A stretch of 64,000 nucleotides of DNA from Bryum argenteum (taxonomy: Eukaryota > Streptophyta > Bryopsida > Bryales > Bryaceae): contig CM073330.1 of assembly GCA_037043015.1 (NCBI GenBank), forward strand, positions 6,838,012 to 6,902,011. Direction: 5' to 3'. The notes beneath the pieces were generated by a model. It did no database searches. It saw only the letters and a list, made by a program, of their open reading frames with translations, and had not been told where the DNA came from. The first letter of the stretch is position 1, and every line of letters starts with the position of its first letter. Positions 1 to 64,000 of the stretch are shown piece after piece. The translations under genes and the position numbers were made by a program.

Positions 1-375
1 AAACTTATGGGAACTGAGAAGAAAAGATCCATTTTATTTCACAATGAAATTAAAATAAGACACAATGGTAATCTTAATGGGACTTGTTTCAATTTCAGGG
101 TCTATGGACAATACGGAGGATTTATGTAAAATTTACACCCAATAGTAAGAGTTGCATGATGTAGAGCCTCTCATCATTGAACAAATGAAAAAATTTAGTT
201 TTGAGGATGCCAATATAACAATGGTTAAGACTATTATGACATTCAAAATGTTGGAAAGCAAGAACTTGACAAAACACAAAATCAAGAGTATTGTGGGAAA
301 AGTTGTGGAGAAGAACAACCAGTTTATGAAAAAATGACTTGCCAATTGATGGAAGAAAAATAAAAATTAAAAATA

Positions 376-421
<46 letters not shown>

Positions 422-3400
422 AAAGAGATAAAAACTACACATGACATCGTTATGAATGCTAGTACAGGCTTTGAAGATTTCACGGTCGCGAGCTCATCTC
501 TTTTAATTGAAAAATAAAAAAATGTTGATTCACAAAAAATCAAATAGAAGTACATTGTATATATAATATCAAGTATTTATATTTTTAGTGGAGGTTAATT
601 ACATCATATAATATACATATACATGTATCATATTGTACGCACTATAGATTACTTTATACCTTATATCATTGTATGTATAGAGCTTGAATTCAAATATTAT
701 ATATTATTGTTTTATGTTAAATATATTTATGTGAGCTCCTATATCCTAGAATTATCTAAAATAATTTAAATACATGTATAAATATACCTAGAGATACAAT
801 TTTGAAAACAACTACAAATATTACAAATACCAATAAAATAAAATTACAATTAAAATACAAATACCAATATAACTATTAATACTAATACTAATACCAATAT
901 GAACTCTAATTTAAAGTCACACTTACAGTTAAAGACAATATACACACAAATAAATCCAAAGCACAAATACATACCGAAATGTAAACATAGCTTCACCAGC
1001 AACTACAAGTAGAATAACAAATACACATATGAATACCAATATGCAAGAAGATACAAACACACTGCTCAATATAAGTTTAATTACTAATATCAAATTAAAA
1101 ACAAAGTAAAAAATGAATCTATCTACAAAAATAAAATCAATTAAAAATATATAGATAAAACAAACAAATTAACTCACACCATTCAAGAAATCAATAACTA
1201 CCCCTACGATACAATTATCAAACCTCTCAAGAATATAAGAGAGCATAACAAACCTGGAAGTAAAATATACCCGCAAAAATACAAATAAATAACTATCGTC
1301 CAAATAATAAGCAATCATTCAATTTCATTACTACTTCTTGGTAGAATTATTGAAGCCAACCCGGGACCGATGCGAGATTCACTCGCAACTCACCTTTCCG
1401 CACACAAACAAAGAAAATTTAAAAATATTTTACGCATTGCTCGATAAAACTACAATCGGAATAAGAACACCTAATAAAAAAATTCACACCATGCCTAAAG
1501 CCCACACCTAAAATATCAATAAACAAGAAAAAAAATTCTACAACTTTCAAAACCAACACCACTTAGTATTGGAAATATTATACGCCCTTACAATTAGCTC
1601 ACTTGCTGTGAAGACAAATACCGGTTACCCGGTAAGAGTTCACAAGTGGCCGGTGGGTGGGTGTGAAGTGACGTGACCTTCCAAGCAATGAATTCTACAT
1701 CTAAATGTAAACATTGACAACATACATCTATATGAAGATACAAGATTTCATTCAGCATGCAATAATACCAAATTAAAGAAATTGCAATAAAAATGACAAG
1801 CAAGCAAAAAGAAACATAAACGTGAAGCTCTAACTACCACAGCAGTACTCCTAACCACTGGAATGGCCGATTCGTGCTCATTTTTACTTCTCTTTGAGTA
1901 AGCCAGGGTTTCCTAGAAAGCTGTAGTGACTATTTATTATCATTTATAGAGTTATTTTAAAAATGTTTTACTTAAAAATAGATATAATAGTATATATGTG
2001 AAAAAGTATCAAAAACTTACTAAAAACATTATTAAAAATGGAAAAGTAGCAATAAAAGTACTGTCAGTAAGAAATTAGTGTGACCAGAGCGGATGAATGA
2101 AAAAATAAAAATAAAAAAGGTACTTGGATGATAGGGACGGGAAGGAGAAGTTGCAACCTCTTGCAAGAGGTGCAGCAATGTTTTCCTCCCCATAACTCCT
2201 CCTCCGTTTCAAAGAGTATGACGGCAATCAGAGTAAAGTGCTCGTTGTAATGTATAAATTCTTGTTCACGATAACGTAATGTGTAAATTCTTGTTCATGA
2301 TAATAAATTGTTTTCTTTGTTTATTGATATTGTAAAATTTGTGGAATTGTTGATGCTGTATGTGAGAAGTGTGCGCGTGATGCTTGAGTGATAGAGTATG
2401 CCTCTAAACGATTACAGTGATGGCCTCAAATTGTGACGGAGTTCGAGAGCAATTGATTCCTCAATAAAGAAAGCGTGAATAAAAGGATATCTACAGAGTA
2501 TAAATGTGAGCGTTTTGAAAGGGGCAAAGTAGTGATTCCAAGCAGATTGTTTGGAGCTCGAAATCTTCGACCTAATCAGATCATCAGAAGGCCAGAAAAT
2601 CAATCACTAAAATGGCAGTGGCGAAATTTTGGAAGGATTGAAAGGAGATTGGGCTGAGAAATATTATCAAAGGCGAGAATGTGAGTACTGCTGATTTGAG
2701 TTCTGTTGTACGAGGTCTCAAAGAAGAAGATTGAGAGAATGTCGGAATAGAAGTTGTTAACAGGAACAGTGATTAATCCGGATGCATTGAAAAGTTACAA
2801 CTGCAAGGATGTGTGTTGGATGACTACATCTGGGAGAAGTTAAGTTAGTGAGTAACAATCAGAAGAGCCGAAATTGCAGAGAGGAGCACTTTGCCAACAG
2901 CGTGCAAGCGATTCCTAGCTCCTAACGGAGTGTAGCCAATCAGAAGCTGATCGACTTCCATCTCTATACTGTAAGTTGTGATGTGAATATAAGCGTGAAT
3001 GAAGCTTGTGATCGAAGATCCAGTGCCAATGGAAGAGCTAATTGGTATAGTATTCATCAGTCTCATCGAAGACATATTTAATCAAAAGCAAACTCGTTTA
3101 GAAAATGTGGATTGAGATCTACCCAACAAAGGTCTTGTGCTGTTTGAAACTGTGAAAGCTCATAGCAGTAGTGTTGATAGAGGTTGTTTGTAGGTTGAGA
3201 TTCAACCAATGCAAATTAAGTGCAAACTCGGATAAAAGAATCAGTGTATGACTTGTTACGGACGACGTAATTTCCACCGTGGCTGTTGTTCGTGAATCCA
3301 TCGCCGTAACTGAAGGTGCTTGTTAAAGAGCTGGACTATCCAGAATTTATTAAATTGATCATGGCGAGGCACGAGAACTGATTCAAGATTTCGAATTGAG

Positions 3401-4300
3401 CCTCAAGGTAGAAATTAGGACTTAGAAAACAACCTGAAAATTCATGTACGTTAATTGTATCGTTTAAGTTGTAAGCTAAATTTGCATTGCATTTGCGTAG
3501 CATTTGCTTGGTGTTAGAAACTTGGTTGGAATTTCATTTGCTGTAGTTATTGAAGGATTTGGTGATTTTAGGGATTCGAAGAATTCCTATCTGTCTGTGC
3601 CGAAAGTTGCAGGACCATAGAGTCTGCTTCAGACGCTGACAGGCTACTCTTTTGCCCGGTCATAAGCGCTAAAGTCCACGGTTATAGGTCCTTAGAACGG
3701 CCATAAGGTCTAAATCGCGCAATAATAAGACTGTTGGTTTAGTTTCGATTTGAATTGTTGTTACAATTTTGACAAGGTATGATTTTAAATCCGTATGATC
3801 AAAAAGCTTAAAATTTAGTATGTAGGCTAATTGAGTATCTCTAAACAAGATCTTATGGTCAGAACTTGTCAATTCACATTTAAAAAATTTGTAACCCAAT
3901 GTGCAAAACTATCAAGTGAAAAGTATTTGGGGTTTTAATATGAAGTTTTGATTATTTGGAGTTCATTTTTGACTTTCAAATTAATATTTGGATATTCATA
4001 GAGTCTACAGTTTTAGGAAAAACCTATTGACATAAGTTTGGACTAAGAGTTAGTCTTTCGGTTTGGGTTGAACATTCTTAATTTTGATAATATTGAGTGT
4101 TTTCTACAAGTTGTGAGAATAGTATATTGAGCAGTGTTTGTGTTTAAGAGTGAATCGCCTCAAGACAAGCCCTGATGTACGTATATACATAGTTTATATT
4201 TATACCGCGAATACATGTGACCTTAGTCACAATGCGACAAACTACTTTGCTTTTCCATCGGTGAACCACACTATAGTGTAAGGAGTTTAGATTAATAAAA
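1..4300. other. AT-rich gene-free DNA
   Basis: No gene can be supported here. The stretch is strongly AT-rich. It holds a (TA)n microsatellite at about 381-418 and an A-rich plus strand from about 780 to 1,600 that resembles the composition of the LINE further right but shows no recognisable domain. The short open frames, such as 152-337 and 2,475-2,657, have no recognised similarity. The 2.1-3.9 kb part is less AT-rich and could be an old repeat of unknown class. Confidence 0.6.
381..418. repeat. (TA)n microsatellite
   Basis: An uninterrupted run of TA dinucleotides, about 19 units. It lies in AT-rich intergenic sequence. Open frames crossing it give only Ile-Tyr repeats and are not genes. 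Confidence 0.95.
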
Positions 4301-4324
4301 AATACTTACTCTGGAATCTAATTT

Positions 4325-5200
4325 GATTGTGCTCCTTCTCCACCAAAGAACTCTTGTAGAATCTTGACTAATCGTCCGCAATCGTCCTCCAAAGTCAGCA
4401 ACGCTGATCTACGAAGTCGGCCTCAAGCTGGCTAAGCCTCCTTAGAAGATCTGATTTTTCTCCCTCGTCCTTGCTTGTATGACAACAAGCTTAGGCTTGT
4501 TGGAAAGCCAGCTTGAAAAAGCTTCTTATCCACCAAAGATCTCTTCTAAGCGCTTAATCAATCGTCCGCAATCGCCCTCTAAAGTGAGCAACGCCAATCT
4601 ACGAAGTTGACCTCAAGCCAGCAAAGCCTCCTTACGGGTGAACAACCTATTTCCGAGCGCCTTCCTAAAACCGAACTCTAAAGGCCCATATTAGAGCGAG
4701 CATCCCACGACCCGAAGTGGAGCTCATTAATAACTTGTCTCTTCCACAAATGCGAGGTGATTTCCTTCCACATGGTGGTTCTTGTCTACATGTCGGTTGG
4801 TGTGTGATGGACATTAAGGATTGAAACGCAAGGATTTAATGCCCCACCTATGCTCCATTATAAGGGTCTACTTGTCTCCTACTTTGGAAATTTATAATAA
4901 ATGGAGAATTATTGAGAAAATAATGATTCAACTTCGACTAATTTTCTACTGTATTTGCTAATCAGAGGGAAAAAGTTTATGTTCTAATTTTATATGGAAC
5001 TACAAGAACCCCTTAAATGCTTAGGAATAGGCAGGTTGACCTTAGTAGATCTGGCTTTTGGCCCTCGTCCTTGCTTCCATGACAACAAACTTAGGCTTGT
5101 TAGAAAGTCAGCTTACAGAAGCTTTTTGTGCACCAAAGATCTCTTCTAGGCGCTTTATCAATCGTCCACAATCGCCCTCCAAAGTCAGCAGCGCGGATTC
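4325..5200. repeat. Diverged tandem repeat, three partial copies
   Basis: A unit of about 190 bp containing the words CACCAAAGA, AATCGTCC and CCTCGTCCTTGCTT occurs at about 4,331 and 4,519 in direct tandem. It returns partly at about 5,060-5,195 after a 400-bp spacer. The copies differ by scattered substitutions, so the duplication is not recent. No coding sequence is apparent and the repeat class is unknown. Confidence 0.75.
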
Positions 5201-7690
5201 CTTGGTGAAAACTTGATCCTTCCTCCATCTCCTCTAACCTACACATACCAACCTCTACCAAACACTCTCATACACCTTTTCAATCATTCTTACTCTACCA
5301 TTTTACATCTCAACACTTTTTTTTCTTCTCCTTCTTTCCATACCAAAGACTTCTCTCACACACCCAAAAACCTAACTAACTCCCTGATTCCTCATACAAT
5401 TCGCAGTAGTAGGAGCAAAAGCTTCATCCGCTCCACCGGATGAATCTGCGATCATTCACTAATTTATCCGCAGGGTTTAACAAATTCCTTCATTATTTAG
5501 ATAGGAGGAATCCAAGCAATTATAATGCAAATGCGCTAATCTATGAATAATAGTGGAAGCATAAAAAATACCCGAAGCATGCCATAAGTACATTAAAACC
5601 TGTAAGTAGGTTTTTAAACACAGAACAAAACCAGGGTTACACTAATATAGTGGTTAATCGTTCGGAAATGTTGAATCAGTCTGTCGTTTTAGTAACTAAA
5701 GTCACTTGTTTTCAAGATTAGGTTGACAATTAGTTTCATACACAACCAGGAAAACCTTATTAGGTTATTCAATTTACTCTTATTTCCAATTTCATTTTCC
5801 GTCCATTGATAATACTATTGACTGATGAATGCGGTCACAGTCCTGCCTAGTATTCTAAAAAGGGGTGGCAAATTGTCCGGAACGGGTATGCACTTGTCAA
5901 ATTGTCATGCATGTACTACCACGTAATCAGAATGCCAAATTATATCGACTATATTATATAAGTATATTTTTGTTTCCAATTTAGCCGATAGCCTTTGATT
6001 CCTTAATTATTTTTCCATTTTAATTTATTTGCCAGTACTAATCGGTCGTCAACTAATTCATCAATTTGCGAATGCAGAATGGTAATTTCAAATTAGTACT
6101 TATTCTATGTCAATTTGTCTCTACACTGGTGCATTCTAACTAAAGCAATTAGTCTTTGCACTATGGGTTATGTCTGTGAAAAATACTTACAGTCAACTCG
6201 CCATCCGCATAGTTTGATCTATTCGTCAGCACACTTTGAATAGCCTCACCAGAGGTTCAGCATCTTCAGTCGACTCGCCTTTTCACCATTTCGATTTATC
6301 TGGGCTCCACTCCTCCTCCAATTGGTCTTCCAGCTTCCACGACTAGTTTCAGTTTTCAAACTTCCATTTTCCAACACTCAATTGACTCATTCATAGTCAA
6401 CTAAACAATTAAGTTTCACTCGAGATATATCTGCCTCTCTGGCGGTATCTACACTCATGCTTCAATTTGCTATTTACAAGGTTGAATTCTTCACTTCACA
6501 TATTCGATTCACAAATTGCTTACTCCAGCAATTATATATGGATTCACTCAGAATCAATTTGCTCTGCTTCAATTATACATCTCAAATTGCCATGGCTTAA
6601 TATTCATGACACATCTTATTCACAAACCATTAGTCATAATGGATTTTTAATTATTCAACAATCAGTCAACTCGCTGAGTGGTATATTTTCTCACAGAATT
6701 ACTCTCAAGGACGAATCGCTCATTCCTTGATCATGCATATGCATTTGAGAGGCTACCCGCCTTCTTCACAGTTGAATCACTCTTAATATTATGCTCTCAG
6801 TTTTCATATACAATTAGCCAAATTTTGTACTTCGACAAATTGCCAGAATACAACACTGGACTCGCTCCAGTCAATCACTTCGAATAGACTTAACCAGTCT
6901 CTCACACAATTTGACTAATTGCTACGACACACGTAACAATATTGCAAAGATATACAAATTGATTTTACAATTTGATACAATATAACTAAGGCTTCAAACA
7001 ACTTCGCAGACGACAAATGGCAGTCATAAGAGTTCAATCTGAAATCACAGTTTCTCAAAACAACAGTATTAAGAATTGAAAATTTTAAATATTTGTAAGT
7101 TGTGAGTGAAGTACAGAAAGTCAATTCGCACATAGTGAGTTCTACCCGAACTCACAAATTGAAGATTCACACTTTTTGAGTTCCACCTGAACTGAAGAAA
7201 AAGGAAAAACTATTCGCCTATATTGATCTTCCAAAAGAGATGACTATTTGCCTGAACCATTACATGGCCTATTTGCTACGTTTTCAATCTGCTGATTTAG
7301 CTATTCCGGAATCTAATTGTCTTTTCAAAGTCAATTATCCATACATACAAAATTTACATGTCTATTCACTTCTAATTACATCAAATATCCGAAATTGACT
7401 CAAGTAGCCAACAATTATGTTTACAACACCAATCAAAATTACCAAATTAGAATAAAAGAGATCAAAGTCGGGGCATTTCGGCAAAACTCCACTCAAGGTC
7501 ATGGATTTCTCGGGAACCGAAAGATTTGGTCTAAATGTCCCAATTAGGAAATTAAAATAAGAATAAACTAACCCAAATCTTATAGGAAGCAACTCCCGCA
7601 AGCGTGAACCGTTTTGGCGGTTTCCACTTGCTAGAACCTCCAACCATGTGTTAGCTCGGTCACCGAACCCAAACCTGACAACTCCACTCG
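5200..7690. other. Gene-free DNA
   Basis: No supported gene, RNA gene or recognisable element. Open frames at 5,213-5,443 and 6,467-6,887 are low in complexity, rich in Ser, Ile and Leu, and lack a recognisable domain. The sequence is AT-rich with C/T-rich patches. Confidence 0.5.
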
Positions 7691-8009
7691 TTGTTAAAAT
7701 GCAGCTATTACAAAACTCACCTTAAAAAGACATTACAATACTACACTCATATACTTAACTTACAATCACGAATCTTATTCAAATTGACCGCCCTAATACC
7801 ATATACTAAGAATTATATGAATTTATTATAAAAAACAATGCATCATCCAACCTATAAGAAATTTTAAGGCAATTCACATACCTACTTCTAAACTTGTTAA
7901 AAGAAAGTCTAAAATATAACGAACGTCTACCAAAATAGTTGTACTCTCCCCTTGCACCATATTTAGCACTCAAGCAAAACCTGAAAATAATAACAACTAA
8001 CCAAGGTAC

Positions 8010-8368
8010 AAATATTATGTAGAACGCCTCATCACTAACCACAAATCTATTGAGCGTCCAAGATCTCATTACTAAGACACTAACTAGCCCTGCAGTTATT
8101 ATAATACAAGAAACAAGATTGACAGCAACAAAATCCACCATATACAAAGAAAATTTAATCTCAATTTATAAACTGATTTTCAACAACACACATGCATTAA
8201 CCAGATGCATGCAACAAGGAATACCTCATACACCTGCAAGAGGACGTCTTCTCACAATAATAAATAACAAATACGCATACCCGGGCAATATCACAAAATT
8301 TCTTTCCTACTAAAATATCACCATATTTACAAATTATAGAAATAAAAAATGCACCCCTCCATTCTTGG

Positions 8369-8401
<33 letters not shown>

Positions 8402-8990
8402 CCATCACACTCAGAAGACACCTAATACATAACAATACTTCAACAACAGACAACCCAACATACCATGTGACACCTCAACTACACTCATATCTTTTTTGGA
8501 GACTTCAACAGAGACATACCGCTTATAGAGCACCAATACAAACTTCACTTAACCCCGTCACAGCCAAAAGACATAGACTAGCGATCATTTACTAACACCC
8601 TCCAACAAAAATACATGCCAACAAATAGCCAATATACCAAACAAGGAGATCTAAATCACACTGAAACCACCCTAATAGATGAATTTTATATCAAAACGAC
8701 TAGATGGCCTATGCACATCGTCTACAAACACAAAACACAACTTAAAGTCACACCGCTCACTAGTTACCTTACAAATACCACCAAATACATTATCACCAAC
8801 GCCTATAAAATTACCATCACCAAAACCTACAAGAATCCTAAACCCTAACCTACATGACAATTTAGAACAATTTTTTGAAAAAAACTTGCTTCAAATAAAG
8901 AATCTCACTACGATCTTGACAAAGGATCAGCTGACGGAGGACCAATCGCAAACATCATGCACGCAACTAGACCAATTAATACACTAAATA
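8010..8990 (+). pseudogene. LINE endonuclease domain remnant
   Basis: The translation holds the endonuclease signature PAVIIIQETRLTATKS at about 8,090-8,135. A C-terminal portion follows, with LIDEFYIKT at about 8,670-8,700 and a run matching the usual HNLxSxHxPV end. In the active family this domain nicks the target DNA to prime reverse transcription. Stops and shifts interrupt the frame, including a TAG near 8,015 where a Trp is expected just before NASSL. A (TA)n run at 8,370-8,398 sits inside the region. It is a dead domain. Confidence 0.75.
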
Positions 8991-9699
8991 TCTGAAAAAA
9001 ATCCAACAAACATGTAATGCCTTGCATTACCTTCTTTAACACATTGCATATGCAAACAAGGTCAGTTCTTACCAAGAAAATTTTTAAAAAAAGAGGAAAA
9101 CATTTATCAACATAGCACTTAATAAGAAAACATCACCAAAAACACTCCAAACTGGCACAATCACCTAATTATCAAAAAAAGTAAAAATCCAGACCACTAG
9201 TCTACCATCCCTCCATCGCCTACAAAAAATAATGATCGACAAGAATGGATAAAATCTTTAGGAGATTCAGCTAAAAATTCAAAAAATACAAGCACAAAAA
9301 ATCACCAAAAAATACATCTAAGACTACATTAAAATGACTATTACAAAATATAGACAAATATTTGAAAAAAGTTCCATAGGAATCAATAACAAAGTCCCAA
9401 TAGGAATTAATAAGAAAGTTTTGAAACACCAAGAAACACCATCACTCGACTACATTTTATATAGATACGACAACCTACTAACAAACACCAAACACACACT
9501 CAAAAATCAATTACCAACAGGTCTACAGTGTCGTCATGCTACTATCAATCTGAACAGCCCAAGCAGGTGCACATGTGGGGTTAGACAATATCCATAGCAT
9601 GACCTAGATGGATTTCTAATCGACAAGTGTGGCCACCGTGAAACCCCTCTATACAAATATTTGAGTGAAAAATATAGGATCTGTGCTTAAAACATTTAA

Positions 9700-11260
9700 C
9701 TACCAATAAAACACTGGGCCTAATAAAATTCCAAATCCAATCCCAAAAAATATGCCTGAAAATTTCCATAAACTAATTTCTCTCTCCTTCACCTAGTGTT
9801 ACAAACAGCAACAAAACCCAACGTCCTAGAAACTTAACCATATTATTATACAAAACAAAAGATCTAGCACTACTTCCAAACTACCGAACCATAGCCCTAG
9901 CCAACAAAATATACAAACATTTTCGAGCACACCAACACTCATACTCCAAACATATGGTGTGAAATATCAAATTCTACATGATAGTCAAGAAGGATTTAGA
10001 GCAGAAAGAAGTACATCTAGACAAATACAACTGCTTATAGCAGTCGCAAAAGATGCAAGGCTCACAAATCAAGACATCTATATTCTATATAGAGACTTTA
10101 AGTCTACATATACATTTAGATTTCTGGATCACACTCGTCTTCTCGCAATAATGAAGGACCTCGGCTACCTCTTGGATGCAATAACACTAATTGAAAATAT
10201 CTACTCAAATTCATCCACCATATTTACTCGTGAACATTTTGGTTTAACAAAACCAATATCAATTCAAAGGGCCACCAATCAAGGTGACATTCTAAGCCCA
10301 CATGTAATACTAATATTTCTCGAACCACTACTCTGATAGTTACAAAGGGGTAACAATGAACATACATTTGGCTCATCAAAAATAAATACTAGCGCTGCAG
10401 CTTACGTTGATTACCTAGCGGGTCTTGCAAACACACTCCAATCTATACAAAGCCAATTAAATAAAATAGACAATTTTGCGTATGGGCCGGCATGGACTTA
10501 AGGGAACATAAATGTTCCATCGGATCTGAAACAAAGCCCAATTAATTTAAACAAGCAATACAACTGTACAACATCTCTTATAGGAACCAAACAATGCCCA
10601 TGCTATATCAAAACGAACCCTATGTATACCGTGGTTTTCACCTTGTACCATCATTGAAATGGAAACTTTAAACACACATTGCCGGGAACAAATTAATAGA
10701 CTAATGCAAACAACTAAGAACATGTCGTGCCACAATGAACAAAAAATTAATATGATCGACATTGTTTTAAGAGTAGGAGTTGCCTACACTTTTATGCAGA
10801 GTCATATATTCGCTACCAACTATAAAAAACTGGAAAAAAAATTCACAAGAATCCAAAAAGTAATATGCCGACTTTCTAAATGTACAACCAATGTAATATC
10901 TCAATTACCTCACAAACATTTTGGACGTGAAGCATTCTTACTAAAAACTGCATACCTATAGTCTATTAGAGAACAACTTAGAAACGCTCTTAATGACCAA
11001 AGAAGACCAGACAACATATACAAGAGACTTATATAACACATACTTTCCAAACACGGTGGGGCGGAAAATATTCGAAGAATAACACCACATGATTGCACTA
11101 GATTACCGACCGCTAGAACTCTACTTCTCCTAAAACAAGGAGGACCCTTCCACGTCAAAAGCACCAAAACAAAATTCCAACTACATATGATAGAATTAGA
11201 AAGAGATTGGAACACGCAAGCTACAATTGAAATGAAACAAGTTAGCTATGAGCTTTCACT
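9700..11260 (+). pseudogene. LINE reverse transcriptase remnant
   Basis: An open run at 9,959-10,336 carries RT motifs: QEGFRAERST (motif 2), RDFKSTY where the catalytic DxxKAFD is expected, and QGDILSP before the palm. The following AAYVDYLAGLA at about 10,396-10,430 corresponds to the YxDD box but lacks the second Asp. The C-terminal part at 10,659-10,961 contains KINMIDIVLRVGVAY and LPHKHFGREAF, typical of the region after the RT in this LINE group. Several stops are present. The domain cannot be functional as read. Confidence 0.85.
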
Positions 11261-11452
11261 CAAACTATAACACAAGCTTTTAATACACAACATACATAAA
11301 GTTAATCACATCTCTCTCCCCAATCGAACAACCCTTATGTCATCATAAAGTTTTGCAACTTATTACAAAATATCACCCTACAGTCCCCTCACATAACACT
11401 AAACTTTGAAACGAATACTACACCAACTACAACACAAAACACTTTGAATATG

Positions 11453-11455
<3 letters not shown>

Positions 11456-11490
<35 letters not shown>
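11456..11490. repeat. (TA)n microsatellite inside the LINE
   Basis: About 17 TA units in the LINE post-RT region. A similar run lies at 8,370-8,398, also inside the LINE. Both interrupt the former reading frame. Confidence 0.9.
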
Positions 11491-11492
<2 letters not shown>

Positions 11493-12244
11493 GATACCGG
11501 CCAATATCTTAGTACTACACCTACCACCAGATTAAAATGGATCTGACAACAATATATCAAAGCTAAGCTTAATTCACAAGGCCTAGTGCCCCAAACACAA
11601 TCATTTGAAACAGAAGTAATATGGCTATATGAAAGATATAAGATTAAAAATCCCAAAAAGCAACCTACAAAAATTAATCCATCATACCCTATCTACTAGC
11701 ATTCTTAAACACATCACTACCACCTTCAAAATCTCCTCTTCTTACTTCTCATCGCTGATAATATGTTCCACTAAACTCTCATGATAATTCTACTCAACCT
11801 TTTGAGGAGACAAAATCTTTCAATCACTTGGCACCGCCTTCGAATGCAAATACAAGGGCATTGGCTACGCTCATCCACATAACGTGGAACCAGCCCATTG
11901 AGCAATGCATTGGGCACGACTAGCAGCTAAAACTGACCCAAAGACCATGACCATACTAGTAATCTCAGATACAAACTAGTACCAAAATCCATCCCCGTAC
12001 GTCTAGCCTTTTCTAGACACGCACATTATAGCCCACTTTGCAGCAGACTCCATTATTTGTGAAATAACAACAACTCCCCCCCCCCCCAAAAAAACACAAA
12101 CTAATATAAGCACAACTTGCAATTCTCATCATGTGTATCCACCATCAAAACAATAGCATTGGAATGCCCCATCAGATTAATAACATAGAAGTAGTGATTG
12201 AAAGCCTACAAATTCCAAACTACTACGTGCAAACTACACCACTC

Positions 12245-12247
12245 ACT
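12245..12247. other. CACTA target-site duplication, left copy (ACT)
   Basis: The three bases just before the CACTA terminus are ACT, identical to the three bases right after the other terminus (26,951-26,953). A 3-bp duplication is the hallmark of CACTA/En-Spm integration and fixes the element borders. Confidence 0.92.
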
Positions 12248-12276
12248 CACTAATAGAAAAGGGTGTCAATTCTGAC
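12248..12276 (+). repeat. CACTA left terminal inverted repeat
   Basis: Starts with CACTA and matches the reverse complement of 26,922-26,950 at 28 of 29 positions. The inner part (GGTGTCAATTCTGACT) is repeated once more at about 12,294-12,309, forming a short direct repeat just inside the end. Confidence 0.95.
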
Positions 12277-12590
12277 TAGTCGCGAATGACTATGGTGTCA
12301 ATTCTGACTCTGACTAGTCAAATGCGTATTCAGATCGGAAAAACTTAGTCAGCTAAGGGGGGGGTAAAACTTTTAGTCATATTTTAGTCATATTTTAGTC
12401 ATATTTGTAGTCATACGACTATTCGGAGTCAGAATTTTTAGGCACCTCGATGATTTTACGGTTGGGGAACGCCAAGAACGTGGTTATTTACGACCGGGCA
12501 GGCATATGAGTAGAGTAGTCATCGTCTTGACTAAGGTTTCGGGCAGCAACATGACTACGCATGATTTTCTTGTAGTCATCTGACTACCAC
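12277..12590. repeat. CACTA left subterminal GACTA/TAGTC motif region
   Basis: Dense copies of GACTA and TAGTC in both orientations, including a run of three ATTTTAGTCAT units at about 12,377-12,410. In En/Spm, subterminal short motifs bind the TNPA protein. I infer the same role here from position and density. Confidence 0.75.
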
Positions 12591-13500
12591 AATGGTTTTT
12601 TTTATTTTGGTTCCGACCACTCATAAGACTAATTTCGTGATTACACTAAATTCCTACTTGTCTTATGACTACTGTAGTCATCCCTTAGTCACCACATCCG
12701 TATGTTTTATTTCGTTTCCTACCATTCTATATAATAATTTACTATGTACACTATATTCACACATCCCTTATGACTACCGTAGTCATAACGTAGTCATCAG
12801 AGTAGTTTTATAATAAGTGGTTTCGACCACCCATAAGACTAATTTAGTGTCTACACTAAATTCCCACCTGCCTTATGACTGTCGTAGTCAGAACTTAGTC
12901 AAAAGGCAGTTAGTTTTTTTTAATTTAATTTTTTTCATCTCCGCTAATAAGACTAATTTCTTGTCTACACTAATTTCCTACATGCCTTATGATTGTCGTA
13001 GTCAGAACTTAGTCAAAAGGCAGTTAGTTGTGTTTTATTTTAATTTTTTTCATCTCCGCTAATAAGACTAATTTCTTGTCTACACTAAATTCCTACGTGC
13101 CTTATGACTGTCGTAGTCAGAACTTAGTCAAAAGGCAGTTAGTTGTTTTTTTTTTTTAATTTTTTTCATCTCCGCTAACAAGACTAATTTCTTGTCTACA
13201 CTAAATTCCTACATGCCTTACGACTGTTGTAGTCAGAACTTAGTCAAAGGGCAATTAGTTTTTTTTATTTTTTTTATTTTTTAAAAATCTCCGCTAATAA
13301 GACTAATTTCTTGTCTACACTAAATTCCTACGTGCCTTATGACTGTCGTAATCAGAACTTAGTCAAAAGGCAGTTAGTTGTTTTTTTGTTTTTGAATTTT
13401 TTTTCATCTCCGCTAATAAAACTAATTTATTGTCTACACTAAATTCCTACCTGTCTTATGACTACGGTACTCATAATTTAGTCAACCCAAGGGTTTTTTT
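12590..13500. repeat. CACTA left subterminal tandem array, about 8 copies of a 95-119 bp unit
   Basis: The landmark CTTATGACT...GTAGTCA (with variants) recurs at about 12,661, 12,775, 12,871, 12,985, 13,100, 13,216, 13,335 and 13,454. Each unit also carries AAGACTAATTT, TGTCTACACTAAATTCC and AACTTAGTCAAAAGGCAGTTAG followed by a T-rich run of variable length. Spacing is 114-119 bp in the last six copies. No gene overlaps; open frames at 12,592-13,062 are translations of the repeat. Confidence 0.9.
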
Positions 13501-13654
13501 ATGCACTCACTGGTTCAACAAATATGACTATAATTAGGAGTAAGTCGTTCATACGACAAAAATCAACATGTAGCTGATTCTCATCAGGTACTCGTCCACA
13601 CTATCTCTCACACTACGCGTACTACACGACCGTATATATCGACAACGCTTCCTA

Positions 13655-14270
13655 TCACTCATCTGCATCCTCCTCGGAATCCAGCAAGTTCTGTTGGGCT
13701 TCCTCTGTGGTCAATCTTCTAGCAGTGCCGTGATCATGAGTTTGTACTTCTGCTTCCACGAGTATGTAGTGAGGTCTTAGGCCCTCATACTCTTCGTCTC
13801 TACCAAACCGTAGACTCTGTAATTCCGGTCTTCCCGCAGCTCTTGACTCCACTCTTGCACCACGTGGTTGTCGGCGTAAAACGACCTTCCATCCACTGTT
13901 TTCTTCCTCATCGCAGAAAAATACTTGTTGTACGTGAAGGGGAAATGCGAAGGAGTCCGCTGAGTATGGAACCAACCGATCAAATCTGAACAATGTGAAT
14001 CCATATTCGTCGGTTTTCATTGTAGCACGAGCTCCCCTTCTATTTGCTTGTGCCCACGCGATCTAACACCACAACTTCAAATTTCCCGTAGTCCACGCTA
14101 AGAATTTCGTCCACCCACCCCACGTACTCCAGATTTGTTGTCTTCAGATTGCGGTCATGCGAACTAGCGCGACAAGATTGGAGGAACGTAGCTGCTACTG
14201 CGCTGTCACATGTGGCCATATTAGCTTCTATTCCACGTACACGTATATGATTTCCATATGCGTACATCGA
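13655..14270 (-). pseudogene. TNP2 transposase C-terminal segment (DUF4216-like)
   Basis: Two open runs on the minus strand, 14,267-14,040 and 14,020-13,655, together match the domain that usually ends TNP2-type transposases. The first holds NLKTTNLEYVGWVDEILSVD, the second KTDEYGFTLFRFDRL and QQVFFCDEEE. The frame slips by one base between them, near 14,060, just before AWAQANRRG. The last part ends acidic (LLDSEEDADE). It is the 3' end of the gene that starts at 19,122. The break may mean the protein is truncated. Confidence 0.75.
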
Positions 14271-14779
14271 CTAGTATCCCTTTGCCTGGATCAAGGGGTC
14301 GACAAACGCTTGGATGTCCGCGGAGACATCCGTCCCCGCCGCCATATCGTTGGATCTGACATCGTGAAACCATTGATTCAATTCTTTGGTCTTTGTATGT
14401 CGGTGGGGTAATCTACGCGTTTCTTCCTTTGATGTCGACGGAATATGTTGCGGGTGTCTTCTCGTCGCTTCATTTCACAAGCGTAACGCCTGTAGCAAGC
14501 CAGCACTTCGACTGCGTTATTTCACATTAGCCTGTTTTTACAATGACTACTATTTGTAGGCCCTTTCATATGGCCTATGACTATTTGTAAGCCCTTACAG
14601 ATGGCCTATGACTATGCGTAGTCATTCCGAAGCAGAAGAATGACTATGTGCAGACATACTCCTTAGCCGACGCATGACCACATTCCAAAATAAAACTAGG
14701 GGCTAATACGACTACGCATGGATGTTCCCCTTCAAGTAATGACTACGCGTAGTCATCTTTTGCATGATAACCTGTACAA

Positions 14780-15095
14780 AATTGTTTCCGTACTGTGAGC
14801 GCAAGTTCCATGCAGTTCCAAGAGAGGATTTGGTGCATACTCTCTGTAGTCTACGATGATTTCAGCGTTGTTCATCACAAAATCATGGATCCATTCTTTG
14901 CCGAGCTAAGAAGAGAGTAAGCGCCGTCTCTCGTTCCCCTCTAGAACTTCATCATTCATAGTAGGCTCCTCTTTGTCGTCCCCACACACGCCGTGTCGTC
15001 ATGCTCCAATTCTTCATGTACTCCGCATGTAATCCGAGAATCGGCGTCTCCTCCATGATATACCCTCGTGCCATCGAGCCCTCCGGTTTAAGCTC
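14780..15095 (-). pseudogene. TNP2 transposase, region after DUF4218, broken
   Basis: After the DUF4218 exon the minus strand continues with PEGSMARGYIMEE (about 15,090-15,050), in a frame shifted by one base relative to YVRQRA. It then reads MKNWSMTTRRVWG and, in another frame, GNERRRLLSS followed by a TAG codon and KEWIHDFVMNNAEIIVDYRE. These are the usual family sequences between DUF4218 and DUF4216. At least two frame changes and one stop are visible, so this part looks decayed. Confidence 0.7.
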
Positions 15096-15636
15096 GTTGC
15101 CGTACATATCCCTTTAAGGTTTTGAGGTACCGTTCCACGGGGTACATCCAGCGTGTATGCACCGGGCCACAAATGGCTAATTGTTGCACTAGGTGGATTG
15201 GAAGATGTGACATGACATCGAAAAATGACGGTGGAAATACTTTTTCCATCATGCACATGGTCACAGCTGTTTCCTCCACCAAATCGGACATTGTTGACGG
15301 ATCCACAGACTTCTCACATAGTCGCACAAACACCCTGCATATCCGAATGATGGCTGCCCAAACGTCTTTTGTTAGTAATGTCCGGAGACACAAAGGGAGG
15401 ACCTGTTGCATCATGATGTGGTAGTCATGTGACTTAAGCCCACGAAGGTCTCCATCAGGGGTGATCCTCTTCGATAACTGCCCTACGTAATGGCTGGGAG
15501 TCTTTAAGTTCCGGATAGTGTTGATGAATGTCACCTTCTCCACCTTCGTAAGAACGTAAGGAGCAGCCGGTAGTACAATGGTATCACTCCCGACGTGTTG
15601 AAGGTGATTATGAGAGTCTGCGATGAAGAACACATC
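15095..15636 (-). CDS. TNP2 transposase exon with DUF4218-like domain
   Basis: This minus-strand exon starts after a splice acceptor (GTAG, exon from 15,636) in phase 0. It contains LPAAPYVLTKVEKVTF, GLKSHDYHIMMQQVLPL, VFPPSFFDVMSHLPIHLVQQ and RWMYPVERYLKTLKGYVRQR, all typical of DUF4218 in plant CACTA transposases. The usual DVMHxEKN stretch and about 45 residues that normally precede this point are not visible. The exon opens with DVFFIADSHN instead. That stretch is thought to hold the last acidic catalytic residue. Frame is lost after YVRQRA at about 15,092. Confidence 0.85.
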
Positions 15637-15914
15637 CTACGTCAGAACATAACTAATATTACTAACATGCATGTTCCAGAGTAAGACCACTGTTAGTCCT
15701 GCTTTCGCTGAGAATGAGGAGTCCTACTCATGCGTTCTCCGCATATGACTGCTGTTAGTCCTATGGTCTCAATGTATGACTACTGTTAGTCACGATCTAT
15801 CAGTACATGACAACAGGTAGTCGTTGTGTTCTCAAAATCTGACTACCCCACGAAAAAACATTTTCATATCATGAGTAACAACAGAAACGTGGTTTACAGC
15901 GTAAGCATGCTTAC
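15637..15914 (-). repeat. Transposase intron filled with GACTA palindromes
   Basis: This lies between the donor after LPYWQ (CAA|GTAAGC) and the acceptor before DVFF. It holds repeated GACT-ACTGT-TAGTC type motifs (for example TGACTACTGTTAGTCA near 15,777) of the same kind as the element's subterminal regions. No missing catalytic exon is recognisable in it. Confidence 0.7.
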
Positions 15915-18900
15915 TTGCCAATATGGAAGATTGTAAAGAACTGATAGCCTCTTCACTCCGCTCTGGTGCACTGGATCACTCTCGCCTCCTTCTCTATTTT
16001 CATCACTGGCTGCTAGCCACCTCTGCCTAGCTTTAGCATGGCGCACAATATCTTGTCCATTCAGAGACCTTGGGGGTGCTCTTATTTCCTCCGTGCCATC
16101 AAATGCTCTTCTCAGTCGCCGATACGGATGATTCCTCTGCAAGTACCTCCGATGTCCGAGGTAAACATTCTTTCCGAGTGAAGCTGATCGACGAGTACTA
16201 ACGTTAGGGCCGCATTCAAGACAACCTTTGTACCCCTTTGTCACTTGCCCGGAAACAAGACCGTATGCTGGGTAATCGTGGATGCACCACATCAACATTG
16301 CTCTGAGTGTGAAATTGGTGTTGTGACTGTTGGCGGAGACATCCACGGCATTTACACCCTCCCAAAGTTGCTGCAGCTCTTCGATAAGAGGGGCCAGATA
16401 CACATCTATATTCGATGACGTCACACTCTCCTTCCCTGGAATGAGGAAAGTAAGCATCATAAACTTTAGTGAAAGAGAAAACCTGCGGCTTTAAGAAAAT
16501 TGCTAATGTTTGTCCACTGCTTTAAGAACAAGTGTAACATTTGTCCTGCTGTGTTATAATCCTACTGCGGCTGGTCTTGTTATTTCTAGATATAACTAAT
16601 GTTGGGGAACTTAAATCAGAGTATAACTACTTTCAGTCATGGTCTTTCAGGAAATGATATTTTGTCGTCACTCTAGTTTCAGGATATGACCAACTATTAG
16701 TCACTGTCATTCTAGATATGACTAATCGTAGGCATATGTTTCAAGAGTACGACTAATGTAAATCAATTGACTTCACCATACGTCTAACTGCAGAAGTGTG
16801 AATAACAGCGTGGTCGGAGTGACATGACAACTATTTACCTGGGATGAGGAGAGCTAGCATTAGAAAGAACCGTTTCGTTACTAGCCAAGGAGGTAGGTTG
16901 TAATTTAATAGTATCACTGGCCACGTTGAGTGGCTGAGTGACTGGTTTGAAAAAGGATTCACTCCATCTGTGGCCAGAGCTAATCGTACATTCCTCTCGT
17001 CAGCTGCGAATTCCGGATATAAAGCGTTGATGTGTTTCCAAGCTTTTGAGTCCGGTACACACTCCATATTGCCATGTATGTCTTTCCGTGTTGTGTGCCA
17101 CTTGTTCAACTCTGCTATCTCCTTACATCGATACATTCGCAGTAGTCGGGGTATAAGTGGGAAGTGCCTCAAAATCTTCACCGGCCGCCCACTATTCTCC
17201 GATGCGTATCGCTGTTGTCCACATAGTGGGCACGTCAACGCCTCGGCCAAGTCCCCTCGGAACAAACAACAACCGTTTTGGCAAGCATGGATTAGCTTGT
17301 AATTCAACCCTAGTGTCCGTATGAGTTTATTCCCTTTCAAGTGCGATTTGGGAAGTTTGTTGCCCTTTGGGAGAAGTTCGCTGATAATGTTCAATAGTTC
17401 ATCTGCACACGTGTTTGATACACCGTGTACTGTGAAACAATTGAAAATTAGGAGCACCGCCACCAATAGCTTCGTCTCACATCCTTCGTAAAGTGGAACA
17501 CTTGATATGTGATTGAAGTCATCTGGGTATATGTCAGGGAGGTTGTCGTCATCAACAGCAACGTCAACTTCGTCCTCATTCGCAGAGTCGTCATCAGGTG
17601 GAGGGACACAATCGTATCTGCCAAGGCACTCCATAATCATCCTGGCAACGTCGAAATGTTCTGAAGCAGTTGGCATTGTTGTGTTGCCCTCGTGAGTTTC
17701 GTTTGGTTCGTGAAGGTCTTCACGATCATCGTCACTCTTGCCTGTAGCACTAGACTGCACAATAAAAACTTAGACACTCGAATGAGTTTGTAAGGCATAC
17801 ATATATCGATGTAAAAAAGATCTACTGCTGTTCGGAACAGATGTAATGGTCAGAGCCATGGATTTGAGTAGAGGAATTGTTCCCATCACTTACGAACGTG
17901 ACTTATAGTTTATCGGTTTGGGCAGAACATAACCACGCCATACATGACAAACAGTTGAATATTCCTAGTCGGCAAACGGTCCAGATGTCTAAGGCAATAT
18001 GACTAAATTTAGTCATATGTATGAAAAGGAGGACTACAAGTAGTTATCGACGAGAAAAGTGGTGGTTGCACACTTAGATCATGAACATGACCATTGTGAG
18101 ACTGGTCAGATGTACAAAACATATGAGTGCATTCACTCACTCAGGTGTGATCAATATCAGGAGTCATCAAACGATGTATAAGAGTACAAATTCCTGTGCT
18201 GATACCCTATTCATTAACAACCTTTGAAAGACATATCAGTTTACAGGGTAAGATGTGAAAAGTTCCTCCCCCACTTCAATGTCACGCGCTGCTACAGTCA
18301 TGATATACTCCCAAGTATACGGATTCCATGGAGTAGGCAAGATTACATATTCCCAAATCACATTCTGTATGTGCTCTCGTCCAATTGAACTGTTTATAAA
18401 TCCTGCTACATTTCCTTTCAACACATCTCCATCGAGGTACGTGTTTTTCTTCATGCGTATTACGTATTTCAGAAATCGCGGGTCCTGCTCACACTTTTGA
18501 AGGACCTCGGCCTCTGAGAAAACATTCCCAACAAAGGGCAACAACTCTTCGCCTAATTTTGCTGGCTCCATAGCATACAGGCCCCATCCCATGTGCGGAT
18601 GTGTTGACACTCTCACCTGCCACTTCCTCTTCCAGAATGTGAAGATGTGGAGCTTTGGGATGGGGCCTGTGCTCAATTGCACAGTGGCTCCATCTGTGCC
18701 ACCAATATGACGAGTCTCTTTGTTCTTGGGAGACGAAGTACCTTGTCCGCTCGTTGCAAGCGGGAGAGGATTCGAAATTATGAACTTTAATGCAGCAATT
18801 GCTGCGGCCAATACAACAGGTCTTTGTATTTCCTACACGAACGTATCAAAAGAGTAATGCAATCATTATGGATCTCCACACATTTGACACCAACATCGAT

Positions 18901-19122
18901 TAAGAACAGTCATGAGTACCGTACCAGAATGGATGTTTTAAAAACTGGATCGCGCTTGTACTTCCGTAGGTGTCTTCGGATGGTTTTAATAAAAACCACT
19001 CTTCCACCCATGCATTTCTTACATGGGCAACGGTAACTTTCTAGACCACGTAGGTCCGCTTCTCTCTCTTCGATGTCCCACAACTGCAAGTGCAGAAGAT
19101 CTTCACGCGATGCTGGATCCAT
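15915..19122 (-). CDS. SET-TNP2 fusion transposase, 5' four exons
   Basis: Exons on the minus strand: 19,122-18,925; 18,832-18,245; 17,754-16,839; 16,435-15,915. Phases are 0, 0, 1 and 0 and every junction fits. Exon 1 (66 codons, ATG then DPASREDLL) carries a CPCKKC...HLRKYKRDP pattern like the transposase-associated zinc-finger-like domain. Exon 2 encodes the SET domain. Exon 3 starts acidic, then has CPLCGQQRY, ILRHFPLIPRLLRMYRCKEI, DSKAWKHINALYPEFA, VRLALATDGVNPF (first catalytic Asp) and YNLPPWLVTKRFFLMLALLIPG. Exon 4 has NIDVYLAPLIEELQQLWEGV, RAMLMWCIHDYPAYGLVSG, C-x2-C near YKGCLECGP and KRLSVLYNLPYWQ. These are canonical TNP2/Transposase_21 blocks. The protein would act in the nucleus on the element ends. 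Downstream parts (15,636-13,655) are broken. The SET exon could alternatively end at the TGA three codons past its donor, giving a separate short SET protein. Confidence 0.8.
16436..16838 (-). other. Transposase intron with GACTA motifs
   Basis: A predicted intron between LALLIPG (donor CAG|GTAAAT) and KESVTSSNIDVY (acceptor TTCCAG). It carries several GACTA/TAGTC motifs (around 16,590-16,760). No exon is seen. Confidence 0.65.
17755..18244 (-). other. Intron between SET exon and TNP2 catalytic exon
   Basis: A predicted intron of 490 bp (donor GTAAAC, acceptor TTGTGCAG). It contains scattered GACTA-like motifs and no recognisable coding sequence. A stop (TGA at 18,238-18,236) follows soon after the donor, so retention of this intron would yield a protein ending right after the SET domain. 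Confidence 0.6.
18245..18832 (-). CDS. SET-domain exon inside the transposase gene
   Basis: The exon is bounded by acceptor GTGTAG and donor CCT|GTAAAC, phase 0 on both sides, 196 codons. About 70 linker residues come first. The domain then reads VRVSTHPHMGWGLYAMEPAK (GxG cofactor loop), YLDGDVLKGNVAGFINSS (core motif; the usual NHS is NSS) and TVAARDIEVGEELFTSYP (C-terminal motif, where ELxYDY is usual). SET domains transfer methyl groups from S-adenosylmethionine to lysine, mainly on histones. There is no obvious Cys-rich pre- or post-SET. Loss of the His in NHxC may lower activity. The exon is open along its whole length with no stop, unlike the decayed 3' end of the same gene. I do not know of a CACTA family with this domain. 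Confidence 0.82.
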
Positions 19123-20624
19123 ATTAACTTGCGATCTCCGCCTATACTGCATGCATACATATTTTTCGTACCTCAGTAATTGTAGTGAAAGAATCTGAAC
19201 ACAAAACATAAGAAGTGGAAGAATGTCATCGAAGCATCTAAATCCGCGGCTGTCATCTGCACGTAACATGTGACTATACTTAGTAATGTCTCGCATCCTT
19301 CTGACTATAGTCAGACGTATCCGTGTAGCATAGGACCATTCGTAGTCATTATCTGACTACCCATAGTCTTGCACAAAAACGTGACGACTATAGTAAGTCA
19401 TATATCCGGTGCGTTAGAGGAGGTTAATGCGTGATATTCATATGGGTGAAAGCTATACATATGGGCGAATCGTTGTAAGTAAGAAACTTTGCTTCTTTGC
19501 ATCACCGAGGCCACTGCACTGCTGTGCATCACCGAGGCCACTCCTGATCATAGCAACTTATGCAATTCAGTTTCACATGCAATCATATTAGGAATTATTA
19601 AATCCAAAAATTCTCGCATGTGTTTTAAGATATAATAAAATTGTACCATGAATGTACAAAGAAAATTGCATCTGAATAACAACAAACCTTTTGGTCTATG
19701 CAATGGAAACGTGCGCCAGAGTTTGACCTTCTACCTGTACTTCATTCCAGCATCAGACTCGCAGAAATATTCGGCCTCTCTCATTGTGAACAGTATAGAA
19801 ATCCAAAGCTATCAAAATTTCTGGGACATCGAAATGGATTACGAAGTTACGTATATTCTATGATAATATTAGTCTTGTCCTGAAAGAGCATGACTAAAAA
19901 AACCAACCATGTGTTCAGTTTTGCTTATGACCTCTATCACGAATGAGAAAGAAAATTCATATCTGATACAATCACAAAAAAACGCAGATGGGTATGAATG
20001 GTCGGACAAAATTCTAAAAGGACCAAACTTTATCTTTACAATGAAAGGGCTGCGAACATATTAAAGTTCATTGTCTTTCTTTTTAGAAAACAAAACTATC
20101 CATTTTCTAAATAGACCGTTTACGTAGTGAAAGAAAATTATGCGTTTACCAGAGAAAGCACGGACCCTTGAAGATTGAATCTAGTAGTGAAGAATGTCTT
20201 TTGCTCGTAGGTGAAGGACTCCACCTGTTCGATTTGATGCAAATAAGCGGTCACATGGCTGTCCAGGAGATGATGACATAAAATATTTAGTAATAGAAAA
20301 AGCAATTGAAAAAATCTGGACAAATATATGACTAGGACTAGTCATGAGTAGAAATTGACTGACTAGTAAACGGCGGCGGTGATCATTTATTGCACCCAGC
20401 CGCCAAATTTTGAATTTCATGTCCGAAATGATATCTCACTCAATTGCACAACCTCTCTACTCCTGTGCATCACCGAGGCCACTCTCTCTCAATCAAGTTG
20501 GAAATTCATGATAGCTCTCCACCCACATACCTTGAAGAACCCGAAGTTGACAAAATGGCCTCCAATCAGTTTTCTATTCTCCCTTGTTCAATTGCTGTAA
20601 TTTGTAGAGCTCTTGTGTGGAGCT
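19123..20624. promoter_or_regulatory. Divergent intergenic region of the CACTA element
   Basis: This 1.5-kb stretch separates the two ATGs, 19,122 on minus and 20,625 on plus, so it must hold both promoters or a shared one. The 17-bp word GCATCACCGAGGCCACT occurs three times, at 19,499, 19,526 and 20,467, close to both genes. GACTA/TAGTC motifs are also present (19,290-19,400 and 20,325-20,365). No confident TATA box is assigned. Short open frames here have no recognised similarity. Confidence 0.5.
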
Positions 20625-22362
20625 ATGGCGTCTAGGAAGTCTGCTCTCCTTCCTTCACCACCTGATCGAGAGATTGAGAGTACTGATAGTGAGGAAGATA
20701 AGAGTGATAAGAGGAACAACACGGGGAAGGAGGTGGCAGAGGGCGCGGAGGTGGCAGCATCGGTAGAAGGGTCGGACAAGGAGAGCGAGGCGGAGGAACG
20801 ATCAGACAATAGCTCGGAGGAAGGGGTGTCGGAGAAGTTAGCCAGTGAGGAAGGATCGGAGAACTCAGCCTCGGAGGAAGGATCGGATGAGGAGGACGAG
20901 GCGAAGGAGCAGTCGGGAGAGGAGTCCGAAGAGAACGCAGCGTCAGAAAACGCTACTTCAGCGGAGGGGTCCGAAGAGAAGGTAGTGTCGGAGGAGGAGG
21001 CGTCCAAAGAGGAGGCATCCGACGGAGAGGCGGCGGAGGAGGAAGGCAAGGGCACGTCGAATGAGAAGGCAGTAAGCGCGGAGAAGGAAGCAAGCGGGTC
21101 GGAGGAGGAGGAATCTAGCGGCGCGGAGAAGGAAGCAAGCGGCGCCGAGGAAGCAGCACCGCATCCAGCCCCTACGAAGCCTAGTTCAAAGGTTCGTGTA
21201 ACCTGCATCGCTGGCCGCCCACAATTTTGCCCGCCGAACAATTCAAGTACTCCTAGGGTTTGAATGATCACGAAGTACTTTCCCGTCATAGCCATGTGCT
21301 TGTATTTGTATGACTAATGTTAGTCATCCCAATCTAGAATGTGACTAATTTTTTCATTTTACAGAAGAAGAAGGCGCTCGAAACGCCCCCGATACGGCGT
21401 CCAGCCACGCGGTCGGCAACGAAGGAGAAGGAGGTCGTCCCTGGCGTGCTGCTATCGGTCAGGCCCTCCCGCTCAAAAACTCCGTTGCCACTGGAGGAGG
21501 AGATTCTGTCCCTGTCCGATAGCGACAAATGCTCGCATCAAAGCGTAGGAAGGCGCGAGGGAAGACAAAGAAGGAGAAGGCGCCCTCTCCAAACCCGTAC
21601 GAGCTCGCGCGCGATAAGAATGTGGAGTTCAACCAGCGCGTTTTGAAGTCGTTGGGTATTCAGAACCTCACTACGGCTGCCGAAATCACCACATCTCCTC
21701 CGAAGACTACTTCCCCGTACGTAAATAGTAATATTTGTCTAATTCCAGGAACAATGACCATTGAATATAGTGCCTCGGTAGAAAAGATAATGAGGATGGT
21801 AGCAAATTTACCTGACAATTGCGTAGAAGAGGTTTTTCAAGGAATTGGTAGAATGCCACAAATCACTGGTGTAGCCTTGCATGAGATGGCTAAAGTATTA
21901 ACGGACATTTTTCAAGAGACCAGGGAGGCTATGAGTCCACAGAGGAGGTCTAGTCGCATCACATCAAAGCAACCGACAAGTACTGCTCGAAGGAATCGGG
22001 AGTCCAAGAAGGACGCGTCCGAATCCGAGCCTGAAGAAGTGGAGACGGAGGCAGAGTTTCTCTCGGAGGACGAGGCGGCGTCATCTGAGGAGGACGAGGC
22101 GTCATCTGACTCTTACGTGGACGAGAAAGAGTCAGTCGAAGCAGCAAAGAGAGTGCCCTCAAAACCTAAGGTACGTAATATGGGGCCAAATGTAGATGAG
22201 GAAATGAGGGCAGTAAAGAAAGACATAAATATTTTTAAGATTCAGTTCATGCTCCATGAAATGCTAGAAGTGTCCGTTGCTATCCAGAAAAAGGCTGCTC
22301 AACTGCAGGAGGAATGTCGGCTTGTGTTGGAGGATAACACTCTCACGGATGTCTTGAAATAG
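20625..22362 (+). CDS. Acidic TNP1/TNPA-like accessory protein, N-terminal part
   Basis: Exon 1 runs from ATG 20,625 to 21,191 (189 codons), then donor AAAG|GTTCGT and acceptor TTTTACAG, then exon 2 from 21,365, phase 0. Exon 1 is extremely acidic and repetitive (SEEGSEN, SGEESEEN, GAEKEASG units, mostly Glu/Ser/Ala). Exon 2 starts basic (KKKALETPPIRRPATRS), then has NPYELARDKNVEFNQRVLKS, which resembles the segment in plant En/Spm accessory proteins that precedes LGI. A second acidic stretch and a helical C-terminus (QKKAAQLQEECRLVLEDN) follow, ending at TAG 22,362. The frame slips by one base near 21,527 (ACAAATG), so this copy is probably disrupted. The role, binding the subterminal motifs, is inferred from position and family. 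Confidence 0.6.
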
Positions 22363-22930
22363 TTTAATTCGTGACTACGTCAGTCATGTACAACGCGCAT
22401 ATGACAATTTCTAGTCCTAACGTCGATATTGCAAAAACCTAACTTTAGACCTAACACCCGACCATCACTACTCAGATTTCCTGACTATTCTGACTTCAGC
22501 ACAATCCGTGTTTCCAATTACATACCCTCGTGCCTTGTCGTATACGTGCTTGTTGTTTTTAATAACTCTGTGACAAGGCTTTACTAACGTGTCTTTACGA
22601 GCTAATATTGTATAGTCACATTAGACTTGTTTTATCTTTAGTCGTCTACCCTGCCAACGTGACTATTGAGAGCAATTTCTTTTCAATATTGGACTACCTC
22701 TAGTCATCACTCTCTCTATATGACTAAGTAAAGTCATATACTAACCATTTTGTACTCGAATCAGTCCTGTGAGGCTACACATATGACTATGTTTAGTCAT
22801 AGATTCTCGTTGAATTACTACATTTAGTCATCTCCACGAAGCATCTGACTAGTAATAGGCATTTAACACATCATATGTCTTAAGAGGTAGTATACGAACT
22901 ATCTCTAGAACTTTAGACAGTCGCATCCGC
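22363..22930. repeat. Internal GACTA/TAGTC motif cluster
   Basis: Non-coding stretch between two parts of the accessory gene, with many GACTA/TAGTC words (for example ATATGACTATGTTTAGTCAT at about 22,781). The same motif type is seen in the subterminal regions and in the transposase introns. Confidence 0.7.
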
Positions 22931-24335
22931 AGTTGGGGTGGCAACCATTACGAAGCCTTCCATGGCCATGGCAGAATGTTTGCCGCTTCTTGCAGACGCC
23001 ATTACGATTTTCTCATGGGAGAGATGCGAAAATCCGCCGCCAAGGGTCCTCCTCCCCGAAATCCGCACCAACACACAAAGGACGGACGACGCAACAAAGA
23101 GTCCACCCCTTCAAACGAAAATCGAAGGTTCGTACATGTGTATCCCGCATCCGAAAAAGGCCACTTTTCCCAATCTAGAATGTGAGTAATTGTAGTATTC
23201 CTTTTACAAAATCTCACTAATGCTAGTCATGCTCTACCGAGAAAGGGTGAAGTCCACGGACCCCATCCACCGGCAAAGTGACAGGGAAACGGGCATACGA
23301 GAATCTCCGAAGAGGTTCAAGGTCCCCAAGGGCGGCAAGAAGAAAAAACCGTGACGATCCACTTGCGCAACTAAGAAGATGAGTCGGGCAAAGAATGCTT
23401 TATGATGATGGGGAGGAGCACAACCGGTTGGAGCACATACCACATTTTCCGCCGCCATCGTCATCCAATGTATCCAATCGGTCTTCATCGACTTTGACTC
23501 AAGATGAGGACCCCGACATGGTAGCACCGCCATTGCGCAAGATCAAGAAGTCAAGGCGAAGCGGCGATCCTCGCCGGTAAGCGCCCAAGGCCGATTCGCG
23601 GACCGCAAGAAGAGGCGGGCAGCGGCGAGCGAGCTTGTGAGGAGGAGGCACGCGAACGAGAGGACCATGGTGGCCGTCGCTACCTAGTCGAGGTGGACAT
23701 GAAGGGCATGCCTTGCGGTCAAGACCGGAAGAAATGGTTGGACTGCCTGCGAGGCCATTCCCAGCATGTGGACTTCTCAGTCGACAACTACAACCATTAC
23801 AGCACCCGGATGCTACTTGCCATTAAGAAAAAGGTGGACTCCACCTTTGATTACGAGGGAGGTCTTGGGTATGTCACGGAGGAGTCTTTTCACCAAGTAT
23901 TGAGGTCTCGATTGAAGACGAAGCGTACGAATTGAAGAAATTATTGCTTAAGGGGACGGGCAAGCCACAAAGACATATCTAGTGAGCATTGGGCCAACCT
24001 CTCCACGATGATTGTCAAGAGGAAAGATCAAGCAAGCGGAGAAGTCAAGGGAAATCGTGCGGCGTCGAAGAAGGTGGCGTACTCGAGTCTTTGGCTCCCG
24101 AACTAATCGACTGGATGGGAAGCATGTGCGGACATCGCTCTTCATCTTGAAGCGATCAAAGGTGGCGCAGAAAGTAACCCGGACATCGAGACACGCATGG
24201 AGGGTATGGAGGCGAACCTGAAATTGATCTTAGAACATTTGAAGGTTCCAAGTGTTGCATCTGCACATCCTCCACTTCTACAGCAGGGACTCAGTGCCAT
24301 GCCCACTCTAGCACCGGACGCGGAGAAGGTATCTA
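22930..24335 (+). pseudogene. En/Spm accessory gene middle part (Transposase_24-like), broken
   Basis: The plus strand here is GC-richer and coding-like. The run at 23,693-23,935 reads DMKGMPCGQDRKKWLDCLRG and ends FHQVLRSRLKTKRTN. This fits the plant En/Spm accessory domain in which a G-x-P-G-x start is followed by W...R and a LKSRLKxK end. Downstream, SSEHWANLSTMIVKRKDQAS and a coiled-coil-like METRMEGMEANLKLILEHLK equivalent (about 24,190-24,240) follow the family order. Stops and frame changes are present, for example a TAG just before EVDMKG. The start of the region (23,110-23,220) partly repeats the exon 1 donor and intron seen at 21,190-21,360. That suggests an internal duplication. 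Confidence 0.5.
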
Positions 24336-24794
24336 CAGTCATCATAGGATTATGGATAGTCATCCGTAGTCATCTGTAGCACTAAGTAGTCATAGTTATA
24401 GTACTCTAATATTACCATTGAATTTTGTAAAGAAGAAGTGACGAAGGTTGAACTTATGTTATTCCTTTCTGATTGCCCTAACGTGGTTTGTGTGCTTGGG
24501 CGGTGTGGGGGAATAGGAGCATGTCGCAGAGGAGGACACAAAAATGGTAGAAGATATAAACCAGGACGACAAGGACGACAACATCGCCACGCCACGCCGC
24601 GGGATGCTGAGTACACAACAATCGGAGGAACGAAATAACTTTGAGGTAAACTTTTGGGATATGACTAATCGTAGTCATACACGCACATTGAATGACAATT
24701 TTCAGTCACCAACTTCACGTAGTATGAGTAAATTAGTTTACATGTCCCTCCCCCCTTTCGATTATCAACATCAAATGGGTTATTTTCTTCCGAT

Positions 24795-25210
24795 ATGAGC
24801 GGGAATGCGGAGACAAATGACGACGTCCTCAAGACTAAAGGAAGGAAAGGGAAGGAAGTGGTAGCAGACGACACTGCCAATTCTCCGCCGAAGACTCGTC
24901 CAGCCGCTGAGAAGAGGAAGAGGGCTACCGAAGTCCAAAAGCTAATCGAAACTAGCGGGGGTGAGCACAAGACGAACCGTTCACAGAAAGAGAAGGTAGT
25001 TTACACAAGGAAGGAGAAGGCGTCCGTCACTGCGCAATGTGGTGACGACAGAGAAGGGGTCCGATGTTGGCCTCGAGAAACAACCCGCGACGAAAGGGAG
25101 TAAGCCCAAGAGATTCAAGAACCCAAACTATTGTGGCGAAAGACAAGATCTCGAGGCGGAGATGTGGAAAGTCCTGCCCCATGACGAGAAGGGCACAACA
25201 GTGGTAATGA
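24795..25210 (+). CDS. Accessory gene, basic linker exon(s)
   Basis: Lys/Glu/Arg-rich coding-like sequence: TKGRKGKEVVADDTANSPPK, KRKRATEVQKLIETSGGEHK, and in another frame ATKGSKPKRFKNPNYCGERQ up to a donor-like GTG|GTAATG at about 25,202. The frame changes near 25,036, which could be an unrecognised splice or a break. The basic composition fits a nuclear DNA-binding protein. Exon borders are uncertain. Confidence 0.4.
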
Positions 25211-25345
25211 GGTTTGCATTTGTCAAACGTCATGTGCGACTCTGGAATGTGATGGTCTCTAGTCATGTTTTGAGACGGTATGACTACCTTCAGTCATCGT
25301 CCGTGCTTGTCTAATGATATGTAATCACGTTTGTATGGAATGCAG

Positions 25346-25672
25346 GCAGACAGGCAAAAAGAGGAAGCTCCATCACAGCGAGAGAGGATCACCAGAGGCT
25401 CTATTGTAGAAATCAAGGGTGTTGGTGAAGGGGAAGAGGCTATGGTAGTCGGCTTTGGGAAGGTTATTAACCTGGAAGGATCCAATTTCCATGGTGTGGC
25501 TATCCCGGAGGGAATGGCCACCGTGGAGGTGACAAAGAGCAACGACGATGCATACATGCTCTGTGAACCGGTGAATATGGACGACCCTCCAATCACAAAC
25601 ATGGGGCAGGCAGTAAACAACTACATATTGTGGCCTCTGGAATTCCTCAACCAGGCTGTCGAACTGGCGTGA
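25346..25672 (+). CDS. Accessory gene C-terminal exon, TNP1/DUF8039-like domain
   Basis: This exon follows acceptor ATGCAG (phase 0) and ends at TGA 25,672. It contains GSIVEIKGVGEGEEAMVVGF, FHGVAIPEGMATVEVTKS and ITNMGQAVNNYILWPLEFLN. The pattern V...VPxGxxxVxV...ITxxxQAxxxxIxWP is that of the C-terminal domain in many plant CACTA TNP1-like proteins. The family role is presumed DNA or partner binding and is not established. The exon is intact in itself. Confidence 0.65.
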   Translation, partial: ADRQKEEAPSQRERITRGSIVEIKGVGEGEEAMVVGFGKVINLEGSNFHGVAIPEGMATVEVTKSNDDAYMLCEPVNMDDPPITNMGQAVNNYILWPLEFLNQAVELA

Positions 25673-26921
25673 CGCTCTCGTGTAGTCGTAGGTGCGCAGG
25701 CGTATATCTAGCCATTTTACCGGACTATCACTAGTAGACTATAGTCATCCTCTCTAGTACTGTAATCGGAAACGGTGACGACATGTAGTCATCCTATCTA
25801 GCTCAATATTTGCAAACCATGACTAACCATAGTCAGTATATGTAGGCATATGACAATTTGTAGTCATATGACGTAGTCTCGTGTTCGTAGATATGACTAT
25901 GCTTAGTCAATGTCCACAAACATTTCCACACAAATAATGGTTTTGGTATATTCATTACGCTGGTGCCGTTGTTGAATGCATGACTATTCGTAGTGACTGT
26001 ATTGAGAGAAAATGACTATATGTAGTCATGAAGCATGCATTGTTTCATTGCCATGACTGTACGTAGTCAGGATTTGTAGAGATGTTTTGGAAGACATGAC
26101 TGTTCGTAGTGAGCCTGTGTAGAGTATTTAGAAACTCTCTGTCTACACGTAGTCATCAGCGACACAACTCTCGCTCCGAAAAGATAACTTTTAAGCTACA
26201 GTTGGAACCCATCATATGACTAACTGTAGTCGTGCTGTGTGCTAGATGTAATCAAATTACTAGTTAAGCATCCCGTAGTACTCACTAGCAGTACTTAACT
26301 AACTGACTATTGAGATGTACATTTGCGACTATTTATAGTCATTGAAGTCATCAAAGACCTCATCAGGTATTCGTGGAACCACAACATAGTTCACAAGAAG
26401 ATGACTAAAGATTGTCATCCTGTGGACTATGAGTAGTCCTCACATGCAAAGTGAAGACTAGAGTATGTCAGTCCCATGACTACCGTTTCAATGAATACGT
26501 ACCAAAGATGACTCTATGTAGTCAGTTGCATATTATCTTGTGACTATGGTTAGTCACACACGGTCAGCATATTATGACTAATAGTAGTCATGTCTCAATT
26601 CTAGCCAATCTGACTACAGAGTTCTCATATGTCCACGTCACCTTACATGGTCACTGCTGACGTGGCCATATTTCCACGTCACCTCACATGGTCATTGCTG
26701 ACGTGGCCTTATGACTGTCTGTAGTCAGATGACTATGTCACGTCACTCTGCCCGGGCAGCCCCCAAACGAGGTCTCAAAAACTCCATCGGGAACGAGCCT
26801 ATGGGAACGCCTGTAGTCATCCCAAAAGGGTGTCCGATCTGACTAGGTATTCGACTAGTTGGCTGACTACATGTAGTGCCGTCAGGTGCAGTCAGACGTC
26901 GATTTTGAGTCAAAAAACCCG
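25673..26921. repeat. CACTA right subterminal GACTA/TAGTC region
   Basis: About 1.2 kb crowded with TGACTA...TAGTCA motifs in both orientations, many as short palindromes with a 2-8 base centre (for example near 26,012, 26,515 and 26,573). No tandem unit like the left array is seen, so the two subterminal regions differ in structure. No gene is present. Confidence 0.85.
26633..26707. repeat. Two tandem copies of a CCACGTCA...TGACGTGG hairpin
   Basis: A 41-bp unit occurs twice, starting at 26,633 and 26,674. Each runs from CCACGTCAC through ACATGGTCA to GCTGACGTGG. The unit ends are inverted repeats (CCACGTCA and TGACGTGG). TGACGTGG is the plant bZIP hybrid C/G-box core, so these may be regulatory. 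That role is inferred. Confidence 0.75.
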
Positions 26922-26950
26922 GTCAGAATTGACACCCTTTTCTAGTAGTG
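26922..26950 (-). repeat. CACTA right terminal inverted repeat
   Basis: The reverse complement reads CACTACTAGAAAAGGGTGTC and continues to match the left end. It is followed immediately by the ACT target duplication and then by LINE sequence. Confidence 0.95.
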
Positions 26951-26953
26951 ACT
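26951..26953. other. CACTA target-site duplication, right copy (ACT)
   Basis: Matches 12,245-12,247 and is followed by LINE sequence (the plus strand is again A-rich). Confidence 0.92.
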
Positions 26954-28920
26954 CCTCTTGACACACAAGTAAATAAAAACAAACATTAGAATAAGCTTAC
27001 TTACCCGCCCCTAAACAACGGGACCCCCTCAAACACACCACGTCTACCAACAATTACATCCGCCCTCACACTAAAATTCCAACCTCAATATAGTTACCAT
27101 ACTTACGGTTCCTTCATACCTCCTACACAAGCTCCAGATGGTTATTGGAAAAAAGAGAAATTCAGGTATGGAGTATACAACTCAAATGAAACCAAACAAT
27201 GGTTATATCGGAAAGACTACCCCGACTACGAACCTCCTTCCATGCAGAACTAATGGCCATACAACACTCAACATAAGCATCATAATACACTCAAGTCAAT
27301 CATCATCAAATACCCAAACGAACCCCCCTATATCTTCAAAGATTGCATTAACTACTTATACAACCTTAACACACATATTCTACACCCATCAATACATAAA
27401 TAAATAAATAAGAACACCAAACCCTTGTAGGTCTGGCGTGAATAAAATGCCCGTTTGTCCTACCCTTGATGATATGCCCAATCAACACATAACAACCACA
27501 CAGACAAATCCGTACTAGCAGACATGTTAGAAATGCCAAAAACCTGGACTCAGCCTACTATATAATACAAAGTCAAAACACATATAAACATTACAAATAA
27601 CAAACAAGTAAATAAACTCGCAAAAACAGGCGCCATAAAAATATACTTTGTAGCTACAAAACCATCTGAATTTGCTCATACCACACCATTCTACTTCTAA
27701 AATTACGCATGGCCTAGACTAAATAAATGACCTGACAAAGATTTAGTTAGATGTCTCCGAAGACACCTATACAATTACGACCAAGAAAATAACATCAAAA
27801 TACTAGCAATCTTATTCCCCAACACAAGCAAAAGGATTATAAATCTGGATATCGACAACGAACTATCCAATGCATACTGGCGAAACCTTATAATCACAAA
27901 ATTTTAAAACTCCGTATAGGTCAATACATGGGTAATGCTAGAAAACAACTATTCTTTGGAAGAGCCATGTTTCCCTAAAGTACATCTATATTTGCAATAT
28001 TACATATGCTGACACACACTTCTAAAATGCAACCATCATCACATACACGCCATTAGTGTCAGAAGGTACAACAAAACACTATGGAAACTGAGAAAACTAA
28101 TCCTCATATCACAAAAATCTAGATGTTTTATCCTCATGAACGCATGAACATTTAAGAACAACCTCCAAGAAAATACAATACCCTCATGATTGTTACCATG
28201 CTCACGCATATAACAAAGATGCCATTGCAATGCTAGATTTAACTAAATATTCTCTGCGTAAAAGGACTTCCATAAATAAACGACCCACCATTAAATCCAT
28301 CTAACAACCTCACAATCCAATCCATTGAATTTATATATTGCAATGATAGGTTTCGACAAAAAACAATTGAAAACAAAACCCATAAATAGCAACCTCTTAT
28401 TGATAATATCATTAACCATAGATGGAAAGTTGGCCCACTCATAGTGATAATTGCACGAGCTAAGGTAAGACATATTCCTCCAATGAAACACCTTGAAAAT
28501 GAATTTAAACTACCTGAAACCAAACATCAAACACACATTTAAAGAAATAAATACCATTGCTATACAATATGTCGACTCAATTATTTTAGACAAAAGAAAA
28601 ATAGAAAGTAACCAAACAATACCAATAATTAACTTAATAAAGTTACTATGTAGAATCAGAAAGAGGTGGGGAAATAGTGGCGCAAACCACTTCTCCAAGC
28701 AAAGTAACGCTTGTCCTAGGTAGATGGGACGATGCAGATTGATTAGTAGAAACTTTTCTGCCTATCACAAATTGCCAGCAACACCAATCCTGCAAATCAC
28801 ATGTAAAGCTCAAATGAATCCAACAAGAATAGAACCCAGAATGTTTACTTGTAATACTAACGTCCTGTCCAATAAATCTAGAACCATGACTTGGCAACCA
28901 TCAATAGATAATAATACCAT

Positions 28921-28990
28921 TTAAAAAAGAAAAAAAAGAAAAAGAAAAGAATCAAGAATAAAAATAAATAAAAATAAAAAACAAATAAAT
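28921..28990 (+). repeat. LINE A-rich 3' tail
   Basis: About 70 bases of almost pure A with interspersed G, T and C, in the orientation expected for the 3' end of the plus-strand LINE. I could not find a clear target duplication around it. Confidence 0.65.
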
Positions 28991-30319
28991 CATAGATACT
29001 AGTTCTACTAGTATTTACTAATGCTCTATTTCCGATAAAGGTTGAGTAGTCTTATACCAATAGACTTTTGTCCGGTAGGCACTCGCTCATTGCCAAGACG
29101 AACAAACACTCTATTTACGTCCACTTGAAAAGAGGACGAGAGTTCATATCTATCTGATATTGTAGAACAAGGGTTTGGAGAAGAAGTTTAGAGAAAAAAT
29201 TGAGATACGTACATGAAAACGTTGCATAGAGAAAGCTTTTAAAGAGCAACTAGGCAAGTAAGATAAAAAAATGAAACAAAATATGAACAACCGTGAAAAA
29301 ATGATCAAATACTAAATTTGAAAACAACAAAACTTAGTTGTTAAAATTTTCAATAGAAGCTAAAAAAGAGATGGAAGAAATTTTTGAGTGAGAAGAAGGA
29401 AGTTCAGAGCTAGGAGGGAAGATTATAAAGAAAAAACTTGTTTTAAAATTTTGTTCCAAAAACAGAACTTCTTTTAAGAACTAAAAATAAATAAAAAAGA
29501 AATTAAAATAATTAATATAAAATATTGAGATATGAGAACTAAGAACTAAGATAGAGCGTGCTGATATCGTGTTGAATATGCAAATGAAAGCAAGGAGAAT
29601 ATAAAGTAAGCACTAAGAAGATAGATACAAAAGAAAGAGTCTTAGATTGAGAGAGAGAGTTTATGGAGGTATAAGGAGAGAGAAGATTAATAGTTTTTCT
29701 CTCTCATAGGTCCAAACTTGGTGGAATCTTACACTAGCGACTCAACTAGTTACTAGACAAAAGAGAGTGTGTGTTTGAATATTAATTCTCAACAAATATC
29801 AAGCATATTGATGTATAGTTCCCAATTAATATTACCAACATGAATGAAGGGAAGGAGTGCGCTTTAGTGTATGGCTACGGGTACGTTACTGAGGGCGGTA
29901 TAAACTCACCACCCTGTATATTACTACAGGTGTTGTGTCCAGTGGGGGGTACCGGGGTCGACGGGGTGGGAGAAACCGGGACCCTGAGCCGCACCTTTGG
30001 AGAAGAAGGAAACAAGACTCGTCCGTCGTTGTCTCCACTTCCGATGCGCTCGGGTGTTGCAGCAGATCATCAGATTAGTGCGTCACTGGAAACGAGCGGC
30101 GATCACTGTGAAGCATTATTCAAGTTCTTGCGCTCTACATGCTGTAAATGCTGCTTTTTGCTTCTTCATGGATGGTTGACAGACGAGTGCACTTGGAAGT
30201 AGAGTTAGGGCAAAATATTATTTAGTTTCCGCCATCATGTAGTCGCTACTGTTTCCTCTTCTAATTAATTAGGTTCTCGTTTGTTCCCTCTTCTTCCTCG
30301 TCGTCTGCGGGCGGCAGCC
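28991..30319. other. Upstream region of the RRC1 gene
   Basis: AT- and GA-rich sequence with a GAGAGAGAGAG run near 29,652 and a TTTCTCTCTC run near 29,697, common in plant promoters. From about 29,880 the GC content rises, consistent with a transcribed 5' leader. An open frame at 29,840-30,202 overlaps this leader and is not supported as a gene. No TATA box is called with confidence. Confidence 0.5.
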
Positions 30320-38215
<7,896 letters not shown>

Positions 38216-39303
38216 GAAGATGTGACTTCAAACAATTCAGTATAGGAATGTAGTGGTCTTGTGAAAGGTGGTTATATCACACGAAGCAATTTGCAGCCTC
38301 CAGCAGTGTCTTATTTTGACACTTAGTTTGTGATTGATCCGAACCAAAATAGTGGCGATCATGTTTGCTGCGCAGAGACCGTGGTGATTGTGCATCGCGG
38401 TCACTTCTGGTCGCAGATCCTTGAGGGAAATTGTCGGAACTGTAATTACTGTTTGCAATTTCAATTATACCTTAATCAATTGGTTTCTTTCATCTTTGAG
38501 AGCCCTGTCAGGCTCAAAGGAATCCAATCTCAAGCGGAATACGGAATGCTATAAAATTACACGAACATTTCTCATTCTCAGTGTACATTTATGTTTGAAT
38601 TGGCAATGAAAGCACGGCAGTATGTAGACAAAGAAGCATACCCTATAATAGAAGGGAAATTGCTTGATACTTATCATTCTAGAGCATAGTCACTTGTTAA
38701 CTGGAGCAATGCAGGATACAATTATCTAGGGTCTGTCTTCTCGCTCAAAATCCACTTCGAGCCCGCTCTTTTGCCGTGCACGGAAACTTCTCCACAATCA
38801 TTTTCCCACGGTGGAGAACTTCCGATATTAACACATGCATTGGGAGTATGGGTAGGGTTGTAAGAATATTGAGGGCCAGCAATTCCGAAAAGCACATTGA
38901 AGAGGCTGTTTTCAGTTCCAATATTGATAGCAAGAGTGGCCATGCACTTCGATAAAATCATACAATCCTATACACGATGGTATGTCGGTGAATGTAAGGC
39001 CTTCTCAATCTCTAATTAACAGTAGTTTTTTTCCAGAATATCAAATTACACATGAATGCCGCCAAGCAGGCAGAATTTCGCCGAAGTTCAGGATATAATG
39101 TTCAACTGATTACTACATTGTTTGTTGTAAAAATCATAGTGAATGTACAATCATTATGAAAAAGCAAATACAGTATTTGGGTGGTGTTCCTGATCGACTG
39201 TGTCGTCGACTATTCTTCACCAACTGAGAGGTCCTCATGGCCACTTACTTCCTAGTATAAAAGGACTCGAAGTCCTTCCTGGAATTCTTCGAGCGATCCC
39301 AGG
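38216..39303. other. RRC1 3' region and LMW-PTP upstream region
   Basis: The 3' untranslated region of RRC1 and the promoter of the next gene must both lie here. No gene is confirmed. A minus-strand open frame at 38,961-38,722 has protein-like composition but no recognised family. Confidence 0.5.
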
Positions 39304-40724
39304 ATGGCCGGGGCGTGCATTGCGCTTCGCACCCAATTTGTCTCACCGACTTGTCCTTCCCGCAACCTTGTTCCGCTCAAATTGGGGTCGACGACTGTGT
39401 CATGCTTCGTGCGGCGACCCGGAGCAATTCAAGCGACAGTGCAGCAGCGACCCAAGCGAGTAGAGTCTAAAGCGGTCACGATGGCGGCCATTGCTAAGGA
39501 TTCCTCATCCACGGAGACTGCCCCTGAACCTTTCGGAGTGCTGTTTGTTTGCTTGGGTACGAGCTTACTTCAATTTGAAGAATTTCCGTAATTGTTTGTA
39601 TGTTTGAAACCCTACACCATTCTCGTGGTGACCCTTCAACCACTGTGATTTTGATTCAGGCAACATCTGTCGCAGCCCATCAGCGGAGGCGGTGTTCCGA
39701 GATGTCGTGGAGAAGCGGAAGCTAGAATCGTTTTTCAACATTGATTCCGCTGGTACCATCAATTACCATGAGGTCAGCTCTGTTTTCAGAGTGCTTGTTT
39801 ATTCACGAATCCAGGAGGTTGTGTTAATTCTTTCTCTCGTTTTTTTTCTAAAGAGTTTCCGTGTTACAGGGCAATCCTGCGGATGCCAGGATGAAATCCC
39901 ACGCTCTGAGGCGGGGCGTGAAGCTTACCTCGATTTCAAGGCCAATTCGACCCTCCGATTTCGAGGAATTCGACCTCATTCTTGCAATGGATAAGTCGAA
40001 CCTAGGTATACTACTCCACACTGACTTCATAATCCTCCTGAAAAGATTTGTCGATTTTCATACAGAGAAGTAGGGTTCGGTTCAACCTTTTCCATTCTAC
40101 TGTCTGATGGCTTTCTGTCACTGCAGCGGATATTCTTCAGGCTTATGACAACTGGAATAGAAGATCAGCCCTCTCACCGAATGCAAAAACAAAGGTTAGT
40201 TAACGCCTTGGCCAAAAGTAGAGATTTCGAGCATGTACTTCATTCCCATGGGTGTGTGATCTAGTGTGTGTCGGTAACAAATTGGAAGATGCCTCGGTAA
40301 CATAATCTATTTGTAGCATGTGGTGGAAATGTTTTTGAAAATGGCTTGTAGCTTCTAAATGAACTGGAGTTTGGGCAAGTGCCACCATGTTTTCTACTTT
40401 CGTGTGTGTCGGTAATGATTTAGAATGCTCCGTTGTGTGTCAGGTGAAACTAATGTGCAGCTATTGCACCAAATTCAAGAACGTCGATGAGGTGCCAGAC
40501 CCATACTACGGAGGACCGGAAGGTTTCGAGAAGGTTAGTGGGCTGTATTTGTGTTACACATTTGTTGCAATAGATTCACTTTGAAGTGTGTGATTTGAGA
40601 GATTTTGCGGTTGGGTGGTGCTCAGGTACTGGACTTGCTGGAGGATGCGTGTGAAGGACTACTTGCATCCATACAGGAGCTTCAAGGAAACGATGGAAAG
40701 GTCGATGTGACCATATCTTCTTAA
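39304..40724 (+). CDS. Low-molecular-weight protein-tyrosine phosphatase, plastid-type
   Basis: Six exons: 39304-39556, 39660-39772, 39870-40005, 40127-40194, 40444-40533 and 40626-40724. All phases agree, giving 252 aa. It hydrolyses phosphotyrosine or small phosphoesters through a cysteinyl-phosphate. The P-loop CLGNICRS (residues 83-90) spans the first splice junction and matches C-x2-G-N-x-C-R-S. Further family motifs are FFNIDSAGT, DARMKSHALRRGV, DLILAMDKSN and the general-acid DPYYGG (about residue 209). The catalytic core is complete. About 75 residues precede it, rich in Ser, Thr, Arg and Ala and poor in acids. They look like a chloroplast transit peptide, as in the Arabidopsis homologue. 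The start is the first in-frame ATG giving this leader; another ATG lies at residue 60. Confidence 0.94.
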
Positions 40725-41346
40725 CCCTGTTTAGCAGTGCAAGCTCTTGTTCCATGTTAAGATATTCTTTCATATTCCATCTCTTGGGGCACAATTTATA
40801 AGATACATAATGGTCAGCTTGACGAGAATTTCTTGTGTGTCTGCAAATCGCAAGCTTGTGTGAATGTGGGCCTCGTAGTTAAGTTCGTTCTTTGGTTAAG
40901 GATAGAAAGGCTCATAGCTGACCTTGAATCACGATAAGTTAACTCAGTTGTGGTTATAGAAATGTCATTGCAACTTGTGTTGAAAACCTGTAGACGCTCG
41001 ATTTTCCTTCTCTCCAAGGGAACCATTGGGCGCTCAAAAAGAAATAGAAGAAGCGAGTTGTTGAACCTTTAAGAAATCTGATTCGAATGAAGAACATATT
41101 CTCAGTACAGATAAGCATATATTCATCAGAATCACTTCAAATTTTTGCAATGATTCGTCAAATTGGGCCACCTACCTTAGTATATTACAAATTTTACGAG
41201 AAGAAAAATGGTATGCTTTACATGTTTTGAGCAAACCATGGTTTGCTCTCACAACCTTCGTTACAACATGAGCAAAACGTGTAGTAAGGCATCAGCCTCA
41301 CCTCTTACACTACTTGGAAGTACAGATACAATCACTTGTCTACAAC
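40725..41346. other. Convergent 3' spacer
   Basis: This spacer lies between the stop of the phosphatase (+) and the stop of the next gene (-). Both 3' untranslated regions should be here. No coding sequence or repeat is recognised. Confidence 0.6.
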
Positions 41347-44300
41347 TTAAAATACAACCGCCTGCTTTTGTTGTTGAATTTTGTTCCAATGAGGCCTTCC
41401 TTTCGTGATAGTGCCACCTTCAACAACATCGTTCTCTTCCTTAGCTTTGTCTTGCTTTGAACCCATCTTCAACTGCTCAGCAATGCGCTTCACACCCCCC
41501 GAATCGCGAGGGCTATTGGTGCGAGTTGTCACCCCAATTTTGTTGCGACAATCGGTCCTTATTTTCGGCAGCTCAAGCCTCTCTTTCTCCAGAGCATCAA
41601 ATATTTCTTGCAGTCGCTCAGCTTCCATTTTCTTTGACAGAACACATGCCAAGCTTGAAACTTGATCCATAATACAATTTGTTGTTGTGACGTTACATTG
41701 TTCGGAACCCTCCTCTATTGGTTCCATCGCCATTAGTATTGAAGAAGTGGACGAGGGTCCCCCATCGATCTGTGGACCTTCAGGATTTGAGAGCCTTGTC
41801 TTGATTTGGAGCAGAGCTTCATGTTCAATAACAGTCTCCGATTTCGAGCAGTACTGCTTGGAAGCCTCACTTTGGGACTCCGTCAAAGCCATGGCACTGG
41901 GCTTACTTTTTGATGACTTTTTTGATGACTTCCGAACGTTCTGCTCTTGAGCCACCTGAGTGTCATCCTGGCAGGCAACACCTGCAGCCACAATTTAAGG
42001 TTAGAAACATAAGAAGGTTACTCCGGATTGATTTAAAACTTTAAATAATCACAACTAGTAGGTATCACATTAGATACCCAAGCAGTTTCTCCTTTTCGTC
42101 GACATACTTTACCAGCTTGGGAGTAGGCAAGGCTCTGCCGATACAGTCTGCTTCCATCACTCGAAGTTTCATCACCTGTGTTTCTACTTGTTTGGGATAG
42201 TTGATCAATCTGATGATGATGCTAAGGATGTTTCGTCTTTGTAGTTGCATGCTTACCTTCAATAACACGAGTTCTCTCTTTTTCCATCCCATTTACAGAT
42301 GGCTCTACTATCCTACATTCGATTCCTGAATCTTTCCGTACTCCGTTTAACTTCGAGAGAACTTGGGATTTTTTCTTAGTAGCAACCACCAACTCAATAC
42401 ACCTAATGAAGGTCCTCTTCGTTGCTGGAGGAGGTGGCTTTGTGAGAGAACTCACTGCAACGGGTGCCTCTGCTTTTTCTGGGCTTTTTCTCGCTTGAGG
42501 TGGTCCATCTTCGTGGGCCTCTCTATTCACAACTGAAGTGTATTCTTCAGAGTCGAAAGCTTTATTGCGATGCTGCAGCCCCACATCCGAAGTGTTCTCT
42601 ACAAACGTCTCATATTCGGCTTCATAGTCTCCAACCTCTTGCAGTGTAACAGCCGCCTCAGCAGGTGTCTCCACTTTCAACTCACATTGTTCGTTTTTAT
42701 CTTCTTTTGCACCAACGTGATTAGAGGGGCTTGATGGCTTGGGGTCAAACAACGTTCTTCGACGGAAACGCTTGCCTCCATCTTTTCGTGGACTTCGAGA
42801 TTCAAATGCCTTTTTCTTCATTTTTAAAGTAGCACCACTTGGGACGGGTCGTATACCTGGTACTCTCCAAAATGAAGGTGCCCTTCGTAGACCTGCTTTC
42901 ACTAAATGATGAGCAAGCCGAGAGTCCAAACCAGGTATTTCTTCGGACGGAGATCCAACTCTCTTGCAAAACGGAATACTACTATCTGGCCTTTTCCTTG
43001 GTGGATCATCAAAACGGCAGTCTGGGGAGCTATTCCCACCAGCTTGCACTGACTTGCTCATTGATGTAGGGCGTTCATGCTCGTTACTATCTCGCAACCA
43101 GGTCTCAGCATCTACATCTGTGAACTCTTTTATGGGAGAGGATGCCTTACTGTCCATTTGTGATGTGAGATTGGCGCAACCTTGATCCTCGCGGACAGTG
43201 ACCCCACCAAAGCGAAGTGTCTTCACCCAGTCGAAGCGTTTGTTTCCGTCAGGGTAACCACCTTGCACGTTACCTCCCCCAGTTCTCGAATGTTCCTTCA
43301 TGTCATCTGAGTAAGAACAGTCATCCACAACGTCCCTCTCTCTTTCTTTCTTCGAGAATGTCCTGGTGGGCTTGTTGCTTGGCTTTCCAGCTTCTCTAAG
43401 GACTTTGCCCCACCGTTGCACTAGTGCGGCTTCAACTGCTCTTGACCCTGTTGTTACACTATTGTTTCCTGGACCAAACGAGCCTCCTCTAGAATGTGAA
43501 TGACTCTTCACTGTTCCTGTGTCACTAACTCTACTCGACGCGCTTGAAGGTGCCCCTCTTGTAGTTGTCCCCATAAACCGGCCTCCAGACTTTCGTTCAT
43601 CAACCTGACATCTTCAGTTTGGAACCAGTGCAGAAATCTTAGAAAGAGTACTGCTTTACTAGATATTTTGAAGAAGCTACTTAAGTATACCGAGTATTCT
43701 CTTAGAACCTCGATGGAGACCAAAGGAATTTCAAATACAAACATAACTGGGTACCTTGATTCTGATTGCCGATGAGAAGCTCGTGAGGATGATGAAGTAG
43801 CGGGACGTTGGCTTGTATCGTCATTCATACTTTGGTTGGGAGCAATCCGGGCACTGTTGCACTTGACATCTCGGTTGTCCAATAATAGAGGGGTTTGTGG
43901 GCAGCTAAGAACAGCAGGTTTGGCGTTGTCGGTGGTAACACGTCTGGCTCCATACCGGCCTTGCAAATTGGCCAACTTCTGACTTAGCAACAAAATTTCA
44001 TGGGCGATTTGCTCCTCTAGCTGGCGCTGATTATCCATGTCTAGATCAACTGCGAAGTTGGAAGCGTGATGAGCGGGAGGGAAGACGGGATCGGGCATTT
44101 CGTGTTCGTCGGTTGGTTTTGGCTGGGCAGCTCCACATTCTGTTGCTGGTGCCCAATTCACTTCATACTTTTGTTGGTCCACACACATGGCAGGGACGCC
44201 AGGAAAGATCCGCCCTTTGTGCACCCACGGAGCTGGACAAACCAACACATGCTCATCGCCACTAGGGATGTAATGAGTAGCTTCACATGTATACCCTTGT

Positions 44301-46992
44301 GATGGTTGAACCATGTTCCTACCTCCACCCACCGGCTTCATAGCTTGTGCTCCATACATCATTGGTGCCTGCGCACCTTCAAACTCCATCTTCTGACAAC
44401 ATGAAGGAGCTTCAATTCTACGAGGGAAGCACTTGATCTCATTCAGAGACGCAGGCTCTACGTAGTAGCGAACAGCCCTGGCCCGCATGTAACCAAACCC
44501 AGAACATTGAAGGCAAATTCAACAACGGAGCAATGGAATAATACTCCATTATTCAATACTCTATCAACTAGATAGCGCACTTCATGAGCTCCACTAGAGA
44601 GAGTAGTTGGTAACATGCATCTGTTACATGTCGTGGCAAACCCATGAAGCAAGCTATCTAGCATAGCCATCAAGACGACATTCATCAGAAGTGCCATACA
44701 CTCAGAAGAAAAAAACTTGGAAACACAACGAAAAGATGAGCAATACCCCTTGGAGAGGGGAGCTTGGATAACAGAAGAGGTGAAGTACGCTGCAGGGTAT
44801 ACGCGTTAAAATGCCAAAGCAAGTGACTTCAGAAGTGAGAATAATAGCGGAGTGTAGGATTGAAAAATCACCTTGGGACACCTCGTTGAAAAGAGCAAGG
44901 GGTGTTGAATGTGGTGCTCCGTCCACATGCATTGCAACCACTTGCAACAGCTTGGTTGTTGGTGGAAAACGTAGGACCGGGGCAGCTCCTACATAAATTT
45001 GCATGAGGCATCCAATTGGGATTGGCTGGTTGCGGGAAACAACTTCGAGCAGGTAGGTCGTGTACACTCCTCGCCTGTTCATCTCTAGAATCCGGCACAC
45101 ACCGACTCTCGGTAACTGGAGCCAGGTGCCCTGCAGAGCCACCTGCATTATACATTCTCAGTCAAGATTAATATGATTCGATGGAAGACTGTTACGCAAA
45201 GGACTTCGGGTTCTTCATGCTCGTGAAATCTTCCCATTACATCAATCCCTTCTTGTATGACGACGTATTTGACTAATGCTTCTTATTGCAACAGGAATTA
45301 TACCACATATTAAAATATCCAATCAGCCAAGTAATTCTAGTTGGGTATGCACATAGTAAATGGGTATAACCTAATTACAGTGTCTGCACATAGACACATA
45401 GACTTCCTCAAAATTTGGACAAATAGACCAACTCCGTCTATATCAAAACCTAAATCTACTCATACTAACCATGTTGCATTTGGCTAACTTGAAAGCTTAA
45501 ACCTCTAAGGTGCTTAGACCTAATGAACCTCTACACTCCAATTGCATAACTGGCGTTTTTATATGCACCGATGGAAGTAATAGCCTCAAAGTACCTGAAT
45601 TTTCATTATTTACGACGGGGTTCGGTCTGTCCTCTTTTAGAGTTTCTGCAGGCTCCTCCTTTGACTCTCTTTCCTCAGGGGTTTGCAGGGCATGTTGCAA
45701 ATTGTGGAAAGTTGCTTTCGAACTCATATACTGTGAGGTCTGGAAATCTGGGTGGATGCAATTCATGGAATGAATAGTATTCAGTTTATTTTCTGGAAAA
45801 CCAGCGGCGCTGTTGCTCCAGAGAGCTCTGAACGTCTCCTGCTGAGAGTTTTCTTCCGCTCCCTTGTCCTCTGCCAATCATCACTAACCAAAATTATAGA
45901 GCGATTTGGACCAGTAGTATACAGAAGTAGATCAAAACTAACTGGTATTGCTTTAACCTATATATAAGAGAGGGAACACTTAGTACCAATAATTTCTTTG
46001 CGCATAAATTAGGTTAATATCGTCTCTTCAATACTGGACTACTTTACATGGTTGCTTATGCAGTTCAACAGTTCATAGCTACAAATCTAAAGTGATCTCC
46101 CAAGACCGCACTCACACAATGTGTGCTCAATTCAATCTCAAGGAAGAAAATGACGCATACCAGCGTGATTGACGGAATTGAATCCACCTGTAGCCGTTCT
46201 TAAGCCAGACAGTTTGACCACAATCTGTTTCACTCCAGGTCGGGCAGAACCGGTGCTCTCATCCTGACCGAGACAGCAATGGCACTGATCAACAGTCTTG
46301 TGACAACACCAGGTTAGTTACTAACTCAAACCAGCTGCATACAATTAACATCAGAATTCACTAACTCCCAACAGCAGCCAACCTTTACTCGTGATGGGCT
46401 CAGCTTTTGAAAAAACCTTACACTCGAAGTTTTAAGGTGGTCATTGTCATGTAAGGCAGAACATTTCAGAGAACGTTGTCATACCAATACTACAAGCAAG
46501 ACACATTGGTCAACATTCGATGAAATAAAGATTATTAAAAATGCTCGAATGAATGGTGTCAAGGAGGTCTGGAAATTCAATTAAGCACAACTAAGGGAGG
46601 AGACAGACAGAGGTACGGCATACGTATTACAGTAATGCCAGAAGAATACTCAGTATCGGCGAGCGTTTGTGGAGGCTGATAAGTACCATTGATTGCTGGG
46701 CAGAACTACCCTCGTTGATGTCCGCAGGTGCAGTTTGCGGCAGAGGCTCAGGCAACGAAGTGAAATCCTGTACATGCTCTCCGTCACTAGCAGGCCGCTT
46801 TCGACCTGTGAGGCTCATGTCCATAGCGGCAGTATCTCCAGAGGTAGTGTTCTCCTCTTTTGAAGGAAAACCTCTTGGTGTAGGGATGGTGAAAGACTCA
46901 TAACTAGGGCCAGAAGACGATGCCCTAGTATTATTCCAGTCTCCTGACTGGCTGATACTCATGATTTTTTTCCTCGGCCTGGAATGCCGCAT
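41347..46992 (-). CDS. Large unrecognised nuclear-type protein, seven exons
   Basis: Exons on the minus strand: 46992-46687, 46296-46161, 45870-45520, 45142-44872, 44477-43755, 43611-42257 and 41981-41347. The phases 0, 1, 1, 2, 2, 1 fit at every junction and give 1,258 aa, so the model is strong although the family is unknown to me. Visible features: a basic start (MRHSRPRKK), a FTIPTPRGFPS motif near residue 35, a small Cys/His cluster (VDQCHCCLG) in exon 2, a Cys-rich stretch in exon 4 (NLCRSC, SGCNACG), a predicted helix in exon 5 (LEEQIAHEILLLSQKLANLQ), a VEAALVQRWGKVLREAGK block in exon 6 and RKRP/KKKSQ basic patches. Much of the rest is disordered (Ser, Pro, Lys, Glu). This looks like a plant nuclear scaffold or chromatin-associated protein. 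The acceptor choice for exons 2 and 6 is the least certain part. Confidence 0.75.
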
Positions 46993-49900
46993 TTTGAGTA
47001 CTCACGAGGTGCCCAACCTTTCTACATCTGCATCCCTAATCCAATATTTGAACCGGTGTCATTTTCTATGTCATCCATTCAACATAGTCGAAATTACCAT
47101 CGGATGCAAAACCTGGACCACCTATTCATCTTACTCTACACAGCGAAGGCTTTGATATACAAAAAAATGCTGTGAATACGAACCTTCATTACTGCCCACC
47201 ATCGATATACCGACGCGCATCCTTCGCCATCTTGCATTATTTTATAGATGAAGGAATTGTCATTGATATCCTCAAGCAAGCAGGATAATTGTGCAGACGA
47301 CCTTCACCTCATCGCAGTTATCCAACCGAAGCGGATGTGTGCACAGGTGAGACATAGAGGGCTCAGCATCACTAGCACTGCAATTTAATCAACTGAAGGC
47401 TACATATCGTACAGCCCCTTTCCAAATGCAAACAATTCAGCTTCAACGAGAACAGTCTCACATTCTCAGAGAATATGGATCTCATGAGGCAACCCTGGAA
47501 CTGGATAGATCAATTTTTGATGTAAAGATACGCCAAACGACTGCCAGTAAGCGATACACAGAAGCATAACGCCATAATACAGAGTGAGCGGAAATGGAAG
47601 AACAGGGGAGGGCAATGGCAGTTGCTTGATGAAACCGTCCATATTGCGAAACCTCCTCAATACATGTACGTTCCCCTGTAGCAGCCCAGAGTATACAATC
47701 ATATCCGTGTCAAGAGCTTCAGCCAAGTCATCGCCAGACGTAATGAATTGGATCATGCCAGGGAATTTGGATGATCCAATGCATTACGTACAACCTCTTC
47801 ATACAATGTACTCATACAACCAACACTGGTTTACAAATTCACGGGATGTATCCAAAGGAATACATTCGTAACCAAATTACTTGCCACGTGACGATTTCGA
47901 AGGAAAAATAGTCTGACGAGCTCACAACCTAATTTCTAATTACCCGGCCGCGTGATTTAGCAGAGAGCCATCTCGCTTTGGTGATGAACAGCACATCTTT
48001 CAGTACGTTCCCAAACAACGACTGGCCATTGTCATTTCCCGCCTTCTTGTCTATTATCCTGCTCGCATGAAGTATGCGCATTAGCAATGATAAACGAAAG
48101 TAACTCGTGCCTACCAGATGCATTCAGCACATTTTCGCTAAAGCGATCACTTGAAATGCAAGATTGCATTCTTACTTAAAGTTTAAATCTGTACACTTAC
48201 TTGAAATTCAAATTCGTTTACTCACTTGAATTTCAGATCGTTATACTCTCTTGAAATTCAATTTTTTTTTTCTTGCATAAGATTAAGCTTTTAAGCGCGA
48301 AGTGTTGCATTCGACCAGATCGCACAACAAGAACTAAGATTCGCAAGTCATGCAAGACGAAGTTGATTGATATCATCTCTCCGGAGCTCGAATGGTTGAA
48401 GTAAATCTGTCCTGTGAAAATACTGCTACTAATATTTTTGATCGATCGATCTATCACAGCAAGATTTCAACCATCACATGTGCTGCTACAGCTTTCCTTC
48501 ACATAGTTTTTCTTGATCTAATGTGATGGAAACGGCTACATTCTGTCCGATACTTCAGAGGAAGCTCAATAGTTCGAGGGCACTGCAATGTCCTATGTAA
48601 CTTCCATGGGTAACGTGCATCGGATTTGCATGAGAAATGTGAAGAATCGGATTAGGGTTTTGCATCCTCCTCCGGCCCTGCACGCACGAAGTCTTTTTTC
48701 CATGTATACAAATATTTTCGTATGCAAATCATCATAAATACATTATTAGTGGAACGATATGGTATTCTTTACATACAAGTCCTTACCCGTGTCCTCCGGA
48801 CACGTGTATCAAAAAGGTCATATCAAAATTTAGAAAACATGTAAAAAATCCAGACTTTGGTATAAAAAAAATACAAAGTTGGAGGTTTTTGGTGATGTTA
48901 AAATTATGAGATATGCAATCAATATGCAAGTTTCCTGCTTCTTTGTTCTCCATGCTCTTTAAGATTTATAGCATGTCCTGTGTTCATGTCTTTTCTTTTT
49001 ATTGTGCTTTTTAAGATTCATAGCATGATTGTCCTCTGCTCCCTCGTTCCAATGTTCCCAATTTCCTGTCCTCTATTATGGTTCCCCATTCTCCATTTTT
49101 TTCTTATTGGTTCTCTACCTCCAAACTTTTGTTCATGGTTCCCATCTTTTGTTCACAATTTCCCATCCGCGAACTTCCCTTATTGGTGTCCATCATTTGT
49201 TCCAGTTCTCATCATTCATTCTTGGTTCTCATTATTTGTTCCTAGTTCTCATCCTCCGTTCGCAGTTCCTAACCTTGTTCCCCATCCTGAATCCCCTCCG
49301 ATGTTCCCTTGATCTCCCGTTTCATTGACTCCTTCTTTGCTCCCATTTTCATGTTCCACATCCCTTGTCCCTTCAACTCCTCGTTATATTTTTAATATCT
49401 AAAAAAATCTTAATAATAATCAAATACCACTTATGGAAACTCGTCAAAATTTTTGTAACTACTCGTACCATGTATACATGACCAAACGATGATGGCCATG
49501 ACCATGACCATGCACCGCCAAAGACAGACAGACAAAACTCTAATCGTGTTCTTTTATATATAGATGACAGTTTTGCTAGTATGTAAATAATACATACAAT
49601 TGCCTGCATGGTACTACAAAAGTGAAGCTTACCTGCATCAAACTTGAGGTGGTGCTAATTGGTTGCATGACACAACTGACTTTTTGTCATTGTCATCTCT
49701 TCAATTTTTAAGCTAGGGTCACCGAGCTAAAAGATAACAATACATGATATATAAGTCTTGAAAAAGCTATCATGATCTCCACCACATATGACATAGGTCC
49801 ATCTTAAAAGCTCATTCCATGTTGTTTATCCTCGACATTAGTGAGATGTGATATTATAAAAGTGTGACATTACAAAAAAAAAGAAAAAAAGAAGAGTGCA

Positions 49901-51950
49901 TATGCTCATGTGCTTGTGTATTACGCACTAGGCCTTTGTTAATGGATTTATATTTGTACAAGGTCCTAGATGGTCCTTAGGTCACTTGGACAAAGGGAAA
50001 AGGGAGAAGATGGGACAAGGAGAGCTAAGGGGACAAGGGGGACACCATTGCTATTAGCAAATTGCTTGACTTGAACTTAAACTTTTACTAGAAGAATATG
50101 TCACATGAGATTAAATTGGAACATATTATATAAGACTCAAGTATTTATTGTTGCAATGGAGGAATCTAATTGCAAAACAAACTACAAGTCGAGAATAAGC
50201 ATAAGTTAAATATCACTTAATTCTAATAAAACTGCTAGCTATGTACAAATAATATTCTATAAACATGTCATACATCCACTTTGCATAAAAAAACTTTGAG
50301 GAATGTTCATGATGATTGTACTTATCAACATAGTCTAAGAGTCTCAATTGTAAGTTTGAGTCTTTTCATTCTTGCATCAAAAATACCATCTAAATATCCC
50401 ACTTTTCTTTATGCCAATTATACATTGATACATGCCATCAAAGGCCAAATTTCCTTTAGTATCCTTGTATTGAAAATGCCATACTCAATCGCACGTTAAT
50501 ACATGTTGCAAAGTTACAAATTCCTTGGAGTTCATTGAGAATGTCTAATTCTAATCCAAACCGCCCAAAACACCATGTTTACTGAACTCACTGCTAAAGA
50601 ATGCTACATATTTGAATCAAACAGCTTTAAATCTACATAATGTGCACATTCTCCAGATCACAAAAATCTTTGTATCTTACAATGTATAATGCACATATGT
50701 CTTGTTGACCTTTTGTTTAGTAAAGTTGTGCTTGCAGATCTCAAAAATCCTAGAATTTTCATATAGGGGCTTAAGGTTGACAATACATGTTTATGAATAG
50801 TATGCCGTGTTTAACCAAATCAAGACTCATCCAAGAAATCTAGACTAGTATAGATATCGGAATTTTTAATTTTGTTAAGTGATTATTATGTTGATTGAAA
50901 ATTAACTTGCTAATTCAAGTCTCTTTATATTCTTGTGGAATCTCCAAATCGATTTTTTAATTTTTCTTCAATTTTGTGTTCTTCAAGCCATAGGAGGAGC
51001 CCTCCATATATCACTAGGAGTGCTCCTAGTTCAAAAGTAGTTAAATGCAACATTAGCAAAGCAACTAGGTAGATCGTAGACAACCAAGTTTGAGTTTCAA
51101 GTTTTGTTTATTCGATATTTTTAAAAGTTTGAATATAATGTAGGGTAATAAGGTGCAGTAGAAGAGATCAAAGTAGGATGATGATGATTCTCGCTACTGT
51201 AATCTAGACTTCTTGATTTCTTAAAATAAATTTCAAATTCATATAACTACCAAGTACCAACTGTAGGAAACTATTGCCAACCAATTTCAATACATTAGGA
51301 TGGATACAAATTTCTAGAGACCGGGCGGTTTTGTGGAGGAGGATCTTATGCTCGCAAGGTAGCTAAACGCATGCCCTTTATTCCCAGCCTTCTTAAAAAG
51401 TGTGCAAAATTCTCAAATATATCCATTGAACATAAGTTGCATGCATGCAATTCCGATCGCTTGGTTGCTTAGCAACTAGGATCTTGACTTGTTTCTAGTA
51501 TAGAAAGATAAACCTCTCCAAGAGTTGCTTTATGTCGTAGTCGATTGCAAAGTCATATGGAGGTTGCTTTGAGTACGTGCTTAAGAAAATCACCTTCGCA
51601 CGTGTTACTACAAGTTCCATGAGGTAACTCAACACAAAATTCTTAGCTTCCAATTGCCAGTGGCACTAGAACTTGGAATTTCTCAATTCATCAAATATGT
51701 ATGGTGTTTAGAATCTCCTATCTCTCAAAAGTCCCAACATTTGTAAGGAATTAGATAACATATTTATTTGAATTCTTGATACTAAATTATTTCGATTTGC
51801 AAGTATTCATGATATAGGTACTGAATTCAACTTGAAAGCCCCTTACATGTTTATGAACTAAGTAAACCTCTAAGATATGAGAGAATATTTTGCTATTTTA
51901 GTAGTAGGAAATGACAAAATTATAGTGATGCCCATATTGACTTCTCCCTA
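46993..51950. other. Gene-poor stretch
   Basis: The first part should hold the promoter and leader of the minus-strand gene that starts at 46,992. No other gene can be supported. A minus-strand open frame at 47,756-47,466 is protein-like but unrecognised. At 49,020-49,330 a T/C-rich stretch of degenerate GGTTCTCAT-like words gives long open frames by composition only. The rest is AT-rich with no recognised element. Confidence 0.5.
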
Positions 51951-52345
51951 ATTACAAAAGAGTGCATGTTTAGAATGTGCTTCTAAAATGGCAACAAAAT
52001 AAATTGTTATATATTTGTTACTTTTTTAAGTTTTTTGATAATTTAGTAGGTCATAGTATAGCTCATTCCATATTGAAAAGAAAAAAAAGAAAAAAAAAGG
52101 AAAAAAAAAAGAAAAAAAAAGAAAAGAAAAAAAAAACCATGGAAAAGTGATAAATAATTTGTTTTGTAGTTTTAGCAAGAGATTCAAATAGACTCTCTTG
52201 CGTCATTAGGGACGAGTTACTATGGATGTCATTAGGGACGAGTCACTACGAATGTCATGAGGGACCAGACACTACGGAGGTCATTAGGGACCAGACACTA
52301 CGGAGGTCATTAGGGACCAGACACTACGGAGGTCACTTTTTGTGC
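51950..52345. repeat. Dispersed repeat copy 1 with internal 26-27 bp tandem units
   Basis: Similar along its length to 62,640-62,900. Shared landmarks in the same order are AAAATAAAT near the start, a stretch resembling TTTACTAATCTAGTGG, an A-run, and a segment of CACTACGGA words ending in TCACTTTTTGTGCAA or an equivalent. Copy 1 adds a tandem array at about 52,205-52,335 of GTCATTAGGGACCAGACAC-type units, about five copies, the last three nearly identical. Confidence 0.65.
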
Positions 52346-52500
52346 AATGTTCTACTAGTGTCCAAGTGGATTTTAGAATATGAAAGCTCTCACTATTATC
52401 AAATTGATTAAACCCTACTACATTTTAAAGGGCGGTTTATACACTTTTGTGGCTAGTGATAGTTTGATTTGGGATTTTTGCCTACATCAAACCTACAACC

Positions 52501-52737
52501 CCATATTCGTTAAATTGGCCCAACCCCCTTTATATTTGGCCGCACACTATTCAAATAAATAGAGGAAAGTGAAACAAAAAAGTTTTAAGATGGGAAAATA
52601 TATTAATAATTTATTTTAGTCCTCTCAATGCATGTTGATTTTAATGTAATTATCTACATGGCATTGTTTTCATTTGTGCTATATACACTATTTCAAGCGG
52701 CCAAAATATTAGGGATTGGCCAATTTAACGAATATGG
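52501..52737. mobile_element. MITE-like element with 20-bp perfect terminal inverted repeats
   Basis: It begins CCATATTCGTTAAATTGGCC and ends with the exact inverted copy. The similarity continues inward imperfectly to TATTTGGCCGC, about 45 bp in all. Length is 237 bp, AT-rich, with no coding capacity. I did not find a clear target duplication, so the superfamily is open. Confidence 0.75.
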
Positions 52738-52983
52738 CGTTCTACTTTCATGTTGATTTTGGTCATATTTAGTACACATAAATCTTATTACCAACACGTG
52801 TTACACACAAGGACTACAGTAACATACTTGAATACATGATCAAAAAACATAGATAGGGACATACATCTAAGAGGTGCATTCTAACTTCAACTTTTACCAT
52901 ATCTCCAATATATATTTGATGTAAGGATTACATACAACTATTATCTCTAAAACCTATAACTAATTCAAGATAAATTCAAAACT

Positions 52984-53100
52984 TCATTATTATTATTATT
53001 ATTATTATTATTTTTTTTTTTTTGGACACATACGACCTCGAGATTGAGAGTCGCAGCAATGGACTGACTCTGACTCTAACCCATGCGACCGGTTTGTTTT
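52984..53100 (-). repeat. (AAT)n/A-run tail, possible retroposed short element
   Basis: On the minus strand a unique stretch (about 53,100-53,030) is followed by a run of A and then about 9 AAT units. A unique sequence ending in an A-run plus simple repeat is typical of a retroposed short element. The body is too short to recognise a tRNA-like head. Only the microsatellite is certain. Confidence 0.45.
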
Positions 53101-53365
53101 TCCGGAATTACGAAAAAACTTCATTATTCCAATCCATACAATCTTCAACAAACTTAACGTATTCTCGAAGATGATTCTCAAAAGTGACTCACTCAACGCT
53201 CCTTACTAAATTTGCTACAACAAATTTTATGTAATTATATGTGCAGATATTGAGCACGTTACTTTTATGTTGATTGTCACCTCCAAAAATGACGTCGGCG
53301 TCGTCACTCACCTCACGAACATAATCGTACCTACAGAGATCCGCCAGGGAACCCAGTTGACGACC

Positions 53366-53801
53366 TTAAGGTACGTTCCCACTTGGCCTTAGAGGTGGTG
53401 TTAGAAGGTGGTCTTATCTCCTTAAATGAGTGTGTGTCCACACCTACATTCTTTAATAATTACCAATCCTACATGGATGCCCACATGGCACACTCTAAAA
53501 CTTGGAGGACAAAAAAAATATTAGCTAGTATTTGGGAGGACAAAAGATAGTTGAGCATTAGTAGGCAAGTGTTAGGGAAGCACCACAATTAGAAATATTC
53601 TCAAGTTTTGAAGACTTAAGAGTGGTCTTAGTTAATGGGGCCTTTGAGGAGCCATTATGTAATTGAGGCTACTTTTCAAGACACTTTTCCAAGCCTCATT
53701 GATGAGGCCTTCCCTAAGAATAAGGAATTTCCCCAAAATTGTGGAGGTCTTAAGTTTTAATGTATGCTCTTATCAAAGGCCAAGTGGGAAGGGGCCTTTA
53801 G
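53366..53801. mobile_element. MITE-like element, about 435 bp
   Basis: The left end reads TAAGGTACGTTCCCACTTGG. The right end, in reverse complement, reads TAAAGGCCCCTTCCCACTTG and then GCCTTTGA, matching the left end with a few changes over about 28 bp. The interior is AT-rich and non-coding. Flanking duplications are not clear. It lies just beside the broken carbonic anhydrase fragment. Confidence 0.65.
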
Positions 53802-53849
53802 GCTCTTCTATAAAATCGCTCTAGACTAGGGCCCAGATAGCATAAGTCG

Positions 53850-54250
53850 GCGGCATCGGCAGCGGCAGCATGTCGAAGTACTGCCGGAAGCACCTCCGAA
53901 GCTCTTTCTTCATAGCAATCTATAATTAGTCGATACAAGCAACAGTCTGGCTAGGAACAAACAACTAACAGTTGACTTCAACTTTATTCCTACTAGACAT
54001 ACGCAGCTCTGTAATACGCAGCTCTGCGCGAAAGAAGAGCAGCCTTAATCGAGAGCGAAAAGCCAGCCGATTACTGCGAACTTATCGACGCTCGGGGCCA
54101 TATCTTTGAAGTTCTTACGAAAATCAAGCTGAACGCTCAGATCGTGAATCGATAAATCGGTCGACTAGAACCTGTTCTGACAAGTGCGTGCTCGCTGGGG
54201 TAGCACGCAATGGAAGCTTATCTGATCGCTCTCATATTCACCATGACTTC
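53850..54250 (-). pseudogene. Alpha-carbonic anhydrase fragment, broken
   Basis: The minus strand reads CYPSEHALVRTG at about 54,215-54,180 and APSVDKFAVIGWLFALD at about 54,100-54,050. These match HYPSEHTIMGYQ and SPGVNKIAVIGWLFTLGED of the intact gene at 55,213-57,001. The zinc-binding HFH is not preserved, a stop follows LFALD, and flanking exons are missing or unrecognisable. It is a decayed tandem duplicate in the same orientation, about 1 kb beyond the 3' end of the intact gene. Confidence 0.7.
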
Positions 54251-55212
54251 ATTTCAGAACCGTGTGTTACTTATAATCATACTGATTCAGATTCGTTATC
54301 ATTCTTGTCGTGGCTTGCAAAATCTATTCTTGTATGCATTAATAAGCTTTCTGGTCCGGAATTGTCGTTTTCCTGCGCCATTTTCTTTAAAAAGTGCGCG
54401 ATTGCGGTTCACGGTCCTGCTAATCTGATAGAGGGTCTCTTCGAATACTAGGGAGCCAAGGCCATAGAGATCAATTAAAACCCACTCGGTGTTGTATAAT
54501 GATAGCAGGAAACCTAGAGAGGGGGCACACCTAGAAACCCAATCCATGAGGACCTCTACTCTGTTCCGTGGTTACAACGTTATCTGATTTCGGTCGAGAC
54601 GGTGGTGGTGGACTCCTCACTTGTATGTGCTTTTTATCTTCGAACTGCGTATATAACAATATTTGCTGCTAAAGATTCCAAGGTCCCCGCTTTAAGCTCA
54701 AGTGTCCTCGAGGCACAACATGATCTCCCTTAAATCCGCTTGTTGCATGGTATCTACGTTCTAAATTAAGACTGTGATTACTATACACACGGAAAGGTAG
54801 GAATCTTCAGCTAGCCTTACTGTCTGATAGTAAAGACGTGTCCTTTCCTAAGTGCTACTGCAGAGCTAGGAATGTTTTATCCATCCTCCCAATTACAGTT
54901 TAAGTTATGGGCTTTCATAAAAATATGACATATCATGAAACAGATGATGAATACTTGGTTGCCAGAATAGCAGATTTATTACATTCTTCAAGCTGCTACA
55001 AATACAATGGATGTGACCAGGAACAAGTGAAGCTGTCCTCCAATCATCATCGGCTAAGTCATTTTCTTAAGTCAGATATTCTAGAGGGAAAATAATCACC
55101 TACTGGTAGAAAGAGGTGCACATTCGAAAGACTACAGTACAAATCGATCGTAGGAGAGAGTCTAGTATTTTCACTATCTCCGTCTCTTCTCGTGCCGATT
55201 ACAAACTACTCT
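54251..55212. other. Spacer between the carbonic anhydrase gene and its fragment
   Basis: It should contain the 3' untranslated region of the intact gene. It may also hold unrecognisable upstream exons of the duplicate. The plus-strand open frame at 54,907-55,095 has no recognised family. Confidence 0.4.
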
Positions 55213-57001
55213 TTACGTGCTGATGTGAAACTTCCTTCCCATAGCGGGGATCACCGGTCGCGCATTTGCCTCCTGCAAAACAGAGCAGAGTGTATCAGAA
55301 GGTTAAAGATGATGGCATTCATCATTCACCTATGTCTCACTGTCTAATACTCTACTGCAAATCACCTGATTTCAAACAATTTCATGCACCGTTGCCAAGA
55401 TGACTCAATGAATACTCCGTCACAGAAGAAGATTATGTGAACCAAAAAACAAAGTATTGCTTACCGGCAATGCAGCCGCGAACATGTCCATCTGGCGCTG
55501 TGACACTGTCGGGAACTGCTCAATTCCCACCAACATAGAGGATCAGTTTCTGATCAATAAACGGCTTTCCACTGTCCGTATTGAGAAAACACCCATGCTC
55601 TGATCAACCTATATATTCTATACATCAAGATGACGTCAATCTGAATCAGAAAGGGGGCACATCACTTACATCCCACAATTTGACAGTCCAGGTCACGTTC
55701 TCAGAGCAAGGAGGGGTGGTAAGGGAGCCCATGTAACGTCCGTAGGTTCCTTCGGTCGACAGAAACTTCACAGGCTCAATTGGGTACTCCTCTCCATCTT
55801 TCGGCAGCTTAGCGATAAACTGCACAACCACCACCAGAGACCCTTCTACATCAGCTCCTACTTACCCCAATGAAAACTATGATCATTAATCAACACGACT
55901 GACCGCTTTCCTAATTCCCCGTGCGCCATCACACGTGCGTACCTGCTCCAAGAAAGGACTATCCTCGCCGAGAGTGAAGAGCCATCCGATGACTGCAATC
56001 TTGTTCACGCCTGGAGACACTTCGTGCAAGTGCACCAGATGAAGCTCCAATGGAAACCTGCCGAGCCAGAGTCAGGGTCACTTTAGCCTCATCACGAATC
56101 ATCATTAAATTACTGTTTGTGATTACGCAATTCTTTGATTGAAAATCATCATTCTACTTTGTAGCTCCTTACTGGTAGCCCATGATAGTGTGTTCGCTCG
56201 GGTAGTGGAAATGCATCTGCGCGCCCTTGTACTCGACATCATTGATCCTCAGAGTCGTAGCAGTAGCCGGAATCTTCAACTGGACATCCACAAAACGAAT
56301 CAAAGAAGTTTTGGTTAGACTTTGTTCCAACTGCCATGTTCACATTCACATTCACCTGAAACTGAAAAACGTACGACATGCAATCGATCATATTCTGTGT
56401 CTCAGAGACTTGACGAATGCATTGTTGAGTTCTCTCTGTTGAAGTGCAGACAGACCTCGATTGTGTGGCCGTTGTTGGTGATGTTGGCAGGGACAGCGTT
56501 CGCAGGGAACTCGCCCTTCAATCCGTCATCCAGTGTCATGTCGGTGACCATGTTCATGGCCGTGATTTCCAGCGGCGATTGCATCATGCCTGTCTTGCAG
56601 GTTGTCCAAGCGGGGTCCAAGTCGCCCCAGTTCGCTGGCCCAAGGGGCCCATCCGAGTAGTCGAACTCTGCAATCGCAAACATCTTAGAAACATCTCCAA
56701 AAGCTCTGTACCCATGTATGAATCCAATTGAAGCAGACTTCACTGTGAACTACACTGCGCACACTGGCCGTTCAGAAACATCTACGAAGACTCTGTACCC
56801 AATGTATGTGGTCACATTACAGCAAATTAGATTATCACAATCCTGTGCACAACATGGTAACCATAGAGTCAACGTTACCCATCATAGCTAGTACAGTCCT
56901 GCACACGACATGCTGACCACAGACTCATCGTTACCTGAAGCCAGTACCCCCGTGGTGAACAGGAGAACCGCAAGAGCCCAAGCATTCACAGAGATCGCCA
57001 T
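55213..57001 (-). CDS. Alpha-carbonic anhydrase, secreted
   Basis: Seven exons on the minus strand: 57001-56935, 56667-56456, 56279-56173, 56057-55943, 55819-55670, 55515-55465 and 55272-55213. All phases agree, giving 253 aa. The enzyme interconverts CO2 and bicarbonate using zinc. The signal peptide AISVNAWALAVLLFTTGVLA occupies about residues 2-21, so it enters the secretory path. Motifs: FDYSDGPLGPANWGDLDPAW, C-x3-GMMQSPLEI, NNGHTIEV, zinc ligands His116 and His118 in MHFHYPSEHT, His135 in LELHLVHLHEV, then AVIGWLFTLGEDSPFL, YMGSLTTPPCSENVTW and NARPVI near the end. All expected catalytic features are present and the length is normal. The acceptor of exon 6 could also be three bases upstream. 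The start is the ATG that opens the signal peptide. Confidence 0.95.
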
Positions 57002-59546
57002 TGCGTAGGTTGATCTTGAGCGAGCAAGAGGTGTGCAACCTGCGACAACGATGACAGAATGAGCTGATGAGCACGAGATTATATACTCGATATCATGCAT
57101 GGGTGAGATAATGAGGACCATACGGACCAGGACAGTAAAGTACCAGTAATTCAGTACGCCCGTGACCGTGAGTATAACCGGGAGTGAAACCAGGAGTTCG
57201 CAGCCACGTATTTATTTAATATAATTATGTAGAGCACACACCGCTACTAGACGCGGACTTGTTCAATTGGATGAAAGCAGCCCGAGTAAACCGGTCCTCT
57301 GAATGTGAAGAACCAACACACTACTACGTAGGGCAGTGGAACTGTAGCTACAGAGCATTTATGACCAACTAGGCAACCCTGCTAGTTGCGAGGAAGATGT
57401 TTCGACCACAGGACATGAGGAATGGGTTCCAACATCTGCAAGACTTGGTGGGGAATTAGCCTGGGCTTATCGCTGAATGGCCAGCACTTGCAGGTTCCTG
57501 AAGTTCGATGAACCTGCAAATATGGCTTTTTTTTGTTTGCAATCCTTTGTTCTCCGTCCTAGAAGCTTCTTGATCATGAAGCTCCTTTCAATTTGCTGCT
57601 GCTTATGCTAGTATTGTCTGTCAGTCTATCGAATAATCGATAATCGATAATCAGATAGAACTATCACCCCACTTGTTTCGCTTTTTCGACCTGAGACTTT
57701 TGAGCGTTCCTATTCGATAATTCTTCATGTGATTTTCGCTTTCCACCACCGAAGCATGTTCAATCTGGTTTGCCTTATCTCGTTTTCGGTAACCTGTGGT
57801 GATTATAATCTCCTTGCATGTCATGAGTTTTACTTGGTGTTTGTGTATGTCATGTTTTTACTGGTTTGTCTAATTATAGTAACAATGAGTGCCTATTATT
57901 GAGAACCGACGTCATTTGCTATGCTGGACAACTGTGGTTTGACAAAGGATTTTTGAGAGCTTATACGAAAATGGTCAAATTGAATAGGTATTGAACACTG
58001 CGAAATGATCTTCAGCGAAGGACGGTGGTAGTTTTGAAATGTTGCAGGTACAATGCCCTGCTGTAGATTCTGCCAATTGCCATCGTGCACACATGTGCCT
58101 TGAGTGCTTTTTTTGTTCATATGTGTCAAATGGAAAAGTGAAATATAATTAAAGTTGTACTGATTACAAACTGAATTTAGTCAGGACTCATACGAGCTAT
58201 TAGAAGAGAATAAGTTAAGATTCCTAATTCAAACTCAATAGTTTGAAGTTCCCCTATCAAATGAATTCATATGTGGTACTCAAAGCACATACACCACAAA
58301 GAAAACAATGAGAGGTAACCTTAGTCCAAAACAATGAAGGGAAAGTACTTAAATTTAATGCGAAGTATATAGTGATTAGTCTTAAGGCACCACAATGAGG
58401 TTTGTCACTTCATAGGTATTGAGGTGATCGAGCAGGCATACCGGGTGGACAAGTTGTCCAGGGTGGGCAGGCGTGCCTGAACCTCTGGATTGTAGGAGGC
58501 ATGTAATTTTTCATTTTTTTGTAGGTAAAACATTTTGCAATAAAAATTTGGGTAGGATGTCACGTGTCAATCCATTGTGATGTCGAGGGAGGAGGTGCCG
58601 GAGGGCAGAGTGGGTGCGGGTGGTGTCCGAAAAATGGAGGGCGGGTATCCGTTGGAGTAGGGCGGATTCCTTTTCAACAAGGCGAGTTTCCGGACGGCAT
58701 GTCGGCTGACTTAATGGCAGGGCAGATTTTGTGGGTACTTGCCTCTCCCATTCGTACCGCCCTATTATCAGTTCCACGTGGCGCTTACATGGTTGCCGCA
58801 TGGCTATGTGCGGACGAGAGCTCAATCACGCGAGCGAGACGAGCGGGCAAGCGGCTTGCGTGTCATGTTTGACAATTTTAACCACAAGCCTTGGCTTGCT
58901 AATTAAGGCTCATCGCTCCCAATGAAGAAGTTGTGGGTTCTATTCTCAATGCATCATTTAACTAAATATGGACTTTGGGCTTATTTATGGACTTTAAAAC
59001 ATGAGGAGATCCCTCCATCCATGACCTTAAAATCTACATATTTGAAGCTCAATATCTTCATAGAACCTAGATTCTAGAAATCATTTTGCAACTATTATTC
59101 TTAATTGTAGACCGTGGACTATCCATATTTAGTTAAATATGTCATCTCATCATGTCATGTCGACGTGGTGCTTACCACTTTAGTCTACCCAAATGTGGTG
59201 CGGGTTCTTGGACCTCGTTGTATGGGTACTTTAGAGCTCTTTGGAGGGATACCATGTAGGATATTGACTCCAAGGTACTAGTGGCTTGATAGGAACTAGC
59301 ATAGTGATCACCCCAAGAGGGATAAGTAGTCCCGCCATTGGTGTGATGACCTCCGAGCATACATCCAAGGATAGGTCGAACAAACATTGTATCCACGCCA
59401 ACCTCTAAATAGGTTGGAGTTTCTATTTTTCAGATTAGCCTTCAATAGGCTCTGAATACAATAGCCACCAAAACACATAATATCAACTTTTATAGTATTC
59501 CAATTCAAACTGGTAATAAGAACTAAGGCTTTGATCTGCAAACATC
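57002..59546. other. Upstream region of carbonic anhydrase and gene-free DNA
   Basis: The promoter of the minus-strand carbonic anhydrase gene should lie at the left end. At 57,634-57,650 ATCGATAATCGATAATC is a short direct repeat. A moderately GC-rich stretch at 58,560-58,870 gives overlapping open frames on both strands with no recognised domain. No gene is supported. Confidence 0.5.
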
Positions 59547-59778
59547 TCCAATTTCGTTAAAATGGCATTATTCCGGTAAAATGACACACCTCAAATTTCT
59601 GAACTGCAGTTCAAAAATCCTATGATATAATAGAATTTTAAGGTGATATTAGGGAAAATGAATGACAATGTATATAAAGAAGTGATATTACAAAGTACAC
59701 CATTTTGTATGAGCACAAATGTAAGATCTAGTGTAACAAAATGGCACATGGCATAGTGCCATTTTAACGGAATTGGAG
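59547..59778. mobile_element. MITE-like element, about 232 bp
   Basis: The left end reads CTCCAATTTCGTTAAAATGG. The right end in reverse complement reads CTCCAATTCCGTTAAAATGG, then GCACTATGCC. About 23 of the first 24 bases match. The inner portion again contains AAAATGRCAC words in both orientations. It is non-coding and a target duplication is not clear. Confidence 0.75.
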
Positions 59779-59959
59779 TTATACTAAATCCAATGTAACA
59801 AACTCTAATATATATGAGGTGTAGTATATCACTACAAGCTCAATGAAGTAATGTTTTTATTATTTGGTCATTTCTCATTCTACTTGGCACGACGACGTAT
59901 AGGAGTATTTTGTTGGTTGCTATTGCATTTCCTAACTTTCATTAGCTTAAACAATAACC

Positions 59960-60518
59960 GCTCGAGACCTACGGGCAAGCCTCATCTATATGTATATATC
60001 TACTTCTATGATAAACATATACAATATTGTAGGGCGATCCTTCCTACCTATCAACTTACCAACCTAAATTTATCAATATTTTAAATGTTTTTTGGATTAT
60101 ATAAAAAAATTTAAAACAAGAAAAAAAAACATGAGCATAATTATATATTTCTATTTGACAAAATGGTAGACACGGGATACTTTTTTGAAAGTACCATATA
60201 AAGAGCTTCCCGTCAAGACGACGGGTACCTTACTAGTATAGCGTGGTGACTAGCTAGCGTGGTACCCGTTGTTCCAATAGATGATGACGGTCAATATTGA
60301 CGGGTAACGGTACAGAAGCGTGGATGGAAGATACGGTATTGCTTTTGAGATCAACTCTCTTCAATGTCATGAATGTGTGCAATTCTTATGTAGGTCAAAG
60401 CAATGCTTTCTCGTAAGGTCTCCGTCGTCTTGACGGGAAGCTCTTTATATGGTACTTTTAAAAAAGTATGCCGTGTCTATCATTTCCTATTATTTTTGTA
60501 TATGCTCGTCCTTTTTTC

Positions 60519-60549
<31 letters not shown>

Positions 60550-60690
60550 ATACATAATCCAAGAAACACAAAAGAAGGTAGATAGGTTTGCATGTTGGTA
60601 GGTTGGTATGTTAGTAGGTTGGTACATTAGTGGGTAAGAAGGACCGCCAGACGACCGACCCAATTCTGTTACATATATAGATCAGATTAA
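59960..60690. mobile_element. Long foldback element
   Basis: Strong inverted arms of about 65 bp lie at about 60,162-60,235 and 60,405-60,490. Both contain AGTACCATATAAAGAGCTTC followed by CCGTCAAGACGAC, and GTAGACACGG (or GATAGACACGG) at the outer side. Weaker complementarity extends out to about 59,960 and 60,690 (CTTCCTACCTATCAACTTAC against its counterpart with TACCAACCTAC words). A poly-T run sits at 60,512-60,542. There is no coding content. The whole is about 730 bp and would fold into a long hairpin. Confidence 0.7.
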
Positions 60691-62590
60691 GAAGTTGAAG
60701 CAACGTAGAGGCAACTACGATTTGAGCGTTTCCGAATGATATCCATGATCGTGTTGCAAACAAGGGCAATCTTAAGGATTTTGGGTTAAGTCTAGGATCC
60801 AGAGTAAGTTTTAGGAATTGATGTATGTCCTTCCTCTAATTTTGCAAAATTTGATCCTCTAATTTGGATCCTTTAATGGCTTGACGCACCATTTCTAGAA
60901 AATAATTTGCATGAAGATTTAAAAAGCATAATGAGTATACAAAACTTTTCATGAGCATCCTCAACTTCGTTATCAACATGGAGAAAAATATGAGCAAAAT
61001 GTTTGGGCCAATCATCGTCAAAGCAGTCAAAGCACACTATGTCTGAGATAATGCTCAAAAAAAGTTGTGCATGAACTTTGAACGTTGCAGATCCAATGAT
61101 TGAAACGTAACATATTAATCACAACCATAGTGAAGTTTGAGAGCTTACAGTTGAAAACAAAAAAATTACCATTACCCTAATCTCAATAAAGTGGTCAAAA
61201 ATTGCACTCTTGAATTTAGAGGTCCAAAAAATGCTTGGAATCTTTAGAGTTTAGAGAAGTGTGCAAATTTTGTCTTTATCTTTTGCTGATAATTTAAAAA
61301 ATAGTAAGTCACTCATTTGACCACTTTAATGTAGTGAATACCTTACATATTTAAGATTAGGTGGTTCGACCATAAACCAACTAAAACACCCATATTGGCA
61401 ACTTACACACACGTCGTGGTGTAAATTACTGGTATTCATGAGCAATTTCATCAGAAAGAGATTATTCCCACAAGTAGTCTTTCACGACTGTCACTCTCAG
61501 TGGCTATCCTCAACATTATTGTTGTGTGGATAATGTGAAGAATTGTTCATGCCAACTGTTGATTATTCATTGGCGAATGTTATCATGGCAAGCATCAAAT
61601 ATTGTTGGTCCGAGAGTAAAGAGTACAATAAAACTAAGATGGGATTCAAAATTGTCTCAATATAACTAAATTTCTTGTCAATTGAATTACCTAGTGTGAT
61701 TTACTTAATTAGACCACAATTCTGCTACGCATAAGTTCAAGTTGTTCATTAGTGTTATATGAAGATAATTAGTGTTATTTATCAAAAGCAGATGTTGCAA
61801 TATCAACCCTCTTGAAATTAGTGTTCAAATAAGGTTGTCGTTGCAATTAATGAATGCTCTTTGTCTTTTCTAATAGGTTTGTCAAACTAATTCTAATAGG
61901 TTTGTCAAACCAATTCCAATAGGTTTGTTCCATGTCAAGAAAATTCCCATGCTCTCATATTCAATGCTATTTTTTAAAAATTAGTATTGTACATATACAA
62001 TATACTATGATGATGTTACTAAAAAAAGTTGACAAAAGTAGTTAAAAGCGCAGGGAGAGGGGGTGACTCCAATGGAGGTTTAATATCATGTGCGGTAAAG
62101 GAGTATTCTTGTAGGGGGTATTTTAATGCCACGATGGATTAAAAGGTTCTTATCTTTATTATCCAACTATCCAATTCATGGTATTTTTTTGCCTCGTACA
62201 ATTATTTACAATTCTAAAGGAGGGGGGGGGGGGGTTATTAGACCCTTACTTTGTTATAAGAGAAATTTTGGTTTTGTGCAAACATTTTAATCATCATATT
62301 TATCCATAATGGTCGATGGTTAAATGCAGTATTTCATCCAACCATGGGGTTCCTTGTCTGAAAATTGACCCTAGAAACATTTTCCAACTATATTCCTAAC
62401 TTTAAGGGTATCTTAGAAAGAAAAACCATAAATCTAACACATTAATTACCAACGTATGTTACTTATAATGTATAATGATTTATACACCCTATATTATCTC
62501 AATTTTTTGTGATTTTAGATGTCATGATTTGATACCTCCCTAGTCTCTACATTATGTTGCACGTTGTTCGGCGAATCTTTTAACTGACCC
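60691..62590. other. AT-rich gene-free DNA
   Basis: No gene or classified element is seen. A short direct repeat of AATAGGTTTGTCAAAC-like units occurs three times at about 61,870-61,930, and a G-run lies at 62,222-62,233. Confidence 0.5.
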
Positions 62591-62900
62591 CTTGGGAGTA
62601 AAAGAGACTTCCATAATGACCTGTCCCTAATGACGTGGAGTGTCTATCTTAATTAAGCTTATAATGACATCAAAATAAATAATTATACTTGCCACTTTTT
62701 CTTAGGTTTTTACTAATCTAGTGGCTAAAGTATTGCTTATTACCCAAAAAAAAAATCCAAGGAAAAAGAAAACAAATATAATAACTTATAATAACTAGAT
62801 GTTATTAAATACATTGTTAAACAAACACTTTGCGTCACTACGGACAAGGCACAAGGCACTACGGACATTACTTTTGATGTCATTTTGTACAAGTGCGTGT
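62590..62900. repeat. Dispersed repeat copy 2
   Basis: Related in the same orientation to 51,950-52,345. It carries ACTACGGACAAGGCAC and CACTACGGACATTACTTTT near its right end, as copy 1 carries CACTACGGAGGTCACTTTTT. The left border near 62,605 contains CCTGTCCCTAATGACGTGG, which is the inverse of the GTCATTAGGGAC word. The copy may therefore be bounded by an inverted version of its own motif. Confidence 0.6.
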
Positions 62901-63659
62901 AACATTACTCACATATAGTATTTCAGTTCACATTTGATATTTGGATTACTAATTAGTATCCTCCAAGTATCCTCAACCCATAAACGTCCAAGGGGGGTCT
63001 AGAGCATAGAAACATAAATTTTTGCAAAGAGTCATAGATGAAAATGAAGGAAAGCTATCTAGATCTCAACCGCACAATCTTGTATTATACTTGTTGTAGG
63101 TCATGTGGGTTTGATTTAGAGTCATGAGGCCTTATAGATTGCAAGATCGTAACATATTAGTACTCAAGAAAGATCACAAAATTTCAACATATTCACTTTG
63201 AAAATGCTATCAACAAACATATTGCAATGAAAAATCCACCGACTACAAAGTTGTTTAGCCCCATCTCAACAACACTCTTTTACAAACTGGATTAAAAAAA
63301 AATAAAAATAAAAAAAAATAAATAAAAATCTTGGCTCAAATAATAGCCTTGCAAGGGTTAAAATTGCCAAAGTATTTACAAATGAAAAAGGGTCCAAATC
63401 TACAGGCCTCACACTCAAACTCTTGCCTTATCCTCAAAACACCTTCAATTGGGTCAAGGTTTCTACCACTTAAACTATAATCTATTTTGAAACTATCCCT
63501 TGAAAAAACAAAGTCAAAATCCAACAGCGGATGAAGGAGATATAGCTCCTCAAAAATCATCCACTTTTTCACTTTTTCCATTGAACTGATAGTTAACTAA
63601 TTATGTACAAATTCATAGTCTAGAAATAATGTCGGCTTTCTACCGATATTGCCTTAAGA

Positions 63660-63822
63660 CTCCATCAGTAATCTTTGAAAAGTCATAACTTAGTCAAATT
63701 TTGTCCAAATTAAACATATGAGGTGTTTTTTGATATCTACAAAAATGTCAAAAAAACCCTCATATGTTTGATTTGGACAAAATTTGAGTGAGTTATGACC
63801 TTTCCAAAGTTGCAGATGTGGG
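63660..63822. repeat. Near-perfect hairpin with arms of about 70 bp
   Basis: The left arm (about 63,662-63,732) and right arm (about 63,748-63,822) are inverted copies. Both contain a CAAATTTTGTCCAAAT-type word, AAACATATGAGG and GTCATAACT, with a loop of about 15-20 bases. Mismatches are few. There is no coding content. It could be a foldback MITE or a hairpin-RNA locus. Confidence 0.75.
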
Positions 63823-64000
63823 AATGTATTGGCCGGCCGTCGATAAAACCAAGGTTCTTCATTGGTTGCAAAAATTCCATAAGTTGGAAATAAGTCCATA
63901 GTTTGTTAAATATAGGTTGTTGTAGAAACATCATCAAAAATCCAATACCAAAAGTATTTGGATCAAAAAACTTCCGACTACAAAGTTGTTAGTTTTCATC

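Follow-up and report, generated by a model that had tools for sequence, protein, structure and literature searches.

The window, by which we mean the whole 64,000-nt stretch of DNA that was analysed, contains a CACTA transposon whose TNP2 transposase gene has an exon for a SET domain lying between its first exon and its TNP2 exons. This is the order described in an earlier note on this DNA, and it is upheld by the profile matches of the SET and TNP2 exons. The features of the locus are as follows (the element and its TSDs are given without strand).

12248..26950, whole CACTA element, 14,703 bp, defined by CACTA...TAGTG ends, inverted repeat and motif density
12245..12247, left 3-bp TSD, ACT
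26951..26953, right 3-bp TSD, ACT
18925..19122, minus strand, exon 1, with ATG, a CPC..C finger-like domain and donor CTG/GTACGG; PF13963 below cut-off
18236..18832, minus strand, SET exon, 198 codons plus stop TGA (18238-18236); PF00856, E 6e-10
18239..18244, minus strand, GTAAAC, taken for a donor in the earlier note, codons Val197-Asn198 of the SET protein
16839..17754, minus strand, TNP2 exon a, acidic linker and first part of Transposase_21, with phase-0 acceptor GTGCAG/ and donor CAG/GTAAAT; PF02992, E 5e-31
15915..16435, minus strand, TNP2 exon b, rest of Transposase_21; PF02992, E 4e-45
15088..15617, minus strand, DUF4218 exon, ends approximate; PF13960, E 1e-28, profile positions 1-77 of 114, the match stopping early in the window copy
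13655..14062, minus strand, weak DUF4216-like region; PF13952, E 0.002, below cut-off
20601..25314, plus strand, second, divergent gene region with acidic and basic ORFs

The SET exon had been proposed to lie inside a mobile element, and the ends of that element can be placed. The arms of the inverted repeat (12247-12276 and 26922-26951) match at 29 of 30 nt, the TIRs open with CACTA (12248 CACTAATAG..., with the complement ending at 26950), and both are bordered by the TSD ACT, which was read on the window copy only. The 1-kb bins 12-26 hold 56 of the 66 TAGTCA and 49 of the 59 TGACTA motifs of the window, with peak densities at 12-14 kb and 24-27 kb that correspond to subterminal repeats. 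In a second copy, L019, the CACTA start falls at the same point and the flank is different. TIR-like ends were found in 3 of 20 loci, the window copy included, against 0.3 expected in shuffles, most of the fetched stretches being too short to reach an end; another guess at the TIR, CACTACAA, gave 2 matches against 2.3 expected, which is chance level, and was dropped. Near the left end of the element there is a tandem array of a 119-bp unit (12833-13485, 5.6 copies) with GACTA...TAGTC motifs, whose copy number, as the blastn pattern suggests, varies among copies of the element, as well as an 11-bp tandem array.

The transposase exons match TNP2 (PF02992), and Harbinger families are absent among the Pfam matches up to E 0.1; matches below the cut-off, such as PF13701, were set aside. 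For exon 1, the CPC..C pattern agrees with the zinc-finger-like N-terminal domain that had been described, whereas the corresponding profile, PF13963, stays under its cut-off. The second gene region is a candidate for a TnpA-like partner: four of its ORFs, when scanned, gave no Pfam match over the cut-off, and parts of it recur in three of the groups of copies defined below (A, C and E). Within it, positions 23,525-23,935 show about 49-50% identity in groups C and E. Two long open frames outside the element, 36238-37284 (+) and 42222-44518 (-), are probably host genes.

Judged by its sequence, the SET exon product is a SET-domain protein, since it matches both the SET profile (PF00856, as a profile search of the region was expected to score it) and the SET fold. 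The GWG motif pointed out earlier is G82-W83-G84, the GxG motif, which is invariant together with Asn147 and Tyr195 in 24 aligned SET sequences; Tyr195, the presumed catalytic tyrosine, is matched to the YDY tyrosine of yeast Set1 by a second HMMER stretch that is weak (-0.5 bits). The NHS cofactor motif, in contrast, reads N147-S148-S149 in 24 of 24 aligned sequences, the asparagine being kept and the histidine replaced by serine. No pre-SET or post-SET cysteine cluster was seen in the CACTA SET sequences, which, with the changed histidine, makes methyltransferase activity uncertain. The nearest solved histone methyltransferases have about 17-27% identity to the SET exon product.

The SET exon gave 91 matches in the genome, which merge to about 72 places, and 27 of the 91 span at least 180 residues without a stop. 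The 32 copies that we read (20, plus 12 more picked for divergence, mostly with open frames) form five groups: A with 12 copies, B with 1, C with 4, D with 8 and E with 7. Exon 1 precedes the SET exon in 31 of these 32 copies and TNP2 follows it within the fetched stretch in 28, which disposes of the objection, anticipated in the earlier note, that the SET exon might be a one-off capture. Of the best 150 of 596 TNP2 matches, a set without the window copy's group (whose TNP2 falls into two exons), 21 are located 8 kb or less from a SET place and 129 farther away, so the SET exon marks a subset of the CACTA elements of this genome. Two relatives that have no SET exon, L043 and L044 (C1:5425468 and C4:286652), match exon 1 at 62% identity. 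L044 has exon 1 and TNP2 separated by a plain phase-0 intron of 94 nt, with the TNP2 frame broken further on; L043 has a TNP2 frame of 500 residues, but its exon 1 contains a stop. Other TNP2 genes, L045 and L046, have finger and TNP2 in a single frame of 618 residues.

Beyond this genome, a profile search returned 117 relatives of the SET protein, none with an informative name. When the SET sequences are placed in a tree together with 23 metagenome homologues, A, C and D form supported clades, and outside relatives of their own are seen for A+B, for C, for D and for E (the last weakly resolved against its single relative), which indicates that several of the subfamilies are older than the recent copies in this genome. 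Scans of viral contigs, run with P0012 and alignment A1 as queries, yielded no confirmed relative, and a search of genome contigs brought up distant bacterial SET proteins only (55 loci, 23-31% identity), none of them a donor.

To compare selection on the exons, we used the A-B pair (dS 1.0-1.7), the other pairs of groups being saturated at synonymous sites. The omega values are 0.25 for the SET exon, 0.20 for exon 1, 0.18 and 0.16 for the TNP2 exons and 0.05 for DUF4218. The dN/dS comparison across copies that the earlier note had asked for therefore indicates that the SET exon is constrained, somewhat less than the other exons. Within groups, omega is 0.30-0.55 for SET, as decaying copies would show, 0.30-0.68 for exon 1 and 0.43-0.72 for TNP2. 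The TNP2 tree has 32 rows, 19 SET-bearing loci and 13 SET-less ones, the remaining SET loci having too little TNP2 in the fetched stretch. A single origin of the SET-bearing TNP2 genes is weakly rejected (p-AU 0.016, 19 SET-bearing and 11 SET-less rows, a small sample from which L053 and L057, SET-less rows inside group E and possibly truncated copies, were dropped). An early gain followed by losses, or exchange of the exon between lineages, would explain that these genes do not form one clade.

The junction between exon 1 and the SET exon is conserved. The exon 1 donor is GT in all 31 copies that have exon 1, in 29 at the projected phase-0 point and in 2 one base off through an indel, while the SET acceptor is TAG/G in 28 of 28 copies with an aligned SET start; the introns between them measure 70-124 nt. 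In the window copy, the acceptor's TAG stands in frame as a stop codon, and the SET exon has no Met before residue 81, a point already within the modelled fold, so the SET domain needs an upstream exon. One of the 117 homologues, P0131, has exon 1 sequence (69% over 29 residues), then 28 in-frame residues and then the SET start. Order and frame are thus the same in a further genome, which is not to say that P0131 records a splice event: the 28-residue stretch, nearly identical to one in P0042, could be intron sequence left unspliced, and the frame of P0131 breaks further on. The TNP2 acceptor, in turn, is phase 0 in representatives of all five subfamilies. Skipping of the SET exon therefore preserves the frame, as the phase-0 intron of the SET-less L044 illustrates, and the layouts of L043-L046 indicate that finger-TNP2 is a normal transposase, which makes the SET exon a removable alternative end.

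The situation is different at the other border. The earlier note had described good splice sites in phase 0 on both sides of the SET exon and predicted from these a single protein made of finger, SET, acidic linker and TNP2; the upstream half of the claim stands, whereas the donor at the SET end is not conserved and the single protein is not supported. A main product of this kind, with SET as an internal cassette exon, would fit the phase-0 borders throughout, the possible donor CCT/GTAAAC in the window copy and the in-frame phase-0 GT present near the SET end in subfamilies A, C, D and E (64th-92nd percentile by rank). On a 5' splice matrix of approximate frequencies, however, this GT scores -1.2 bits in A and -2.3 bits in E at the equivalent site, and 1.1 in C and 0.5 and 1.2 in D at shifted sites, against 1.9-4.6 for the exon 1 donors; E has a better GT (2.1) near the SET end, in the wrong phase. 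Subfamily B, a single copy, has no GT from Tyr195 to the stop. Of the 117 homologues, 57 reach residue 197 (located by motif), which is Val in 25, Leu in 27, Ile in 2 and another residue in 3. A Leu or Ile codon cannot begin with GT and leaves no donor at that point, and the residue is other than Val in 32 of the 57. Behind the supposed donor, Asn198 is kept in 53 of 57, and the C-terminus has the form [V/L]N followed by a stop 0-19 residues on, the stop proper to each subfamily being kept in 28 of 32 copies. The tail lengths themselves are mechanical (0 in 25 of 57), because a gene caller extends every frame to a stop codon; the conserved residues behind the supposed donor have no such explanation. 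Moreover, a 741-residue fusion query matched 19 proteins, and by Pfam none of the 19 has a SET domain. Taken across the family, the sequences do not support a conserved donor after the SET domain, and we regard the single protein as quite unlikely to be the main product. The donors of C (92nd percentile) and D (90th) rank well enough to keep a fused isoform in play in those groups, and such an isoform may occur in A, C, D and E.

If SET were an independent gene within the intron, expressed from a promoter and start of its own, this would account for the SET exon ending in its own stop; we consider it very improbable, given that the intron upstream is so short, that the acceptor keeps both its position and its phase, and that the first Met of the window copy lies as far in as residue 81. 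More weight is due to the idea that SET is indeed a separate protein, but not a histone methyltransferase, acting as an inactive or interaction module or as an enzyme for another substrate. The serine in place of the NHS histidine in every aligned sequence and the low identity to the solved histone methyltransferases speak in its favour, whereas the invariant GxG motif, Asn147 and Tyr195 and the purifying selection on SET speak against it, and on balance we hold it to be unlikely.

We consider it probable that this is a CACTA/EnSpm lineage in which the transposase gene gained an alternative terminal SET exon, giving exon 1-SET-stop and exon 1-TNP2 products, with a SET protein that could act on the chromatin of the element. 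The model is based on the element ends, the exon order, the exon 1-SET splice signals, the SET C-terminus with its stop, the selection and the SET fold; the two transcripts, the DNA binding of exon 1, the methyltransferase activity and the anti-silencing role are what we infer beyond these. Exon 1 would provide the start codon together with a small domain, rich in Cys, that may bind DNA. Spliced to the SET exon, it would give a finger-SET protein of about 264 residues ending at its own stop; spliced past it to the TNP2 exons, it would give the finger-TNP2 transposase. As the N-terminal domain is common to both predicted proteins, it could, if exon 1 binds the DNA of the element, direct the SET protein there, and this protein would then modify histones, most likely keeping the copies open to transcription. 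We put forward this anti-silencing role tentatively, self-restraint through a repressive mark being a possible alternative. In its full form the model describes a splice switch that would fit one and the same element-recognising N-terminal domain to a transposase in one case and to a SET histone methyltransferase in the other; the element would choose in this way whether to move or to rewrite its copies' chromatin, by a switch kept in at least four old subfamilies; we see this as a reasonable possibility, if one that falls short of an even chance.

A precedent for two products exists in En/Spm, where, according to two reports, a single unit yields tnpA and tnpD through alternative splicing, the tnpD ORF lying within intron 1 (PMC1636069, PMC2613891). 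The element shares with plant CACTA/EnSpm transposons (En/Spm, Tam1, Tgmt*) the CACTA ends, the 3-bp TSD, the subterminal motifs and the TNP2 transposase, and with En/Spm a single transcription unit with alternative products, documented there and proposed here; it differs from all three, as these accounts describe them, in having a SET exon between the first domain and TNP2. SET histone methyltransferase genes have been reported in HarbingerS and MuDR transposons of Phytophthora (Kojima and Jurka 2014, cited in PMC12730594); these are likewise DNA transposons with a SET gene, and, compared by description, belong to other transposase superfamilies and another host. The same article describes TET/JBP in EnSpm and other transposons of fungi and its proposed role in countering silencing (PMC12730594), again an epigenetic enzyme captured by a DNA transposon, but a DNA dioxygenase in fungi and not SET. 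In SETMAR, a host gene is fused to a mariner transposase (PMC8616336), so that SET and transposase domains meet there too, while the CACTA family described here is mobile and multicopy, and its SET protein is probably not fused. A search confined to the open-access literature on SET with CACTA or EnSpm found no SET-bearing CACTA element among the papers listed. Transposons bearing epigenetic enzymes are thus already known, and SET within a CACTA TNP2 gene would appear to be a new addition, by which the TNP2 superfamily, in a plant-type host, would join the transposon groups reported to carry SET. That the host is plant-type is judged from the TNP2, DUF4218 and DUF4216 matches and from named plant proteins among those matched by the fusion query.

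Transposons with an epigenetic enzyme of their own make it possible to ask directly whether mobile elements use histone marks against silencing by the host. In the present case, about 72 SET-bearing places, many with open frames, stand beside a close SET-less relative in the same genome, which allows a natural comparison of chromatin state, with L043 and L044 as natural controls for the SET exon.

The genome also contains a second, larger SET family (L048-L051, e.g. L051:1378-2112 (-)) on C1 to C11, with at least 157 matches (best 150 of 362 candidates scored). Its members combine SET with a weak pre-SET match and an RFVNHRC motif. This family is distinct from the CACTA SET, and its vehicle is possibly another mobile element.
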